Shown piece by piece: positions 1-64,000 of a stretch of DNA of 64,000 bases (position 1 is its first letter; every line of letters begins with the position of its first letter). The stretch is taken from contig NC_002689.2 of the NCBI RefSeq assembly GCF_000011185.1, forward strand, positions 62,001 to 126,000. Reading direction: 5' to 3'. Source of the stretch: Thermoplasma volcanium GSS1. Its GTDB lineage: Archaea > Thermoplasmatota > Thermoplasmata > Thermoplasmatales > Thermoplasmataceae. The translations under genes were made by a program, and so were the position numbers. The notes below the pieces were generated by a model that saw only the letters and a program-made list of their open reading frames with translations, was not told the origin of the DNA and made no database searches.

Positions 1-1
1 C

Positions 2-181
2 ATCTGTGGAACACCAATATACTCTGGTTTATATTGTTCTGATTGCGAATCAGAGATGGAGAGGTCTAGGACAAGCGACGAGGAGAGCTTTGACGAATGG
101 ATTTCAAAAACAAGGGAAAAAAACAGAATTTCATCGCCTCCAGAGGATACGATCCCGCTAGATCAATTTAACGAGTATTAA
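2..181 (+). CDS. C-terminal part of a small zinc-ribbon protein (DUF2116-like), cut by window edge
   Basis: The reading frame is open from the first bases and stops at TAA 179-181, giving 59 residues. The start lies outside the window. The visible part begins with a Cys-containing knuckle (ICGTPIYSGLYCSDC), in which a Cys-Gly pair is followed eight residues on by Cys-x-x-Cys. After this comes a charged, acidic tail ending in QFNEY. The pattern resembles the short archaeal DUF2116 zinc-ribbon proteins, whose role is unknown. The assignment is tentative because only the tail is visible. Confidence 0.55.
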   Translation: MCGTPIYSGLYCSDCESEMERSRTSDEESFDEWISKTREKNRISSPPEDTIPLDQFNEY

Positions 182-253
182 TTAATATTAATTCTTACTT
201 AAATTTTAAAAAAATTTTTAAAGAAAGAAGGCATTGTCTAAGTAGGTGAAAAA

Positions 254-871
254 ATGGCAGAAACCTGGGAGATAAAGGAAAAATTAAAACCGAGAGGACT
301 AGAAGGAATATCAGATGTACAGATAGACAACCACTTCGATGTGCATTATAAGGGATATGTAAACAAGCTAAACGAGATATGGTCAAGGCTCCCTGACGTT
401 GACAGGAGCAAGGCTAACCAGAATTATAGTGAGTTCAGGGCTCTTAAGCTAGAGGAGACTTTTAACTACGGAGGCTCTTTCCTGCACGAACTCTACTTTG
501 AGGGCCTTACCCCGAGTCACAGCGAAGTCCCTGACGAGTTCAAAGATGCAGTAGCTAAGGACTTCGGATCATACGAAAAGTGGCTGGAAGATTTCAAAGC
601 TACTGGTACAGCCTTTAGAGGATGGGCCATACTTGTATTCGATCTCAACTATGGAAAGCTTAGGAACATAGGCTCAGATGCGCATAACGTAGGCTTGATA
701 TGGAACTCAATCGCAATACTAACCATGGATGTTTACGAACATGCTTACTACGTTGATTACGGCGCTAAGAGAGCACCGTACCTTGACGCCTTCATGAAGA
801 ACGTCAACTGGCCTGTTGTGCTTAAGAGGCTAGAGAAGGCTAAGAAGGCTTACGAAGCTTTCAAATCCTGA
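254..871 (+). CDS. sod: Superoxide dismutase (Fe/Mn family)
   Basis: This cytoplasmic enzyme converts superoxide to oxygen and hydrogen peroxide. The 205-residue length is normal for the Fe/Mn family. The four metal ligands are visible: His27 (DNHFDVHYKGYV), His79 (GGSFLHELYF), Asp159 and His163 (MDVYEHAYYVDYG). The sequence does not separate Fe from Mn use with certainty; archaeal relatives are usually iron or cambialistic enzymes. The ATG start follows an AGGTGA ribosome site by six bases and there is an AT-rich promoter region before it. The gene stands 8 bases ahead of the DNA glycosylase and may be co-transcribed with it, which would join two oxidative-damage defences. Confidence 0.95.
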   Translation: MAETWEIKEKLKPRGLEGISDVQIDNHFDVHYKGYVNKLNEIWSRLPDVDRSKANQNYSEFRALKLEETFNYGGSFLHELYFEGLTPSHSEVPDEFKDAVAKDFGSYEKWLEDFKATGTAFRGWAILVFDLNYGKLRNIGSDAHNVGLIWNSIAILTMDVYEHAYYVDYGAKRAPYLDAFMKNVNWPVVLKRLEKAKKAYEAFKS

Positions 872-878
872 ATTTTTT

Positions 879-1493
879 ATGGATTTTAACCAGTATTTTT
901 TACCACTTTTTCAAGGAGAAGCCTCATTAATTATAAACAAAAAAGTTGAAGAATTCAAATTATTTGATAGGAAAAACAAGGACGCGCTCTTCGAAGAACT
1001 ATGTTTTTGCATTCTGGCCGCAAATACATCTGCCAGAATGGCGCTAGATATGCAGAATCGTATAGGAAAAGGCTTTTTATATCTATCAGAGAACGAATTA
1101 AGAGAGAAGCTGAAGGCATTTAAATACAGATTCTACAATGTCAGGCCTAGGTATATAGTGGAGTCGAGGGATATCGTTGATGAACTACCTTACATAGTGT
1201 CAATGGACAACAAGGAAGAAGCAAGGGATCTACTTGTGGAGAACGTATACGGTTTTGGATATAAGGAAGCTTCGCATTTCCTCAGAAACGTAGGCGTATT
1301 TGATTTTGCTATACTTGATAAACACATACTTGAATGGCTCTCACGTTACTTTCAAGTAAAGAAAAATACAAGTAGGAAAAACTACCTATACAATGAATCT
1401 ATATTTAGGGAAATAGCAAAATCCGTTGGCATGGAACCTGGCGTTCTGGATCTCTATATATGGTATATGGAGACAGGGACAGTTATAAAGTAA
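879..1493 (+). CDS. ogg: 8-oxoguanine DNA glycosylase/AP lyase, Ogg2 type
   Basis: This bifunctional base-excision enzyme removes 8-oxoguanine and then cuts the strand by beta-elimination. At 204 residues it has the length of the short archaeal Ogg2 family. The helix-hairpin-helix segment and catalytic centre are clear: VYGFGYKEASHFLRNVG carries the Schiff-base lysine at residue 129, and AILDKHIL carries the catalytic Asp147. The gene begins only 8 bases after the superoxide dismutase stop. No better upstream start is available. A run of eight T follows the stop and probably ends the transcript. Confidence 0.92.
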   Translation: MDFNQYFLPLFQGEASLIINKKVEEFKLFDRKNKDALFEELCFCILAANTSARMALDMQNRIGKGFLYLSENELREKLKAFKYRFYNVRPRYIVESRDIVDELPYIVSMDNKEEARDLLVENVYGFGYKEASHFLRNVGVFDFAILDKHILEWLSRYFQVKKNTSRKNYLYNESIFREIAKSVGMEPGVLDLYIWYMETGTVIK

Positions 1494-1498
1494 ATAAA

Positions 1499-1506
1499 TT
1501 TTTTTT
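1499..1506 (+). terminator. Poly-T terminator after the sod-ogg pair
   Basis: Eight consecutive T residues lie six bases after the ogg stop codon. Archaeal RNA polymerase terminates at such T runs without a hairpin. The next gene is a tRNA on the other strand, so a stop is needed here. Confidence 0.5.
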
Positions 1507-1513
1507 GTAAGAG

Positions 1514-1598
1514 TGCGGAGGGAGGGATTTGAACCCTCGCATCCCTACGGAACCAGACCCTCAATCTGGCGCCTTTGACCAGTCTCGACAACCTCCGC
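1514..1598 (-). tRNA. tRNA-Leu (GAG)
   Basis: The minus strand folds as an 85-base class II tRNA. The acceptor stem pairs 1515-1521 with 1592-1598 (GCGGAGG/CCTCCGC, 7 bp). The anticodon stem CCAGA/TCTGG encloses loop TTGAGGG with anticodon GAG. A variable arm is present and the T-arm reads GAGGG-TTCAAAT-CCCTC. The discriminator is A and CCA is not encoded, so the tail must be added by the CCA-adding enzyme seen at the right end of the window. There is no intron. Confidence 0.95.
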
Positions 1599-1670
1599 AG
1601 TATAAGGCTTTTAGGACGATATCTAATAGAGGATACGTCAATTGCAACTCAATTAATAAACTCTTTGCGC

Positions 1671-2564
1671 TTATAGGACGTAGGTTAAAACCAATCCAAG
1701 TATCGGTGATATAATCCACATTACAACTATGTAGAGAAATGGTCTTAGATATATCGCTTTCGCTTTGTACGATAGGCCTGCCCCTAATACGCTGGACGTG
1801 AGCGTCTGAGTGTTCGACATTGGTATGGAAAATAAGGTTGAAACCTCAACAGCGAGTGCAGACACGATCTGAGACGTGAAGGCATTGGTGTATTTCAACA
1901 TGTACATATTCTGGGAAACGCTTTTCATAACGCCGCTGCTGAACATGAAAGTTCCCAAAAATACTGCAGCAACAATCACTATGTTGTTCTCCGTATTGAA
2001 GCCAATTACGTTGCCTATAAAGCCTATTGTGTTGGCCCCGAGCGTAAATGCGGTGAAAAGCGCAGTGAAGATAAGTAGCAATTTAACAGCAGAAGCGTAC
2101 TTCCATATATTTCCGTAGTTCTTTCCAGACATTACCACGTTAAGGTAGTAAGACAGCACTACGGAAATTATTGGTGCAAGTATCCATGCGACAAATATGC
2201 TAAGCAGAAAGCTCTTAGGTAAATTGACCCCATACTTCAATGATAACCCTATTGACGAACCTACTAGGGCCATGGTGAGAGAGAGCGGAACCTTTACAAA
2301 GAATGCCACTACAAATATTATAAATGACGCAAGAATAGCATAAATTACGACTTCGGGAGGAAATGGGAGGAGCACTGATACAGCTTTCTTAAGAAACTGC
2401 CCTTCGATCAGGTAGCCAGCAACGTATCCTACAGCTGTCATTAAAAGGCCGTAGTACCTTCCGACCATCCTAGAACCTATAAGCGTACCAGAAACAGCAG
2501 ATGTATTGTTTCCTGCAACCAAGATGACTAACAGGAAAGATAGAAGCAATAGGTACTGCATCAA
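1671..2564 (-). CDS. pit: PiT-family inorganic phosphate transporter
   Basis: This is a multi-pass membrane permease that should import phosphate with a cation. The PiT signature is at the N-terminus (VAGNNTSAVSGTLIGSRM), and the second half has a related motif (FTLGANTIGFIGNVIG), as in the inverted-repeat architecture of the family. At 297 residues it is on the short side for PiT proteins. Its start overlaps the end of the DUF47/PhoU-like gene by four bases, the common archaeal arrangement in which the PhoU-like protein controls the permease. Substrate specificity (phosphate rather than sulfate) is inferred from the family. Confidence 0.85.
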   Translation of the reverse strand: MMQYLLLLSFLLVILVAGNNTSAVSGTLIGSRMVGRYYGLLMTAVGYVAGYLIEGQFLKKAVSVLLPFPPEVVIYAILASFIIFVVAFFVKVPLSLTMALVGSSIGLSLKYGVNLPKSFLLSIFVAWILAPIISVVLSYYLNVVMSGKNYGNIWKYASAVKLLLIFTALFTAFTLGANTIGFIGNVIGFNTENNIVIVAAVFLGTFMFSSGVMKSVSQNMYMLKYTNAFTSQIVSALAVEVSTLFSIPMSNTQTLTSSVLGAGLSYKAKAIYLRPFLYIVVMWIISPILGLVLTYVL

Positions 2565-3239
2565 CTCGTGATCGATCTCGTTATTGTTATTATGAGATCA
2601 GCTGCGTCTTCACAGTCGTCAAGCATATCGTCTACCTTGTGGGTCAGGTCTACAAGGTGTGAAAATACAAGGTACGGTATATCATCAGCGTTCCTGTATA
2701 TATAGTCGAAAGTATCATCCTTAAGTTCATCGACCTTTTCCTCAAGCTTCTCTATAGCTATACGTTCTTCCCTTATCTTGTCATCATTTTCTGCGGTGAG
2801 CATGGCATTAAGGTGCTTCAGTGCCCCTTTATTGTATTCAAGCATGGAAATGAACGTACTGTAACACTTTTGTATTATGGAGGAGCACCGATCCATGCCG
2901 CGCCCATAGTCTAGAAACATTCGCTTTATCTCTCTGCTTATGAAGTAGGATGTGTCAAGAATGTCATCGCTCTTCTCAACCAATTGTATCAAGTTGTCCA
3001 TAAGGTTTGGGCTTATTCCCCTTTGTTATGTCCTGCTTAATAGAGATGTTAAGCTCATCGCCAACTTTCTCTATTTCCTTCACTTCCTCGTTTCTCTCGA
3101 CAAGACTGCTGCAATCCTTCATCATGAATATGAGTATATCCGTTGCCTTATAAGAAAGATCGGCGTAATCAGTCAGCCTGGCAAGTATCTCCTTTTCACC
3201 TACTGATATAATCCTTTTAAGGAAGTGAGAATTTACCAT
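2561..3239 (-). pseudogene. DUF47 PhoU-like regulator, split by a frameshift
   Basis: Two overlapping frames together make one DUF47/PhoU-like helical protein. The first (87 codons from ATG 3239) covers the N-terminal helices through EVKEIEKVGDELNISIKQDI. The second (146 codons ending at 2561) continues with the second helical bundle (MDNLIQLVEKSDDILDTSY onward). They join at a run of four G near 3012-3017 on the minus strand. Removing one G gives a continuous protein of usual family length (about 215-220 residues). The companion PiT gene follows immediately. This may be a true mutation, a sequence error or a programmed frameshift. The 146-codon part has its own ATG (3001), so a shortened protein could still be made. 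Confidence 0.75.
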
Positions 3240-3334
3240 TCATCTGATATTTTTTACTTATATATAATGCTAAGTATCATGATTTCGAGAATTTGCTGAA
3301 TAAAGGCTTTAAATGACCTGTCGATCAGGATTGG

Positions 3335-3973
3335 ATGGAGACGCTCCTATTCCTCGTCACAGTTTTCATAGCATTATTCGCGCTAGTGAATCCAATAGGA
3401 GCTCTGCCTGTTTTGATAGCTGTAACCGAAGGCTACTCATCTGAAGACTTTGACAGGGTTGTAAAGAACGCTACAGTTACTGAGGCGTTGATGCTTTTTG
3501 GTTTCATGTTTATAGGTATCTACATCTTCCAGGTACTCGGTATAAACATAGACGATTTTAAAGTTGCAGGTGGCGTCCTGCTGTTCAAAGTAGCTTTTGA
3601 TATGCTACAGGGTAGGACCTCTACGACAAAGCTAACTCCCGTGGAGAAAGAGGAGACAGCTGAAAGAAGCTCTATAGGGATAGCGCCGATAGGAACTCCT
3701 CTCCTTGCGGGTCCGGGTTCTATAACTACTGCGATTATATACTTTAACTCTTACAGTACCAATCTCACCGACAAAGTGTTAGTTATTGTTGCTGTTTTCC
3801 TTGTAATTGTTGTATCGTATCTTATGCTCCACTACTCATCCATACTCTTTAAGTTTTTGGGAAACACAGGTTCCCTCTTGATATCCAGGATAATGGGGCT
3901 GCTCCTCGCGGCCATAGCTGTGGACTTTATGGTTACTGGTCTCGCTTACGTTGTTGCGAGAATATTAGGGTGA
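3335..3973 (+). CDS. MarC-family integral membrane protein
   Basis: The 212-residue protein has six predicted hydrophobic segments. It shows the MarC/YchE hallmarks: an N-terminal ALVNPIGALPVLIAVTEG segment and a central IAPIGTPLLAGPGSITTAI segment. The bacterial name comes from a locus linked to multiple antibiotic resistance, but the transport role of the family is unproven. It ends six bases before the ThpR gene and probably shares its transcript. Confidence 0.85.
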   Translation: METLLFLVTVFIALFALVNPIGALPVLIAVTEGYSSEDFDRVVKNATVTEALMLFGFMFIGIYIFQVLGINIDDFKVAGGVLLFKVAFDMLQGRTSTTKLTPVEKEETAERSSIGIAPIGTPLLAGPGSITTAIIYFNSYSTNLTDKVLVIVAVFLVIVVSYLMLHYSSILFKFLGNTGSLLISRIMGLLLAAIAVDFMVTGLAYVVARILG

Positions 3974-3979
3974 TCAATT

Positions 3980-4474
3980 ATGAGGGCTTTCATAGCAATT
4001 CCAATAGACCCTTCGTCTTATATGAAAAATATCCTTTCCACATTTAGGCAATCTCGCAACATAAAAGTTGTTGAGGACACAAATGTACACATAACCCTAA
4101 AGTTCCTTGGAGATATAGATGATGATTTTGCAAAGAAAATATGCTCGGGCCTATCTGGCCTTAAGGTACATAAGTTCACTATAAAGACCTTAGGTATAGG
4201 AGCATTCCCAAACATGCGAAGCCCTAGGGTAATATTTTTAGATCTACAGTCGAATGATATAGAAAAATTATATATAGAAATAGGACGGATAGTAGGCATT
4301 GATAAGGACTTTGTGCCCCACATAACAATTGGTAGAATCAAGGCTAAGGTTAGGATCCCGCCATTAGAATTTACGCAGGAAGAGTATGAGGCCAAAGAAG
4401 TATGCCTATTCAGCAGCAGGCTTACACCATCCGGGCCAATTTATAGCAGGGTCTGCTGCAAAGCATTAGAGTAA
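3980..4474 (+). CDS. thpR: RNA 2',3'-cyclic phosphodiesterase (2H family)
   Basis: This is a 164-residue member of the LigT/ThpR branch of the 2H phosphoesterases. These enzymes open 2',3'-cyclic phosphate ends such as those left by tRNA splicing. The two catalytic HxT motifs are present, at His37 (NVHITLKFLGD) and His114 (VPHITIGRIK). Length and start (MRAFIAIPI) are typical. Its substrate in this organism is not shown by the sequence. Confidence 0.9.
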   Translation: MRAFIAIPIDPSSYMKNILSTFRQSRNIKVVEDTNVHITLKFLGDIDDDFAKKICSGLSGLKVHKFTIKTLGIGAFPNMRSPRVIFLDLQSNDIEKLYIEIGRIVGIDKDFVPHITIGRIKAKVRIPPLEFTQEEYEAKEVCLFSSRLTPSGPIYSRVCCKALE

Positions 4475-4521
4475 CGATCACTTTTTAAACCTGAACGCAT
4501 GTATTTCTCGGTGCATATTAA

Positions 4522-5031
4522 ATGGATATTAAGACCGTGGGCAGGATCGGGGTTGTAATAGTCCTAGTCTCCCTCATTCTATTTGGATCCTCCATATTCT
4601 ACATATCTCGAGACACAAGCAGCTACAGCCACACAATAACGCCAGGATCCTCAATAGAGATCACAAAAGAAGCTGCTGTAAGCGAATACCTCTCATATAA
4701 GATCCTTTTTGTTAGCTCATCATCAAGCATATCCTCTTATCTATCCTCTCCTGACGGTACACATTATACATTTTCGCATACTATGAATACTTCCGGTAGC
4801 ATGATGGCTGTGCAGAGTGGCCCATGGTCTTTAATCGTAACAAATACAGGAAATACCACTGAGAACGTAGAAGTAGTATTTAGCATAGTGCCTCAGCCAG
4901 TTTTTTTCATGCTTTACATATCGCTGGCCCTTCTTGCATTTGGCATAGCTGCAATAGTGTTAAAGCCAGTTAGGAACGCTGCCATACGGTGGAATAAAAA
5001 GAGAGAGGAGAAGAAGGCCCTAAGGCCTTAA
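4522..5031 (+). CDS. Hypothetical two-helix membrane protein with an extracellular domain
   Basis: I do not recognise this 169-residue protein. It has an N-terminal hydrophobic segment (about residues 8-30) and a Ser/Thr-rich, beta-like central domain of about 95 residues. A second hydrophobic segment (about 128-148) precedes a basic tail (RWNKKREEKKALRP) that should be cytoplasmic. The topology puts the central domain outside the cell. Its last bases overlap the end of the convergent DUF35 gene by four. Confidence 0.6.
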   Translation: MDIKTVGRIGVVIVLVSLILFGSSIFYISRDTSSYSHTITPGSSIEITKEAAVSEYLSYKILFVSSSSSISSYLSSPDGTHYTFSHTMNTSGSMMAVQSGPWSLIVTNTGNTTENVEVVFSIVPQPVFFMLYISLALLAFGIAAIVLKPVRNAAIRWNKKREEKKALRP

Positions 5032-5504
5032 TCTCTGTTCGATATCTCATATATCAGGGCATTGTCTATTGCCCTCTTCACCACTCTTAACTTAACTGGC
5101 ATTCCTACTTTTGGGTTCTCTATTTTATCAGATAACCAGGCGAGCACGTTGAATCCTTCTTTATCGATCCTGGCTATACCTACAGTATAGTCTGGGAAAG
5201 AAGAAAATGAACCTGGTTTTGCGAATATCTTTGTGAAAGTTAAGAGCGTACCATCAGTTTCTATGGGATAGAACTCCATTTCACCGCTATATCCGCAGGC
5301 TGAACACCAAGCTTCCGGAGGGAAATACTTGGCCCCGCACACAGGGCAGCGTGTTGCCATTATAATGCCCTTATCCAAAGCATCAAAGAACTTTTTAATC
5401 TTAAGTACTGGTATCCTGTACTTTATTGATAGGCTTCTCATGTCCACCAATATGGGATAGCCGCTCTTTTCATCCTTTGATATGTATTCTGGCAATTTTA
5501 TCAC
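5028..5504 (-). CDS. DUF35 OB-fold protein with rubredoxin-like zinc ribbon, thiolase partner
   Basis: Proteins of this type form a channelling complex with archaeal thiolase and HMG-CoA synthase. I chose the GTG at 5504, directly after the thiolase stop and its embedded GAGGTG site. This gives 158 residues starting IKLPEYISKDEKSG; the longer frame from 5555 would add 17 residues inside the thiolase gene. The zinc ribbon Cys53-x2-Cys56 and Cys67-x2-Cys70 (CPVCGAKYFPPEAWCSACG) is intact. The OB fold follows, with the typical segments DGTLLTFTKIF and FPDYTVGIARID. HMG-CoA synthase is not adjacent here. Confidence 0.85.
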   Translation of the reverse strand: MIKLPEYISKDEKSGYPILVDMRSLSIKYRIPVLKIKKFFDALDKGIIMATRCPVCGAKYFPPEAWCSACGYSGEMEFYPIETDGTLLTFTKIFAKPGSFSSFPDYTVGIARIDKEGFNVLAWLSDKIENPKVGMPVKLRVVKRAIDNALIYEISNRD

Positions 5505-5505
5505 C

Positions 5506-6678
5506 TCATATAGAATAAACCGTAACGAAAGCATAGTGGCCGGTACCGCCAACATTGTGTGTAAGGAATCTTCCTTTATTCACATCTATCTGCCTGCCAT
5601 TCTCTGCCTTTCTGAGTAACTGTTTTGTTGCTTCGACTGCCATGGCAACGCCAGTGGCCCCAATAGGGTGTCCTTTGGATATCAAGCCACCGTCTACATT
5701 CACAGGTATCCTACCGCCTATGTATGTCTGCCCTTCTCTTATCAGTTCAAGCGCCTCGCCTTTGCCAGCAAAGCCAAGGTCTTCATAGGCCATTAGCTCT
5801 GCTATAGAAAAGCAGTCGTGCACATCAGCACCGTCTATGAAATTATATGGTTTCTCGCTGTCAATACCAGCCACTTTATAGGCTTTCCTTGCAGCCTCTC
5901 TTGCGGCTTCTATGCCCGTGAAGTCGGGCCGCTTGCTTAAGTTTGAAGTTCCGAGGTTAGATCCTATAGCATCTATCCAGACCGGAGTATCGGTATACTG
6001 CTTTGCAACGTCTTCAGAAGCAAGGACAACGGCTGCTGCACCATCAGTTATAGGTGAAGAATCGTACAGCTTGAGCGGGGAAGCTATGTACCTGCTCGAC
6101 ATTACGTCCTCGACACTTATATCATTTGTAAACTGGGCTTTTGGGTTAAAATGTGCGTAGTGATGATTCTTGACGGAAACCAGCGCAAGATCCTCTTCTT
6201 TGCCACCGTACTTATCTAAGTATGCGGTAGCGTGCAGAGCATAGTACCCAGGAAAAGTCAGACCGAAGAACTCATACTCCCAGAGGAAGTTTCCTGCCCG
6301 ACCTATGAGCTCTATGGCAGTACCTGTATCAACCTCGCTCATCTTCTCAACTCCCAGGGCCATAGCCATCCTTACATGCCCTGAGGCGATAGCGTCGTAG
6401 GCGGATGATATGGCTGAACTGCCGCTCGCACAGGCAGCTTCTACCCTGTTAGTACCCGCCCTTTCAGTGCCCAGTACTTCACCTGCAACCACAGCAGGAA
6501 GTTCTTCTGAGCTCCACATGCCCATATTTGAAACCACTAAATATTCAACATCCTTTTTGTCTACTCCGCTTGTTTTCAGGGCTTCAGAACCAGCTTCCCA
6601 TATGAGGTCATACATTGACGCGTCGTTCCTCTTGCCAAACTTTGAAATGCCATAGCCTATTATCCCTACTCTTACCAT
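5506..6678 (-). CDS. Archaeal thiolase (acetyl-CoA C-acetyltransferase)
   Basis: This 390-residue enzyme should condense two acetyl-CoA to acetoacetyl-CoA as the first step of mevalonate synthesis, or act in fatty-acyl breakdown. The acylated cysteine is Cys83 (VEAACASGSSAI) and the general-base histidine is His337 (SKGHPIGATG). The C-terminal loop reads HNVGGTGHYAF instead of the bacterial Cys-x-Gly loop, as in the archaeal SCP-x-like branch. The DUF35 gene starts right after its stop codon, consistent with the thiolase-DUF35 complex known in archaea. Confidence 0.9.
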   Translation of the reverse strand: MVRVGIIGYGISKFGKRNDASMYDLIWEAGSEALKTSGVDKKDVEYLVVSNMGMWSSEELPAVVAGEVLGTERAGTNRVEAACASGSSAISSAYDAIASGHVRMAMALGVEKMSEVDTGTAIELIGRAGNFLWEYEFFGLTFPGYYALHATAYLDKYGGKEEDLALVSVKNHHYAHFNPKAQFTNDISVEDVMSSRYIASPLKLYDSSPITDGAAAVVLASEDVAKQYTDTPVWIDAIGSNLGTSNLSKRPDFTGIEAAREAARKAYKVAGIDSEKPYNFIDGADVHDCFSIAELMAYEDLGFAGKGEALELIREGQTYIGGRIPVNVDGGLISKGHPIGATGVAMAVEATKQLLRKAENGRQIDVNKGRFLTHNVGGTGHYAFVTVYSI

Positions 6679-7014
6679 TGCAAAAGTATCGGCTCTTCAT
6701 AGATAGATTTTTTTAATAATAGTGCTATATGATAATGCAATAAGGAATTAAAATCTGAATAAATTTGGATTTTGTGATACAAAGCATTATAGAGAGGTCA
6801 TAATGATATTTTGTAAATCACAGATTTAACTATTAATCTATCATTTTTTATTAATTTATTCGAATAATATTAATGTTTCCGAGTTAAAAACTAGATTGGA
6901 GGAAGTATAAAGGCAATACTGCAATAAAATTGATAGTATTTTGCGTGTGTCGATGAAATTATGCAAGTAAAACAAATAACATAAGTTTTTAATCGACATA
7001 GATGTTATACCTAG
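6679..7014. promoter_or_regulatory. Divergent intergenic region between thiolase and MFS transporter
   Basis: This is 336 AT-rich bases with no convincing gene. It must hold both promoters. A 12-base perfect palindrome TTATTCGAATAA (6856-6867) is flanked by ATTAAT on both sides, one base off symmetry, and is a plausible operator. A TATA-like stretch TTTTTAAT at about 6986-6993 lies roughly 25 bases before the GTG of the transporter. That suggests a leaderless or nearly leaderless mRNA. Confidence 0.45.
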
Positions 7015-8322
7015 GTGCAAACGTCAACATATTCAAAAGTTAGGGTTAATCCTTGGTCAGTGTATCCTGGGGCGATAGCAGGATGGGTAATGGATGCGTT
7101 TAATCTGAGCATGATGTTCTTATTGGTGCCTGTAATTGCTGATCTATTCTTCCCAGCACACTACGGACTTGCAATAATAGGTACATGGAGCATATATACA
7201 ACTACATTTATCTTTAGGCCAGTTGGCGGTCTTATTTTCGGAAGACTAGGAGACCGCATAGGCCGAAAGAATACTATGACAATTACTCTCCTGGGGCTTG
7301 GACTAATAACATTTGCGACTGGCTTCCTTCCTGTGTACTCAGTTATCGGCATAGCTGCTCCTCTTTTGCTTTTCTTATTCAGGATAATTACAGGAATATT
7401 TGCTGGTGGAGAATACGGTAATGGATCATCTATACTAATGGAAACAGTGGGTGCACCAAAGCGTGGAATATGGGGAGCAGCCATCCAGAGCGGGTACCCG
7501 CTTGGATATACGCTTGCTGCAGTAATTTTCCTGTACCTGCACTATGTATTCCCTGGAACAGAGTTTGCAATTACTGGATGGCGTTGGATGTTCTGGATAG
7601 GAATAATTCCTGCGATAATAGGGCTCGTAATACGTTTAAAGATGCCTGAATCGGCTATGTGGATCGAAACTAAAGATAGAGCAAAGAAGCTTACATTGAG
7701 CGATGTTTTCAAAAACAGGAGGCTCACTTACGAAATAATCACAAGCGTGCTTGCTATGACAGGGATTGCCTGGGTCTATGGGCTCACGCTGGGTTTCTTC
7801 CCTACGGTATTATCGTTTGATGGCTTCCTCAAGTTCCCCTATTTCCTATATGTAGTCATAACGGCTATACTAGTTTCCCTACTTGGTTACCTGTCCTCTG
7901 GATACCTTAGCGATCATATTGGTCGAAGAACAGTTATGGTTATATATTCAATACTAGCGATAATTTTCTCCATACCATTGACTTTCTTGATTATAAAGCA
8001 TTATCTTGGATTCTCAGGGTCTCTGATATTTGCCAGCATTATAGCATTCTTGACTACTGGAATATACGGTGTAATCCCATCTTTTCTCAGTGAAAAATAT
8101 CCAACAGAGGTCAGGAGTACTGGTACAGGGATTGGATTTAACGGAGGCTTTATCCTTGGAAACTGGAGCACTGTTTTTCTGCTGCTCATAGTCAGTTTTA
8201 CTTCGCCTTTCTTCTTTGGATGGTGGGGTATATTTGTGATTATAGGAGAACTGTTTATATTTTCTTCAGCTTTGCTATCAAAGGAGACGAGAGGATTAGA
8301 TCTTTCTGATGTAAAACTTTAG
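7015..8322 (+). CDS. MFS transporter, metabolite:H+ symporter type
   Basis: The 435-residue protein has the 12-helix layout of the major facilitator superfamily. The family loop GRLGDRIGRKNTMTITLLG follows helix 2 and its partner LSDHIGRRTVMVIY follows helix 8. Helix 5 carries GYPLGYTLAAVIF, as in the sialate/shikimate/alpha-ketoglutarate group of proton symporters. The substrate cannot be read from the sequence. The start is GTG at 7015 without a good ribosome site, in keeping with a leaderless transcript. The next in-frame ATG would remove part of helix 1. Confidence 0.85.
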   Translation: MQTSTYSKVRVNPWSVYPGAIAGWVMDAFNLSMMFLLVPVIADLFFPAHYGLAIIGTWSIYTTTFIFRPVGGLIFGRLGDRIGRKNTMTITLLGLGLITFATGFLPVYSVIGIAAPLLLFLFRIITGIFAGGEYGNGSSILMETVGAPKRGIWGAAIQSGYPLGYTLAAVIFLYLHYVFPGTEFAITGWRWMFWIGIIPAIIGLVIRLKMPESAMWIETKDRAKKLTLSDVFKNRRLTYEIITSVLAMTGIAWVYGLTLGFFPTVLSFDGFLKFPYFLYVVITAILVSLLGYLSSGYLSDHIGRRTVMVIYSILAIIFSIPLTFLIIKHYLGFSGSLIFASIIAFLTTGIYGVIPSFLSEKYPTEVRSTGTGIGFNGGFILGNWSTVFLLLIVSFTSPFFFGWWGIFVIIGELFIFSSALLSKETRGLDLSDVKL

Positions 8323-8570
8323 ATCCTTTTTTATCATCTTTATCCCTTCGCTATTAGCTTTTTTTCTGACAAATTTAGGCTCAATATACATAATAACCTA
8401 GCTCTTGATTTGTGGGAAATATGCATATAAAATATTTCCAGATTAAACAACGCCAATGTTGAATGATATTATATGGATAGATCCGAACAAATATCCGAAA
8501 TCGTGTGGAAAATTCTTAAATATAGCTATGCGCTAACTTGTCGTACCAGTTATAAGACTGGTAGATAAGA

Positions 8571-9521
8571 ATGGAAGAGCTACTTAATTCCGAAACAAAG
8601 CCCCCGGGGCGTACGCCCACAATAAAAGCGTATGCACTTGGGAAGGAGCTCCGTTTAAACAATCTTTTTTTGAAGTTTGAAGGAGCTAATGCAACTGGAA
8701 CGCAGAAGGATCGCATATCTGAAGCCCACGTTCTCAATGCAATAAGGGACGGCTATAATGGCATTGCTGTTGGCACATGTGGAAACTACGGGGCCTCAAT
8801 AGCTTACTATGCAAACCTTTACGGCATTAAGTCCTACATAGGTATGCCATCTGCATATACGCACGACCGCGAGGACTTCATGCTTTCTTCGAACGCTGAG
8901 ATACTATATTACAACGGGAAGTACGAGGAAACGGTATCCTTTATACATGATTATGCTACAGACAATAGCCTGTACGATGCCAGCCCTGGTTCGGATCACT
9001 CATACATCGATACAAAGATGTATGCAGGTATAGCATTTGAGATATACGAGGCGATATTAAAGGTACCTGACTATGTTATCGTTCCAGTGGGAAACGGCAC
9101 TACTCTCTCTGGCATATACGAGGGATTTCATCTTATGTACTTGAACGGCACAATCGACAGGATGCCGAGGATGGTAGGCGTCAGTACGCGTGGCGGCAAC
9201 CCGATAGTGTCCTCATGGAAGAGGGGCTATAAGAAGGTAGTCGATTTGGATCCAGCACGCATTAGGGAGACCGCTGTGAACGAACCTCTGGTATCTTACA
9301 GATCCTTTGATGGCGATAAGGCCCTAGCGGCAATAAGAGAAACGCATGGTAAGGCTCTTTATGTATCTGACGATGAAATGGTAAGGTTCTCAGAGCTTAT
9401 GTACAGGGAAGAGGGCCTTAACCCGCTTCCTGCTTCCGCTTCAGCTGTGGCCGCTCTGGTACACCTGCACTTAAATCCTGACGATTATGTTGTTTCTGTA
9501 ATAACGGGGAGGAGGATGTAA
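8571..9521 (+). CDS. Threonine-synthase-like PLP-dependent enzyme
   Basis: This 316-residue fold-type II PLP enzyme has the lysine motif KFEGANATGTQKDRISEAH, the substrate-binding turn GTCGNYGASIAYYA, and the phosphate-holding glycine-rich loop VPVGNGTTLSGIYEG. It is shorter than usual threonine synthases and lacks their long N-terminal extension. The reaction is therefore uncertain; a beta- or gamma-elimination or replacement is possible. It overlaps the next gene by one base (TAATG), so the two are translated together. No homoserine kinase or dehydrogenase is nearby, which speaks against a plain threonine pathway role. Confidence 0.75.
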   Translation: MEELLNSETKPPGRTPTIKAYALGKELRLNNLFLKFEGANATGTQKDRISEAHVLNAIRDGYNGIAVGTCGNYGASIAYYANLYGIKSYIGMPSAYTHDREDFMLSSNAEILYYNGKYEETVSFIHDYATDNSLYDASPGSDHSYIDTKMYAGIAFEIYEAILKVPDYVIVPVGNGTTLSGIYEGFHLMYLNGTIDRMPRMVGVSTRGGNPIVSSWKRGYKKVVDLDPARIRETAVNEPLVSYRSFDGDKALAAIRETHGKALYVSDDEMVRFSELMYREEGLNPLPASASAVAALVHLHLNPDDYVVSVITGRRM

Positions 9522-10555
9522 TGGAAAACGCAACAATACTTTCTGAAGGGGTGTTTGCAACTACTTACGGCAAGACTGCAAACGGTCTTGTCAGATACAG
9601 CAAGAGGTATCACATAACTTCTGTGATAGACTCAAGACTCGCTGGCCAGGATGCCGGTCAGGTGCTGATGCACAAGCCAAGCGGCATACCGATAATATCT
9701 AGTGTGGAAGAGGCCATTAATGGGCACGCAGAAACACTGATTGTCGGTATAGCCTCAGACGGGGGTGTCCTTCCTGAGAATTATAGACCTTACATACGCA
9801 CAGCACTTGGATATGGAATGAACATAGTTAGCGGCCTTCACGACTTCGTCAGCGATGATCCGGAGTTTGTAAAGATAGCAAGGAGAACCGGATCCAGGAT
9901 AACAGATGTAAGAAAGCTGTTCAAGGACAAAAAGTACTTCTTTACCGGGAACATAGAAAAGGTTAAGGCTAAGAAGATAGCGGTACTTGGTACAGATAGT
10001 GCAATAGGAAAGCGTACTACAGCCATTTATCTTAATAGAGCAATGAAAGCCATAGGGAAGAAGAGCGTCATGATAGGTACAGGTCAAACATCCTGGATGC
10101 AGGGCTTCAAGTACACTGTCGTAGTAGATGCGATAGTAAACGACTTTGTTGCAGGCGCTTTAGAGACAATAACCTACGAAGCCTGGGATTCTGAGAGGCC
10201 TGACTACATGTTCATAGAGGGTCAGGGCTCGGTACTGCATCCTGCATATCCTGGCAGCTTTGAGATCATAGGTGCCACTAGGCCAGATGCCATAATACTG
10301 CAGCATGCTCCTATGAGGAAGTACTTCGATGGCTTCCCGGGATACGAGATACCTCCATTAGAGAAGTATATAAAGATACTAGAGCTGCTGTCGAACAGAA
10401 AGGTCATAGCAATAGCCCTAAACACTGAGAATATGGACGAATCCATGGTCAAAGAGGAAAAGTCAAGGCTACAGGCTAAGTTTGGAATACCAGTGTTCGA
10501 TCCGCTGCAGAGGTTATCTACTGTTACTAGGGAAATAGACAGTTATAACATCTGA
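9521..10555 (+). CDS. DUF1611-family P-loop protein (DgcN-like)
   Basis: The 344-residue protein has two parts. Residues 1 to about 145 form a Rossmann-like domain with TLIVGIASDGGVLPENYR. The rest is a P-loop NTPase-like domain with VLGTDSAIGKRTTAIYLNRA, where GTDSAIGKRT is the Walker-A-like loop, and FIEGQGSVLHPAYPG as the conserved family block. Bacterial DUF1611 members (DgcN) have been linked to D-glutamate metabolism, but the archaeal function is unknown. It is coupled to the PLP enzyme upstream and sits 50 bases before a PP-loop protein. Confidence 0.75.
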   Translation: MENATILSEGVFATTYGKTANGLVRYSKRYHITSVIDSRLAGQDAGQVLMHKPSGIPIISSVEEAINGHAETLIVGIASDGGVLPENYRPYIRTALGYGMNIVSGLHDFVSDDPEFVKIARRTGSRITDVRKLFKDKKYFFTGNIEKVKAKKIAVLGTDSAIGKRTTAIYLNRAMKAIGKKSVMIGTGQTSWMQGFKYTVVVDAIVNDFVAGALETITYEAWDSERPDYMFIEGQGSVLHPAYPGSFEIIGATRPDAIILQHAPMRKYFDGFPGYEIPPLEKYIKILELLSNRKVIAIALNTENMDESMVKEEKSRLQAKFGIPVFDPLQRLSTVTREIDSYNI

Positions 10556-10594
10556 TTTTTAAATAAATTTTTTATTTATTTTATGTACAAAATA

Positions 10595-10602
10595 AAGGAG
10601 GT
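10595..10602 (+). promoter_or_regulatory. Strong Shine-Dalgarno site AAGGAGGT
   Basis: AAGGAGGT ends four bases before the ATG at 10606. It is a full match to the archaeal anti-SD and stronger than most sites in this window. It fixes the start of the PP-loop protein and suggests internal translation within a polycistronic message. Confidence 0.75.
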
Positions 10603-10605
10603 ATT

Positions 10606-12006
10606 ATGTTCTACTACGAGAGGGTAAATCAATTCGATACTATAGCAGTATCAGTAGACTCAGTGGATCGGAGAAGGATCAAGGGCACGATAGACCTAGA
10701 CGGCCTTAAGTTCATCATGTACTTCGACTATACTCAGGATGTGGACATTGATTACGATTTAGCGGGCATGATAATGACAATGCCTGTAATAAACTATGCA
10801 TACTTCGCCAAGAGAATAAAGCTTAACTTTCCAGTTTCGCTAAGTTTTTTAAAGCTTGTGAAGGAATTCATAAGGATAAACAATATAGAAACGTTCATAA
10901 ACAGTATAGTAAGGAGGCGGTACGAGTTCTTCCTAAAGGAGTATCTGCCTTCTGATGAAGAAATAACACAAGAAAACGCTGAAGGAAGGACAGAAGTCTT
11001 GGCAGATATTTCTGATGGCGATAAAAAGAAGCTTGAAGTTGACGATAGGAAGGTCATTGTCCTATCCTCTGGCGGAAAAGAAAGCCTGCTTACTTTTGGC
11101 ATACTGAAAGAGATAGGCGCAGTTGTTTACCCGGTTTTCTTTAACGAATCCGGAGCACACTGGAAAACCGCTAAAGTGGCCTATGATTACTTCTCCAGCA
11201 AATACGAAAATGTCCTTAGAGTTTGGTCCAATGTTGACAGGTTCTACTCGTTTGTGAATAGGCATCTTAAGATACTTGACCAAGACGAGATAAGGAGAAA
11301 AGCAGACAGCTATCCAGTTCAGATGTTCATATTCCCCGTCTACATATTTTCTGTTCTTCCTTATGTAATTAAGTACGGAATAGGCAACATAGCTTTGGGA
11401 GACGAACTTGACGATCCAATTTATGAGGAGCCATACCATGGAATAAAGCACTACTATGGTGTCTACGACCAGACAAACGACTTCAATCTCACGCTCACTT
11501 CATTTCTTAGAGAGTATGGTATACATTGCAAGGTTTTTTCTGCGGTATATCCTATATTCGGTACGCTTGTTGAAAAGATCCTAGTGCAAAGATACAATGA
11601 TCTATTCCGCGTGCAGAGGTCTTGCCACCTTTGCCATTATGAAGGGGGAGACGTAAAGCCATGCGGCACTTGCAGCAAATGCTTGGGTGTACTTCTCTTC
11701 ATGTTAAACGCAGAAGCCGATCCAACAGAAGCAGGGTATAGCATCGAACATGTCAAGCAACTAGAGGATAACGTAAATTCAGCTTCTATGAGGTTAGACC
11801 CTGACGAACTAGAATACTTAAAAGCCAAGGTTTTCGAAGGGAGAAGGATAAATAGTCACATCGAGGGCATCCATCAGCTGCCCGGTGAAAATAGTGCCTT
11901 CTCGCTTGTGCCTGAACGTTTCAGAGATGGCGTTAGATCAATCGTCTCAAAATACAGCACTGGTTTCTACAAGTTTGTTGGTTCAGAGTGGGTTAAAATA
12001 GATTAG
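10606..12006 (+). CDS. PP-loop ATP-pyrophosphatase-superfamily protein, possibly MurL-like
   Basis: The 466-residue protein has an N-terminal domain of about 140 residues without a recognised motif, followed by a PP-loop (VIVLSSGGKESLLTFGIL). This loop is the ATP-adenylating signature of the QueC/ThiI/MurL superfamily. Near the C-terminus it has four paired cysteines (CHLCHYEGGDVKPCGTCSKC) that look like a zinc site. The combination recalls MurL, a glutamate-epimerising enzyme of bacteria. Thermoplasma has no peptidoglycan, so the substrate would have to differ. Its place behind a PLP enzyme and DUF1611 suggests one pathway around an unusual amino acid or its activated form. That is inference. 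Confidence 0.6.
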   Translation: MFYYERVNQFDTIAVSVDSVDRRRIKGTIDLDGLKFIMYFDYTQDVDIDYDLAGMIMTMPVINYAYFAKRIKLNFPVSLSFLKLVKEFIRINNIETFINSIVRRRYEFFLKEYLPSDEEITQENAEGRTEVLADISDGDKKKLEVDDRKVIVLSSGGKESLLTFGILKEIGAVVYPVFFNESGAHWKTAKVAYDYFSSKYENVLRVWSNVDRFYSFVNRHLKILDQDEIRRKADSYPVQMFIFPVYIFSVLPYVIKYGIGNIALGDELDDPIYEEPYHGIKHYYGVYDQTNDFNLTLTSFLREYGIHCKVFSAVYPIFGTLVEKILVQRYNDLFRVQRSCHLCHYEGGDVKPCGTCSKCLGVLLFMLNAEADPTEAGYSIEHVKQLEDNVNSASMRLDPDELEYLKAKVFEGRRINSHIEGIHQLPGENSAFSLVPERFRDGVRSIVSKYSTGFYKFVGSEWVKID

Positions 12007-12055
12007 TAAATTAAGAAAGAATTAAACCTTATTCACTTAGTAAGGATCACACCAT

Positions 12056-13852
<1,797 letters not shown>

Positions 13853-13866
13853 CTATAAATTTTTGG

Positions 13867-14361
13867 CTAGCCGAAATAAGACTCTTCGATCTTTTTGATC
13901 TCAGATCTATCGGCAGTAGAATACTCATTAAGGGGGTTTTCATTCAACTTTATGAAGTTAAGTCCCCATGAAAACTTGGAGAGGAGAGCATACGCAGTAT
14001 CCCAGTATCCAATTATGTAAAGCGCTGCGGCGGTAGCTTCAACAGAAGATAGTATGCCTATTTTTCCATAGTTCACAGGATTTGCAGCAAGCAATGCAGG
14101 CAGTCTCCTCTCAATCCTAAACTTGAGGCTTTTTATACTGTCGATCTTGTTCCATGATCCTTCTATAACACAGAGCCCATATTTTTCATACAAGACAGCG
14201 TCTTCTCTGGACAAGAAGATGTCTGCATAAGGTGTTAGGACGAGTTTAAGTCCTACGCCCTTTATGTCGACCCGCTTAGCCAATCCGAACCTCTCAAGTT
14301 TTCGCATTGTAGCCTTTTTTGGGTCATCCTGCCTGAGGTAAAGGTAATAGATTCCGGTCAT
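13867..14361 (-). CDS. tsr3: Tsr3-type rRNA aminocarboxypropyltransferase (DUF367)
   Basis: Tsr3 transfers the 3-amino-3-carboxypropyl group of SAM to a hypermodified uridine of the small-subunit rRNA, late in ribosome assembly. The 164-residue protein shows the family blocks LVLTPYADIFLSREDA, VIEGSWNKID, the RRLPALLAANPVNYGK motif and SSVEATAAALYIIGY, and ends with LLSKFSWGLNFIKLN. Its ATG overlaps the stop of dtdA by four bases, so the two quality-control genes form an operon. Confidence 0.9.
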   Translation of the reverse strand: MTGIYYLYLRQDDPKKATMRKLERFGLAKRVDIKGVGLKLVLTPYADIFLSREDAVLYEKYGLCVIEGSWNKIDSIKSLKFRIERRLPALLAANPVNYGKIGILSSVEATAAALYIIGYWDTAYALLSKFSWGLNFIKLNENPLNEYSTADRSEIKKIEESYFG

Positions 14362-15128
14362 ATCATTATGAGTTCTAGCCCTAGATCATCGGAGATAGAT
14401 TTAACCATATCACGCACGCGACTTCTTGTCCCCTTCCTGTCAACAAGGAATCCCTTACAACTGGGCGTTTTTTCCACCGCATCCTTTATCTGCCATTCCT
14501 CAAGATCATCATGGTCATGTTTCGATATTATGTGTCCGATATTGATCTCGTTTCTCCTAAAGTATTCTAATATCTTAGGTGCGTAATGACCACCCCCTAC
14601 AGCAACGAAGTTTGGGAAATCCTTCGCATCAGGATTAATTACAGCATCGACAGCAGTCTTCTTTGCATCATCATCTGTCCATTCGTTCTCTGTGGTTCCG
14701 ATTTCTACGTAATAGTTGGGCAGGTCAAATATGGGCCCATGGTGTGTAGCCTCGAATGTCACCTGAAATTTTGTCCCAGAATAAGATTCAAGCATCTGCC
14801 TCAGCGTTCCAGACATATACTTTGGGCAAGATACGTTTATAGTTTTAGGCCTTCCTCCGAGGTCTGCTTTCGGACCGAAATTGCCAGTTGGGTGAGCAGT
14901 TAGGGACTTTATATCCGCTGCTGAGGAGTGCCTAGATAGGACAACCGCATATTCATAATTATTTCCTAGGTTCATGTCATGGAATATGTGCCTATCTTCT
15001 ATCACAAATATTTCGAAGTCTTTTACAAAACGCCTGCCGCTATTTTCCTTTATATCGTAGTTGTCCTCTAGGTAGGATAGCATTTGCATGCTTGCTGGAT
15101 CAGACTTGGAAGCGATAAGCACTTTCAT
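14358..15128 (-). CDS. dtdA: D-aminoacyl-tRNA deacylase, archaeal DtdA/GEK1 type
   Basis: This enzyme hydrolyses D-amino acids mischarged onto tRNA. At 256 residues it fits the archaeal and plant DTD2 family. Characteristic segments are VVLSRHSSAADIKSLTAHPTGNFG, FEATHHGPIFDLPNYYVEIG and FVAVGGGHYAPK, followed by the C-terminal SKHDHDDLEEWQIKDA. The conserved histidines of HHGP and GGGHYAP are probable zinc ligands. It is translationally coupled to tsr3. Confidence 0.93.
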   Translation of the reverse strand: MKVLIASKSDPASMQMLSYLEDNYDIKENSGRRFVKDFEIFVIEDRHIFHDMNLGNNYEYAVVLSRHSSAADIKSLTAHPTGNFGPKADLGGRPKTINVSCPKYMSGTLRQMLESYSGTKFQVTFEATHHGPIFDLPNYYVEIGTTENEWTDDDAKKTAVDAVINPDAKDFPNFVAVGGGHYAPKILEYFRRNEINIGHIISKHDHDDLEEWQIKDAVEKTPSCKGFLVDRKGTRSRVRDMVKSISDDLGLELIMI

Positions 15129-15158
15129 GCTAAGGTGTATGCATACAGGGTTAATACA

Positions 15159-16166
15159 CTATTCACTGGAGGACATAAAGTTATCAAGTGCATTCAAAAA
15201 TGCGTTATTCTGAGATCTCGTTTTTATTGCAAGCCTCACAAGGCATCTTCCGACATAATCGTAATCATCTAGCAGTCTTACAAGTATGCCTTTCGACAGC
15301 ATGAAATTGTAAAATTCATCCGTTCTAGGCATGGATATAACTATGTAATTTGCAGACGGATTCCCTATTACCTTTATTCCTCTTGCCTTAAGTTCGGATA
15401 TTAAGTATTCTCTCTCACCGTTTACTAGTGCTACAGAATTCTTAGCTACTTCGTTAATGTCTATTGAACGTATAAAATCAATGGCTGGCTGGCAGATAGA
15501 CCATGGCTCCATTGCTTTTCGAAAAAGATCAGCCTCATGCCTTTCCATTATGAGATATCCAGCCCTCAGTGAAGGTATAGCTAATATCTTTGTTAATGAT
15601 CTGCCAATCGTGACATTAAAGTATGATCTTGATGATTGTACGATGCTTTCAGCATAATTTGGAACAAAGTCCATAAATGCGCCGTCTAAAAAAACTCTGC
15701 GCCCGCGCTTTTCTTCTATTTCGAAGACCGTTTCTAGGGTACTTTCAGGGAAAAGTTCTCCGAATGGATTGGACGGAGATGTTATGAAAAGTGCATCGTG
15801 ATCGAAATTTTTTAGTATCAACGGATCTTTCTCAATTATATACGATGGAATAGCAGAAAACCTCAGGTGCCTATCCTCTGCTATGCCCTTGTACTCTGAA
15901 AAATTTGGCATTGCTATTATTGGCTTTTTTACTTGGTAAAATTCGAAGTATTTGTATATTAAATGTGTTAGGCCTGGGCCTATAACTATGCCCATGTTTG
16001 TTGACTTTGTGTAAACCCTTAACTTTTCCTCTATGTCTGTGTAGCTTATCTCCGGGTAGAGGGAATACTTGCCCAAATCAAGAAAAGGATTCACGTTGGA
16101 GCTCATGTCTGTGATACGATCGTAGTTTGGTGATACTTTGTACACGTCCCCTCCATGGCTTCTCAT
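15159..16166 (-). CDS. CobD/HisC-like PLP aminotransferase-fold enzyme
   Basis: The 335-residue fold-type I PLP protein begins MRSHGGDVYKVSPNYDRIT, followed by DMSSNVNPFLDLG, as threonine-phosphate decarboxylases (CobD) do. Its PLP lysine sits in the motif GRSLTKILAIPSLRAGYL, and NPSNPFGELFPE-type cofactor contacts are present (SPSNPFGELFPES). CobD would supply aminopropanol phosphate for the nucleotide loop of cobalamin. No other cobalamin synthesis gene is next to it, so histidinol-phosphate or another aminotransferase activity remains possible. Confidence 0.65.
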   Translation of the reverse strand: MRSHGGDVYKVSPNYDRITDMSSNVNPFLDLGKYSLYPEISYTDIEEKLRVYTKSTNMGIVIGPGLTHLIYKYFEFYQVKKPIIAMPNFSEYKGIAEDRHLRFSAIPSYIIEKDPLILKNFDHDALFITSPSNPFGELFPESTLETVFEIEEKRGRRVFLDGAFMDFVPNYAESIVQSSRSYFNVTIGRSLTKILAIPSLRAGYLIMERHEADLFRKAMEPWSICQPAIDFIRSIDINEVAKNSVALVNGEREYLISELKARGIKVIGNPSANYIVISMPRTDEFYNFMLSKGILVRLLDDYDYVGRCLVRLAIKTRSQNNAFLNALDNFMSSSE

Positions 16167-16296
16167 ACGGGTATATTTCCGACAAGTTATTGAAGCTTGA
16201 TAGTTATCATTCTACGGAAACATTTTTTAAGGGCGATGCGAAATCTATATATCCTTCACATAAATAAAGGATTGAATTCTACAATGAAGTGTGACT

Positions 16297-17184
16297 ATGA
16301 CGGATCTTCTCCAGGAATTTGAAGAAAAAAGAGATCTTCTGAAAAAAGCCGTAGAAGAGCATATAAAGAAGAGAGATGAGGCTGCGCAACAAAGCCGAAG
16401 CTATGCAGAGCAAAGGGATCAGCTTAACGCAAAAGTACATGAGATGCGGGAGCAGGTAAAGGAAAAGATATCCCAGAAGAATGCCCTGATAGAAGAGGTT
16501 CAGAAAGTCAGGGCGGAAAAGGAAGAGCATTTTAAAAAGCTCTCGGATCTCAGGAAGGATTACAAGAAGCTTTCGGAGGAATCAAATTATACTAACATTA
16601 GCCAAAGAGAGATAAAGGCAAAAGAAAAGGAGCTTCAAAAGCTTATAACTAAACAGCAGACAATGCAGTTGACAAAGGCTGAAGAGGATAAGATAGTATC
16701 AGAGATCAAGAAGCTTAACAACGAAATAAAAAAGATGAAAGAAGACCGTACCAAACAACTGAACGAAAATGAAAAGGTTAAGGAACTGCTTGCAGAGATA
16801 GACAAAGAAAAAACAATAGCAAGGGATCTCAAAAAGAAAGCTGAAGAGATTTCGAATAAAATATCTGAGATAAGCAACGATATTAACAAGTCACTTCAAG
16901 ATCTAGATGAGGTCCGGAAGAAAGCAGATGAAATGCATGAAATGGCTGTAAAGTATGGCAAGGAGTCTGAACAGGAACACGAAGCGTTTATACAAGCTAA
17001 GAACGATCTCAGGGATTTAGAGAAGGTTATAGCAGGCCTCAGGACTAAAAAGAGAGCAACAAAGAAGAAGGAGAAAGACGACGAACTTCAGCAGAAGGCT
17101 GAGGTGCTCTTTGAAAAATTCAAGAATGGAGAGGAACTCACAACCGACGATCTTCTGATACTTCAGAAGGCGGGGTTCCTGTGA
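16297..17184 (+). CDS. Archaeal coiled-coil protein (COG1340-like)
   Basis: About 260 of its 295 residues form a continuous, highly charged heptad-like coiled coil rich in Lys and Glu. A short folded C-terminus follows (KFKNGEELTTDDLLILQKAGFL). This tail and the overall layout match a conserved archaeal family of unknown function, so a structural or scaffold role is only a guess. ATG 16297 is preferred to GTG 16291 because GTGTGA lies just before it. It ends one base before a small membrane-protein gene with which it is surely co-transcribed. Confidence 0.7.
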   Translation: MTDLLQEFEEKRDLLKKAVEEHIKKRDEAAQQSRSYAEQRDQLNAKVHEMREQVKEKISQKNALIEEVQKVRAEKEEHFKKLSDLRKDYKKLSEESNYTNISQREIKAKEKELQKLITKQQTMQLTKAEEDKIVSEIKKLNNEIKKMKEDRTKQLNENEKVKELLAEIDKEKTIARDLKKKAEEISNKISEISNDINKSLQDLDEVRKKADEMHEMAVKYGKESEQEHEAFIQAKNDLRDLEKVIAGLRTKKRATKKKEKDDELQQKAEVLFEKFKNGEELTTDDLLILQKAGFL

Positions 17185-17185
17185 G

Positions 17186-17590
17186 ATGAATCTCTTTAGG
17201 CTAGGTTACATACTTATCATAATTGGTGTTATTGCCCTAGTTGGCCTGGCTGCATTAGGTCAGGCCCATTTTGCACTTTTTGTTATTTTCCCGGTAATAT
17301 ACGGCACCGGTCTCTCCGTGATACCATTCCTCATAATATTCTTGGGAATAGTTATCATGTTCTTTGCCCCTTTTACAATGGGCGGGCGATACGAATACAA
17401 GGAACCACAAGACTACGTGAATAAAATGGAAGAAGAACAGGAGGAAAAGAGAAAATCCTCCTTTGGTGGCCTCATAATGATAGGCCCAATACCTATCATA
17501 TTTGGAAACAACAAGACTATAGTCTATGTATCGATAGCCATAGCCATACTCATATTGCTAGTTTTCATCCTGTATTATTTCGGAAGATAG
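17186..17590 (+). CDS. DUF131 small membrane protein
   Basis: The 134-residue protein has two hydrophobic segments near the N-terminus (about residues 5-26 and 42-66) and one at the end (about 112-131). Between them is a charged cytoplasmic stretch and the block GGLIMIGPIPIIFGNN, which is the hallmark of the archaeal DUF131 family. The function is unknown. Its last 33 bases overlap the end of the convergent nucleotidyltransferase gene. Confidence 0.75.
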   Translation: MNLFRLGYILIIIGVIALVGLAALGQAHFALFVIFPVIYGTGLSVIPFLIIFLGIVIMFFAPFTMGGRYEYKEPQDYVNKMEEEQEEKRKSSFGGLIMIGPIPIIFGNNKTIVYVSIAIAILILLVFILYYFGR

Positions 17591-18637
17591 GGCCACATCA
17601 AATACCCTGGAGCCTTTTTGCAGGTTTAATTTTTGGGAAAGTACGCTATTTCTAATCTCACAGGCCTCACCTATGACCGTGTTCTGCATTATAACCGAAT
17701 CGGATATTTTTGATCCATCCAGTATTCTGCAAGATGACATTATCACCGAGTTCTTTATCTCCACATCATTGCCTATTTGAACTCCTTCGTATATAGTCGA
17801 AGAGTCTATGGACGATCCCTTGCCTATGGCTACCCCTTCTCCAATGTAAGTCGGGCCGCTTACGTTAACGCCATCCGGTATTCTTGCCTTTAATATCATC
17901 CTGCTGCCATTTATATTCCTATCGCCGTATTTATCAACCATTATCTGGTTTGCTTTTATAAGATCCCCTGGCCTGCCCGCATCTAACCAGACGCCATTTA
18001 TTTCGTAAGTATATATCTTGATGCCATTCGCCATAGCCTTTGGAAATAGATCCTTGGCAAAGTCAAACTGTACGCCCTTTGGTATGTATTCCAATACAGA
18101 TGGTTCGATCACATAAACACCTGCGTTTATGGTATTCGAAAAAGTTTCTGACTTCTTTGGCTTTTCAAGGAACCTTTTGACATAGCCTTCATCGTCAACT
18201 TCAGCTATGCCAAACTGGGACGGATCATCAACCCTAGTAAGGGCGATTGTTATGTTAGCCCCCCTCTTCTTGTGCTCCTCTATCATCTTAGAGACGTCGA
18301 AATCGATAAGTATGTCACCGCTTCCAACGACAAAAGTGTCGTCTATGAAGTTCTCTGCCAATTTAACACCACCTGCTGTTCCTGCGGGATCTTTCTCCAC
18401 TGAAAACAATATATTCTGGTCGGAGAATTTGTTTTCTAGTACGCCCTTTATAAGCGCTTCGAACTTATATCCAGTTGTTATTATTATGTCCTTGACACCT
18501 GCGTTATAGAATGAATCTAATATGTAGGATATCACCGGTTTTCCTGCCACCGGAACGAGAGGTTTTGGTATCGAATATGTAATGGGCCTAAGCCTTGTGC
18601 CCTTGCCACCTGCCATCAGAACTCCCTTGACGGTCAT
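17558..18637 (-). CDS. Sugar-phosphate nucleotidyltransferase with left-handed beta-helix
   Basis: The 359-residue enzyme should join a hexose-1-phosphate to an NTP. The N-terminal Rossmann-like domain (to about residue 235) starts with the signature GVLMAGGKGTRLRPITYSIP followed by KPLVPVAGKP. It contains the metal-binding DILIDFD-type segment and NAGVYVIEP. The C-terminal third has hexapeptide repeats (about 250-350) forming a beta-helix. The family includes glucose-1-phosphate thymidylyl/uridylyl and mannose-1-phosphate guanylyltransferases, and the base and sugar cannot be chosen here. It probably serves glycolipid or glycoprotein synthesis in this wall-less cell. Confidence 0.85.
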   Translation of the reverse strand: MTVKGVLMAGGKGTRLRPITYSIPKPLVPVAGKPVISYILDSFYNAGVKDIIITTGYKFEALIKGVLENKFSDQNILFSVEKDPAGTAGGVKLAENFIDDTFVVGSGDILIDFDVSKMIEEHKKRGANITIALTRVDDPSQFGIAEVDDEGYVKRFLEKPKKSETFSNTINAGVYVIEPSVLEYIPKGVQFDFAKDLFPKAMANGIKIYTYEINGVWLDAGRPGDLIKANQIMVDKYGDRNINGSRMILKARIPDGVNVSGPTYIGEGVAIGKGSSIDSSTIYEGVQIGNDVEIKNSVIMSSCRILDGSKISDSVIMQNTVIGEACEIRNSVLSQKLNLQKGSRVFDVALSSEIIQDEN

Positions 18638-18862
18638 ATATTCCGTAACTGGTGATTAGATATATTCTTATTCCAGAGTTAAAATTCTGATGTTTAACTA
18701 GAATAAACTGATCTGATTTACTCTTTTATAAATTCGCTATCCATATTAATGAAATTTACAATCGCAAATTTAACTTATTCCACTATGCGTTTTTCTTGTA
18801 TTGAGCATGCAAAAAATAATATTTATTGATAAAAATTAAAATTATAATAATACTTAATTTAT

Positions 18863-19825
18863 TTAGGCTTTCTCAGCCACCATTTTGTTAAAGCCATTAG
18901 CAACATAAACCATGTAAGCGAGCATCGCTATTAGCAGTATTCCACCGCCGAGCGTTATATAGAAGTAAGCTGTTGCCATTGGAGAGTTCGTAAGGAAGGC
19001 TGATACAGGCAAAGTGCCTCCAAAGAATTTGGGATAGACCAGAGAGTAGAACGGATACACGGATATAACTAGCAACGCTAAGAAAAATATCTTGTTTTCT
19101 ACTATTTTCCTTGTAGAATCGATGTAAAATAGTATAGGGGCAAGTATACCTATTAAGATAGGTATAGCAAGTACTGGGCTCAATGGAACAGTGCTGATTG
19201 AGAGATGTATTTGCACGAATGCAACAACAGCCAGTATTATTCCTATATAGGTAAGCACAATTGAGTGAAGTTTATATTTTTCTAGTCCGTAAAATATGAA
19301 AGAAAGCCCAAATATAAATATTACTGTACCAACAACAAAGAGGACGTCGCCTGGCGTTGTCGCCCATTTTCCAACGTTAAAAGCAAGCTTTGATAGAATT
19401 ACCCCTCCACCAGTTACTACGGAAGAAGCGAATATAACAAAAACTAGGCAGAATATACATTCGAAAATAGAGAATATCTTGTACATTGCCTTTTCATCAA
19501 TGAAGCCTTTCTTTATGAATTCGCCGAAGATGATAAAGGCATTTCGTCCTATGAAAGCTATTAGTAGTATCAGTAGAGGAACAGCGTAGATAAAAGCGGC
19601 TGGAACAAGTATGGATGGATAAGCGAAATCAGAAGTAACAACCCAGAAGGCTATAAATGTGCCCGTAAGCTCCCATATAGGTACAACATAAGGCGTTACT
19701 TTTTTAGATCCATCTTTGTAAAAGAATAATAGTATTATTGCACCGAACGACTCGGAAATATAGAGTGCAAGCATAAGGGCCATTACAAAAAAGTTTATAG
19801 CAAATACTCCATTCATTTTTTTCAC
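18863..19825 (-). CDS. cydB: Cytochrome bd-type oxidase subunit II
   Basis: The 320-residue, highly hydrophobic protein with eight or nine membrane segments lies one base downstream of cydA, as expected for subunit II. The N-terminal helix with ESFGAIILLFFYKDG and the following PYVVPIWELTGTFIAFWVV segment resemble the conserved start of CydB. There are few charged motifs, so the call leans on order and hydropathy. With CydA it forms a quinol oxidase in the cytoplasmic membrane. Confidence 0.85.
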   Translation of the reverse strand: MKKMNGVFAINFFVMALMLALYISESFGAIILLFFYKDGSKKVTPYVVPIWELTGTFIAFWVVTSDFAYPSILVPAAFIYAVPLLILLIAFIGRNAFIIFGEFIKKGFIDEKAMYKIFSIFECIFCLVFVIFASSVVTGGGVILSKLAFNVGKWATTPGDVLFVVGTVIFIFGLSFIFYGLEKYKLHSIVLTYIGIILAVVAFVQIHLSISTVPLSPVLAIPILIGILAPILFYIDSTRKIVENKIFFLALLVISVYPFYSLVYPKFFGGTLPVSAFLTNSPMATAYFYITLGGGILLIAMLAYMVYVANGFNKMVAEKA

Positions 19826-19826
19826 C

Positions 19827-21194
19827 TCAGAAATTTACTCCTGTTGTCGACCCACTAGCAGATATCTCCTTTGAAACGCTATCTCTATTGAATACCCTTG
19901 CAGAAAAGTAGAATGAGACTGGGATGAGCAATGTGTAGAATGCCATCATTGCAATACCCGGCCCGATCATTGAGGTGGAGGTATTTATCGCTTGATATAC
20001 GTACATTACGTTGTATATTATCCACGGTTGCCTTCCGACTTCGTCAACGACCCAACCATCCTCCATCGTAAACATAGCCAAGAAACCGAGGATTATGTAA
20101 ATTCCGGCCATGATTCTATTAGAATATGGCTCAGATCTAAGTATCCACATTATAAGGTATGCAAGGAGAAACAGGCCGATCAGTATACCGAAGCCTACCA
20201 TCAAATCGAATAAAGAGTGGACGATAAGTGGGGGCCACATGGACTGTGGATAGTATGCCAAGCCCTTTGGAATCACATAGGCAGGATTTCCAGTACCTGC
20301 GAGGAAACTCTGTAGACCAGGTATCTTTATTGCTCCGACTACATGGCCGTTAACAATTGTGCCGAAGAGTTTCTCCGGTTCAAAGGCCCTGCCTCCAAGG
20401 TAGTTGAGTTCTATAGCCGAGTATTTAAGGGGTTGGTTAACTATAAGATCGCTGGCAGCAAGAGAACCAGATACTCCGGCAAGGATAACGTAGGCCATGG
20501 ATAACGCAGACGTTAACTTCATGCCCTTCTTATAGAAAGTCCTGTCTTCGCCTTCTCTAGCCTTGAGGTATCTGTAGGCGAAGTATCCTCCTATAAGCAT
20601 GGTACCAGCAAGAAGCGTAACTGGGACAACATGTGCTATCTCAGACATAAAGGACGGTGAATTAAGAGATGCCCATGGGTTCACATCTGTTATTGCACCA
20701 GTCTTTTCGTAAACACCTATATTGAAGCCGTTAGGTGTATTCATCCAGGCGTTCACCATTACTATAAACGCAGCTGAGCCTAGTGTCCCAGCGCCTATGA
20801 AAAAGGTGAGTATCCAATGGGTTATCCTATTTTTGAAGAAATCCCAGTAATAGATGTATATTATAAGGAATATTGTTTCCGTCATGAAAGCGAATATCTC
20901 AAGGTAGAATGGCACCATTGCAACTGCAGCTACTACACTGAAAAATTTGGGGAATAGTATCACAAGTTCTGCGGCCATTACTATGCCGCTCGCTGTTCCT
21001 ATGGCAAAGAAAATTGTAAAGACTTTGGCGAGCCTCTTCGCAAGCAGATCATAGTACTTATCCTTATACTTTATTCCAAGGTATTCCGCAACACTGAGCA
21101 CAACGATCGTAGATATGCTCATGGTGACAAGTATTATGTGGACACCGATGGAATAAGCAAAGAGAAGCCTATCAAAAGTCGTTATAAACGCCAT
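19827..21194 (-). CDS. cydA: Cytochrome bd-type oxidase subunit I
   Basis: The subunit binds the haems and oxidises quinol while reducing oxygen to water. The 455-residue protein shows an N-terminal RLLFAYSIGVHIILV with the haem-ligating His, the FAIGTASGIVMAAELVILFP segment, and the helix with SEIAHVVPVTLLAGTMLIGG holding a second His. The GRQPWIIYNVMYV block near residue 390 is a strong CydA mark. The short periplasmic Q-loop is of the compact type found in archaea and many bacteria. The AT-rich region 21195-21525 should hold its promoter. Confidence 0.92.
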   Translation of the reverse strand: MAFITTFDRLLFAYSIGVHIILVTMSISTIVVLSVAEYLGIKYKDKYYDLLAKRLAKVFTIFFAIGTASGIVMAAELVILFPKFFSVVAAVAMVPFYLEIFAFMTETIFLIIYIYYWDFFKNRITHWILTFFIGAGTLGSAAFIVMVNAWMNTPNGFNIGVYEKTGAITDVNPWASLNSPSFMSEIAHVVPVTLLAGTMLIGGYFAYRYLKAREGEDRTFYKKGMKLTSALSMAYVILAGVSGSLAASDLIVNQPLKYSAIELNYLGGRAFEPEKLFGTIVNGHVVGAIKIPGLQSFLAGTGNPAYVIPKGLAYYPQSMWPPLIVHSLFDLMVGFGILIGLFLLAYLIMWILRSEPYSNRIMAGIYIILGFLAMFTMEDGWVVDEVGRQPWIIYNVMYVYQAINTSTSMIGPGIAMMAFYTLLIPVSFYFSARVFNRDSVSKEISASGSTTGVNF

Positions 21195-21525
21195 ATTAAG
21201 ATTAATGACTGGTTTCTATTTAAATCTTATTTTATACTATAATAATGTTATGCTATTGATAATTGCTACAAATTTCATACATTGCAAAATGTTATATAGA
21301 ACCTTTATTTTTCAGATTCCATAAGCTAAATAAACAGATATAAAGCCTAAAATATAAGGAATCATTACTACATATGTAGTACGGAATGCCAAAACATGAA
21401 GAGTATAGACTTTAAAGAAATTTAAGATTCACATAGATTTTAATTTCAAATAGAATTGTATATTAAAAAATACTATATATCATTTAGATAGCGACGTTTA
21501 ATTAGGTCATTTCAATGTTGCAAAT
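21195..21525. promoter_or_regulatory. Divergent AT-rich region between cydA and tenA
   Basis: These 331 bases contain no convincing gene on either strand. They hold several TATA-like stretches, for example TATTTAAATC-like sequence just upstream of cydA and TTTAATTAGG about 30 bases before tenA. I see no riboswitch-like conserved structure for tenA. Confidence 0.3.
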
Positions 21526-22143
21526 ATGATAGCTGAAGATCTTAAAAGACGTGCAGAAGACCTTTGGGAGAAATACGTTAAGCACGAATTTGTAGAGAGG
21601 ATGCGTGACGATACTTTACCGGTTGATTCATTTAAGTTCTACTTAGTGCAGGACTCCCTGTACGTTGAAGAAATGGTAAGATCAGTGATAAGGGCTGCAG
21701 CATCCATGCCATTTGATATGGCGTATGAAATACTTTCTAAAATTGTTTTGAACAGAGACAAGGGCATGGAGGTTCATGGCCAACTTGAACGGGAACTCGG
21801 AATCACTGGCAAGGGGAAGATGACAATGACGACATATTCCTACACTAGGCACCTAATATATGCATCAACTCTTGGATGGCCGCAGTTTTTGGCCGCTTGG
21901 ACTCCATGCATGTGGGGTTATTCCTTTATAGGGAAATACGTGGTGGCTACAAAGAATATGTATTTTAAGAGATGGGCCGAGTTTTATGCATCTGATGATT
22001 ATATGGAGAGGGTTTCGGTAATCCTAAAGTCCCTGGATAGGTTCAATGGTGACGCATCAGAGTTGTCTGATCTATTCAAAGCAAGTGTAAAATATGAGAT
22101 CATGTTTTGGCAGTCGGCCCTGGACAATGAACCTACAATATAA
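21526..22143 (+). CDS. tenA: TenA/THI-4 family protein (aminopyrimidine hydrolase-like)
   Basis: The 205-residue all-helical protein shows TenA motifs: KHEFVERMRDDTLPVDSF followed by KFYLVQDSLYVEEM in the first half, then AAWTPCMWGYSFIGK with the active-site cysteine, and a C-terminal VKYEIMFWQSAL helix. TenA salvages thiamine breakdown products by hydrolysing aminopyrimidines. PqqC/haem-oxygenase relatives share the fold, but the Cys motif favours TenA. No thiamine gene is adjacent. Confidence 0.85.
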   Translation: MIAEDLKRRAEDLWEKYVKHEFVERMRDDTLPVDSFKFYLVQDSLYVEEMVRSVIRAAASMPFDMAYEILSKIVLNRDKGMEVHGQLERELGITGKGKMTMTTYSYTRHLIYASTLGWPQFLAAWTPCMWGYSFIGKYVVATKNMYFKRWAEFYASDDYMERVSVILKSLDRFNGDASELSDLFKASVKYEIMFWQSALDNEPTI

Positions 22144-22356
22144 TTCAAGGTTATACTTCATGCAATAAAACACAATGTCTTTTCATTTTTAAATCCTAGA
22201 TTATATGTGTGATGAGTCAATAGCTTTGCACGTTAACAAATGGCGTGGAATCTAAGAAAATATAAATGAAGTGGTTTCGTTCAAAGATAGAACTCCAGGA
22301 ACATCAGTATTATAGCCTTATATACTGAACAATAGGGGAAAGGATAAAAATACACT

Positions 22357-22869
22357 TTAAGGTAGCTTGTTGTAAGGCGAAACAGTAAAATTGGCATAGA
22401 AATTCCCAGCGTAGTTGTGCTGAGGAGTAATGAAGGTAATGTAGAGAGTAACAGTTTCCCCTGCAGGTATATTTATGGCTTGCCCGTATGTTGCAGAAGG
22501 CGAAGCCGCTCCTGTTATTGTTAATCCACTCTTTGTGCTGAGAGAAACCTCAGAGAAGCCCGGAGTAAATGAAACAAGGTTATTTACAGTTATGCCATCC
22601 TTACCGCCATTAACCTCAAACGGCACAGTAACTTTCTGGTCATGGGACAGAGTATCGTGGTTGTATTGTATGACGTAAGCTGATATAAGCGAATTGCCAG
22701 AGTAAAAGTAAACGTTTACGTACATCACGTTAACGGTTACGCTATCTTCTAGGGACATTGCATAGAATACAGAGAAAGATGCGACAACAATGACGACTGC
22801 AGCAATTGTTGCAATTTTCCTTGCTTTCTTTAAAGCATCTGTTGTACCTACATCCGGAGGCTTTGGCAT
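22357..22869 (-). CDS. Membrane-anchored extracellular beta-rich protein, hypothetical
   Basis: I do not recognise this 170-residue protein. A short cytoplasmic start is followed by one hydrophobic segment (about residues 18-40, IATIAAVVIVVASFSVFYAM). The following domain of about 130 residues is rich in Val, Thr, Ser and Asn and looks like a small beta sandwich outside the cell. It starts 15 bases beyond the tRNA-Gln gene on the same strand. Confidence 0.6.
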   Translation of the reverse strand: MPKPPDVGTTDALKKARKIATIAAVVIVVASFSVFYAMSLEDSVTVNVMYVNVYFYSGNSLISAYVIQYNHDTLSHDQKVTVPFEVNGGKDGITVNNLVSFTPGFSEVSLSTKSGLTITGAASPSATYGQAINIPAGETVTLYITFITPQHNYAGNFYANFTVSPYNKLP

Positions 22870-22884
22870 CAGTTCACCGCTTTA

Positions 22885-22957
22885 TAGCCCTGGGCAGATT
22901 CGAACTGCCGTCGTTGGATCCAAAGTCCAAAATGCTTGTCCACTACACCACAGGGCT
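22885..22957 (-). tRNA. tRNA-Gln (TTG)
   Basis: The minus strand gives a 73-base cloverleaf. The acceptor stem AGCCCTG/CAGGGCT pairs 22951-22957 with 22886-22892. The anticodon arm TTGGA-CTTTGGA-TCCAA carries anticodon TTG. The T-arm is GGCAG-TTCGAAT-CTGCC, and the discriminator is A. No CCA is encoded and no intron is seen. Confidence 0.93.
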
Positions 22958-23060
22958 AGCATACAAGTAATGAAATATGCCGATATTTATCTTTCGCATA
23001 TTTACTTAACTTATTCTTTGCAACTATCAGATTTGTATATCAATTACGGATACTGTAATT

Positions 23061-23666
23061 ATGGTAGATGAGTCCTACGTTGATGTTTCCGGTGTAAGCG
23101 TTCATTACAGGTTTAGCAAAGGATCTAAACCTAGAAAGAACCTCGTGATCGTGGATGTCAACGGAAAAAGGGAGTGGGACGGGATAAGATTCATAGAACG
23201 CATACAGGAATGGGGAATAAGCGTTTATTATCCGGATTATCCTGATGCATTGGATTCTAAAGACACCCTATCATCCAAAAGCGCAGATTATGTAAAGTTA
23301 AGCCCAAAGTTCTATAGCGACTTTATCTATTCTCTCCACCTCAAAAACACTATGTTAATTGGTTCTGGAGTGAATGGTGATGTAGCACTGCGGTGTGCAA
23401 TGGAGTATCCTGAGAGGTGTAGCAATATAATCGTAATAAACGCACCTGGTTACGATGACTACAAGATCGAGTTATACAAAGTTCAGAAACCTGTGCTGTT
23501 GATATGGGGTGACTCCGGCGGATATCAGAGCATCATGAGGGGCCAATCCTATCATGATTTGATATCGGATTCTGTATTTAAGGTATTCGATAAATCTGCT
23601 GAACCTCATGTCGATAAGACTGAAAAATTCTATTCACTTTTGAAAAACTACATTGCGGAGGATTGA
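23061..23666 (+). CDS. Alpha/beta-hydrolase-fold protein without a clear nucleophile
   Basis: The 201-residue protein has the order of an alpha/beta hydrolase: a strand and oxyanion-like region (KNLVIVDVNGKREWDG), a nucleophile-elbow position (MLIGSGVNGDVALRCAMEYPE), a strand with the acid (KPVLLIWGDSGG) and a C-terminal His (AEPHVDKTEKF). The elbow reads SGVNG where GxSxG is expected, so the serine is missing. It may be a non-catalytic relative. It overlaps moaE by four bases. Confidence 0.6.
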   Translation: MVDESYVDVSGVSVHYRFSKGSKPRKNLVIVDVNGKREWDGIRFIERIQEWGISVYYPDYPDALDSKDTLSSKSADYVKLSPKFYSDFIYSLHLKNTMLIGSGVNGDVALRCAMEYPERCSNIIVINAPGYDDYKIELYKVQKPVLLIWGDSGGYQSIMRGQSYHDLISDSVFKVFDKSAEPHVDKTEKFYSLLKNYIAED

Positions 23667-24076
23667 TAAACACGTACGTTGAGATAACAGAAAAAGATAT
23701 TAACCCACTTGACTTGATAAACAGGGTAAGAAGGCCTGACGCAGGGGCAATAGTGACATTTGAAGGAACAGTTAGGAACGATTCAGATGGCGTTCGTGTT
23801 ACCGCTTTGTATTATGAGGCATATAAGGAGATGGCAGAGATGCAGATAGCTGACCTCATTGATGAAGCTAAGAAAAAATACAATATTTTAGATGCAGCTG
23901 TATGCCACCGGATAGGACTTGTAGGTCTCACAGAAGATTCTGTGGTTATATCAGTAAGTTCAGCACACCGTTCCAGTGCATTTGAAGCCTGCAGGTACAT
24001 AATAGACACTATAAAAGAAAGAGTACCTATATGGAAGAGAGATATACTTGAGAACGGAAACGGATCCTGGCATTGA
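23663..24076 (+). CDS. moaE: Molybdopterin synthase catalytic subunit
   Basis: MoaE, with the small sulfur carrier MoaD, converts precursor Z to molybdopterin. The 137-residue protein shows RPDAGAIVTFEGTVRN, the central ALYYEAYKEMAEMQI helix, the HRIGLVGLTEDSVVISVSSAHR block, and the catalytic lysine region VPIWKRDILENG. The start is TTG at 23663, overlapping the stop of the preceding gene (TTGA) and behind GCGGAGG. A MoaD/Urm1-like protein lies 38 kb away in this window. Confidence 0.93.
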   Translation: MINTYVEITEKDINPLDLINRVRRPDAGAIVTFEGTVRNDSDGVRVTALYYEAYKEMAEMQIADLIDEAKKKYNILDAAVCHRIGLVGLTEDSVVISVSSAHRSSAFEACRYIIDTIKERVPIWKRDILENGNGSWH

Positions 24077-24227
24077 TTATATTTTGATATACCCTTTTAG
24101 TTTTAAGCCATAAATACGGTTATACGTTTAATTATTGGTTAATTTTAATATATCACATATATTTTTTAATTTTCTTGTAATTTCATGTTTAAATGTATAA
24201 AAATAAGCCATAATTGTGGCTCTGGAT

Positions 24228-24305
24228 CAAAATGCTTATATGCCTGTTAATGATATGGTTAATACACGCTTAAAAATGCACCTTTTAATGCATTGCATTA
24301 AAAGG
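24228..24305 (+). promoter_or_regulatory. 23S rRNA promoter region and leader hairpin
   Basis: GCTTATAT at 24234-24241 is a TATA-like box upstream of the rRNA. Beyond it, 24281-24291 (CCTTTTAATGC) and 24295-24305 (GCATTAAAAGG) form a perfect 11-bp hairpin with a three-base loop. Its place between promoter and rRNA suggests a leader structure or a protein-binding palindrome. Confidence 0.4.
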
Positions 24306-24325
24306 GAAGATGTCGATTTTTGATG

Positions 24326-27287
<2,962 letters not shown>

Positions 27288-27390
27288 TGAATTCAAATAA
27301 GCGTGTTCATTATTTTGAATTTATTATAATTCTACGTTATTGTCTTTATAGCGAAGGATCAATTAAAATTTATAATAAATATAAAAAGTG

Positions 27391-28245
27391 TTATGCCTCG
27401 GTTTTAACGTTTTCCCCGAGGATCTGTTTCAGTATCTTATCAGCGATATCGTTAAATATACTTTTTATTGTATCATTTATTTCAACTGCTGGTATTCCTT
27501 TGTCACCGTTATCTGCTATTTCTGGCACTAGGGGTATCTTGCCAAGGAACGGAACGTTGTATTCTTTTGCTGATTTTTCGCCTCCCCCCTCCTTAAATAT
27601 GTACGTTACGTTGCCACAGTGTGGGCAGACAAAACCGCTCATGTTTTCTATTATGCCAAATATTGGGAGCTTTAACTGCCTAGCAAAGTTAATCGCTTTC
27701 TTGGCGTCAAGCAGGGCCACATCCTGCGGCGTCACTACTATTACGACTCCGTTTGACTCAGGGACAAGCTGTGCAACACTAAGTGCGACATCCCCTGTAC
27801 CTGGTGGCATATCTAGTACGACATAATCCGTATCTTTCCATGATACGTCTTCAAGGAACTGCTGAATTGCCTTGTGCATAAGGGATCCTCTCCATATTAC
27901 AGGAGTATCCTGTGAAGGAAGGAGAAAACCCATTGAGACTACTTTTACCCCGTATTTTGTTTCGGCTGGAATTATCCCATCATCATCAGCATAGAGCTTT
28001 AGATCTTCCACTCCAAGCAGTTTTGGATCATCTGGTCCGTTTATATCCGCATCTATTAAGCCAACTTTAAGTCCCTTCTTAGCTAACGAAACCGCTAAGT
28101 TTACTGCGACTGTAGATTTACCCACACCACCTTTGCCGCTCATCACAGTTATTGTATGCTTAACCCTGTATTTTGCCGATTTGCCGGGTGGTCCTACGAC
28201 TGGTGCTGGCGGTGGTGTGTTTGTTTTGATAGTTCCCTTTGCCAT
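27391..28245 (-). CDS. Mrp/Nbp35-family iron-sulfur carrier ATPase
   Basis: The 284-residue P-loop protein should assemble and hand over Fe-S clusters. The deviant Walker A motif MSGKGGVGKSTVAVNLA is at about residues 34-50 and the switch region GLIDADINGPDDPKLLG follows. Walker B is YVVLDMPPGTGD. The CxxC of the Mrp family is present (GFVCPHCGNVTYIF) for bridging a cluster between subunits. The first 28 residues are Pro-rich and probably disordered. Confidence 0.9.
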   Translation of the reverse strand: MAKGTIKTNTPPPAPVVGPPGKSAKYRVKHTITVMSGKGGVGKSTVAVNLAVSLAKKGLKVGLIDADINGPDDPKLLGVEDLKLYADDDGIIPAETKYGVKVVSMGFLLPSQDTPVIWRGSLMHKAIQQFLEDVSWKDTDYVVLDMPPGTGDVALSVAQLVPESNGVVIVVTPQDVALLDAKKAINFARQLKLPIFGIIENMSGFVCPHCGNVTYIFKEGGGEKSAKEYNVPFLGKIPLVPEIADNGDKGIPAVEINDTIKSIFNDIADKILKQILGENVKTEA

Positions 28246-28325
28246 AATTCACTATCGTGAGTTAATATTTATCTCTTTATGGCAAAAATGCGTACAATTT
28301 TAGCAGCTAAAAAGATATTCAGGGT

Positions 28326-29936
28326 TTAGAATAACCCTGTTATTTCTCCATCTTCTGCCAAATCAATGTTTTCAGCAGCAGGCCTCTTTGGCAGGCCCGG
28401 CATAGTCATTATTTCCCCTAGTATTGGCACAACAAAACCTGCACCAGAGGATATGTTTACCGATTGGACCCTTACTTTGAAGCCATGCGGATCGTTGAGA
28501 AGGGAGGCATCATCACTGAAAGAGTACTGAGTTTTAGCCATACAAACATACGGATCATTCATTATCTCTTCAGCTTTCTTAAGATCGTTGAGTGCTTTTT
28601 TCTCAAAAATGACACCATCCGCTCCGTATACGTTCACAGCAATTTTTTCGATCTTTGTCTTTAGATCTTCCCTTACTTCGTATGTCCTCTTGATCTGGTA
28701 ATCACCGATCGATGAAAGCACCTTGTTTGCGAGTTCTATGCCGCCTTCACCACCTTTTTCAAATACTTCAGACAGCGCCCACTTTATGCCGTGCGAATCC
28801 AGTATCTCGCCTATTGCCATTATCTCGTTTTCTGTATCTGTCGGGAATTTGTTTAGAGCTACGACAGGTTCTACACCAAACTTTCTTATATTTGCAACGT
28901 GCCTTAGTAGATTCTTTGAACCTTCTTTCACAGCTTCTACATCCTCGCCCTGTTTCTTGCTTCCACCATGAAGTTTCAGAGCTCTTATTGTGGCGACAAG
29001 AACAACCGCATTGATAGGCAAATTACCTATCCTAGATACTATATTGAAAAACTTCTCTGCGCCGAGATCCGATCCGAAACCCGCCTCTGTTATGACGTAA
29101 TCAAAGAGATTCATTGCAATTCTGTCTGCAACTATGCTTGACGTTCCATGTGCTATGTTTCCGAAAGGTCCGGTGTGCACGAATGCAGGTACTCCTTCTG
29201 TTGTCTGCACAAGATTTGGTTTTAGTGCGTCCCTAAGTAAAGCTGCCATTGATCCTTCCGCTTTTAAGTCCGCAGCGAATACTGGTTTGTTCTTTACTGT
29301 GAAGCCAGCTAGTATCCTAGACAGCTTTTCTTTCAAGTCTTTATAGTTTAAGGACAAGCCAGTTATTGCCATTACCTCGCTAGCAGGCGTTATAACGAAG
29401 TTGTCGTTTGCTATAGCACCCATATCTCTTGGGCCAACGCCTACAACTATGCTCCTTAGGGATCTGTCGTTCATGTCAATTGTCCTTGGGAACGTTATCC
29501 TCTTCGGATCTAGGTTTAGCTCGTTTCCATGGTATATGTGGTTATTTATCATTGCCGAAAGTAAGTTATGAGCTGCGCTTATGGCGGGGAAGTCGCCTGT
29601 AAAGAGCAAATTTATCCTGTCGCTTGGTTCTACTTTAGATTTACCTCCGCCGGTAGCTCCACCCTTTATACCGAAGCACGGGCCAAGAGAAGGCTCCCTG
29701 ATAGCTATGGCTACGTTCTTTCCAAGTTTTTTGAATGCCTGGCCGAGGCCAATGGTTGTCGTGGTCTTTCCTTCGCCTGCAGCCGTAGGCGTCATGGCTG
29801 TTACAAGTATCAACTTAGCCTTCTTTTTATTCACTTCTTGAAGGTTAAGGGACAACTTAGCCATGTATCTGCCATAAAGCTCGTAGTCATCTTTTGATAA
29901 ACCCATCTCATGCAAAATTTCTTCAATATCCCTCAT
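28326..29936 (-). CDS. fhs: Formate--tetrahydrofolate ligase
   Basis: The enzyme joins formate to tetrahydrofolate with ATP. The 536-residue protein starts with the family's LILVTAMTPTAAGEGKTTT nucleotide loop (about residues 42-60). It contains SLGPCFGIKGGATGGGKSKV, FTGDFPAISAAHNLLSAMI, GFGSDLGAEKFF and the C-terminal GEIMTMPGLPKRPAA. It overlaps the upstream cyclodeaminase gene by four bases. Together with the two genes before it, it can move the one-carbon unit of formiminoglutamate or formate into folate. Confidence 0.95.
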   Translation of the reverse strand: MRDIEEILHEMGLSKDDYELYGRYMAKLSLNLQEVNKKKAKLILVTAMTPTAAGEGKTTTTIGLGQAFKKLGKNVAIAIREPSLGPCFGIKGGATGGGKSKVEPSDRINLLFTGDFPAISAAHNLLSAMINNHIYHGNELNLDPKRITFPRTIDMNDRSLRSIVVGVGPRDMGAIANDNFVITPASEVMAITGLSLNYKDLKEKLSRILAGFTVKNKPVFAADLKAEGSMAALLRDALKPNLVQTTEGVPAFVHTGPFGNIAHGTSSIVADRIAMNLFDYVITEAGFGSDLGAEKFFNIVSRIGNLPINAVVLVATIRALKLHGGSKKQGEDVEAVKEGSKNLLRHVANIRKFGVEPVVALNKFPTDTENEIMAIGEILDSHGIKWALSEVFEKGGEGGIELANKVLSSIGDYQIKRTYEVREDLKTKIEKIAVNVYGADGVIFEKKALNDLKKAEEIMNDPYVCMAKTQYSFSDDASLLNDPHGFKVRVQSVNISSGAGFVVPILGEIMTMPGLPKRPAAENIDLAEDGEITGLF

Positions 29937-30547
29937 AACATCGCCTCCAACTTCTTCTTGATACGTTCATAAACCTCATCAGAGTTTTCCAGGAAGAGCT
30001 TTATCTTCATTTTTTGATCTGAAACATATTCTTGGTCTTTCACGCTTTTGAGGTTTATTTTTACGTTGTAAAGTGCCGCTTCTATGGCTGAATGTAAAAT
30101 TGATGCTGCCGATCCTGCATCTGTAACTGCGTTTTTATTTCCGTGTTCTACAAGCTTTTCTGATAATTTCAACAAGTCAAAGGATCTAGCGGCTATACGC
30201 CAAGGAACCTCTATCCCATGTCTAAGGGCAGATTGTAATTTCTTTTCACGCTCTTTCTTCTCCTCTTCGGTGATCTTCGGCATCTTTATGGCGGCCATTA
30301 TTGAATTGAAGGCTTCCTCATCCTCCTCTATTAGTTTCTCTAGTTCTTCCTTTATTTTAGAGTTCTCACTAATTATCTCCTTCATCTCATCTTCGTACTG
30401 TTCATAACCTTTCTTTCCCATAGTAATCTGCGATACCATAGATATAAGGGCTGAAGCAACTATTGAAACGAATGCGCTGGCAGCTCCGCCGCCTGGTGCT
30501 GGAGAGGGGCTTGCTAGCCTTTCGATAAAGTTGTTATAACTCTCCAT
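29933..30547 (-). CDS. fchA: Formimidoyl-THF cyclodeaminase / methenyl-THF cyclohydrolase
   Basis: The 204-residue all-helical protein belongs to the FchA/FTCD-C family. It begins with ERLASPSPAPGGGAASAFVSIVASAL, the folate-binding helix pair. It continues with a central helix rich in Glu/Lys and AVTDAGSAASILHSAIEAALYNVKINL. It removes ammonia from 5-formimino-THF to make methenyl-THF. In animals this domain is fused to the formiminotransferase; here the partner is a separate gene 83 bases upstream. Confidence 0.92.
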   Translation of the reverse strand: MESYNNFIERLASPSPAPGGGAASAFVSIVASALISMVSQITMGKKGYEQYEDEMKEIISENSKIKEELEKLIEEDEEAFNSIMAAIKMPKITEEEKKEREKKLQSALRHGIEVPWRIAARSFDLLKLSEKLVEHGNKNAVTDAGSAASILHSAIEAALYNVKINLKSVKDQEYVSDQKMKIKLFLENSDEVYERIKKKLEAML

Positions 30548-30630
30548 ATTACCTTAATTGGTACGAATGACTTAAATTTAAGCGTGTTAAAAAATAATGA
30601 TATTACTTGCCATTACAAATATATGCATTT

Positions 30631-31539
30631 CTATTCAGAAACATTTTCGTTTATCTTCCTCTCTATTAAATTGTGTTCATCGAACCCATTGAGCTGCAGG
30701 TAAAACTTAGCTGCGTCTATTAGCGCCTGCTCAGGGACAAGGCCAACAATCTCACTTTCGATGGGATACGCACCGTACCTTGAAGCTTCAAGTTTAACTA
30801 GTTCGTACGCTCTGTATATGGGAGTCTTGCGGAAGTTAGTTAAATTCATAGATATTTGGACTATGTTCCTGTCTTTCAAATAGAATGCTAGTGCTTTTAC
30901 AAAAGTTAAACCGCCATCTCTGGCTCGCAGTGCGCTCGCTATTTTTTTGCCAATCTCAACATCAGATATGTTAAGATTCACATTGTATGCAATAAGGAAA
31001 TCCCTTGCCCCTATAATCGATGCACCAGCCTTTCCAACTTCAGAAGGACCGAAGTCCGGTTTCCACTTTTCTTCTTTAATTGCTCCCTTTAATTGTTCAT
31101 ACTGAAAGCTCTTGTTTCTTATGGCAGCAAGATCTGCTCGCTCTGGCCTCGTTGCGGCTTCTGCGTACAGAAATACAGGTATGTTTAACTCATCACCTAC
31201 ACGTTTTCCTAATTCTCTAGCAAGCTGTACGCATCTCGACATCTTTGTATCGTCGAGCGGGACAAACGGTATGACATCCGCTGCACCAAACCTTGGGTGC
31301 TCTCCTGTATGCTTGTCCATATCTATGAGTTCAGCAGCTTTCTTAATTCCAGCAAACGCTGCTTCTACAGCTTTGCCATCATCGCATACAAATGTTATGA
31401 CGCTTCTATTATGGTTGCTATCCATTTCCACATCAAGTATTCTTACAGTTGGAATTGCAGATATAGCGGATTTAATCTGATCTACCTTGGACTTGTCTCT
31501 TCCTTCGCTGAAATTTGGTACACATTCTATAAGAGTCAT
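30631..31539 (-). CDS. ftcD: Glutamate formiminotransferase
   Basis: The 302-residue protein transfers the formimino group of formiminoglutamate, from histidine breakdown, to tetrahydrofolate. It has the family start LIECVPNFSEGRD, the paired domains with DSNHNRSVITFV and GEHPRFGAADVIPFVPLDD, VFLYAEAATRPERADLAAIR and PDFGPSEVGKAGASIIGARDFLIAYNVNL. No histidase or urocanase gene is nearby, so the source of the formimino group is open. The promoter region 31540-31740 has striking repeats. Confidence 0.93.
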   Translation of the reverse strand: MTLIECVPNFSEGRDKSKVDQIKSAISAIPTVRILDVEMDSNHNRSVITFVCDDGKAVEAAFAGIKKAAELIDMDKHTGEHPRFGAADVIPFVPLDDTKMSRCVQLARELGKRVGDELNIPVFLYAEAATRPERADLAAIRNKSFQYEQLKGAIKEEKWKPDFGPSEVGKAGASIIGARDFLIAYNVNLNISDVEIGKKIASALRARDGGLTFVKALAFYLKDRNIVQISMNLTNFRKTPIYRAYELVKLEASRYGAYPIESEIVGLVPEQALIDAAKFYLQLNGFDEHNLIERKINENVSE

Positions 31540-31586
31540 GACTTGTTATACTCTGTAAACGAATAAAGCCATCGCTGAACCATAAA

Positions 31587-31631
31587 TGTGATCGCAATTG
31601 TGATCGTATATGTGATCGTATTTTTATCACA
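31587..31631. promoter_or_regulatory. Three phased TGTGATCG repeats plus inverted half-site
   Basis: TGTGATCG occurs at 31587, 31599 and 31611, exactly 12 bases apart. The last copy forms an inverted repeat with ATCACA at 31626-31631 (TGTGAT, nine bases, ATCACA). The cluster lies between the divergent ftcD and nrdJ genes, 48 bases from the former and about 118 from the latter. It has the look of a cooperative repressor site, but the regulator is unknown. Confidence 0.6.
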
Positions 31632-31748
31632 AACTGCAACAAAAGAGTAATCAATGACTTATCGCATTGTTACAGGAAGGGATGGTTAAACCTGATCAAA
31701 AAAAATATATCAAGATTAGAAAGATAAAACAAAACTCACGGTGTGAAT

Positions 31749-34052
31749 ATGGTTAAAGAGGTAGTTAAAAGAGATGGAACCGTAGTCCCATTCGAGAAGG
31801 GAAAAATTGCTATGGCCATATACAAGGCCATGCTGTCTGTAAAGAATGGTAGCATGAGAGATGCTGAAACACTCGCTGACAAGGTCGTTGAAAGGCTAAA
31901 GAACATTGAAAGGCCTACAGTCGAGCAGATACAGGATATAGTAGAAGACGTCCTCATGACATCAAAGATTGAGGGTAAAATATTTACAGACGTTGCAAAG
32001 TCATACATACTTTACAGGGAAAAGAGGAGAGCTATAAGAGAGGAAAAGGAAAGCCTAGGAGTAAAAGACGATCTGAAATTGACACTGAACGCTGTGAAGG
32101 TACTGGAAGCAAGATATCTGCTTAAGGATGAAGACGGAAAGATAATAGAGACACCTAGGCAGATGTTCAGGCGTGTAGCTTCACATATAGGTATAATTGA
32201 GGCGCTATATGATTTTATGGAATACAAAAAAACAGGGAAAATACCAGAAAACGCAGAAAAGATCGGCAAAGTATCCTTAACTCAGGAAGAGGTCCTCAGA
32301 AGGGCTTTTAATTACATGAAAGAAGATGGAATAATGGAAGGCACCTTCGAGGAATTCATGGACTTTTTGTCGACCAAAGGAACGTCAGCGCATCTTTACA
32401 TAAACAAGTTTGAGGAGATGATGTCTTCCTTGGATTTTGTTCCAAATTCTCCAACTCTTATGAATGCCGGTACGAAATTGGGGCAACTCTCTGCATGCTT
32501 TGTTCTTCCTGTAGGTGACAGTATAGAGGATATTTTTGAAACCTTGAAAAACACTGCACTCATACACAAGTCTGGTGGCGGTACCGGATTTTCTTTTTCC
32601 AGGCTAAGGCCGAAGGACGACATAGTCGGTTCAACAAAGGGGGTTGCGTCCGGGCCGGTGTCTTTCATGAAGATATTCGATGTAACGACTGATGTCATAA
32701 AGCAGGGCGGCAAGCGTCGCGGGGCAAATATGGGGATACTGAACTACAACCACCCTGACATAATGGAATTCGTGTTAAGCAAGGACTCTGAAAATAAAGT
32801 GCTTAGCAACTTCAATATATCTGTTGGCGTTACAGATGAATTTTTTGAGAAGTTGGACAATGACGATTACGTTGATCTCATAAATCCAAGGACAAAGAAG
32901 GTAACGAAAAGAATAAAAGCAAAGGAATTATGGGATGCAATAATTGACCAGGCTTGGAAGACAGCGGATCCAGGGCTTATATTCTTAGACGAGATAAACA
33001 GGAAAAACCCCGTCAAGAACGTTGGGGATATCGAATCAACAAATCCTTGTGGGGAACAGCCCCTGTTACCTTACGAGTCTTGCAATCTTGGATCTATAAA
33101 CCTGTCGAAGTATGTAAATGGAAAGGATATAGATTACGATAGATTAAGGGAAACCGTCTGGCTGGCAACTCGCTTTTTAGATGATGTCATAGATGCTAAC
33201 AAGTTTCCAGTAGAGCAGATAAAGAAAGTAACCAGGATGACACGCAAGATCGGTCTAGGCGTTATGGGCTTCGCAGACCTGTTGATAAAGCTCGAAGTGC
33301 CTTACAACAGCTGGGAGGCCTTGGAAATAGCTGAAAAAGTTATGAGCTTCATAAACGAAGAAAGCCATAAAGCCTCGCAACATCTTGCAGAGGAGCGTGG
33401 AGTATTCCCAGCTTGGTATGGTTCTGAGTGGGAGAAGGAAGGCATAAAGATGAGAAATTCAACTACAACTACCATAGCCCCTACAGGTACCATATCTATA
33501 ATCGCTGGATGCTCTTCCTCTATTGAGCCAATATTTGCACTTGCCTTTGTAAGACATGTACTAAATGGACAAGAACTGCTAGAAGTCAACCCACTGTTCG
33601 AAGAGAAGACTAGAAGCCTTGGTCTATACTCCGAGGAGCTTATGAGAAAAGTCGCTGAAACAGGAAACCTGGAAAATATCGAGATAAACGAAGAAATAAA
33701 GAAGATCTTCGTCACAGCTCACGAAGTAGATCCGCAGTGGCATGTACTTATGCAGGCAACGTTCCAGAGATACTGTGATTCAGGCGTTTCCAAGACTATA
33801 AACATGAAAAGTGATGCTACAAGGGAGGACATAGCCAAAGCCTATAGGATGGCAAAGGATCTTCACTGCAAAGGTATAACTGTGTACAGAGACAAGAGTA
33901 AGACTGTACAGGTACTTACAGCCGGGACAACGGAGACGAAAAAAACGGAGGAGAAAGAGGTAATAGAGCTAGTAACGAAGATGCCTGACAAATATCTTAA
34001 AATAGATTCGACCTTCGATCCTGCATGCCCAACAGGAAAATGCGACAAATAA
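31749..34052 (+). CDS. nrdJ: Adenosylcobalamin-dependent ribonucleotide reductase (class II)
   Basis: The enzyme reduces ribonucleotides to deoxyribonucleotides with a cobalamin-derived radical. The 767-residue protein has an N-terminal ATP-cone (EVVKRDGTVVPFEKGK onward, about residues 3-92). The barrel includes the redox Cys of GQLSACFVLPV, SGGGTGFSFSRLRP, the radical-site motif NPCGEQPLLPYESCNLGS, and TIAPTGTISIIAGCSSSIEP. The flexible C-terminus ends CPTGKC, the pair that receives electrons. ATG 31749 is preferred to GTG 31743 because GGTGTGA sits before it. T. acidophilum is known to have this class of reductase. Confidence 0.96.
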   Translation: MVKEVVKRDGTVVPFEKGKIAMAIYKAMLSVKNGSMRDAETLADKVVERLKNIERPTVEQIQDIVEDVLMTSKIEGKIFTDVAKSYILYREKRRAIREEKESLGVKDDLKLTLNAVKVLEARYLLKDEDGKIIETPRQMFRRVASHIGIIEALYDFMEYKKTGKIPENAEKIGKVSLTQEEVLRRAFNYMKEDGIMEGTFEEFMDFLSTKGTSAHLYINKFEEMMSSLDFVPNSPTLMNAGTKLGQLSACFVLPVGDSIEDIFETLKNTALIHKSGGGTGFSFSRLRPKDDIVGSTKGVASGPVSFMKIFDVTTDVIKQGGKRRGANMGILNYNHPDIMEFVLSKDSENKVLSNFNISVGVTDEFFEKLDNDDYVDLINPRTKKVTKRIKAKELWDAIIDQAWKTADPGLIFLDEINRKNPVKNVGDIESTNPCGEQPLLPYESCNLGSINLSKYVNGKDIDYDRLRETVWLATRFLDDVIDANKFPVEQIKKVTRMTRKIGLGVMGFADLLIKLEVPYNSWEALEIAEKVMSFINEESHKASQHLAEERGVFPAWYGSEWEKEGIKMRNSTTTTIAPTGTISIIAGCSSSIEPIFALAFVRHVLNGQELLEVNPLFEEKTRSLGLYSEELMRKVAETGNLENIEINEEIKKIFVTAHEVDPQWHVLMQATFQRYCDSGVSKTINMKSDATREDIAKAYRMAKDLHCKGITVYRDKSKTVQVLTAGTTETKKTEEKEVIELVTKMPDKYLKIDSTFDPACPTGKCDK

Positions 34053-34069
34053 ACAAAAAACTCTCATTT

Positions 34070-34852
34070 TTATGTTTTAAGTGATTTCAAGCTGCTGCCA
34101 ACATACTGATCTGCGCATTCAACATCTTTATATTTTATATCCCTGTTTTTTAGGTAGCTTTTTACTTCATTTAGTGCTATTTCTGGCTTATTATTTTCTT
34201 GGCTAAGGTGTGTTAAGACAATCTCAGTGCTTTCGTTGATTGCTTTAGATATAGCTTCAGCCGACTGTTCATTGGACAGATGTCCGTGCTGGCTAAGGAT
34301 CCTCCTCTTAAGTGAAGCTGGATATCGACCAGTCTTAAGCATGCTGACGTCATGGTTGGATTCAAATGCAAGAATATCTGAATCTCTTATATTTGAGATG
34401 ACGTTTTCAGTTACTGTACCTAGATCAGATACAACGGATATCTTGAGGTCTTTCCATTTCACTGTGAATGCCACCGGGTCGGCTGCGTCATGTGGTACGT
34501 CAAAAGCCAATATTTCGAAATTCCCTATTACTACCTCGTTATCTATTTCATATGCTTTGATATTAGCGGCTTCGGCAGTCGCCGGTCTTGTGTACACATC
34601 AGCGCCATCTACTTTTTTTACAGACCTGATACCGGATACATGATCGGCATGTTCGTGGCTGATGAATATCGATTTATTTAGGCCGCCAAGAGTAAGTTCT
34701 GAAATGGCTTCTTTAAATTTTTTCATAGTGATTCCAAAGTCTATAACAATGAGATCGTGGGCATCCCAAATGAATGTCGAGTTGCCTTTGCTGCCACTAG
34801 CTATATTTTTAAAGTAAATCGCATTGTTATTATAAGCGGTCATTGTTTGCAA
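34070..34852 (-). CDS. Metallo-beta-lactamase-fold hydrolase (YycJ/WalJ-like)
   Basis: The 260-residue protein shows the HxHxDH zinc motif (FISHEHADHVSGI). Further metal-site segments are AFDVPHDAADPVAF, VVSDLG and LSQHGHLSNEQSAEAI, and LTHLSQENN is at the end. The opening KNIASGSKGNSTFIWD is typical of the YycJ-type subfamily, which includes candidate nucleases. The substrate is unknown. Confidence 0.8.
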   Translation of the reverse strand: MQTMTAYNNNAIYFKNIASGSKGNSTFIWDAHDLIVIDFGITMKKFKEAISELTLGGLNKSIFISHEHADHVSGIRSVKKVDGADVYTRPATAEAANIKAYEIDNEVVIGNFEILAFDVPHDAADPVAFTVKWKDLKISVVSDLGTVTENVISNIRDSDILAFESNHDVSMLKTGRYPASLKRRILSQHGHLSNEQSAEAISKAINESTEIVLTHLSQENNKPEIALNEVKSYLKNRDIKYKDVECADQYVGSSLKSLKT

Positions 34853-35141
34853 GCCTTTGAAATAGAGTATACATTATCAAATATAAATGTCTGTTTTTTT
34901 CTTTCTTTGAAACTCTTATAGATATGGTATTGCTTCATATTGAGTTTCAAACATGTACATTAACATAGCAATAAAGAAATCATTATCTATCCATGCATAT
35001 ATTACGTTTATAAAAGAATAGATTAATAATCTACTTATTATAAAATCAAATCGTACATCCCATATTTTTTCACTACCTGAGATCGATAGAAAAATGATGT
35101 TCATTGAATCATAAATTGATAGCAATTACCATAAGTAACAA
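34853..35141. other. Intergenic region without a convincing gene
   Basis: These 289 bases are AT-rich. A 69-codon frame on the minus strand has no ribosome site and a composition dominated by Ile, Phe and Tyr, as expected from AT-rich DNA. I see no RNA gene or repeat here. Confidence 0.4.
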
Positions 35142-36920
35142 TTATTCAAACTCAGACGAGACTCGCATTATTTTAGAAATATCTGCTTCATAGGCATCTA
35201 AAATATCGTTTAAGGTAACAATCCCCTTAAACTTCCCTTCATAGACTATTGGGCACCAGGTAGTTTTATTCCTCATCATAACTTCCCAAGCCTCCTCTGC
35301 TGTACTTGTTGGCCTTAAATATGTAATTCCAGCACGCATGTATTCGCGAACTTTTCCTGTAGTTATCTCCGCTATGTCGAACAGATAAAGAGCACCAATA
35401 AGTTTTCCGTAAACAACTACAGGTATTGAGGCCAAACCATGGTCTATCATAACAGTTTTAGCATGTTCCACATCATCGTCATCACTAACGCTTATATCTC
35501 TACATTTCACATCGCTCAGCTTTATATTGAGTAGCAGAGGTGTATTATATTCTCCGAAATGTGCAGGCGAATCACGCCTTGTATCGACCTGGTTGTGGTA
35601 TATGCTATATTTCCCAGATATTATGTATGCTATGAACGTGGCTATCATAGCGCCTGGAAGTAGCTGTAAACTGCCGGTCATCTCGACTACCATAAGTATC
35701 ACTGAGAGGGGCACCTTTCCAGCTGATCCAAAGAAAGAGATCATACCTATTATCACGAAAGGAGTTATGGTCGGAACTATACTGGGTGTCAGATAGTGGA
35801 ATCCAATGGCGACCACAGTACCGAGAGCTGCCCCTATGAAAATTCCGGGTGCGTAGACACCTCCACTTCCTCCTGAGCCAACAGTAAATGATGTCGCAAT
35901 TACCTTTATGAAAGGTAGCAGGATAAGCACTAAAAGCAAAGGGATTCCGAATGTCGGTATTTCTCCCAGCTTTTGATTCATGAGGAGATTAACCCACCCG
36001 TAGCCAGTAGCCATGATTTCCGGGAAAAAGAGTGCTATTATTCCTGTAAGCCCTCCTCCAATAATTGGCTTGTAGTAGTTACTAATTTTTAATTTCTTAA
36101 AAAATGCTACTGTTCCGTAAAATGATTTAACATAGAATATAGCAAACAGTCCTGAGATTACACCTAAAACCATATAGTAAGGTATCCTTATAACCTGAAA
36201 TGAAGCCGTATAGTAACCAAATATCGGCTCGAAACCGACCACAGAAGCGAATATCGAGTAACCAACCGCATTAGCAACCAATGATGGATAAATTGCCTGT
36301 GTTTCTAGATCTCTTTTGTAAAGGATCTCAGCGCCCAGCATAGTGCCGCCAATGGGGGTCTTGAATATTGTTCCTATGCCAGATCCTATCCCAACGGCAA
36401 CAGCTATCCTCCTATCCGCATCGCTCAGACCAAAAAGGTCTGCTATCAGTGATCCTAACCCAGCAGATATCTGCGCAGTTGGGCCTTCCCTCCCTGCACT
36501 TCCACCAGACCCTATAGTTATGGCTGAGGCAATCGTTTTTACTACTGGTATTCTCCTCCTTATTTTGCCCTGTTCGTTGTGGAATGCTCTTATAGCCGCA
36601 TCTGTTCCATGACCCTCTGCCTCTGGTGCAAATGTATAAACGATAAGTCCAGAAAAAAGGCCACCGAGGGCTGTTGATACAGGTATGAGGTAGAAGCGCC
36701 TTACATAATAAGTGAAAGCCAGAGATCCGCCTTCACCCACAGGATGTGGGATGGTGGCTCCTACCATATGAGTAAGGAAAAGATATTCAAAAAGTTTTAT
36801 CGCAAAATAAAATGCAAGTGCACCAAGCCCAGATATTACACCAATTATAAGACCCATTATAAACCATTTTTCAAAATAAGGTAAGCGTGATAGATTGAAC
36901 ATTTTTTTCATTTTTTCCAT
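35142..36920 (-). CDS. ClC-family chloride channel/transporter with CBS domains
   Basis: The membrane part (to about residue 440) shows the selectivity motifs GSGGSAGREGPTAQISAGLGS and GSGGSGGVYAPGIFIGAALG, and GIGSGIGTIFKTPIGGTMLG between them. The cytoplasmic part carries two CBS repeats (about 465-590; SVSDDDDVEHAKTVMIDHGL and LRPTSTAEEAWEVMMRNKTT). These may bind adenine nucleotides and gate the channel. The GREGP motif has Glu at the external gate position, which favours a Cl-/H+ exchanger over a plain channel. The 592-residue length is usual for CBS-bearing prokaryotic ClC proteins. Confidence 0.93.
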   Translation of the reverse strand: MEKMKKMFNLSRLPYFEKWFIMGLIIGVISGLGALAFYFAIKLFEYLFLTHMVGATIPHPVGEGGSLAFTYYVRRFYLIPVSTALGGLFSGLIVYTFAPEAEGHGTDAAIRAFHNEQGKIRRRIPVVKTIASAITIGSGGSAGREGPTAQISAGLGSLIADLFGLSDADRRIAVAVGIGSGIGTIFKTPIGGTMLGAEILYKRDLETQAIYPSLVANAVGYSIFASVVGFEPIFGYYTASFQVIRIPYYMVLGVISGLFAIFYVKSFYGTVAFFKKLKISNYYKPIIGGGLTGIIALFFPEIMATGYGWVNLLMNQKLGEIPTFGIPLLLVLILLPFIKVIATSFTVGSGGSGGVYAPGIFIGAALGTVVAIGFHYLTPSIVPTITPFVIIGMISFFGSAGKVPLSVILMVVEMTGSLQLLPGAMIATFIAYIISGKYSIYHNQVDTRRDSPAHFGEYNTPLLLNIKLSDVKCRDISVSDDDDVEHAKTVMIDHGLASIPVVVYGKLIGALYLFDIAEITTGKVREYMRAGITYLRPTSTAEEAWEVMMRNKTTWCPIVYEGKFKGIVTLNDILDAYEADISKIMRVSSEFE

Positions 36921-37128
36921 TAATTAGCTGTATGTAATAGAAATAGAAAAATTTTTATTTATTCATTGCATCGAAACAGCATTTTCTAACCCTAGTAAGA
37001 TCAATGAAGCATATGTCTAAAATTATCGGGGAGAGGGAGCGATATTATACGCGCATATGAGAAATAGTGAATATGATCCAAACAGATATACTTTGCAAAT
37101 ACACAACAAAAGAGATCTCTTCCCATAT

Positions 37129-38097
37129 TTATTCTGTGTTTTCGGAAAGCAGTTTCTTTTCTCTAAAATATTCACGCCTCTGTACAATTTTTTTCATAAA
37201 TGACGGCCATGGCAAGGCAATAAATGGGTCATGCGAATAAATCGAAGAGGCGAGGGTATGCAACATCCTTGGTCTTTCTTCTTTGCGGTATGTATTGAAA
37301 ATCCATTTGTATGCCATTTGCAAATGAAATTCTGTTTTGGCTAGTTTAGAACATGGGCCATCAGAAGCCATTTCAGATATGGTCTCGAAGTCCCTCGAGT
37401 AAAGTTCATAGAACTTTGACTTGAATTCTGCGTAGGCATTAATGTTCCTTACATCTCTTGACGTGCTTTTAGATAGCACTCGGTAAAGTGATAGTGTTTT
37501 CTTACTGTAATATATAGGCCTAGAATGGGACATGTAGAGAAAAAAATAAAATGAATCTACTGCAAGGTTTATCTTTGATAGAACATCGAGATATCCTACT
37601 AGAATATCCTTCTTTAAGGATATGGATGAGCTGTTGAAGCCTGCCCTCAACTTTAATAATTTCCTGATATCCTGTTCATTTGGTTCCTTAACAAATATAT
37701 CGGACTTAATAGCTGGCTGATAATACGATACCGTATCACCACTTTCTGCCACCGGTTTTACGGAGTTCTTGAAGTAGTCTACGCCCATCTCTGAAAATAC
37801 TATCTTTACCTCTCTTAGTTTCCCCGGATAAAATAAGTCATCGTCATCAAGAAAGACAAGTATTTTTCCTGAGGACTGGAGAACAGCGGAAGCTACCCTT
37901 GATCCAGATCGTATATGGTTCTCGTTTAGTACAATGGCCCTGCCGTCAAGGAACTCATCGATTACGTCATCTTTAAAGTCTTTTGATACTATTATCTCAA
38001 AATCTTCTTTAGGGATATTTTGTGAAAGTACTGAGCGTACTGCTTGCATCACGTAACCTTTTCTTCCCTGTGCTGTGATAATCACTGAAAGCAACAT
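37129..38097 (-). CDS. Glycosyltransferase, family 2
   Basis: The 322-residue GT-A fold protein begins MLLSVIITAQGRKGYVMQAVRSVLSQN and has the metal-binding acidic motif ILVFLDDDDLFYPGK near residue 95. There is no membrane segment. The acceptor is not evident; protein or lipid glycosylation of the cell surface is likely in a wall-less archaeon. The two flanking genes do not suggest a larger glycosylation cluster. Confidence 0.8.
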   Translation of the reverse strand: MLLSVIITAQGRKGYVMQAVRSVLSQNIPKEDFEIIVSKDFKDDVIDEFLDGRAIVLNENHIRSGSRVASAVLQSSGKILVFLDDDDLFYPGKLREVKIVFSEMGVDYFKNSVKPVAESGDTVSYYQPAIKSDIFVKEPNEQDIRKLLKLRAGFNSSSISLKKDILVGYLDVLSKINLAVDSFYFFLYMSHSRPIYYSKKTLSLYRVLSKSTSRDVRNINAYAEFKSKFYELYSRDFETISEMASDGPCSKLAKTEFHLQMAYKWIFNTYRKEERPRMLHTLASSIYSHDPFIALPWPSFMKKIVQRREYFREKKLLSENTE

Positions 38098-38131
38098 TCA
38101 ACTCAGCACAGGACAATTCAGTCTGCCTTAT

Positions 38132-38770
38132 TTAAGGATCGTTTACTATCTTTCCCTCAATATACTCTGGCACGCAATCAAGTAAATCTAATTTCAGGCA
38201 TATCTCAAGATCTTGAGTGCTAATTGACACTACAGTGTTTTCCTTTGTTTCCCTTATCCTATTTACTAAAATTTCCCTATCGTAATTTTTGCCCTCAAGC
38301 GCCAGTTTAAGCATTTCAGCGAATATATTATCTTCAACTGCCTTTCCAATAGGCCTGTTTGAGGGGACTACAAGAATGTCGTCTTTGCCCTTTACTTTTT
38401 TAATGGTTGCACTCATATTTACAAGAGAAGAGAAGAGTATCCTCCCTCTTTTTATTCGAGAGAGTACGTACATGCCATTTGTTGAGGTAAACGCAATAAT
38501 TTTTCCCTCTAAATCCGCGTTAATTATTTGTGCAGGCGAGTTGTCATAATCAAAGAAAGGGGGTTTTATCCCATATTTCTCGCCGATAAGCACAACATTC
38601 TTGTTTTTCCTTTTGAAGTTAAGTGCACTGGTTACATCCTTGAATGGCACTATGTAGCGAGCTCCTCTTGACAATATTACTGGTATCGTAGTTGTAGATC
38701 TAAATATGTCTATTATTATATTTATTGAAGACCAATTTTCCTCTTTTCTCCCGTCGGCAATTCTTATCAT
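38132..38770 (-). CDS. ComB-like 2-phosphosulfolactate phosphatase homologue
   Basis: The 212-residue protein matches the ComB fold along its length: IIIDIFRSTTTIPVILSRGA, IGEKYGIKPPFFDYDNSPAQI, IIAFTSTNGMYVLSRIKRGRILFSSLVNM and AVEDNIFAEMLKLALEG. In methanogens ComB acts in coenzyme M synthesis. Thermoplasma is not a methanogen and no other com gene is near, so the real substrate is probably another phosphorylated hydroxy acid. Confidence 0.8.
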   Translation of the reverse strand: MIRIADGRKEENWSSINIIIDIFRSTTTIPVILSRGARYIVPFKDVTSALNFKRKNKNVVLIGEKYGIKPPFFDYDNSPAQIINADLEGKIIAFTSTNGMYVLSRIKRGRILFSSLVNMSATIKKVKGKDDILVVPSNRPIGKAVEDNIFAEMLKLALEGKNYDREILVNRIRETKENTVVSISTQDLEICLKLDLLDCVPEYIEGKIVNDP

Positions 38771-38810
38771 TCAGTATGTGGATAGCTTAGCGAAAACATA
38801 AGGGTTTGCC

Positions 38811-39839
38811 TTAACTCTGCTTCGGGGGTAGGCTTTCACTAACTATCTTGGGTAAATCTATTACACCGTATCCAAACGGCGAGAACTTTTTAACATTTTT
38901 TGTGTTGTAAACTATTACCCTGGTCTTTCCAGCGGCTTTTTCCCCTGCTACCTGCCTTAGTGTTGCAGCTATGATAAGGCTGTATGCATCGTCTTCGGGC
39001 CCAATTATTATTTTATAGGCGTCGTCCATGGTGAATGAGGACAAAAGGTTTTGATCATCTGCCTCCTGGTTCAATACAATATAACCGTCATCCCGCAACT
39101 TTGCTGCGATAGCAGGGTCTTTCTCTACTATCACTATAACCTTCCCCATCTGCTTTAGCATTAAAAGATAAGATGACAGAAGGGGAGAATAGCCGCAAAC
39201 AAGGACAAAGTCCTTTAGCTTCATAAGCTCTCTTTTCTCCATCCTATTCACCAAACCACCAACTCTCCTCTCTATCGTAGGAGTTATTAAGGCTGTCATG
39301 GCACTGAAGAATATTGCAACGCCCAGAAACGCTAAAGAAATTGTGAATAAGCGCGATTCCAGATCTACTGGTAATATATCGCCAAAGCCCAGAGTTGTTA
39401 CAGTTTCTCCAGTGTAGTATAGCGCCGTTCCAAGCGATCTAATAGGTGGCTTGAACTGCTCTCCGGAGAGAATAGAGCCTCCAACACCGTACGCTATTGT
39501 GAAGAGAACCGTTAGAATGGCGATGCCAACTTCAGGCCTGCCGATAGTCTTTGATGGGTATACGAATTCAGAACGTCTTTTGATAAGCGTTAAAATTAGG
39601 TATAAGTCAAAGATGGCTCCTATAAAGACTATATGGTAAGTCCGGGCATAGCTTATTATCAGGAGGGCAAATGTAAGAAATGCATCAGCAGTGACGATAA
39701 ACCAGGCTGCCCTCGTTTTTTCTTGGAGGCCGTAGCCACCTAATGTTAAGAAAAAACCATCGAATATAGTGAGAAACGAAAATGTATTCTGTGATAATTT
39801 ATACGTTTTCCCCAGGATTTTTAGGCTGTATACGTACAC
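38811..39839 (-). CDS. Two-pore-helix potassium channel with RCK (TrkA-N) domain
   Basis: The N-terminal half holds several hydrophobic segments, a pore helix and the K+ filter TLGFGD (YYTGETVTTLGFGDILPVD). The C-terminal half has the Rossmann RCK domain (KDFVLVCGYSPLLSSYLLMLK, VIVIVEKDPAIAAKL). More segments precede the pore (about four) than in the minimal two-helix channels, giving a six-helix-like layout without clear voltage-sensor arginines. At 342 residues it is compact. Confidence 0.88.
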   Translation of the reverse strand: MYVYSLKILGKTYKLSQNTFSFLTIFDGFFLTLGGYGLQEKTRAAWFIVTADAFLTFALLIISYARTYHIVFIGAIFDLYLILTLIKRRSEFVYPSKTIGRPEVGIAILTVLFTIAYGVGGSILSGEQFKPPIRSLGTALYYTGETVTTLGFGDILPVDLESRLFTISLAFLGVAIFFSAMTALITPTIERRVGGLVNRMEKRELMKLKDFVLVCGYSPLLSSYLLMLKQMGKVIVIVEKDPAIAAKLRDDGYIVLNQEADDQNLLSSFTMDDAYKIIIGPEDDAYSLIIAATLRQVAGEKAAGKTRVIVYNTKNVKKFSPFGYGVIDLPKIVSESLPPKQS

Positions 39840-40083
39840 TGACTTTGTAAGAAGATACCGGTTACCATAGTAATTATGCCGAATACCATTACCAGCCTAT
39901 TTACCTCAATCCTGTGAGTTAGCCTCACCTTTAAATATATCTGACGTGCATAAAACGTTTTTTATTTTAAGGACATTTGCATCGAAAACATTATGCCGAG
40001 GCTTTTTGATCATTAAGTGAAGTTCAAATACAAGTAAAGACTGTTTGATTAAAGTAAAATGTACTTTATTCAAGGTGTTTGGA

Positions 40084-40626
40084 ATGTTTACGAGAAGGGG
40101 AGACACAGGAGAAACAGATCTTGCTAGCAGGGTACGAGTGGGTAAAGATTCGCCTATAGTGGAAGTCCAGGGCGTAATAGATGAACTGAACGCGTTTATA
40201 GGTCAGGCATTAGTTCTAACGAAGTGGGAAGACATAAGAAAAGATCTATTTAAGATCCAGAACGATCTATTCGTACTAGGAGAAGATGTTTCAACTGGCG
40301 GCAAAGGAAGGGTTGTAACCCGCGAAATGATCGACTACCTCGAAGATAGGGTAAACGTACTTCGGAAAGAAATAGGTAAAATAGAGCTATTTGTAATCCC
40401 GGGTGGAACACTTGAAGCTACATCTGTACATATAGCAAGGACTGTTTCAAGGCGGTTGGAGAGAAGGATAGTTTTTGCCAACCATTATACTGATATCAAC
40501 AAAAATGTACTCATATACGCAAATAGGCTTTCCTCACTCCTATTTATGATCGCGATGGTATCCAACAAAAGGCAGAATGTGGAGGAAAAAATATGGCCCA
40601 TCCATCTGCCAAAAGATGGGTCATAA
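40084..40626 (+). CDS. ATP:cob(I)alamin adenosyltransferase, PduO type
   Basis: This enzyme makes adenosylcobalamin, the cofactor of the ribonucleotide reductase found 6 kb away. I start at ATG 40084 behind AAGGTG, giving 180 residues beginning MFTRRGDTGETDL. The upstream ATG 40045 would add 13 residues not typical of the family. The phosphate-binding start (TRRGDTGETDL), EVQGVIDELNAFIG, and the C-terminal RRLERRIVFANHYTDINKNVLIYANRLSSLLF block with the active-site Arg identify the family. The end overlaps the convergent lpd gene by six bases. Confidence 0.93.
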   Translation: MFTRRGDTGETDLASRVRVGKDSPIVEVQGVIDELNAFIGQALVLTKWEDIRKDLFKIQNDLFVLGEDVSTGGKGRVVTREMIDYLEDRVNVLRKEIGKIELFVIPGGTLEATSVHIARTVSRRLERRIVFANHYTDINKNVLIYANRLSSLLFMIAMVSNKRQNVEEKIWPIHLPKDGS

Positions 40627-41931
40627 TTTGAAGTGCAATGGCTTACCGTAAACCTCTTCTGCGCTCTCCTTAACGCCTTCTGAAACGGTCGGATGCGGGT
40701 GTATAGTTAAACCTATATCCATTGCCATTAGCCCTGATTCAACGGCAAGCGATATCTCTGAGATTAGCTCGCTCGCATGAGGTGCTGCGATTCCTGCGCC
40801 CGTCACTATGCCTTTTTCATCATAGTATATGTTGAAGGTGCCTATGTTTTCATTCATTGTTAGTGACCTACCGTTTGCAGCGACAGGAAACCTTGTGGAC
40901 TTTGCTCCCTTCACGCCAGTATAGGCTATTTCCGGATCTGAATATATAACGTAGGGCATGGCCCTGTAATCAACTTCGCTATCTATGCCGCATATATTGT
41001 CCGCAGCGATATCTGCCTCATAGTATGCCTTGTGTGCAAGCATAGGCTGTCCTGAAACATCACCTATCGCGTAAACTCCTTTCACACTCGTCATCTTCCT
41101 GGAATCGGTCTTTATGAAGCGGCCATCCATGGCTAGCTTCAGATTCTCCAGTCCGAATCCTTCAGTATTTGGGATCCTCCCAACAGTCATGAGCACCTTT
41201 TCGGCGCGTAGTTCTTGTCCATCATCTAATTTAACAGTGACTTCCCCGTTTTTCGCAGTAGATAAAACCTTTCTCCCTGTTATTACGTTTATGCCTAACT
41301 GCGACATCCTCCTTACTACGTGCCTTACTAGCTCATTATCCGTACCAGGCAGTATTGATGGCATCATCTCAACTATGGTCACCTTGCTTCCGAGCTTAGC
41401 TAGAGCTATTCCTATTTCAACACCGATGTATCCTCCGCCAATTATAACAATCGAAGAGGGTATATGGTCGAGATCTAAGACTTCGCGGTTATACATCACA
41501 TCATTTATCCCGTTGATTGAAACAGGCTTAGAACCAGTAGCTATGACAAGGCTATCTGTCTCAAGAACCTTATCGTTGACTTTCACGTGGTTCTTGTCTT
41601 GTATGTATCCTGTGCCTCTGAAGATGTCAACGCCATACGCCTTAAGGAGAAGTTCAACGCCACCTGTAAGCTTGTTAATCATGGACCATTTCCATTCCTG
41701 CCATTTTTTCATGTCTACATTGTAATTAATCGATACTCCGGGCATCTCCTTTAGGTAATTTATTGAATTAGCAAGCTCGATGATCGCCTTAGATGGTATG
41801 CAGCCATAGTTTAGGCACTCGCCTCCTATCTTGTCCTTCTCTATTATGGCTACCTTCTTTTTTCTTTGGCCAAGCCTAATGGCCGCAGCGTATCCACCTG
41901 GCCCAGCCCCAAGTACAACTGCGTCGTACAT
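40621..41931 (-). CDS. lpdA: Dihydrolipoamide dehydrogenase (E3)
   Basis: E3 reoxidises the lipoyl group of E2 with NAD+. The 436-residue flavoprotein has the FAD motif VLGAGPGGYAAAIRLG, the redox disulfide Cys39/Cys44 (GGECLNYGCIPSKA), the NAD motif IIGGGYIGVEIGIALAKLG, the second FAD motif GVYAIGDVSG and the dimer-interface base HPHPTVSEG (His413, Glu418). It is the last gene of the operon, one base after E2. It is slightly shorter than bacterial E3. Confidence 0.95.
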   Translation of the reverse strand: MYDAVVLGAGPGGYAAAIRLGQRKKKVAIIEKDKIGGECLNYGCIPSKAIIELANSINYLKEMPGVSINYNVDMKKWQEWKWSMINKLTGGVELLLKAYGVDIFRGTGYIQDKNHVKVNDKVLETDSLVIATGSKPVSINGINDVMYNREVLDLDHIPSSIVIIGGGYIGVEIGIALAKLGSKVTIVEMMPSILPGTDNELVRHVVRRMSQLGINVITGRKVLSTAKNGEVTVKLDDGQELRAEKVLMTVGRIPNTEGFGLENLKLAMDGRFIKTDSRKMTSVKGVYAIGDVSGQPMLAHKAYYEADIAADNICGIDSEVDYRAMPYVIYSDPEIAYTGVKGAKSTRFPVAANGRSLTMNENIGTFNIYYDEKGIVTGAGIAAPHASELISEISLAVESGLMAMDIGLTIHPHPTVSEGVKESAEEVYGKPLHFKL

Positions 41932-41932
41932 A

Positions 41933-43144
41933 TTACATCTCGTATATCAAAGAGTTAGGATCCTCAATAATTTTTTTGAGATCCATAATGAACCTTGTAG
42001 CAACAGCTCCATCGATCAGCCTATGGTCGCAAGAAAGCGATAGATACATTATCTTTTTCCCATTTTCATCCATTACCCTGTGTACGCCAAGTATAGCAAC
42101 TTCAGGATAGTTTATTATTGGCGTAGAAAGCACTCCGCCTATTGTGCCTACATTTGTTATTGTAAAGGTCGAATCCTGCACCTCATCGATCTTAAGCTGA
42201 TTATTCCTGGCCCGCTCAGCTTTATCCGTTATTTCTGCGGTAATCTCGTACATGCTCTTTCTGTCTGCGTCTTTAACAACAAATACGTTGAGCCCATCAG
42301 GAGTATCTACAGCTATACCAATATTATAGTATTTCTTTATAAGGTATCTCCTGTTCGCTTCATCGTATATTGCGTTCAGGTATGGATACTGTTTCAGCAC
42401 AATTGGTACTATCCTTGCTATGTATCCAGTAATAGTCACCTTTTTTCCGCTGGATTTTGCTGATTCTATTATGGATATCATGCCTGTAACATCCACCTTT
42501 TCTACTACGGTGAAATGAGGCATGATCTGCTTTGCCTTTGTCATCTTGTCGAATATTATGCGCCTGAGTCCGTGCATCTCCAGTATCTCTTCTCTGCCCG
42601 GTGATCTTTGCACAGGCGGTACTTCTGCCGGCTTTGCAGCCTCTATGGGTTTTTCTGGGGCCTTGGCCTTAGTTTCGCCTCTCATGTATGCATCGAGATC
42701 GTCCAACGTAACTCTGCCGTTATCGCCAGTCCCTTTTACCTTAGCTAGGTCTATGCCATTCTCCCTGGCAATTCTCCTAACAGCAGGACTGGCAAGAACT
42801 TTCCCTGCTGGCACCGTTTCAATTGCGATCTGCTGCGCTGCCGTAGTCTGCGGCTTTAATTCGGCATGTTCTTCTGCCATAGTTTGCTGTGAGGTCTCTT
42901 CGCCTGTATCTATCTGGACCAATGTGGAGCCGACAGGAACAACTTGCCCCTCTTTGTAGAGTATCTTAGAGATCTTGCCATTTACGGGGGATGGTATTTT
43001 AACGGTGACTTTGTCAGTCATTACCTCTACAAGGTCCTGATCCTTTTTTACTTCATCACCTTCAGCAACGTCCCATTTAACTATTTCGCCTTCAGTTACG
43101 CCTTCTCCTATGTCTGGAAGCTTAAATTCGTACAAAAACATCAC
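41933..43144 (-). CDS. 2-oxoacid dehydrogenase E2 (lipoate acyltransferase)
   Basis: E2 is the core of the complex. The 403-residue protein has one lipoyl domain with Lys45 (VEVMTDKVTVKI), an Ala/Pro-rich linker, a peripheral-subunit-binding domain (about 117-152, ASPAVRRIARENGIDLAKVK) and a catalytic domain ending with SCDHRLIDGA (His374, Asp378). The start overlaps the E1beta stop by four bases. Confidence 0.95.
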   Translation of the reverse strand: MMFLYEFKLPDIGEGVTEGEIVKWDVAEGDEVKKDQDLVEVMTDKVTVKIPSPVNGKISKILYKEGQVVPVGSTLVQIDTGEETSQQTMAEEHAELKPQTTAAQQIAIETVPAGKVLASPAVRRIARENGIDLAKVKGTGDNGRVTLDDLDAYMRGETKAKAPEKPIEAAKPAEVPPVQRSPGREEILEMHGLRRIIFDKMTKAKQIMPHFTVVEKVDVTGMISIIESAKSSGKKVTITGYIARIVPIVLKQYPYLNAIYDEANRRYLIKKYYNIGIAVDTPDGLNVFVVKDADRKSMYEITAEITDKAERARNNQLKIDEVQDSTFTITNVGTIGGVLSTPIINYPEVAILGVHRVMDENGKKIMYLSLSCDHRLIDGAVATRFIMDLKKIIEDPNSLIYEM

Positions 43145-44100
43145 CTGTATTCCATCACTTTCTTTATAGCAGCCATTATCCTTTGTTCGTTGGGGAGATA
43201 GTAATCTTCCAGCCTGTATGGGAACGGAGTATCTGGGCCGGTAATCCTCAGTATGGGTGCGTAAAGGTATTCTATTGCCCTCTCGGATATCATGGCCGAG
43301 ACCTCTGCACCGACACCGAGGGTACGCGGTGCCTCATGTACGATAACAACCCTACCGGTCTTCTTAACGGAAGAGATTATAGTGTCCTTATCGAGTGGCG
43401 CTATTGTTCGTAGATCAACGACATCCGCATCTATACCATTCTTGTCTACTGTGCTCAGCACAGTAGGAACCATGGACCCGTAAGTTACTAGTGTGACGCT
43501 GTTGCCTTCTCTAAGCAGATTTGCCTTGCGCAGAGGCACGGTATACTTATCTTCTGGTACATCGGCCTTCTGCGACCTGTAAAGCCTCTTTGGTTCAAGG
43601 AATATAACAGGGTCTGGTGATTCTATTGAAGATATCAGGAGGCCCTTAGCGTCATAGGGGTTGGAAGGTGAAACAACGGTAAGCCCAGCTGTGTGGGCGA
43701 AATAAGTTTCGCCGCTCTGTGAATGGTAAAGGCCACCTTTTATCCCGCCTCCAACAGGAGTCCTAAGGACAAGCGGCACTGTGTAATCTCCACCAGATCT
43801 GTACCTTATCTTTGCCATCTGATTTATTATTTGATCCATTGCGGTGTAAATGAAGTCCTGGAACTGGATCTCAGGTATCGGCTTTAAACCGTTGACAGCC
43901 ATGCCTATTGCCATTCCCACTATGCCGAGTTCTGTGAGAGGAGTATCAATGACTCTCTCTGGACCATACTTGGCGAGGAGCCCATCTGTAACTCTGAAGA
44001 CTCCTCCGTCCTTTCCAACATCTTCCCCGAGTACAACAACATCATTGTCCTCGGCCATCTTTATATCCATTGCGTTGTTAAGCGCCTGAACAATGTTCAT
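43141..44100 (-). CDS. 2-oxoacid dehydrogenase E1 beta
   Basis: The 319-residue subunit carries the TPP pyrimidine-side and C-terminal domains: MNIVQALNNAMDIKMAED, VLGEDVGKDGGVFRVTDGL, DTPLTELGIVGMAIGMA, YRSGGDYTVPLVLRTPVGGG and IVHEAPRTLGVGAEVSA. It overlaps E1alpha by four bases. The T. acidophilum complex has been studied and accepts branched-chain 2-oxoacids and pyruvate. Confidence 0.95.
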   Translation of the reverse strand: MNIVQALNNAMDIKMAEDNDVVVLGEDVGKDGGVFRVTDGLLAKYGPERVIDTPLTELGIVGMAIGMAVNGLKPIPEIQFQDFIYTAMDQIINQMAKIRYRSGGDYTVPLVLRTPVGGGIKGGLYHSQSGETYFAHTAGLTVVSPSNPYDAKGLLISSIESPDPVIFLEPKRLYRSQKADVPEDKYTVPLRKANLLREGNSVTLVTYGSMVPTVLSTVDKNGIDADVVDLRTIAPLDKDTIISSVKKTGRVVIVHEAPRTLGVGAEVSAMISERAIEYLYAPILRITGPDTPFPYRLEDYYLPNEQRIMAAIKKVMEYR

Positions 44101-45110
44101 CTGCGTAATATATCACCCCTCTCTTCTTCAATAACCCATGTGGTCTCGGAGTATACATCATCAAACAACGTTGAAGGGTCTGGGGCTGGTATTTTAAGCC
44201 TCTCTTCAAACTTTTCGTCTATCATCTTTCTAGATTCATCCTTTATCCTGTTAACTTCTGACTGGCTTAATATTCCTTTAGAGATAACTGCCTTTTCTGC
44301 TATTACAAGGGGATCGTTCTCGTCCCCCTCCTTTACCTCATTTTGCCTGTACTTGCTTGGATCGTCAGAAGTTGAGTGGGGGCCCATCCTATAGCTCCTG
44401 GCCTCGACAAGTATCGGATTTCCTGATCTTGCGTATTCAACAGCCTCCTTTACGGCATTGTAAGTTTTTATGAAGTCGTTTCCATCAACGTAAACACCCT
44501 TCATGCCGTACGCTTCAGCCTTTTTGTAGATTTCAGCCTTAGTCTGCCTCTCTACAGGGAACGATATAGCCCAGCCGTTATTCTCACAGAGAAAAACGAC
44601 AGGCAGATCGTACACTGAAGCGAAATTCATGGCTGCATGGAAATCAGGCGTTGAAGTGCCTCCATCTCCGAAGCTGGTAATTACAATGCCATCCTCCTTT
44701 CTATATTTCTTAGCGTATGCAGCACCTACTGCAAGTGGAAGGTTTGTTGCTACCGGGCTCGGTACTGACATAAAATTAACGGCCTTAGCGCTGTAATGGC
44801 TAGGCATTTGCCTCCCCTTGGAGGTATCCTCTGCATTTCCCATTATCTGGTCGAATATCTTTTCAATTGGATATCCAAGGTATATGAGGAGAGTAACGTC
44901 CCGGTAGTATCCGTAGACAAGATCCTGCTTTGAGAGTGCCATGGCCGCCCCTGCCTGTGTTGCCTCCTGTCCCATCATAGGGGTATAGAAGCCAACGAGG
45001 CCCTGCCTCTGTGCTGTGATAACCTTTTTGTCAAACAACCGCCCGAGAACCATAGAAGTAAAGCCTTTGACGTACAGGCTCTTCTGGTCCTGATCTAAAA
45101 CTTCAGTCAT
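44097..45110 (-). CDS. 2-oxoacid dehydrogenase E1 alpha
   Basis: This first gene of the operon encodes the subunit that binds thiamine diphosphate. The TPP motif runs from GDGGTSTPDFHAAMNFASV to VVFLCENNGWAIS (about residues 148-183). EARSYRMGPHSTSDDPSKYR carries the phosphorylation-loop-like region found in branched-chain E1 enzymes. The 337-residue length is normal. The promoter should lie in the AT-rich 45111-45309 gap. Confidence 0.95.
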   Translation of the reverse strand: MTEVLDQDQKSLYVKGFTSMVLGRLFDKKVITAQRQGLVGFYTPMMGQEATQAGAAMALSKQDLVYGYYRDVTLLIYLGYPIEKIFDQIMGNAEDTSKGRQMPSHYSAKAVNFMSVPSPVATNLPLAVGAAYAKKYRKEDGIVITSFGDGGTSTPDFHAAMNFASVYDLPVVFLCENNGWAISFPVERQTKAEIYKKAEAYGMKGVYVDGNDFIKTYNAVKEAVEYARSGNPILVEARSYRMGPHSTSDDPSKYRQNEVKEGDENDPLVIAEKAVISKGILSQSEVNRIKDESRKMIDEKFEERLKIPAPDPSTLFDDVYSETTWVIEEERGDILRR

Positions 45111-45309
45111 ATTGACACCTTTTCAAGAACTGTGCGAGCAGAACAACTATTATGATAAATGTCGAGGACATCTTTAGCACCAATGCGTGGTTTTATCCTG
45201 CTCTGCACGTATAATAATGACTATTCAGTATTTATTATTATTCATTTTAAAGTAGTAATATATAATGATTATTAATGTAATATAAATAAAATATAGCACA
45301 ACTATAATT

Positions 45310-46185
45310 TTATTTTCTCGTCGTCACGATAATTTCATCATTGAGTACAAGTATAGTATGTTCAGCCTGTGATATCAGGGTGTTGTTGTGTTCTCTAAGT
45401 ATCGGAAATGGTGAAACTTCTCTGCTGGAGACCATCGATTTCAAATACGTTTTATGGTCTTCAACTAGACCAGCGAGCCAGCGTTCAGCGAATGGGAGCG
45501 TTCTGAAATTCTTGTAAATTACCTCATCTTCTCTTACCTTCGGTGCATCAAGTATGTATATGTTTCCAGGCGGGCCTGAGTGTATCATCCCTATTCCGGT
45601 CGATGCAAATGGTTCAATTGCAATGGCGTGATCTGGCTGCAACCTTACAACGTTTCCGTCATCGTAGTTTGGAATAAATAGTGTTGCGTGCAGATCGTAC
45701 CTTTCTACTCCATGTCCACCAAGATTTCTTACTGGTTTGAAGCCAAAAGATCCAATGACATCCGCAATCCTTCCCCCTATCTCGTTGACGCTCCTCATAG
45801 GCCTGACCAGGGAAATAGCTGCATCGAGTGCTTCACGTGTAGCATCGATAAGATCCGAATGCTTTCCAGATTCTCCGACCTCAAGGGTTATGGCAGTATC
45901 GGACATATAACCGTCTATGTGCGCCCCAAAATCGACCTTAACGACGTCGCCTGTCTTAAAGACCTTCTTGTCGCCAGATGCTGGGGTGTAGTGTGCTGCA
46001 TCGTTGTTGATTGACAGGTTAACTGGAAATGCAGGCTTAGCTCCCTGTTCAATTACAAATTTTTCCATAGCTTCAGCTACATCGAGCAGCTTTGTCCCTG
46101 GCTCTATAAGTGTTCTGGCTAGTTCTAGCGCCTCTCGTCCTATTCTTCCAGCTTCAATATATTTCCTCTTTACATCTTCATCCAA
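45310..46185 (-). CDS. map: Methionine aminopeptidase, type II
   Basis: The enzyme removes initiator methionine. The 291-residue pita-bread protein has the metal ligands in DFGAHIDGYMSDTA (two Asp), LGGHGVERYDLH (His), AIEPFAST (Glu) and AEHTILV (Glu). The inserted helical segment (about residues 190-255, including the NFRTLPFAERWL block) marks type II. It starts four bases after the stop of the upstream DUF3834-like gene, so they share a message. Confidence 0.95.
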   Translation of the reverse strand: MDEDVKRKYIEAGRIGREALELARTLIEPGTKLLDVAEAMEKFVIEQGAKPAFPVNLSINNDAAHYTPASGDKKVFKTGDVVKVDFGAHIDGYMSDTAITLEVGESGKHSDLIDATREALDAAISLVRPMRSVNEIGGRIADVIGSFGFKPVRNLGGHGVERYDLHATLFIPNYDDGNVVRLQPDHAIAIEPFASTGIGMIHSGPPGNIYILDAPKVREDEVIYKNFRTLPFAERWLAGLVEDHKTYLKSMVSSREVSPFPILREHNNTLISQAEHTILVLNDEIIVTTRK

Positions 46186-46189
46186 ACTA

Positions 46190-46867
46190 TCACCCTATTA
46201 TTTCGATATCATTCAATTCTGGTACTACGCGAGAATAAAGTTCCCTCGATCCTACTAATTCAGCCCTTTTCTTAGTCACTTCGTGCCCGTAGATACCTAT
46301 TATCTTCTTCATGACCTCTTCGCTGTAGTATCCTGATTTTTTTGATATGATCTCTGCAGCCCTTTCATGGTTATTTTTTATAAAATCTATACCCTGTTCG
46401 TATGCTTCAATAACCTCATCTATCCTTCTCGTAGAAGCCATGGCGCATGAAGGCAGGTCAAGTCCAAGTTCTTTCATCCTATTCCTAAAGCTCTTCCCTA
46501 TAGAAATTTCGTTTCCCACAAGTGCTGAATAGCCTTCATTAGCCATCTTTATGCAGGTGTCTCCGTCTGCATTTATTACCTGGGCCTTATCGTAATAAGC
46601 CAGTATTCTGGCGTTAAAGTCAGCGAGAGTACCCTTTCTAAGTGTGTATATCCGTCCAGAGGATTCGTCTCCAAGAATAGAGTACATGTCTATCCTTACG
46701 CCTGCAAATATTTTTAAACCATACTTTGGCATATTTGTTATGGAATCCAACACGACATCGAATTTCCCCGTTTCGGAACAAATGTTGTGTATCCTGAAGG
46801 GCAGCTCCTCTTCTATCACAAGTAGCGGAAAAGAAACCGGGCCTGCAAATGGCATGCCTACGTCCAT
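46190..46867 (-). CDS. DUF3834-like protein with a periplasmic-binding-type fold
   Basis: The 225-residue protein appears related to MqnA/solute-binding-like proteins: FDVVLDSITNMPKYGLKIFAGV, then the helix around ILAYYDKAQVINADGDTCI and NHERAAEIISKKSGYYSEEVM. It lacks a signal peptide and seems cytoplasmic. I recall a Pfam family (DUF3834) largely from Thermoplasmata with this character; the function is unknown. It is followed at once by map. Confidence 0.55.
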   Translation of the reverse strand: MDVGMPFAGPVSFPLLVIEEELPFRIHNICSETGKFDVVLDSITNMPKYGLKIFAGVRIDMYSILGDESSGRIYTLRKGTLADFNARILAYYDKAQVINADGDTCIKMANEGYSALVGNEISIGKSFRNRMKELGLDLPSCAMASTRRIDEVIEAYEQGIDFIKNNHERAAEIISKKSGYYSEEVMKKIIGIYGHEVTKKRAELVGSRELYSRVVPELNDIEIIG

Positions 46868-46989
46868 AGTGGTTTATCCGAAATACGTTAAATACGTTTC
46901 CTTCAATGTTAAATAATAAAGATGAGACAAAGGAATGTAGTAGGTAAAAAGAAACGCTTTTCCCAATATTAGGTTGTTAGGCTGCAAAA

Positions 46990-47187
46990 TTACTTGTGAT
47001 ATACCGAAATTAGTTCCTTTATATTTATTTTTTTAATATTTAAATCTCCTCTTTCTTCATATGCCATAGTTGGCGTTGCTAGTGGCCTTTCATACGTAAG
47101 GACATATGCACCATTTTATAATTATAATAATATACAAATTGATCCGATGTAGAGAAATACAGATATGTCACGTAAATATTTCCTATA
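46990..47187 (-). pseudogene. Transposase C-terminal remnant (left copy)
   Basis: The minus strand reads, after two in-frame stops, AYVLTYERPLATPTMAYEE, continuing with RGDLNIKKINIKELISVYHK and a stop at 46990. The YxRPL...TP...AYEE pattern is the usual C-terminal end of rve-type (DDE integrase-core) transposases. About 130 bases (47006-47134) are clearly homologous to 60824-60956, with identical blocks such as CTCCTCTTTCTTCATAT and GGCCTTTCATACGTAAGG. The remnant abuts the first repeat of array 1. Confidence 0.7.
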
Positions 47188-48439
47188 TTTCCATACTAAC
47201 TAGTACATCTTAAACTATTCAGAAAAGAGACGATGTTAGCTGGATCGAAATGAAGGCTTCCATACTAACTAGTACATCTTAAACTCTTACAAATGTGGAC
47301 ACTAGGGGGATAGCTTTATCCACTTCCATACTAACTAGTACATCTTAAACTCCTTTAATTCAGATCTTTTATAAAGCGGGACTTCGTCAATACTTCCATA
47401 CTAACTAGTACATCTTAAACGCTACATCACTGATGTCGATATATTCCGTGCCAAGTCGACTTCCATACTAACTAGTACATCTTAAACCGACCGCCGTGGA
47501 CGGATTTTCGACAACTACGTTCTGGCTTCCATACTAACTAGTACATCTTAAACCTCATCGTTCAAGTGGACGGTGAGAGATATGTCTACTTCCATACTAA
47601 CTAGTACATCTTAAACGAATAAAAGACTTTGATCAAGACAAGGTTCACTTCTATCGACTTCTTCCATACTAACTAGTACATCTTAAACTCTACGTCCTCT
47701 ATCCCGACGACAACAACGAATATTATGCTTCTTCCATACTAACTAGTACATCTTAAACTGGGATTATATCCTGGAGGAAAAAATGGAGACGAAAACTTCC
47801 ATACTAACTAGTACATCTTAAACAAGAAGTTTATGATAGCTACGATGCATCACGGGTTTTACTTCCATACTAACTAGTACATCTTAAACTCCAAGGATGA
47901 GGCAAGATCACGAAGATCGTCTTTTACTTCCATACTAACTAGTACATCTTAAACCTAGCGCTGAATACGAGCAAAATATGGAAATTCAAGGCTTCCATAC
48001 TAACTAGTACATCTTAAACTGATAGGGAAGAGAGACCTCGAATATTGGATCGATAACCTCTTCCATACTAACTAGTACATCTTAAACTCAAGGCTTTAAA
48101 GCAAAAGGTTTTTAGGTGCTGGAAGATAGAGCACTTCCATACTAACTAGTACATCTTAAACGATATTTCATGATAGCGATCAGCTAACGTTTGTGAATGT
48201 TCTTCCATACTAACTAGTACATCTTAAACAGAAGACGTTCCGGAGGAATACATAAGGGGCATTTTCGACTTCCATACTAACTAGTACATCTTAAACGGTG
48301 TCAGCGTGTCGTTGTCATGCATCTCAATCAGCCTTACGCTTCCATACTAACTAGTACATCTTAAACAAGGTGAGAGAAAATGTGTTTCACACCAGTTGGA
48401 TTTGTAAGATACTTCCATACTAACTAGTACATCTTAAAC
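47188..48439 (-). CRISPR. CRISPR array 1 (19 repeats, 18 spacers)
   Basis: A 28-base repeat (plus-strand form starts CTTCCATACTAAC and ends GTACATCTTAAAC) occurs 19 times. Spacers are 35-46 bases and all differ. The first copy (47188) has T for C at its first base. The right flank matches the right flank of array 2, so the leader is on the right and transcription runs leftward; the crRNA-sense repeat then starts GTTTAAGATG. It lies directly downstream of cas2. Confidence 0.98.
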
Positions 48440-48612
48440 CCGTATCAATAATTATAATAAACATAGTTATTTAAAGGTTCTCCTTAAAAAATGTAAAAAC
48501 ATCCAAAGAGAGGAAAATTTTGATAATAAACCCCTAAAACACTAATTCCACATTAAATCTTGCGGGGATCGATTTTTTGCCCTTAGTATTTAAAGATCAA
48601 TTTATATTTAAA
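48440..48612 (-). promoter_or_regulatory. Leader of CRISPR array 1
   Basis: The sequence after the last repeat, starting CCGTATCAATAATTATAAT, is nearly identical for about 170 bases to 60617-60789 beside array 2. This is the pattern expected of leaders that drive transcription and spacer integration. It contains AT-rich TATA-like stretches and the block CTTGCGGGGATCGATTTTTT. Confidence 0.85.
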
Positions 48613-48649
48613 TTTTTTGTGGTACCAATGGATACTTTTTATTAATAAA

Positions 48650-48913
48650 TTATATCATATTTGAAGTATTCCCTTTATCATTGCCTATGATTATATTATC
48701 GATATAGCTTTTAACCTTAAATTTGTATATAATTATCGAATCCTCATCTTTTATAATTTTTGTGATGCCTTTGATCATGGAATCGATCAAATTTTCTGAA
48801 ATTTCGCCCTCAAAGACAGAATTCTGCCTCCATAATAAGTACCTCTTTAAATATTTATTTACTTTGTTTACCCTGGACTCATCAACATCATAAACAACTA
48901 TTAAATACATCAA
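48650..48913 (-). CDS. cas2: CRISPR-associated Cas2
   Basis: The 87-residue ferredoxin-fold protein begins MMYLIVVYDVDESRVNKVNKYLKRYL, the Cas2 signature with the acidic YDV tail of strand 1. It continues with WRQNSVFEGEISE and IIYKFKVKSYI. With Cas1 it integrates spacers. It is the last gene of the cas operon, overlaps cas1 by four bases and faces the leader of array 1. Confidence 0.95.
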   Translation of the reverse strand: MMYLIVVYDVDESRVNKVNKYLKRYLLWRQNSVFEGEISENLIDSMIKGITKIIKDEDSIIIYKFKVKSYIDNIIIGNDKGNTSNMI

Positions 48914-49878
48914 GATCTACTCCTGAAGGATTTATAATCTTCATCATTTCTTATTGCATTTAATAAATTATAAGCCTCCCTCTCAATTATATTATTATAT
49001 GAAAGGTAATTGTTGCCAATTTTTATTACCGTGTTTAATTTTTCATTGTAATATTCAATAAACTTTCTTCTTCCATTTAATGATAAATAACATCCATTAT
49101 CCTCGAAACGAAAAGAATCGTGTGCCATTATATTTTTATTTACCAAGTTCGCAATTGTCCTTTCAACAATAACAGGCTTAAAGATATCCGCAATATCCAA
49201 AGCTAAGGAAAATGACCTTTCAGAAGGTTCGTGTAAAAAACTTATAGATGGATTCAGACCCGTAATAAAAATCTTAGTTAATACAGTCGCATACAATAAT
49301 GCATTTCCATATGATATCATGGCATTTAATTCGTCTTTTGGTGGATAAAACTCCCTTTTAAAGTCCGGATATTTCTTATAAATAAATGGGAATGCTGAAT
49401 AATAAGTTGACCATATATTTCCTTCTACGCCTAAAATTTTATTTATATCATTGGAATTATAATCAGGGTTATATGATTCAATAGCTTTAATATACTTAGT
49501 AATTTCATTGTTATCACTGTAGTATCTTAAATTAGCTAATATATTATTTTTAATACCATTAACCATTTCAGCTGCAATTTTAAATCTTTTATCTGATAAA
49601 TAGGCTTTTACCTGTTGAACAGTAGTATTTCCTCTTTCATTCCTATTCCCTGGTATTAACGATGACATGTACTTTCCGTTTGTAGAAATTATATGCACAA
49701 TAATACCTAATTTAGACAAATAATCTAATGCCCATGATGATAATGAAACTTTGGCAGAAATTATGATTTCTTGAACATTCATTACAGGCAAATGCCTTTT
49801 AAAGTCTGGACCAATAAAATACAATGTGTTGCCTTCTCTGGTTATTGTGCCATCCTGTGTTATATAAAAATTGTACAT
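48910..49878 (-). CDS. cas1: CRISPR-associated Cas1 integrase
   Basis: The 322-residue protein has the Cas1 N-terminal beta domain (DGTITREGNTLYFIG) and the catalytic helical domain with Glu152 (LGVEGNIWSTYYSAF), His216 (SFLHEPSERSFSLALD) and Asp228/Asp231. These residues bind the metal used in spacer integration. It sits one base after the CARF gene stop. Its presence shows that this type III locus can acquire spacers itself. Confidence 0.96.
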   Translation of the reverse strand: MYNFYITQDGTITREGNTLYFIGPDFKRHLPVMNVQEIIISAKVSLSSWALDYLSKLGIIVHIISTNGKYMSSLIPGNRNERGNTTVQQVKAYLSDKRFKIAAEMVNGIKNNILANLRYYSDNNEITKYIKAIESYNPDYNSNDINKILGVEGNIWSTYYSAFPFIYKKYPDFKREFYPPKDELNAMISYGNALLYATVLTKIFITGLNPSISFLHEPSERSFSLALDIADIFKPVIVERTIANLVNKNIMAHDSFRFEDNGCYLSLNGRRKFIEYYNEKLNTVIKIGNNYLSYNNIIEREAYNLLNAIRNDEDYKSFRSRS

Positions 49879-49879
49879 A

Positions 49880-50614
49880 TTATTCTAGATAACTCAATAT
49901 TATATCCCCCAACTCCGTTCTATATATTCTTGAATTATCATATGTAATAAAGCCCGAGTCTTTATACGATTTTAATTTATAATCGGCTAAATCAGAGTAT
50001 TCTCTGCTACTTGATGTTAATGCTGCTTTTATATTGTTTATTTCATCTTTAGGCAATTTAACAACGGGAACTTTTAGAAAATATAAATCATTCATATCTG
50101 GATAAAAAACATGGTCAAGTAAATCCTTATACTCTTTGTACTTATCTTTATAATTTTCATCGTCAAATTCTGATATTTTGTCTTTTATTTTTTCATATTC
50201 CTCATTATAACTAGTTACACTTTTATTTATGATATTATACACTTCATCAAATGAGAATATAGACGCATATACTGATAATATTATTGTTTCAATTTTTCTG
50301 CCGCCAGATGCATTTACTATAATCTTTTCTGTTCCAAATTGATATTTTTCTTTTTTCACTGTCTCTGATATTACTTTTATGAATTTTATCATGTCATTAT
50401 CTGACCTTATGTCATCAAAATCAAGTTTTTGCAAGTGCACATGGGCATGGAATTTATCTTCTAATGATGCTTTTGCCGCTAAAGTACCGGCCTTAACGTA
50501 TTTATTATCTGTATAAATCAAAATAACGTCGGATATCTCATCTTTTAAATACTCATACATTTCAGTAGCCACCATAGGCGAAGTACCCATTGGATTTATT
50601 AATAATGTTTTCAA
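49880..50614 (-). CDS. CARF-domain protein (ring-nuclease or regulator candidate)
   Basis: The 244-residue protein begins MKTLLINPMGTSPMVATEMY and has the second CARF motif VNASGGRKIETIILS (Lys107), the two loops that contact cyclic oligoadenylate. The middle is a Lys/Glu-rich helical region. The last 55 residues (SDLADYKLKSYKDSGFITYD onward) look like a small winged helix. No HEPN RxxxxH or PD-(D/E)xK motif is visible. It could be a ring nuclease that ends the signal or a transcription factor of the Csa3/Csx type. It is embedded in the operon between csm5 and cas1. Confidence 0.75.
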   Translation of the reverse strand: MKTLLINPMGTSPMVATEMYEYLKDEISDVILIYTDNKYVKAGTLAAKASLEDKFHAHVHLQKLDFDDIRSDNDMIKFIKVISETVKKEKYQFGTEKIIVNASGGRKIETIILSVYASIFSFDEVYNIINKSVTSYNEEYEKIKDKISEFDDENYKDKYKEYKDLLDHVFYPDMNDLYFLKVPVVKLPKDEINNIKAALTSSSREYSDLADYKLKSYKDSGFITYDNSRIYRTELGDIILSYLE

Positions 50615-51768
50615 TATATCACCTCTAAGACGCCAAATTTTTTATTATTTATCGTCCATGCTGTAGATGGCATTCTACCACTAAATTTTATTTTTTTATT
50701 ACTGATTTTTATAATATGTTCGGCTTTTTTGAATTGTTCATCATCAAGCGAGTTTATTATAGTTTTTTCCTCTATGCCACCACCGAACCCAATAAGCAAC
50801 ACTTCTTTGTCCGGATTATCATTATAGTGTTCTTTCTCTTTTTTCAAAATATCCCTATAATATTTACCCGAAATACAAAGCATTTTATTTATTATTTCAT
50901 TCTTTGTATGATCCGAGGCATCATTTATTTTTATGTCTATTAATTTATTAAAAACTTTTGAAATTGCATAGAATTGATTTTTATCACTTTTATAGATATT
51001 ATCGAAGGACCTACCAATTTTTATATTTCCAGTAAAAGTGCCACTATCTATGGAAATAGCATAAAAGGGTATGCCATTGCGTTTATTGTTACTTAATTTA
51101 ATTCTTTCAATTCTATATATTTTCAATGAATATTCCTTAGGATAAAAATCATCTACTTCAACAAATCTGAATACGTCATTTGAAATTTTCTTGGGCTCAT
51201 TCTGCCTCTTTTGATCTTCCTTGTAAAATATTGCCTCGTCTAAATCCCCGTAACTGTTGCCATTAAAATTATATGATTTTACTTTTTTATGGTCATCATA
51301 TGTAATATTAATCTTATTTTTCTTTATGTATTCATTTCTAATAGCATTTCTTATTGCTCCTTTTATTGTAGAACCTGGTATAAAGGGCACAAATGTCTTT
51401 TTATTATTAATAACTTCATAAGTGCCCATGGTTAACTTTACATCTTTGGCTTTGAGGAACTTATTATCATTGGAATTTATAACTTCATAAAATTCTTTAT
51501 CACCTTTTATTTCAGGCTCTATTTTATAATTTTCTGCATTAATATTATTATAAAAACGTTTTATTTCATTATATTTGCTGTATTCATCTTTGTCTGACGA
51601 TTTATAACTAAGGAAATATTCAGCCAATTGATCTATTTTTGGCTCGTTATCTATTAATTTGTCCATATCCAGCATATACAATGAATCTTTATTTATAATC
51701 ATATTTGTAACGTTTACATAATCGTTGCCTATTAATACCGGGGAGCTTACTTTAAGTTGAACCTCCAT
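50611..51768 (-). CDS. csm5: Csm5 (RAMP subunit of the type III-A effector)
   Basis: The 385-residue RAMP caps the backbone near the 3' end of the crRNA. It has VQLKVSSPVLIGNDY at the start, the glycine-rich FVPFIPGSTIKGAIRNAIRNEY loop and a C-terminal GFGGGIEEKTII-like stretch. Its order after csm4 and its single PGSxxKGxxR motif support the call. It overlaps the CARF gene by four bases. Confidence 0.88.
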   Translation of the reverse strand: MEVQLKVSSPVLIGNDYVNVTNMIINKDSLYMLDMDKLIDNEPKIDQLAEYFLSYKSSDKDEYSKYNEIKRFYNNINAENYKIEPEIKGDKEFYEVINSNDNKFLKAKDVKLTMGTYEVINNKKTFVPFIPGSTIKGAIRNAIRNEYIKKNKINITYDDHKKVKSYNFNGNSYGDLDEAIFYKEDQKRQNEPKKISNDVFRFVEVDDFYPKEYSLKIYRIERIKLSNNKRNGIPFYAISIDSGTFTGNIKIGRSFDNIYKSDKNQFYAISKVFNKLIDIKINDASDHTKNEIINKMLCISGKYYRDILKKEKEHYNDNPDKEVLLIGFGGGIEEKTIINSLDDEQFKKAEHIIKISNKKIKFSGRMPSTAWTINNKKFGVLEVIY

Positions 51769-52671
51769 TTATAACACCTTCGTAATAACTGGGTTAAATG
51801 GTATTATGCCGTTATTTTCAATAAATGATACGCCTTTTACGTCGCCTTTTAAATAGAATATAGATCCTGGAGCAAAATATCTGAAGGGGCCAATGGGATT
51901 TCCGTTTATGTTTTTGCCCTGTAGTGTTTTAATATTGTACCTTGATCTTTCAAAGTCTATGTTTTTGATATAATCATTATCTGGTATAAAAGATGACAAT
52001 AAAATGTAAATTCCTTCTCCATTAAAACCCTCATTAAAATTATCGTTTATTTTTTCTATGTAAACTTCACCTTTGCCTGTGCTTCTCCTTCCTGAAAGCC
52101 CGAAATCATTAAGCAGATTTATTGTGGCCTCTATGTTTTTATCAGAATTTCGGGCATAAAAACAGCTTTCATCATAAATAAACAATTCCTTAGTGAATAT
52201 ATCATTGTATTTATATTTATTATCTTTAATTTCCGGAGTTTGAAAAATATTTATTCCCGGCTCTGAAATTAGTATCTTATGTGGCTTGCCTTTATTATCT
52301 CCATTTCCTTCGTGTTTTATCTTGCTATAATTTACACCCTGGTATCCTGTTTCCTTAAAAGCCTCAACGATTGAACTGAGTTCATCAATATCTATGAATT
52401 CTGATCTCTTTTTCCTGTTTTTTATCGATTCTGTATTATTAACGTCTATTAAAGCGTTTATAGGCGGAAATGGATAATACACCTTATTTTTATATAGCAA
52501 CAGATCCGAAACTGATACATATGAATCTTTTACCTTATTTATTAAATCATCTATTTTATCAGGATACAAAGTGTTATAAGCATAAATTATGGCCCTGGAA
52601 ATCTTTATTGAATCCACATACGACGATGAGGATTTAAATGAGATTTTAAACAGGCTCATTTTAATTTTCAC
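51769..52671 (-). CDS. csm4: Csm4 (RAMP subunit binding the crRNA 5' handle)
   Basis: The 300-residue protein starts MKIKMSLFKISFKSSSSYVDS and has the RAMP glycine-rich loop LLNDFGLSGRRSTGKGEVYI near residue 200. It ends in a Gly/Pro-rich strand segment. Position between csm5 and csm3 and the overlap of 11 bases with csm3 fit the III-A order. It should bridge Cas10 and the Csm3 filament. Confidence 0.87.
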   Translation of the reverse strand: MKIKMSLFKISFKSSSSYVDSIKISRAIIYAYNTLYPDKIDDLINKVKDSYVSVSDLLLYKNKVYYPFPPINALIDVNNTESIKNRKKRSEFIDIDELSSIVEAFKETGYQGVNYSKIKHEGNGDNKGKPHKILISEPGINIFQTPEIKDNKYKYNDIFTKELFIYDESCFYARNSDKNIEATINLLNDFGLSGRRSTGKGEVYIEKINDNFNEGFNGEGIYILLSSFIPDNDYIKNIDFERSRYNIKTLQGKNINGNPIGPFRYFAPGSIFYLKGDVKGVSFIENNGIIPFNPVITKVL

Positions 52672-53350
52672 TACCGTTACTTGTATTATCTTTTATGTTT
52701 TCTTCGTATTTATCAATACCTTTTTTTATAGGTTCACCTAGTGTGATTTTAACACTGCCATAACCTCTTGTACCGTTGCCACCTAAGTAAGAATCTTCAA
52801 GTAGCGATATCCCTGTTTTCAAGCATTTTATCATCTCTTCTTCATTATCGCCTTCATATATTGATAATATTATTTTGCCTTTAAATTTTGTACCTCTCCT
52901 TACCCTCTCTATAAATCTTGGAGTTGCCTTTGATTCAATTGGATCTATTTTATTTTCGCTTTTTATTTCGATTACATTTCTGGCATCTTCAGCGCTTTTT
53001 ATGTGCCCATCGTCAAGGAATGCGTCCCTAATAATAAGCCTTGTGAGCCTTTTAATACCTTCGCCGGCGTTAGGATAATAACCAAACATTTTAGAAACGA
53101 TGTCATCACCGTTTTTGCCTTTATAATCAACATTTTCTAACAATGACCTGATTTTACCCTTTATGCTGCTGCCAGGTATGTAAGGCAAATCACACGGTTC
53201 AACATTATTTATTAAATATTTAGTTGTTATGACAGGGCTATCGGTGCCACCAATCTTCAATTCTTCATTTGATCCGCCTATATGCAAACCGGTTAAGACT
53301 TCTATCTCCATATTGTATATTATATTGTATTTCCATTTGCTATCACTCAT
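52661..53350 (-). CDS. csm3: Csm3 (backbone RNase subunit)
   Basis: I start at the internal ATG 53350 (MSDSKWKYNIIYNMEIEVLTG), giving 229 residues. The frame also runs 11 codons further up to 53383 into csm2. The segment LHIGGSNEELKIGGTDSPVI carries the conserved catalytic Asp (Asp37) that cuts the target RNA at six-base steps. PYIPGSSIKGKIRSLLE is the crRNA-binding loop, and GGNGTRGYGSVKI is the C-terminal glycine-rich loop. Confidence 0.95.
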   Translation of the reverse strand: MSDSKWKYNIIYNMEIEVLTGLHIGGSNEELKIGGTDSPVITTKYLINNVEPCDLPYIPGSSIKGKIRSLLENVDYKGKNGDDIVSKMFGYYPNAGEGIKRLTRLIIRDAFLDDGHIKSAEDARNVIEIKSENKIDPIESKATPRFIERVRRGTKFKGKIILSIYEGDNEEEMIKCLKTGISLLEDSYLGGNGTRGYGSVKITLGEPIKKGIDKYEENIKDNTSNGSEN

Positions 53351-53825
53351 TTCTGTCACTCCTTGATTTTTTACTATATGCAACTATTGCCTGAAAAACA
53401 TTCAAAAATCTATTGAATGCATTCTCAAAATCTTCAGTCTTATTAAGCTTATCAATAGAATCCTCTAAAAATTTTACAAACGGGCTATCACTACTAATAA
53501 CTTTTCTTTGAATTGCATAGTATATTTGTGGCATCATCATTGCAAGCTTTATCTTTGCCTTTTTTTCATCCTTACTATTTATTTTTATGGTGTAATCATA
53601 AAACTTTCTTATCTGATTTTGTGTTGTTTCACTGTTTTGATTCCTACTTATATTACAAGCAATTTCATATATCACTCCATTCATTTTAAATAGTTTATAA
53701 ACTCTTTCTTCTGAATCCTCTCCCTTATTCATAATGTAATCCATGATCTCCTGAACTTCTTTGTCTCTCACTTGCTTTCCCATATCATTCTCTTTACGAT
53801 ATTTATTTCTATCCGAATTCATCAT
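53343..53825 (-). CDS. csm2: Csm2 (small helical subunit)
   Basis: The 160-residue, helical and Lys-rich protein has the TTQNQIRKFYDYT motif typical of the Csm2 helix that contacts the crRNA-target duplex. It ends with FNRFLNVFQAIVAY. It lies two bases after csm1 and overlaps csm3. ATG choices at 53825 and 53822, followed by a third 14 codons in, cannot be separated. Confidence 0.85.
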   Translation of the reverse strand: MMNSDRNKYRKENDMGKQVRDKEVQEIMDYIMNKGEDSEERVYKLFKMNGVIYEIACNISRNQNSETTQNQIRKFYDYTIKINSKDEKKAKIKLAMMMPQIYYAIQRKVISSDSPFVKFLEDSIDKLNKTEDFENAFNRFLNVFQAIVAYSKKSRSDRNE

Positions 53826-53827
53826 TC

Positions 53828-56155
53828 TTACTCACCACTTCTAATTTTTATTACTATATATGAACTTAAATAATTCATGTATTTCCAATTTTCGTAATCT
53901 TTCTCACACAATCTGTTTATTAATTCCTTTTTTTCATTCTCATCCTTGGACTTGTAATTCCTGCTTATATAGTAATACAACATTGGGCACGGAATTGTAA
54001 CACTACCACTGGCAATTTTATCTGTTATTTCTGTTCCTTTTTCTATTCTCTTATTGTAGGCCTTTCCAAGGTTATTTAGAAAATAGGGAAAACCTTTCCC
54101 AAGTTTGTTTTTATTAGGCTCTTCGTTATTATATGCTTTTTTATATATATATTCTCCAATTTCATTCATTTTATCGTAAGTGTCCCAGCCCATAGTTGTA
54201 TCAAATATTCTAATGCTGTTTTTCTCTGTTCTATTTTCTTTTGCTTTTTTAAGGTTTTCTTCAGCAATAAGTACTGCGCGCCTCAATGGGAATTTTGGTG
54301 ATACTACAGTTACACCAGCGGATATGTTTATCTTCTTACAAAAATACTTATTAAATTCGTTATGAAAATCAGAGATGAATTTTATTAATTTATTAATTTC
54401 ACCAACGGCAGTAACATCATCACCACCTGAGTATACAATATAGATATCCTTGTTTTGCTGTGCAATTTCATCTAATTTTACAGAAAAGAAATATTCAAAC
54501 TCGAATGTTAATGATGCTAATTTGCTTATTGTTGTCCTTTTTAATCCAGCAGCTACTATTAAGCCCATATCGTCTACATCGGCCTTCAGTACTCCAAGCA
54601 TTTTATGTTCTGATTCATCTTTAAAGTAATCACTAAACGGCTTTATGCTGCGTACATCATCATATAAAGGAACGTATTTAGCCTGTAATATAAACCTCCA
54701 ATTATTATAATTAGAATCAATATTATTGTAATCATAGATCTTTATAACTTCTTTTTCTTCATGATCAGAAAAATAATATTTAATATATTTATTTCCGTAG
54801 TGGAATAAGATTATATTTTTTCTGTTATCTGCATTATAACTATTATCAATATCTGTAATAATATTGCTGTATTTATACAAAGAACTACCTATATTTTCCT
54901 CTTCAAGGCAACCTATGCATTTAGCATTATCATAAATACTGTCCATCCCACAGCTTTCACACATATTTGTAATAGAATGCCCAAATTTTACATCCCTTTC
55001 TATTGCATTGTCGGAAAATATTTCAGACATCTTCATTCTTTTTGCCTTATCTATATTGTTGTATAAACACTGCATTTTAACTTTAAAATTATCGTTTTCG
55101 CCTTCAAGCTCCAAATTTCTATTAACTGCTAGGGTTGTAAAATCATCAAGTGATGCAGTAACCCATGCTATATTTGCTGTTATGCCACGTTTTTTTTCAA
55201 TTAAGCCTAAGTCTATATTCTTTTTTATATCCTCCAATTTTTTTATATTCTCTTCATTATTGTCCATTAATAGCAAAAACCCATCGGACTTTTCCCATAC
55301 AACATTAAACCTGTATAAATTAAATTCATTAATTATATATGATTCAATGGAATCTGTAAACAGCTTTATCATGAAGCTTCTGCCCTTCAACCTTTTTGTG
55401 CCCTTTTCATCTGCAGCTTCAGATTTGTAATGTCTAAATATGTAATCCTGTATGCCTGATAAATTGCACATTAATAGTATAAAGAACGGATTTTTATCAT
55501 CGTCGGAAATTTCAATATCACTTGATTTTAAATTCCTGTATAAAGATAGAGCTATTGCAGCAGTTAGTTTTAAGTGATGGTAAAGTGGTATATCAGGTTT
55601 TGAATAATAAAACGCCGATGGTATAGCTACAGTATCTTTATATAAAATACTATTTAATGTATTGAAAAATTTATATTTATCAGGTTCATTAAAGTTTAAT
55701 TTATCAATATCTGCCTTAACTTTATTGTATAAATATTTATAGCCGGAATTTGCTGCTTTATTTTCCTGATCATCAAGAGTTTTTAATTCATATGTACAAT
55801 TGGTATCTTTCATATCTTTTATCTGTATTTCGTTTGATATTTTGTGTAGCTTTATATCCCTATATTCACCTAGATCCCTATCTTCCCTATCATGTGCAGC
55901 TGATTTTCTGTCCGCAATCTGCAATATCTTAAGAAGTTTCTTGTCTCTGCCATCAAGTTCTGTTTTATCCGGATCATGGTGGTGGTGTTTAACTAAATTC
56001 GCTATTCTTTCCATATCTTTATTACTATATTTTATTTCTTTAATAAATTGATATCCTAGATCGGCATGTTTTTCAGATAATTTATATCTTTGCTGTATTT
56101 TTCCTATATCGTGCAATATCGACGCTGTTATCAATACAAATTCATCATTGTCCAT
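53828..56155 (-). CDS. csm1: Cas10/Csm1, large subunit with HD nuclease and cyclase domains
   Basis: The 775-residue protein has an N-terminal HD domain (His15-Asp16, SILHDIGKIQ; further HHHHDPDKT), a first Palm domain, and a zinc site (Cys399, 402, 413, 416). Its second Palm has the cyclase motif GGDD at residues 577-580 (IVYSGGDDVTAVG). Both the ssDNase and the cyclic-oligoadenylate activities should therefore be intact. Signal receptors are encoded in the same locus: csx1 and the CARF gene. It overlaps cas6 by 11 bases. Confidence 0.96.
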   Translation of the reverse strand: MDNDEFVLITASILHDIGKIQQRYKLSEKHADLGYQFIKEIKYSNKDMERIANLVKHHHHDPDKTELDGRDKKLLKILQIADRKSAAHDREDRDLGEYRDIKLHKISNEIQIKDMKDTNCTYELKTLDDQENKAANSGYKYLYNKVKADIDKLNFNEPDKYKFFNTLNSILYKDTVAIPSAFYYSKPDIPLYHHLKLTAAIALSLYRNLKSSDIEISDDDKNPFFILLMCNLSGIQDYIFRHYKSEAADEKGTKRLKGRSFMIKLFTDSIESYIINEFNLYRFNVVWEKSDGFLLLMDNNEENIKKLEDIKKNIDLGLIEKKRGITANIAWVTASLDDFTTLAVNRNLELEGENDNFKVKMQCLYNNIDKAKRMKMSEIFSDNAIERDVKFGHSITNMCESCGMDSIYDNAKCIGCLEEENIGSSLYKYSNIITDIDNSYNADNRKNIILFHYGNKYIKYYFSDHEEKEVIKIYDYNNIDSNYNNWRFILQAKYVPLYDDVRSIKPFSDYFKDESEHKMLGVLKADVDDMGLIVAAGLKRTTISKLASLTFEFEYFFSVKLDEIAQQNKDIYIVYSGGDDVTAVGEINKLIKFISDFHNEFNKYFCKKINISAGVTVVSPKFPLRRAVLIAEENLKKAKENRTEKNSIRIFDTTMGWDTYDKMNEIGEYIYKKAYNNEEPNKNKLGKGFPYFLNNLGKAYNKRIEKGTEITDKIASGSVTIPCPMLYYYISRNYKSKDENEKKELINRLCEKDYENWKYMNYLSSYIVIKIRSGE

Positions 56156-56858
56156 AGTTTCTCACCGGATTTAGAAAGCCAAAGCCCAAACTGTTCTTTT
56201 CACCTATGCCGGCATCCATAATAAAATTGTAAAATTTAATCTCGTCTCTGTTTAACTTATTTAAATGGAGATTGTACCATGTTGTGCCTATGATATTAAA
56301 TGATGTCTTTCCTTTCCTTAATAATAATGCAACTTCTCTATGGAATTTTAATTTATCAAAAATTAAATGGTTAATATTAATATTTTCATGATAATATAAA
56401 TTAAATTTCTTTATAGCATTCTCTTTTAATCTACGTAAAAAGAATGCAATGCTGTCATCTTTTATTGAGAAATATTTATTTTTTTTATTGTCTAAATATA
56501 AAACAACAGGGCTTCCTGTAATAAAATCCTTTGATATATTTATATCAAATTCTTTTATTTCTGCGATGTGAAATTTATAACCTGACAAATAAAAAATTTT
56601 ATTTTTATCAAGTATATTATAGATATTTTTTATGATATTACTATCGGGGCTTGATATAATGAAATTAAATAAAAAATCTTTTTTTAAAATATTACTAGGA
56701 AATATATCGCTGAAACAGAAAAATCTAATTTTATTGCCTGCATGGATTTCTGTCATGCCGGCATCAAGCAATGCTGAATAAATCATCCCTTGAATATCGT
56801 ACTTATTAAATTCGTAATTTTCATCATCTTTGGTATAAAAGGTTACTTTCAACCTCAT
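56145..56858 (-). CDS. cas6: Cas6 CRISPR RNA endonuclease
   Basis: The 237-residue protein starts with an RAMP-like strand (MRLKVTFYTKDDENYEF) and ends with the Cas6 glycine-rich loop GIGEKNSLGFGFLNPV. A histidine in MTEIHAGNKIRFFCFSD and neighbouring residues are candidates for the catalytic site. It should cut the array transcript within the repeat to release crRNAs with an eight-base 5' handle. It is the first gene of the operon, with the promoter in 56859-57104. Confidence 0.93.
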   Translation of the reverse strand: MRLKVTFYTKDDENYEFNKYDIQGMIYSALLDAGMTEIHAGNKIRFFCFSDIFPSNILKKDFLFNFIISSPDSNIIKNIYNILDKNKIFYLSGYKFHIAEIKEFDINISKDFITGSPVVLYLDNKKNKYFSIKDDSIAFFLRRLKENAIKKFNLYYHENININHLIFDKLKFHREVALLLRKGKTSFNIIGTTWYNLHLNKLNRDEIKFYNFIMDAGIGEKNSLGFGFLNPVRNYGQ

Positions 56859-57104
56859 TTATAAAATATAATCATATTTTATACTTAAATTTTTCTTTTC
56901 TATACTCCTCGAATATTTTTAATTTTTCCCATTAATATTTATATTGTTATTCTATTAACGGCTAAAGTCTTACATTTTATATCTGAATTTTATTAAATTG
57001 CCTCACAAAGTTTGTGGAAGCTAATATTTATATAAAAATTTATTCAAATTACACGCACATAAAATTATTAATAAAATTTATTTGCATTAACACATTATAT
57101 TTTT
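56859..57104. promoter_or_regulatory. Divergent promoter region of the cas operon and csx1
   Basis: These 246 bases are very AT-rich with several TATA-like boxes (for example ATTTATATAAAAATT at about 57026-57040). No coding frame is convincing. The csx1 ATG follows a T run without a ribosome site, so its mRNA may be leaderless. Confidence 0.45.
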
Positions 57105-58325
57105 ATGAAATCTATTTTTATTTCATTATGGGGAAATCCTGAAAGATGGAACGTAACTAGGTACTCTTTTAACTCAAAAACATGTGAAAGTATAACAAGT
57201 TCAAGGGTAATATATGAAAATTTTAAAACGGATTATTGTATAATATACATACCAAATTCGATATATCCCGGCATATACAAAGATGATACATATTTATCCC
57301 AATATCAAGATCTTATTAATAGTAAACTATGTGAATTTCTAAACAGCAAAGATACTGAAAGTGCTGAATTTTATAAGAATAGCAATAAAATAATATTTCC
57401 ATCGAAGGGATCCTTTACAGCAGATAATAAGAACTATATATTTGATTTTGATATAAATTATATTTACTCATATTTTTATAGAAGCATTTTAAACTATTTA
57501 GAATCTGTTGATAAAATAAATAAGATAATAGTAGATATAACACATGGGATTAATTTTCTTGAATTTATATTTCTTGAATCATTAATGTATGCTTTACGTG
57601 TATATGCATTATCAAATAAAATAGATGTAAATATTGAATATTATAATTCTGATCCATATAGTAATTTTGCTATATTGAATATTTATAAAATTAAAAGCAT
57701 TGAAATAGAATATAAGAACGTTTTATCTATAATATCCAGAGATTTTATCAATATGTACAGGCACAATAAAAAAGATATTAAAGATTATTTTAAATTAAAC
57801 TTCAATGAAGATTTATCGGACTATATTAAAGCATGCTCAATCATGGCACAATCTGTAACAGTACCGTATCTTATGTATTTGATAATAAACATATACAAAA
57901 AAATATATGAAATCGGTAGTGGTGGATTAGAAGTTCATTTAAACATAGAGGATAATAAAATAAGGCAGACGTTTGACAATAAGATCAATGTCAATATTGA
58001 AACTCTTGCATTTTTGGATACATTAATAAAAATTAACTCATCCATAAAATACGATAATGGTTTTAAAATACCTGACATATACACATTTACGGATAATTTC
58101 TTTTCCAGAGAATCATATAATATTTTTATAAAAAATGAGTTAAGAAAAATTAAAAGTAAAAAAGAGCATTATGATTTTGATATAGGAAATTTTTCAAGAA
58201 ATTTTAAAGCATATGCAGGTTTGCTAGATGGATTATATGTTCTTAAAGATAACTCCATAGATTTTAAAACGTTCCATTTTCAAAATCAGAAGATAGATCT
58301 AAATTGGATAGTTAAAAATATTTAA
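57105..58325 (+). CDS. csx1: Csx1 (CARF-HEPN protein of the MJ1666 type), catalytic His replaced
   Basis: The 406-residue protein opens with FISLWGNPERWNVTRYSF and has the CARF motif VDITHGINFLEFIFLESLMY (about residues 144-163), both typical of Csx1. The C-terminal HEPN domain carries the expected block as NFSRNFKAYAGLLDG: Arg365 is kept, but the position of the catalytic His is Tyr370. Csx1 normally degrades RNA when it binds cyclic oligoadenylate from Cas10. This copy may be altered or inactive as an RNase. It diverges from the cas operon. Base composition is as AT-rich as the rest of the locus. Confidence 0.88.
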   Translation: MKSIFISLWGNPERWNVTRYSFNSKTCESITSSRVIYENFKTDYCIIYIPNSIYPGIYKDDTYLSQYQDLINSKLCEFLNSKDTESAEFYKNSNKIIFPSKGSFTADNKNYIFDFDINYIYSYFYRSILNYLESVDKINKIIVDITHGINFLEFIFLESLMYALRVYALSNKIDVNIEYYNSDPYSNFAILNIYKIKSIEIEYKNVLSIISRDFINMYRHNKKDIKDYFKLNFNEDLSDYIKACSIMAQSVTVPYLMYLIINIYKKIYEIGSGGLEVHLNIEDNKIRQTFDNKINVNIETLAFLDTLIKINSSIKYDNGFKIPDIYTFTDNFFSRESYNIFIKNELRKIKSKKEHYDFDIGNFSRNFKAYAGLLDGLYVLKDNSIDFKTFHFQNQKIDLNWIVKNI

Positions 58326-59469
58326 TCTTGAACTATTTATAATAACTAAAACCTTTAAAGGAATTTCTATATGGCAATTTAATAATTTTTCACTAATTTG
58401 TACTCAGTTTTATTATTTGTATGTAATATTGGATGTATAAAGATGATATAGCATATCTTATCCCTTTCTTAAAGATTTTCAATGTCTAAATTAAAAAAAA
58501 AATTCAATCGAATATTTTGAGATATTTTCAAACTAACTAGTGCCACTAAAGACTGGCCATGCTTATTGTATCGATTCTTTCCATGCCTCTTCTTCATGTT
58601 ACGTAATTACGAGTTCTAAAAAGATAACATAGGCATGGTAACATTTCTTAACAGATCTGCTATTATAGCCATTTTCCTGAATGGAAACATAAGGAAACAC
58701 CAAAAGTCAACATATTGCCCCATATTGTCCCATGCACATGTCCCATTTACTCCGAACACACCAGCAGAACCCAAATTATACTCAATTTTAGGTGTTGCAA
58801 TTTGTGTTGCAACGGTTGCAACATTATTGCGACATAGTTGCAACATGACCACCATGCGAATGTTGCAACTTGTCAGGAAACCCTTTATTATACGCATTTT
58901 TTTGTGTTGCAATAAATGAGACGTTTATTGCAACATGATTGCAACAAGTTGCAACATAGTGTTGCATATTCATTTTATCCCGTATTATTCCAATTCCATA
59001 TTTTAATTTTCATCTCCTAATTTTATTCGGTTGCAACATGATCGGTTGCAACAGTTGCAACGTGATCACCATGCAGATGTCCACTTGTCAAGAAACCCTC
59101 TATTATACGCAATTTCTTATGTTGCAATTGGTGTTGCATCATGTTGCAACATGTCACCATGAAAAAGCCAGCGTTCGTTAGAAGACCCTCTATTTTAGGC
59201 ATTTTCCGATGTTGCAACTGGTGTTGCAACGGTTGCAACATAGTGTTGCATATTCATTTTATCCCGTATTATCCTAATTCCATATTTTAATTTTCATATC
59301 CATATTTTATTTTATTGCAACATGATCGGTTGCAACATGTTGCAATCGGCCTTAATTCATGATACCGATCATGGGGATTTTTGATCCCATTTCCCCGATA
59401 ATGACCTTGCAGTTTTTCTAAAATTTTTATTCTATACAGTCCGTGATTCATGGTTGTCATGACAATTTT
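58326..59469. repeat. GTTGCAAC-rich repeat region, no convincing gene
   Basis: Between csx1 and array 2, 1,144 bases hold no frame with a recognisable product. From 58794 to 59346 the palindrome GTTGCAAC occurs 13 times exactly (58806, 58815, 58837, 58862, 58948, 59030, 59045, 59054, 59143, 59211, 59223, 59232, 59329), with several one-mismatch copies. A 66-base segment (58948-59013) recurs at 59232-59297 with two differences. On the minus strand a motif like KKxRIIEGFLTS recurs three times, so part may be a decayed repeat-coding gene. At 58525-58552 lies a degenerate CRISPR repeat. Confidence 0.8.
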
Positions 59470-60616
59470 CTTCCACACCAATTAGTACGTCTCAAACGTT
59501 ATTTGTATAATAAAGGCGTAATTGTCGGAGCTATTGCTTCCATACTAGCTAGTACATCTTAAACTGGACAATCTGCCGAAAGCAGCAAAGACTGTGAGTA
59601 CAATAAGCTTCCATACTAACTAGTACATCTTAAACGAAAAAAATCCTATTCGGCTATTTTCACTCAAATTTATATCTTCCATACTAACTAGTACATCTTA
59701 AACGACTCACGCAATGGAGATGCGGATAGTATACTTTTAAACGCTCTTCCATACTAACTAGTACATCTTAAACGCAGAGGCATATCCAAAAAAAGGCAAG
59801 GTGTAATTAGACCCTTCCATACTAACTAGTACATCTTAAACAAGGTTTTTTATTACTCGCTCTTCAGGAGCGCATGGCAGGGCCTTCCATACTAACTAGT
59901 ACATCTTAAACCAGGTACGCACAAAAAAGGAGAGCAGAATATGCAGCGGATGACTTCCATACTAACTAGTACATCTTAAACGATGTCCAATAGAGTAGAA
60001 AAAGGTGTTAGGGAGGCCCTCAGCTCTTCCATACTAACTAGTACATCTTAAACTAGAAAATACTGTTCATTGATTGCAGACCAATTGAAAGACTCTTCTT
60101 CCATACTAACTAGTACATCTTAAACAAGGGAGCAAGAGCTCTGCCTATTAAAGCTGATAAATCACATCTTCCATACTAACTAGTACATCTTAAACCAGGT
60201 TCTATGTATCTCCATTGTGATTGGCATGCAAATTCTTATTCTTCCATACTAACTAGTACATCTTAAACAACAAGGTGTATGTTCTCAATTCGGCAGCACT
60301 GCCGAATGTACTTCCATACTAACTAGTACATCTTAAACGGATATTACATGGGAAAAGAGAACATACAGAAAATACACTTCCATACTAACTAGTACATCTT
60401 AAACACGAGTATGCTACGAAATTGATTTCAGAAGTATTCGAGGACTACCTTCCATACTAACTAGTACATCTTAAACTTAGGTATATCATATTAAGGTGAA
60501 AAAATGGATAAAAAAGAACTTCCATACTAACTAGTACATCTTAAACAAGAGACTGTTAGAAAGCGGATTTATATCGGCTGTGGGGCATCTTCCATACTAA
60601 CTAGTACATCTTAAAC
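59470..60616 (-). CRISPR. CRISPR array 2 (17 repeats, 16 spacers)
   Basis: It has the same 28-base repeat as array 1, with spacers of 38-45 bases. Repeats decay leftward: the second copy (59537) has one change and the first (59470) has five. This shows that the left end is the old, leader-distal end. The leader begins at 60617. No spacer is shared with array 1. Confidence 0.98.
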
Positions 60617-60790
60617 CCGTATCAATAATTATAATAAACATAGTTATTTAAAGGTTCTCCTTAAAAAATTGTAAAAAGATCCAAAGAGAGGAAAATTTTG
60701 ATAATAAACCTCTAAAATACTAATCCCACATTAAATCTTGCGGGGATCGATTTTTTGCCCTTAGTATTTAAAGATCAATTTATATTTAGA
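60617..60790 (-). promoter_or_regulatory. Leader of CRISPR array 2
   Basis: About 172 bases are nearly identical to the leader of array 1, with scattered single differences. Divergence sets in after about 60789. Both arrays should thus be served by the same Cas1-Cas2 and transcribed alike. Confidence 0.85.
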
Positions 60791-60814
60791 TTTTGCGTAG
60801 TAATCGTTACTACA

Positions 60815-61667
60815 TTATATCCAGAAATTAGTTCCCTTGCATATTTATTGCCCTTTAACATACAATTTGCCTCCTCTTTCTTCATATTCCATAGTTAGTG
60901 TTTGCAGGCCTTTCATACGTAAGGGCATAGGCCTTCTTTTATAATTATAATGTATATCCCATGTGAAGAAATATCGCCTTTACCTCTTCATCGTATATTT
61001 TAATCTTTCTAATTTGCCGTATGTTTCAGGATGATCTATTCCTCCTAATATATGCTTTATTCCACTGTTTTCTAAATATTCCTGGAATTTATTTTTAATA
61101 CATGTGATCCCATCCCTTCCATTTGAAAAGAACTGTTTTGATCGTAAACATCTCTTCTAGTTTACAATATGTGTTTATTGCTATTTCCAATGTTTCCTCA
61201 TTGTATATATTCGTGCCTGCTGTGAATCTGGAAGCATCATACTCTATTATTAATTTCCCATCATCATTGTGCTTAGCCCATACGCCATAGTGAATTTTAG
61301 TGTTCTCTTTCATATTTTATATATCTTCCTTGATTCTTCTTATTGGTGTCTTCATTTACCATTTGTATTTTAACAATGTATTGTATATAATATTTATGTG
61401 ATATTTTTATTCCATCATCATTAAGGTATTTCTCTATTGGCAATGGCCCTGATAATGGATAATTATTCGTTACTTACTATCAATATCTCTATTAATATCT
61501 ATATTTTTTCTACGTGTTTTATATAATTGATCTTTACCGTATTCTAAGTAATTATAGTATATTTTATTTATATATCTTGCAGCCTTGTGAATAATCGCTG
61601 ATCTCTTAGATGATCACCCTTCTTCTTTTTTATTATATATTTTATTTTCTTATTGCTTAGCGCCACT
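60815..61667 (-). pseudogene. Degraded rve-type transposase (right copy)
   Basis: Reading leftward from about 61667 in shifting frames one finds an HTH part (VALSNKKIKYIIKKKK, then SSKRSAIIHKAARYINKIYY), a middle (PLPIEKYLNDDGIKISHKYY, RYIKYERENTKIHYGVWAK) and the catalytic core (GKLIIEYDASRFTAG, then KFQEYLENSGIKHILGGIDH followed by PETYGKLERL). The C-terminal piece ALTYERPA comes last. Several stops and frameshifts interrupt it. The 72-codon frame 61095-61313 is one fragment. Its end shares about 130 bases with the left remnant at 46990-47187. Confidence 0.8.
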
Positions 61668-61779
61668 TTTCTTGAATTCTTTTTTCTATATTGCAATCTT
61701 TACAGGAACTCAACTCCACATGTTATGGGCTGTAAAATTACTGGTAAACTATAAATACGTTTAAGGGCTTTTTATAACT

Positions 61780-62526
61780 ATGGTATCAAAGAAATCTTCA
61801 GAAAGCCAGGTTATAGAGATCGAAAAAAGGTCTTACAATAATCCAATAGTAATATGCGGCTTTGCAAGCTCAACTCCAACTGGGGTGCTTACGGCCAGCT
61901 ATATGATTGAGACGCTCGGTCTGCACCAGGTTGCACATTTAATATCACAGCACGTGCCGCCGGTAACCGTATTCGTGGGAGGAAAGCTTAGGCACCCATT
62001 CAGGATATATGCAAACAATTCTAATACACTTCTGGTCGCTGTATGCGAAGTTCCTATACTTACTTCGCATATATATGAAATATCAAATGCACTTATGAGC
62101 TGGCTTGAAGAAATTGGGGCCAGCGAAATAGCGGTTATAGAGGGGAGTCCCGTATCCGGCATTCCTGAAGACAGAAATGTCTATTCAGTAGCAGAAAAAA
62201 GAAGGCTTGACAAGTTAAAGAAAGTAGGCATACCTGCAGCTGAATCAGCTTTGATTGCCGGAATGGGCGGTGGAATGCTAAACGAGTGCCTTGTGAGGAG
62301 AATGTCAGGCATATCCTTTATAACGCCAACCTCAGCTGACATTCCAGATCCTGGAGCTGTTCTAAGCGTGGTTAACGCCCTGAACAAGGTTTACAACCTT
62401 AATATAGAGACTGATCTGCTTGAGCAACAGGTAAAGGAACTCAACGACCAGATAAAGAAGATAGAGGAGCAATACAAGGAGCTTCAAAACAGACAAAAAC
62501 AGGAACCACAGTCGATGTATGGATGA
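61780..62526 (+). CDS. PAC2-family proteasome assembly chaperone homologue
   Basis: The 248-residue protein has the PAC2 core: IVICGFASSTPTGVLTASYMIE, LISQHVPPVTVFVGGKLRHPF, VIEGSPVSG, ALIAGMGGGMLNECL and TPTSADIPDPGAVLSVVNALN. A C-terminal coiled coil follows (about 208-240). It ends in Met-Tyr-Gly, which fits the HbYX rule (hydrophobic-Tyr-any) by which ATPases and chaperones dock on the 20S proteasome. Archaeal PbaA-type proteins have such tails. It is translated together with the ubiquitin-like protein that follows. Confidence 0.85.
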   Translation: MVSKKSSESQVIEIEKRSYNNPIVICGFASSTPTGVLTASYMIETLGLHQVAHLISQHVPPVTVFVGGKLRHPFRIYANNSNTLLVAVCEVPILTSHIYEISNALMSWLEEIGASEIAVIEGSPVSGIPEDRNVYSVAEKRRLDKLKKVGIPAAESALIAGMGGGMLNECLVRRMSGISFITPTSADIPDPGAVLSVVNALNKVYNLNIETDLLEQQVKELNDQIKKIEEQYKELQNRQKQEPQSMYG

Positions 62527-62530
62527 TAAT

Positions 62531-62725
62531 ATGATAACGGTTAAAGGGCACATAAAGAAAAGCGTTGAAATCGATAGAGAAATGAGCGTGGGGGATATAC
62601 TTAAGGATCTTGGGCTCCCAGAGGAAGAATACGTTGTAATAGTTAATGGGAAGCCTGTATTGGCCGATCACACTGTCAAGAAGGACGACGATGTTGTCAT
62701 ATTAGAGGTCTTTTCAGGCGGATAA
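62531..62725 (+). CDS. Ubiquitin-like MoaD/Urm1-type sulfur carrier or protein modifier
   Basis: The 64-residue beta-grasp protein ends in VFSGG, the di-glycine tail used for thiocarboxylate formation or protein conjugation. ATG 62531 follows GGATGAT by four bases. ATG 62519, inside the end of the upstream gene, would add four residues and has no such site. It appears to be the counterpart of the T. acidophilum MoaD/Urm1-like protein. It could serve MoaE (at 23663), tRNA thiolation or modification of proteasome substrates. Its coupling to a PAC2 gene favours the last. Confidence 0.85.
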   Translation: MITVKGHIKKSVEIDREMSVGDILKDLGLPEEEYVVIVNGKPVLADHTVKKDDDVVILEVFSGG

Positions 62726-64000
62726 AGAGTTAAGGCCGCCAAAGGCTTCCTCAGAAAAGAATCGATCGAGTACTCGTATCCTTCCTTTTATTTCTTCAAA
62801 CTTCTGGACTTTTATGGTATTCTTTAACTTATCGAGATTTTTTCCTATGGAATACTTGCTTATGTTTGATAATACAATTTCCTCCGGCGTTTTTCTCTCC
62901 TCGACAGTATCAACGTAGAGCCTGTTCCCTACCAGGTAAGGGCCCCTAGATCTTTCACGTGTTAGCCATTTTTTTATGAAATCAATGGAATTAGAAGTAT
63001 CGGCGGGAGGCCCAACGTGGATCCTGATAGAATCACTAATGAACTTTCTTGTTTCAATCAATACGTATATCCTATCAGCTACATCTATTGCGCTTCCAAC
63101 AGGCTCCATGTTGTATTCTTCCATTAATCTTAAGAGTGCAAGCTTAAATTTGTAGATCTGCGGGTACAAAACATCATCTGTTAGGTCTGGCTTTTCTATT
63201 GAATATATCCTTATGCATGTCCCCCTATCATGGTATTTAGGCTTGATCGGTTTCCTCTCAAGATCAAAAAAACTTTCTGAAGGATTATCGAGAAACATCT
63301 TGGAAGCGATCCTCATCCTTGAAAGGCTCTCAAGGCTAACGGCTGATGCAACATTTCTATCAGGATCTACAGGATCTATGAGAACCATTGGATCTTCGAA
63401 CCTTTCATCATCGTCTATCTTAAGGCGGCCTCTCGTAGTTGAGAATAGCCTAAGCACGTTTTCGAAGTTACCGTATCTTATAATCAGCAGCTCACACAGA
63501 TAACCAGAAAAACCATAGGTACGGGCCTCTGCTCCGTAGACACCGACAGACTTCATGAACACCTTCAACAGCCTTACCTGATCCTTGGAAGCGCCGTCAA
63601 GCTTCTCATTCACATAACGCGTGTGCAAGAGCGTGCGGTCAACAGCACTTATCTTCTTTTGCCCAAATTCCATTTTAAAACAAGGTACAACATCGATCTT
63701 TATTCCATCAATTTCTCCAGATACGTAGGGATGTTCTGCATATTTCTCCTTTCCATTGGGTAGAAGATCGTGGCCGATGGAAAGCCCTAGTTTCTCCATG
63801 ATTTTTTCTTCATAGTCCCTATCAAATGCTATGAACAGGTCAAGGTCCCCGTCCTTCAGGTTGGTACCTTTCGCGTATGAACCAACTAAAACTGGATCGG
63901 CCCTAATATTCTTATGTCTGCATATTTCTGAAGCACGCGTAGTAAGGTACTCTGATATGCTCTTGAGCTTTTGGAGCTCTTGCTCATCTGGCCTGTACCT
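62714..64000 (-). CDS. cca: CCA-adding enzyme (archaeal class I), cut by window edge
   Basis: The enzyme adds CCA to tRNA 3' ends, needed because the two tRNA genes here do not encode it. The visible 428 residues start inside the N-terminal helix. The nucleotidyltransferase motif VLVGSYAKGTNLKDGDLDLF lies at about residues 42-61, with the two catalytic Asp. KIDVVPCFKM supplies the third carboxylate. The central VRLLKVFMKSVGVYGAEARTYG and LCELLIIRYG follow, then the tail domain. Only the first residues lie beyond base 64000. It converges with the ubiquitin-like gene with a 12-base overlap. Confidence 0.95.
   Translation of the reverse strand, partial: RYRPDEQELQKLKSISEYLTTRASEICRHKNIRADPVLVGSYAKGTNLKDGDLDLFIAFDRDYEEKIMEKLGLSIGHDLLPNGKEKYAEHPYVSGEIDGIKIDVVPCFKMEFGQKKISAVDRTLLHTRYVNEKLDGASKDQVRLLKVFMKSVGVYGAEARTYGFSGYLCELLIIRYGNFENVLRLFSTTRGRLKIDDDERFEDPMVLIDPVDPDRNVASAVSLESLSRMRIASKMFLDNPSESFFDLERKPIKPKYHDRGTCIRIYSIEKPDLTDDVLYPQIYKFKLALLRLMEEYNMEPVGSAIDVADRIYVLIETRKFISDSIRIHVGPPADTSNSIDFIKKWLTRERSRGPYLVGNRLYVDTVEERKTPEEIVLSNISKYSIGKNLDKLKNTIKVQKFEEIKGRIRVLDRFFSEEAFGGLNSLSA

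Follow-up and report, generated by a model that had tools for sequence, protein, structure and literature searches.

The window analysed here, a 64,000-nucleotide stretch of the Thermoplasma volcanium GSS1 genome, contains a type III-A CRISPR-Cas locus that runs from array 1 (47188–48439) through cas2, cas1, a Csx14/Csa3-like CARF gene, RAMP genes, csm2, cas10, cas6 and csx1 to a non-coding palindrome block and array 2. Features in and around the block are given below (window positions; the octamer is GTTGCAAC).

49880–50614, minus strand: CARF protein, Csx14/Csa3-like, candidate CRISPR regulator (Csa3_N, E=2e-4; TIGR03642, E=5e-50)
57105–58325, plus strand: csx1 (CARF; TIGR01897, E=2e-98), convergent with array 2, with the block between them
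58525–58552, plus strand: left decayed CRISPR repeat, matching 19/28 positions of the array consensus; the stretch homologous to the 907-kb and Acidiplasma aeolicum copies begins within it, at 58537 (border of three pairwise alignments)
58537–59469, unstranded: whole non-coding palindrome block, homologous as a unit to an A. aeolicum VT contig (90–94%) and, shortened, to 907.2–907.8 kb of the same genome
58661–58676, plus strand: anchor 1, TATTATAGCCATTTTC, followed by GGAAACA sites rather than GTTGCAAC
58806–59336, unstranded: 13 exact GTTGCAAC and near-copies such as GTTGCAAT, ATTGCAAC and GTTGCATC
58886–58901, plus strand: anchor 2, TATTATACGCATTTTT
58948–59053, plus strand: 106-nt duplicated unit, copy 1
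59101–59116, plus strand: anchor 3, TATTATACGCAATTTC
59191–59206, plus strand: anchor 4, TATTTTAGGCATTTTC
59232–59337, plus strand: 106-nt duplicated unit, copy 2 (92%, offset 284)
59410–59469, plus strand: array-side border segment, common to the block copies and to an orphan repeat at 1097.6 kb
59454–59465: 12-bp palindrome TTGTCATGACAA inside the border segment
59470–59497, plus strand: terminal repeat of array 2, decayed (23/28), which flanks the block on the right
59537–60616, minus strand (crRNA sense): array 2, 16 repeats fitting the consensus (Rfam CRISPR-DR44)
60617–60772, minus strand: leader of array 2, common to array 1 and to an orphan leader and repeat at 700.7 kb

The leader common to both arrays lies to the right of each, and the block is therefore found at the opposite, older end of array 2, away from the leader; this refines its earlier placement simply beside that array. 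Compared with solved structures, the Csx14/Csa3-like protein gave one marginal match. A truncated Orc1/Cdc6-like gene (700476–700673, partial match to TIGR02928) has at its end an orphan CRISPR repeat (27/28) together with 155 nt of leader (700668–700850; L018:1669–1851), where a leader-repeat unit has apparently moved into a gene.

All exact copies of GTTGCAAC within the window, 13 in number, fall in a stretch of 531 bp (58806–59336). Dinucleotide shuffles of the whole window held a mean of 0.59 copies and never more than 3, which bears out the preliminary description of a non-random cluster; its pairs of octamers 9 bases apart were likewise recovered (58806/58815, 59045/59054 and 59223/59232). 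Genome-wide (1,584,804 bp, one contig) the octamer occurred 37 times, comprising the 13 of the window cluster, 6 at 907476–907679, which is the sole further cluster, and 18 scattered singles. The octamer pattern read backwards occurred 20 times in all. Palindromes of 8–12 bp exceeded dinucleotide shuffles in both the window and the A. aeolicum copies of the block; for the 8-bp class alone the counts were 20 (5.3 in shuffles) and 27 (5.8 in shuffles), respectively.

The cluster is part of a block of ∼930 bp built of imperfect tandem units, each consisting of an anchor (TATTATACGCATTTTC) and then one to three palindromes 9–12 bp apart. When 12 units from the three homologous copies were aligned, the anchor read TATT(A/T)TA(C/G)GCATTTTC and was followed by GTTGCAAC sites, with GGAAAC-type sites in their place in the first unit. 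Neighbouring sites are mostly 9–12 bp apart (this range covers more than half of the spacings in the A. aeolicum copy), and octamers are also present outside strict unit copies at varied spacings; helical phasing over all site pairs was not significant. Anchors follow one another in the window block at irregular distances (225, 215 and 90 bp) and, at ≤2 mismatches, have 13 matches genome-wide, about half of them in the two clusters and the others scattered singly. An internal duplication at an offset of 284 bases, described previously as a 66-base unit, was confirmed in its offset and corrected in its length, which is 106 nt at 92% identity.

The borders of the block were examined with an ungapped scan of 223,122 positions scored against the 28-nt array consensus. 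At the left edge of the block, the window matched at 19/28 (58525) and each of the other two copies at 21/28; outside the arrays, only the known orphan repeats (four in the scan) ranked above the 21/28 matches, and at all block copies the edge matches had the orientation of the arrays. The window's left repeat is weak alone, its 19/28 being equalled by one chance site in the scan, and is convincing because its position falls at the homology break (58537) in three copies. This left break, in the window against both other copies, lies inside CRISPR-repeat-like sequence, and the right break against A. aeolicum lies inside the right-hand repeat, after CTTCCACA. The block therefore takes the place of a spacer, though an oversized one, between two decayed CRISPR repeats of the same orientation. 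It is not itself a CRISPR array: its anchors are divergent and irregularly spaced, and only its flanks are repeat-like. No spacer of arrays 1 or 2 convincingly matched the block or the other loci read, and GTTGCAAC was absent from every cas promoter and CRISPR leader of this genome. Two further orphan CRISPR repeats (26/28 and 25/28), in the same orientation, were observed at 1095547 and 1097627 (L017:7548–7575 and 9628–9655), with an apparent ammonium transporter gene and a transposase relic in the roughly 2 kb between them. The second carries the block's border segment, lies 2 kb from an Orc1/Cdc6-like gene, and is about 0.3 kb from what is left of a CRISPR repeat of a different type, TAAAATAGAACCTTAATAGGAATGAAAC (L017:9927–9955).

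A sister copy of the block occurs in the same genome at 907.2–907.8 kb, missing about 340 internal bases, retaining 6 octamers and likewise bounded by decayed CRISPR repeats. It adjoins an integrase remnant within an island of 30% GC rich in glycosyltransferase genes and IS elements. The copy on Acidiplasma aeolicum VT contig NZ_LKBG01000288.1 has 21 octamers, is 90–94% identical to the window and lies ∼1.1 kb from a cas1 relic (TIGR00287, E=8e-21); over several kb, largely beyond the limits of the block, this contig also matches the 907-kb island at 86–93% identity. The flanking decayed repeats, the 907-kb sister and the close copy in another genus were all invisible to the preliminary description. 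Octamers thus number 13, 6 and 21 in the window, 907-kb and A. aeolicum copies, and 12 of the 13 in the window are kept in A. aeolicum, which is consistent with octamer loss on the Thermoplasma side. The octamers are conserved weakly better than their surroundings (1/104 versus 36/833 differences), a margin so slight that binding may never have mattered, or not recently. Contamination of the assembly is in principle a conceivable source of the A. aeolicum contig, whose GC content (33%) fits either way. In a low-GC surface-polysaccharide island of this genome, identity with an A. aeolicum VT contig was also seen to reach 93%, and genes are broken on either side (L016:4991–9842 and L117:47–4864); the likeness would reflect either recent transfer between genera or a contaminant contig.

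Elsewhere the block is nearly absent. No other match by sequence was found in 60 relatives (four congeners and 56 others), and the anchor-plus-octamer combination was found in the genome collection only in A. aeolicum VT and as single unrelated matches. Among 400 genomes of the class the 17-bp dyad GTTGCAACNGTTGCAAC was confined to these two genomes and a single occurrence in a genome of the same order and another family (G047); about 0.1 chance occurrences in the 400 genomes were estimated from base composition. In G047 the dyad stands 145 nt ahead of the first repeat of a 23-repeat CRISPR array, directly upstream of a TATA-like TTTATAAA, and GTTGCAACTGTTGCAAC lies within that CRISPR leader (L128:16540–16707). 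This leader position, noticed post hoc, is suggestive. The trailer of array 2 in one congener (G002) holds a different stretch of imperfect tandem and inverted repeats (L143:12900–13290), with 37-nt units and inverted repeats such as CAATAGGCTATAT/ATATAGCCTATTG; it was set aside, with a palindrome count not above shuffles and no convincing sequence in common with the block. Four further trailers (L130, L134, L144 and L145), inspected by eye, held nothing alike.

Plasmid and phage collections gave no match to the block with distant blastn, and the viral contigs contained no anchor-plus-octamer unit, no octamer-plus-CACCATG unit and no CRISPR repeat. In the viral contigs that carry the dyad it occurred 85 times, 21 of them outside called ORFs, and around those 21 TTGCAA was about twelve times over-represented (0.86 versus 0.07), an excess carried by a few loci. 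Two unrelated viral contigs, L100 and L082, have intergenic dyad clusters that adjoin, respectively, an AAA_25 replicative-helicase-type gene and a VapE-like (primase-helicase) gene. Another viral contig, L041 (238–3623), packs 17 GTTGCAAC into 4.1 kb; most form pairs spaced by 9 bp close to small genes, and they may be the repeated operator of a virus or plasmid. No replication or partition gene adjoined any copy of the block, and the Orc1-like protein compared with plasmids had, among the matches listed, distant haloarchaeal matches only.

The block is real and odd, and it is probably a relic. We put at about 0.5 the probability that it is an iteron- or operator-like palindrome array of mobile-element origin, amplified in tandem, lodged in the CRISPR locus and now decaying in Thermoplasma. 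Most likely, a mobile element brought in a non-coding array of protein-binding-type palindromes, whose dyads a dimeric protein would have bound. Local tandem duplication by unequal crossing-over would have grown it in units of about 90 bp, each an anchor with dyads of the form GTTGCAAC-(1 or 4 nt)-GTTGCAAC, and the 284-bp duplication would have enlarged it further. Recombination at CRISPR-repeat sequences probably placed the palindrome array between two decayed repeats where array 2 is oldest, farthest from its leader, and the fall to 13 octamers from the 21 of A. aeolicum would mark its present decay in Thermoplasma. Points in favour are the clustering, the variable copy number of the units, the homology breaks in repeat-like sequence, the cross-genus copy at 90–94% against none in four congeners, and the foreign-type island at 907 kb. 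Against them stand the missing plasmid or phage record of the block, the lack of a viral anchor-plus-octamer unit or of an adjoining replication or partition gene, and the absence of phasing. Binding sites or iterons were among the explanations offered originally and still fit best, given dyads 9–12 bp apart in tandem-duplicated units and similar viral clusters beside helicase-type genes; protein binding itself we infer. A mobile-element array is favoured because the viral intergenic dyad clusters of L100 and L082 adjoin replication-type genes.

The strongest rival, clearly less probable and yet to be taken seriously, is plain satellite DNA, i.e. a short tandem repeat that happens to hold a palindrome and was expanded by slippage and unequal crossing-over, unbound and functionless. 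Such a history would suit the varying copy number among homologous copies, the octamer decay in the window copy (13 versus 21) and a position between convergent csx1 and array 2 on which no gene depends. It does not readily explain why palindromes of 8–12 bp exceed shuffles in two copies, why the octamer recurs beyond strict unit copies at varied spacings, or why the same dyad clusters intergenically in unrelated mobile DNA. We regard as unlikely that the palindromes are operators for a CARF-winged-helix (Csa3/Csx14-like) or similar CRISPR-Cas regulator, comparable to the Sulfolobales palindromes. The copies do lie at the type III-A array 2, at a 907-kb locus with decayed repeats and on a contig with a cas1 relic; a Csx14/Csa3-like CARF gene belongs to the locus; and G047, the sole other genome of the 400 with the dyad, has it in a CRISPR leader. 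However, no cas promoter or leader of this genome has an octamer, the known Csa3a site (TCCCN8GGGA; PMC8699464) is a different sequence, and the block stands at the trailer end, with G047 as a single, post hoc leader case. A bolder extension, which we offer as a long shot, would make the GTTGCAAC dyads a CRISPR-linked cis-acting platform in Thermoplasmata, where a dedicated protein at array ends or leaders would control spacer uptake, array transcription or array recombination; this would explain why copies are exchanged horizontally and recur in three genera at CRISPR loci both active and defunct.

Readings that invoke an encoded product or a chromosomal function fared worse than the mobile-element array. 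A transcribed structured RNA, or a terminator or insulator between convergent csx1 and array 2, is improbable: two window stretches folded better than shuffles (z −2.8 and −3.6), but this excess follows from the self-complementary octamers alone, and an A. aeolicum stretch folded no better than shuffles (z −0.7). Hairpin arms vary without compensation, keeping 6 to 8 of 8 pairs with no pair-restoring double changes, and only CRISPR-DR44, the CRISPR repeats, scored above the Rfam gathering score; a structured RNA was rejected for want of compensatory changes in the stems. A decayed repeat-protein gene had been suggested from a peptide repeated three times on the minus strand. Similar peptides are indeed readable there (KKMRIIKGFLTS, KKLRIIEGFLTS and RKMPKIEGLLTN), but they only mirror the DNA anchor and its repetition. 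The anchors are spread over two frames, the repeat period is not kept in one reading frame, homologous copies (90–96% identical) differ by frame-breaking 1- and 2-base indels, and the ORF tested had no Pfam match, leaving a gene remnant very hard to credit. Least credible of all is a chromosomal replication origin or terminus signal, the other form that the binding-site proposal could take. The two clusters are 786.7 kb apart, almost opposite on the 1585-kb circle, but the Orc1/Cdc6 genes, at 772 (main), 1100 and 1558 kb, have no octamer cluster near them, the block is missing from the four congeners searched, as an origin would not be, and the low-GC island that contains the 907-kb copy is foreign.

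Palindrome arrays, decayed CRISPR repeats and horizontal transfer are each familiar; what is unusual is their combination. A palindrome array bounded by decayed CRISPR repeats at two places in one genome and in another genus would exemplify how foreign, repeat-rich DNA can settle at an array's oldest end, and would show that pieces of arrays pass from locus to locus and from species to species. A protein that binds the dyad, if there is one, would be a DNA-binding factor as yet uncharacterised, with ties to mobile DNA or to the CRISPR loci of Thermoplasmata; if there is none, the block would illustrate that clustered palindromes can mislead.

Among known systems, the CAPPa/Csa3a promoter palindromes of the Sulfolobales resemble the block as palindromes at archaeal CRISPR loci, a likeness extended by the single G047 case in a leader upstream of a TATA-like box. 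The Csa3a site is TCCCN8GGGA (PMC8699464), whereas the block is built on GTTGCAAC, and a reading as Csa3a operators was rejected on that difference; the block also has many copies rather than one per promoter, and lies at the trailer rather than in a leader or cas promoter of this genome, the leader location being found in G047 only. Among plasmids of the Thermoplasmatales, pPO1 has a repeat-rich, oriC-like intergenic region with tandem repeats near an Orc1/Cdc6 ORF (PMC3177234); pTA1 likewise has such a region. The block shares with pPO1 the character of AT-rich, repeat-containing intergenic DNA, but the tandem repeats published for pPO1 are other sequences. From the iteron and multi-operator arrays of plasmid and phage replication regions the block differs in its irregular unit lengths, its chromosomal position at decayed CRISPR loci and its lack of an adjoining cognate initiator gene (Rep or Orc1/Cdc6), with cas genes and csx1 around it and Orc1/Cdc6 hundreds of kb away. 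It resembles them in its many short dyads, putative binding sites repeated in non-coding DNA, which are about one helical turn apart, tandem-amplified and variable in number, and analogues of its dyad adjoin replicative helicase genes in the viral contigs L100 and L082.
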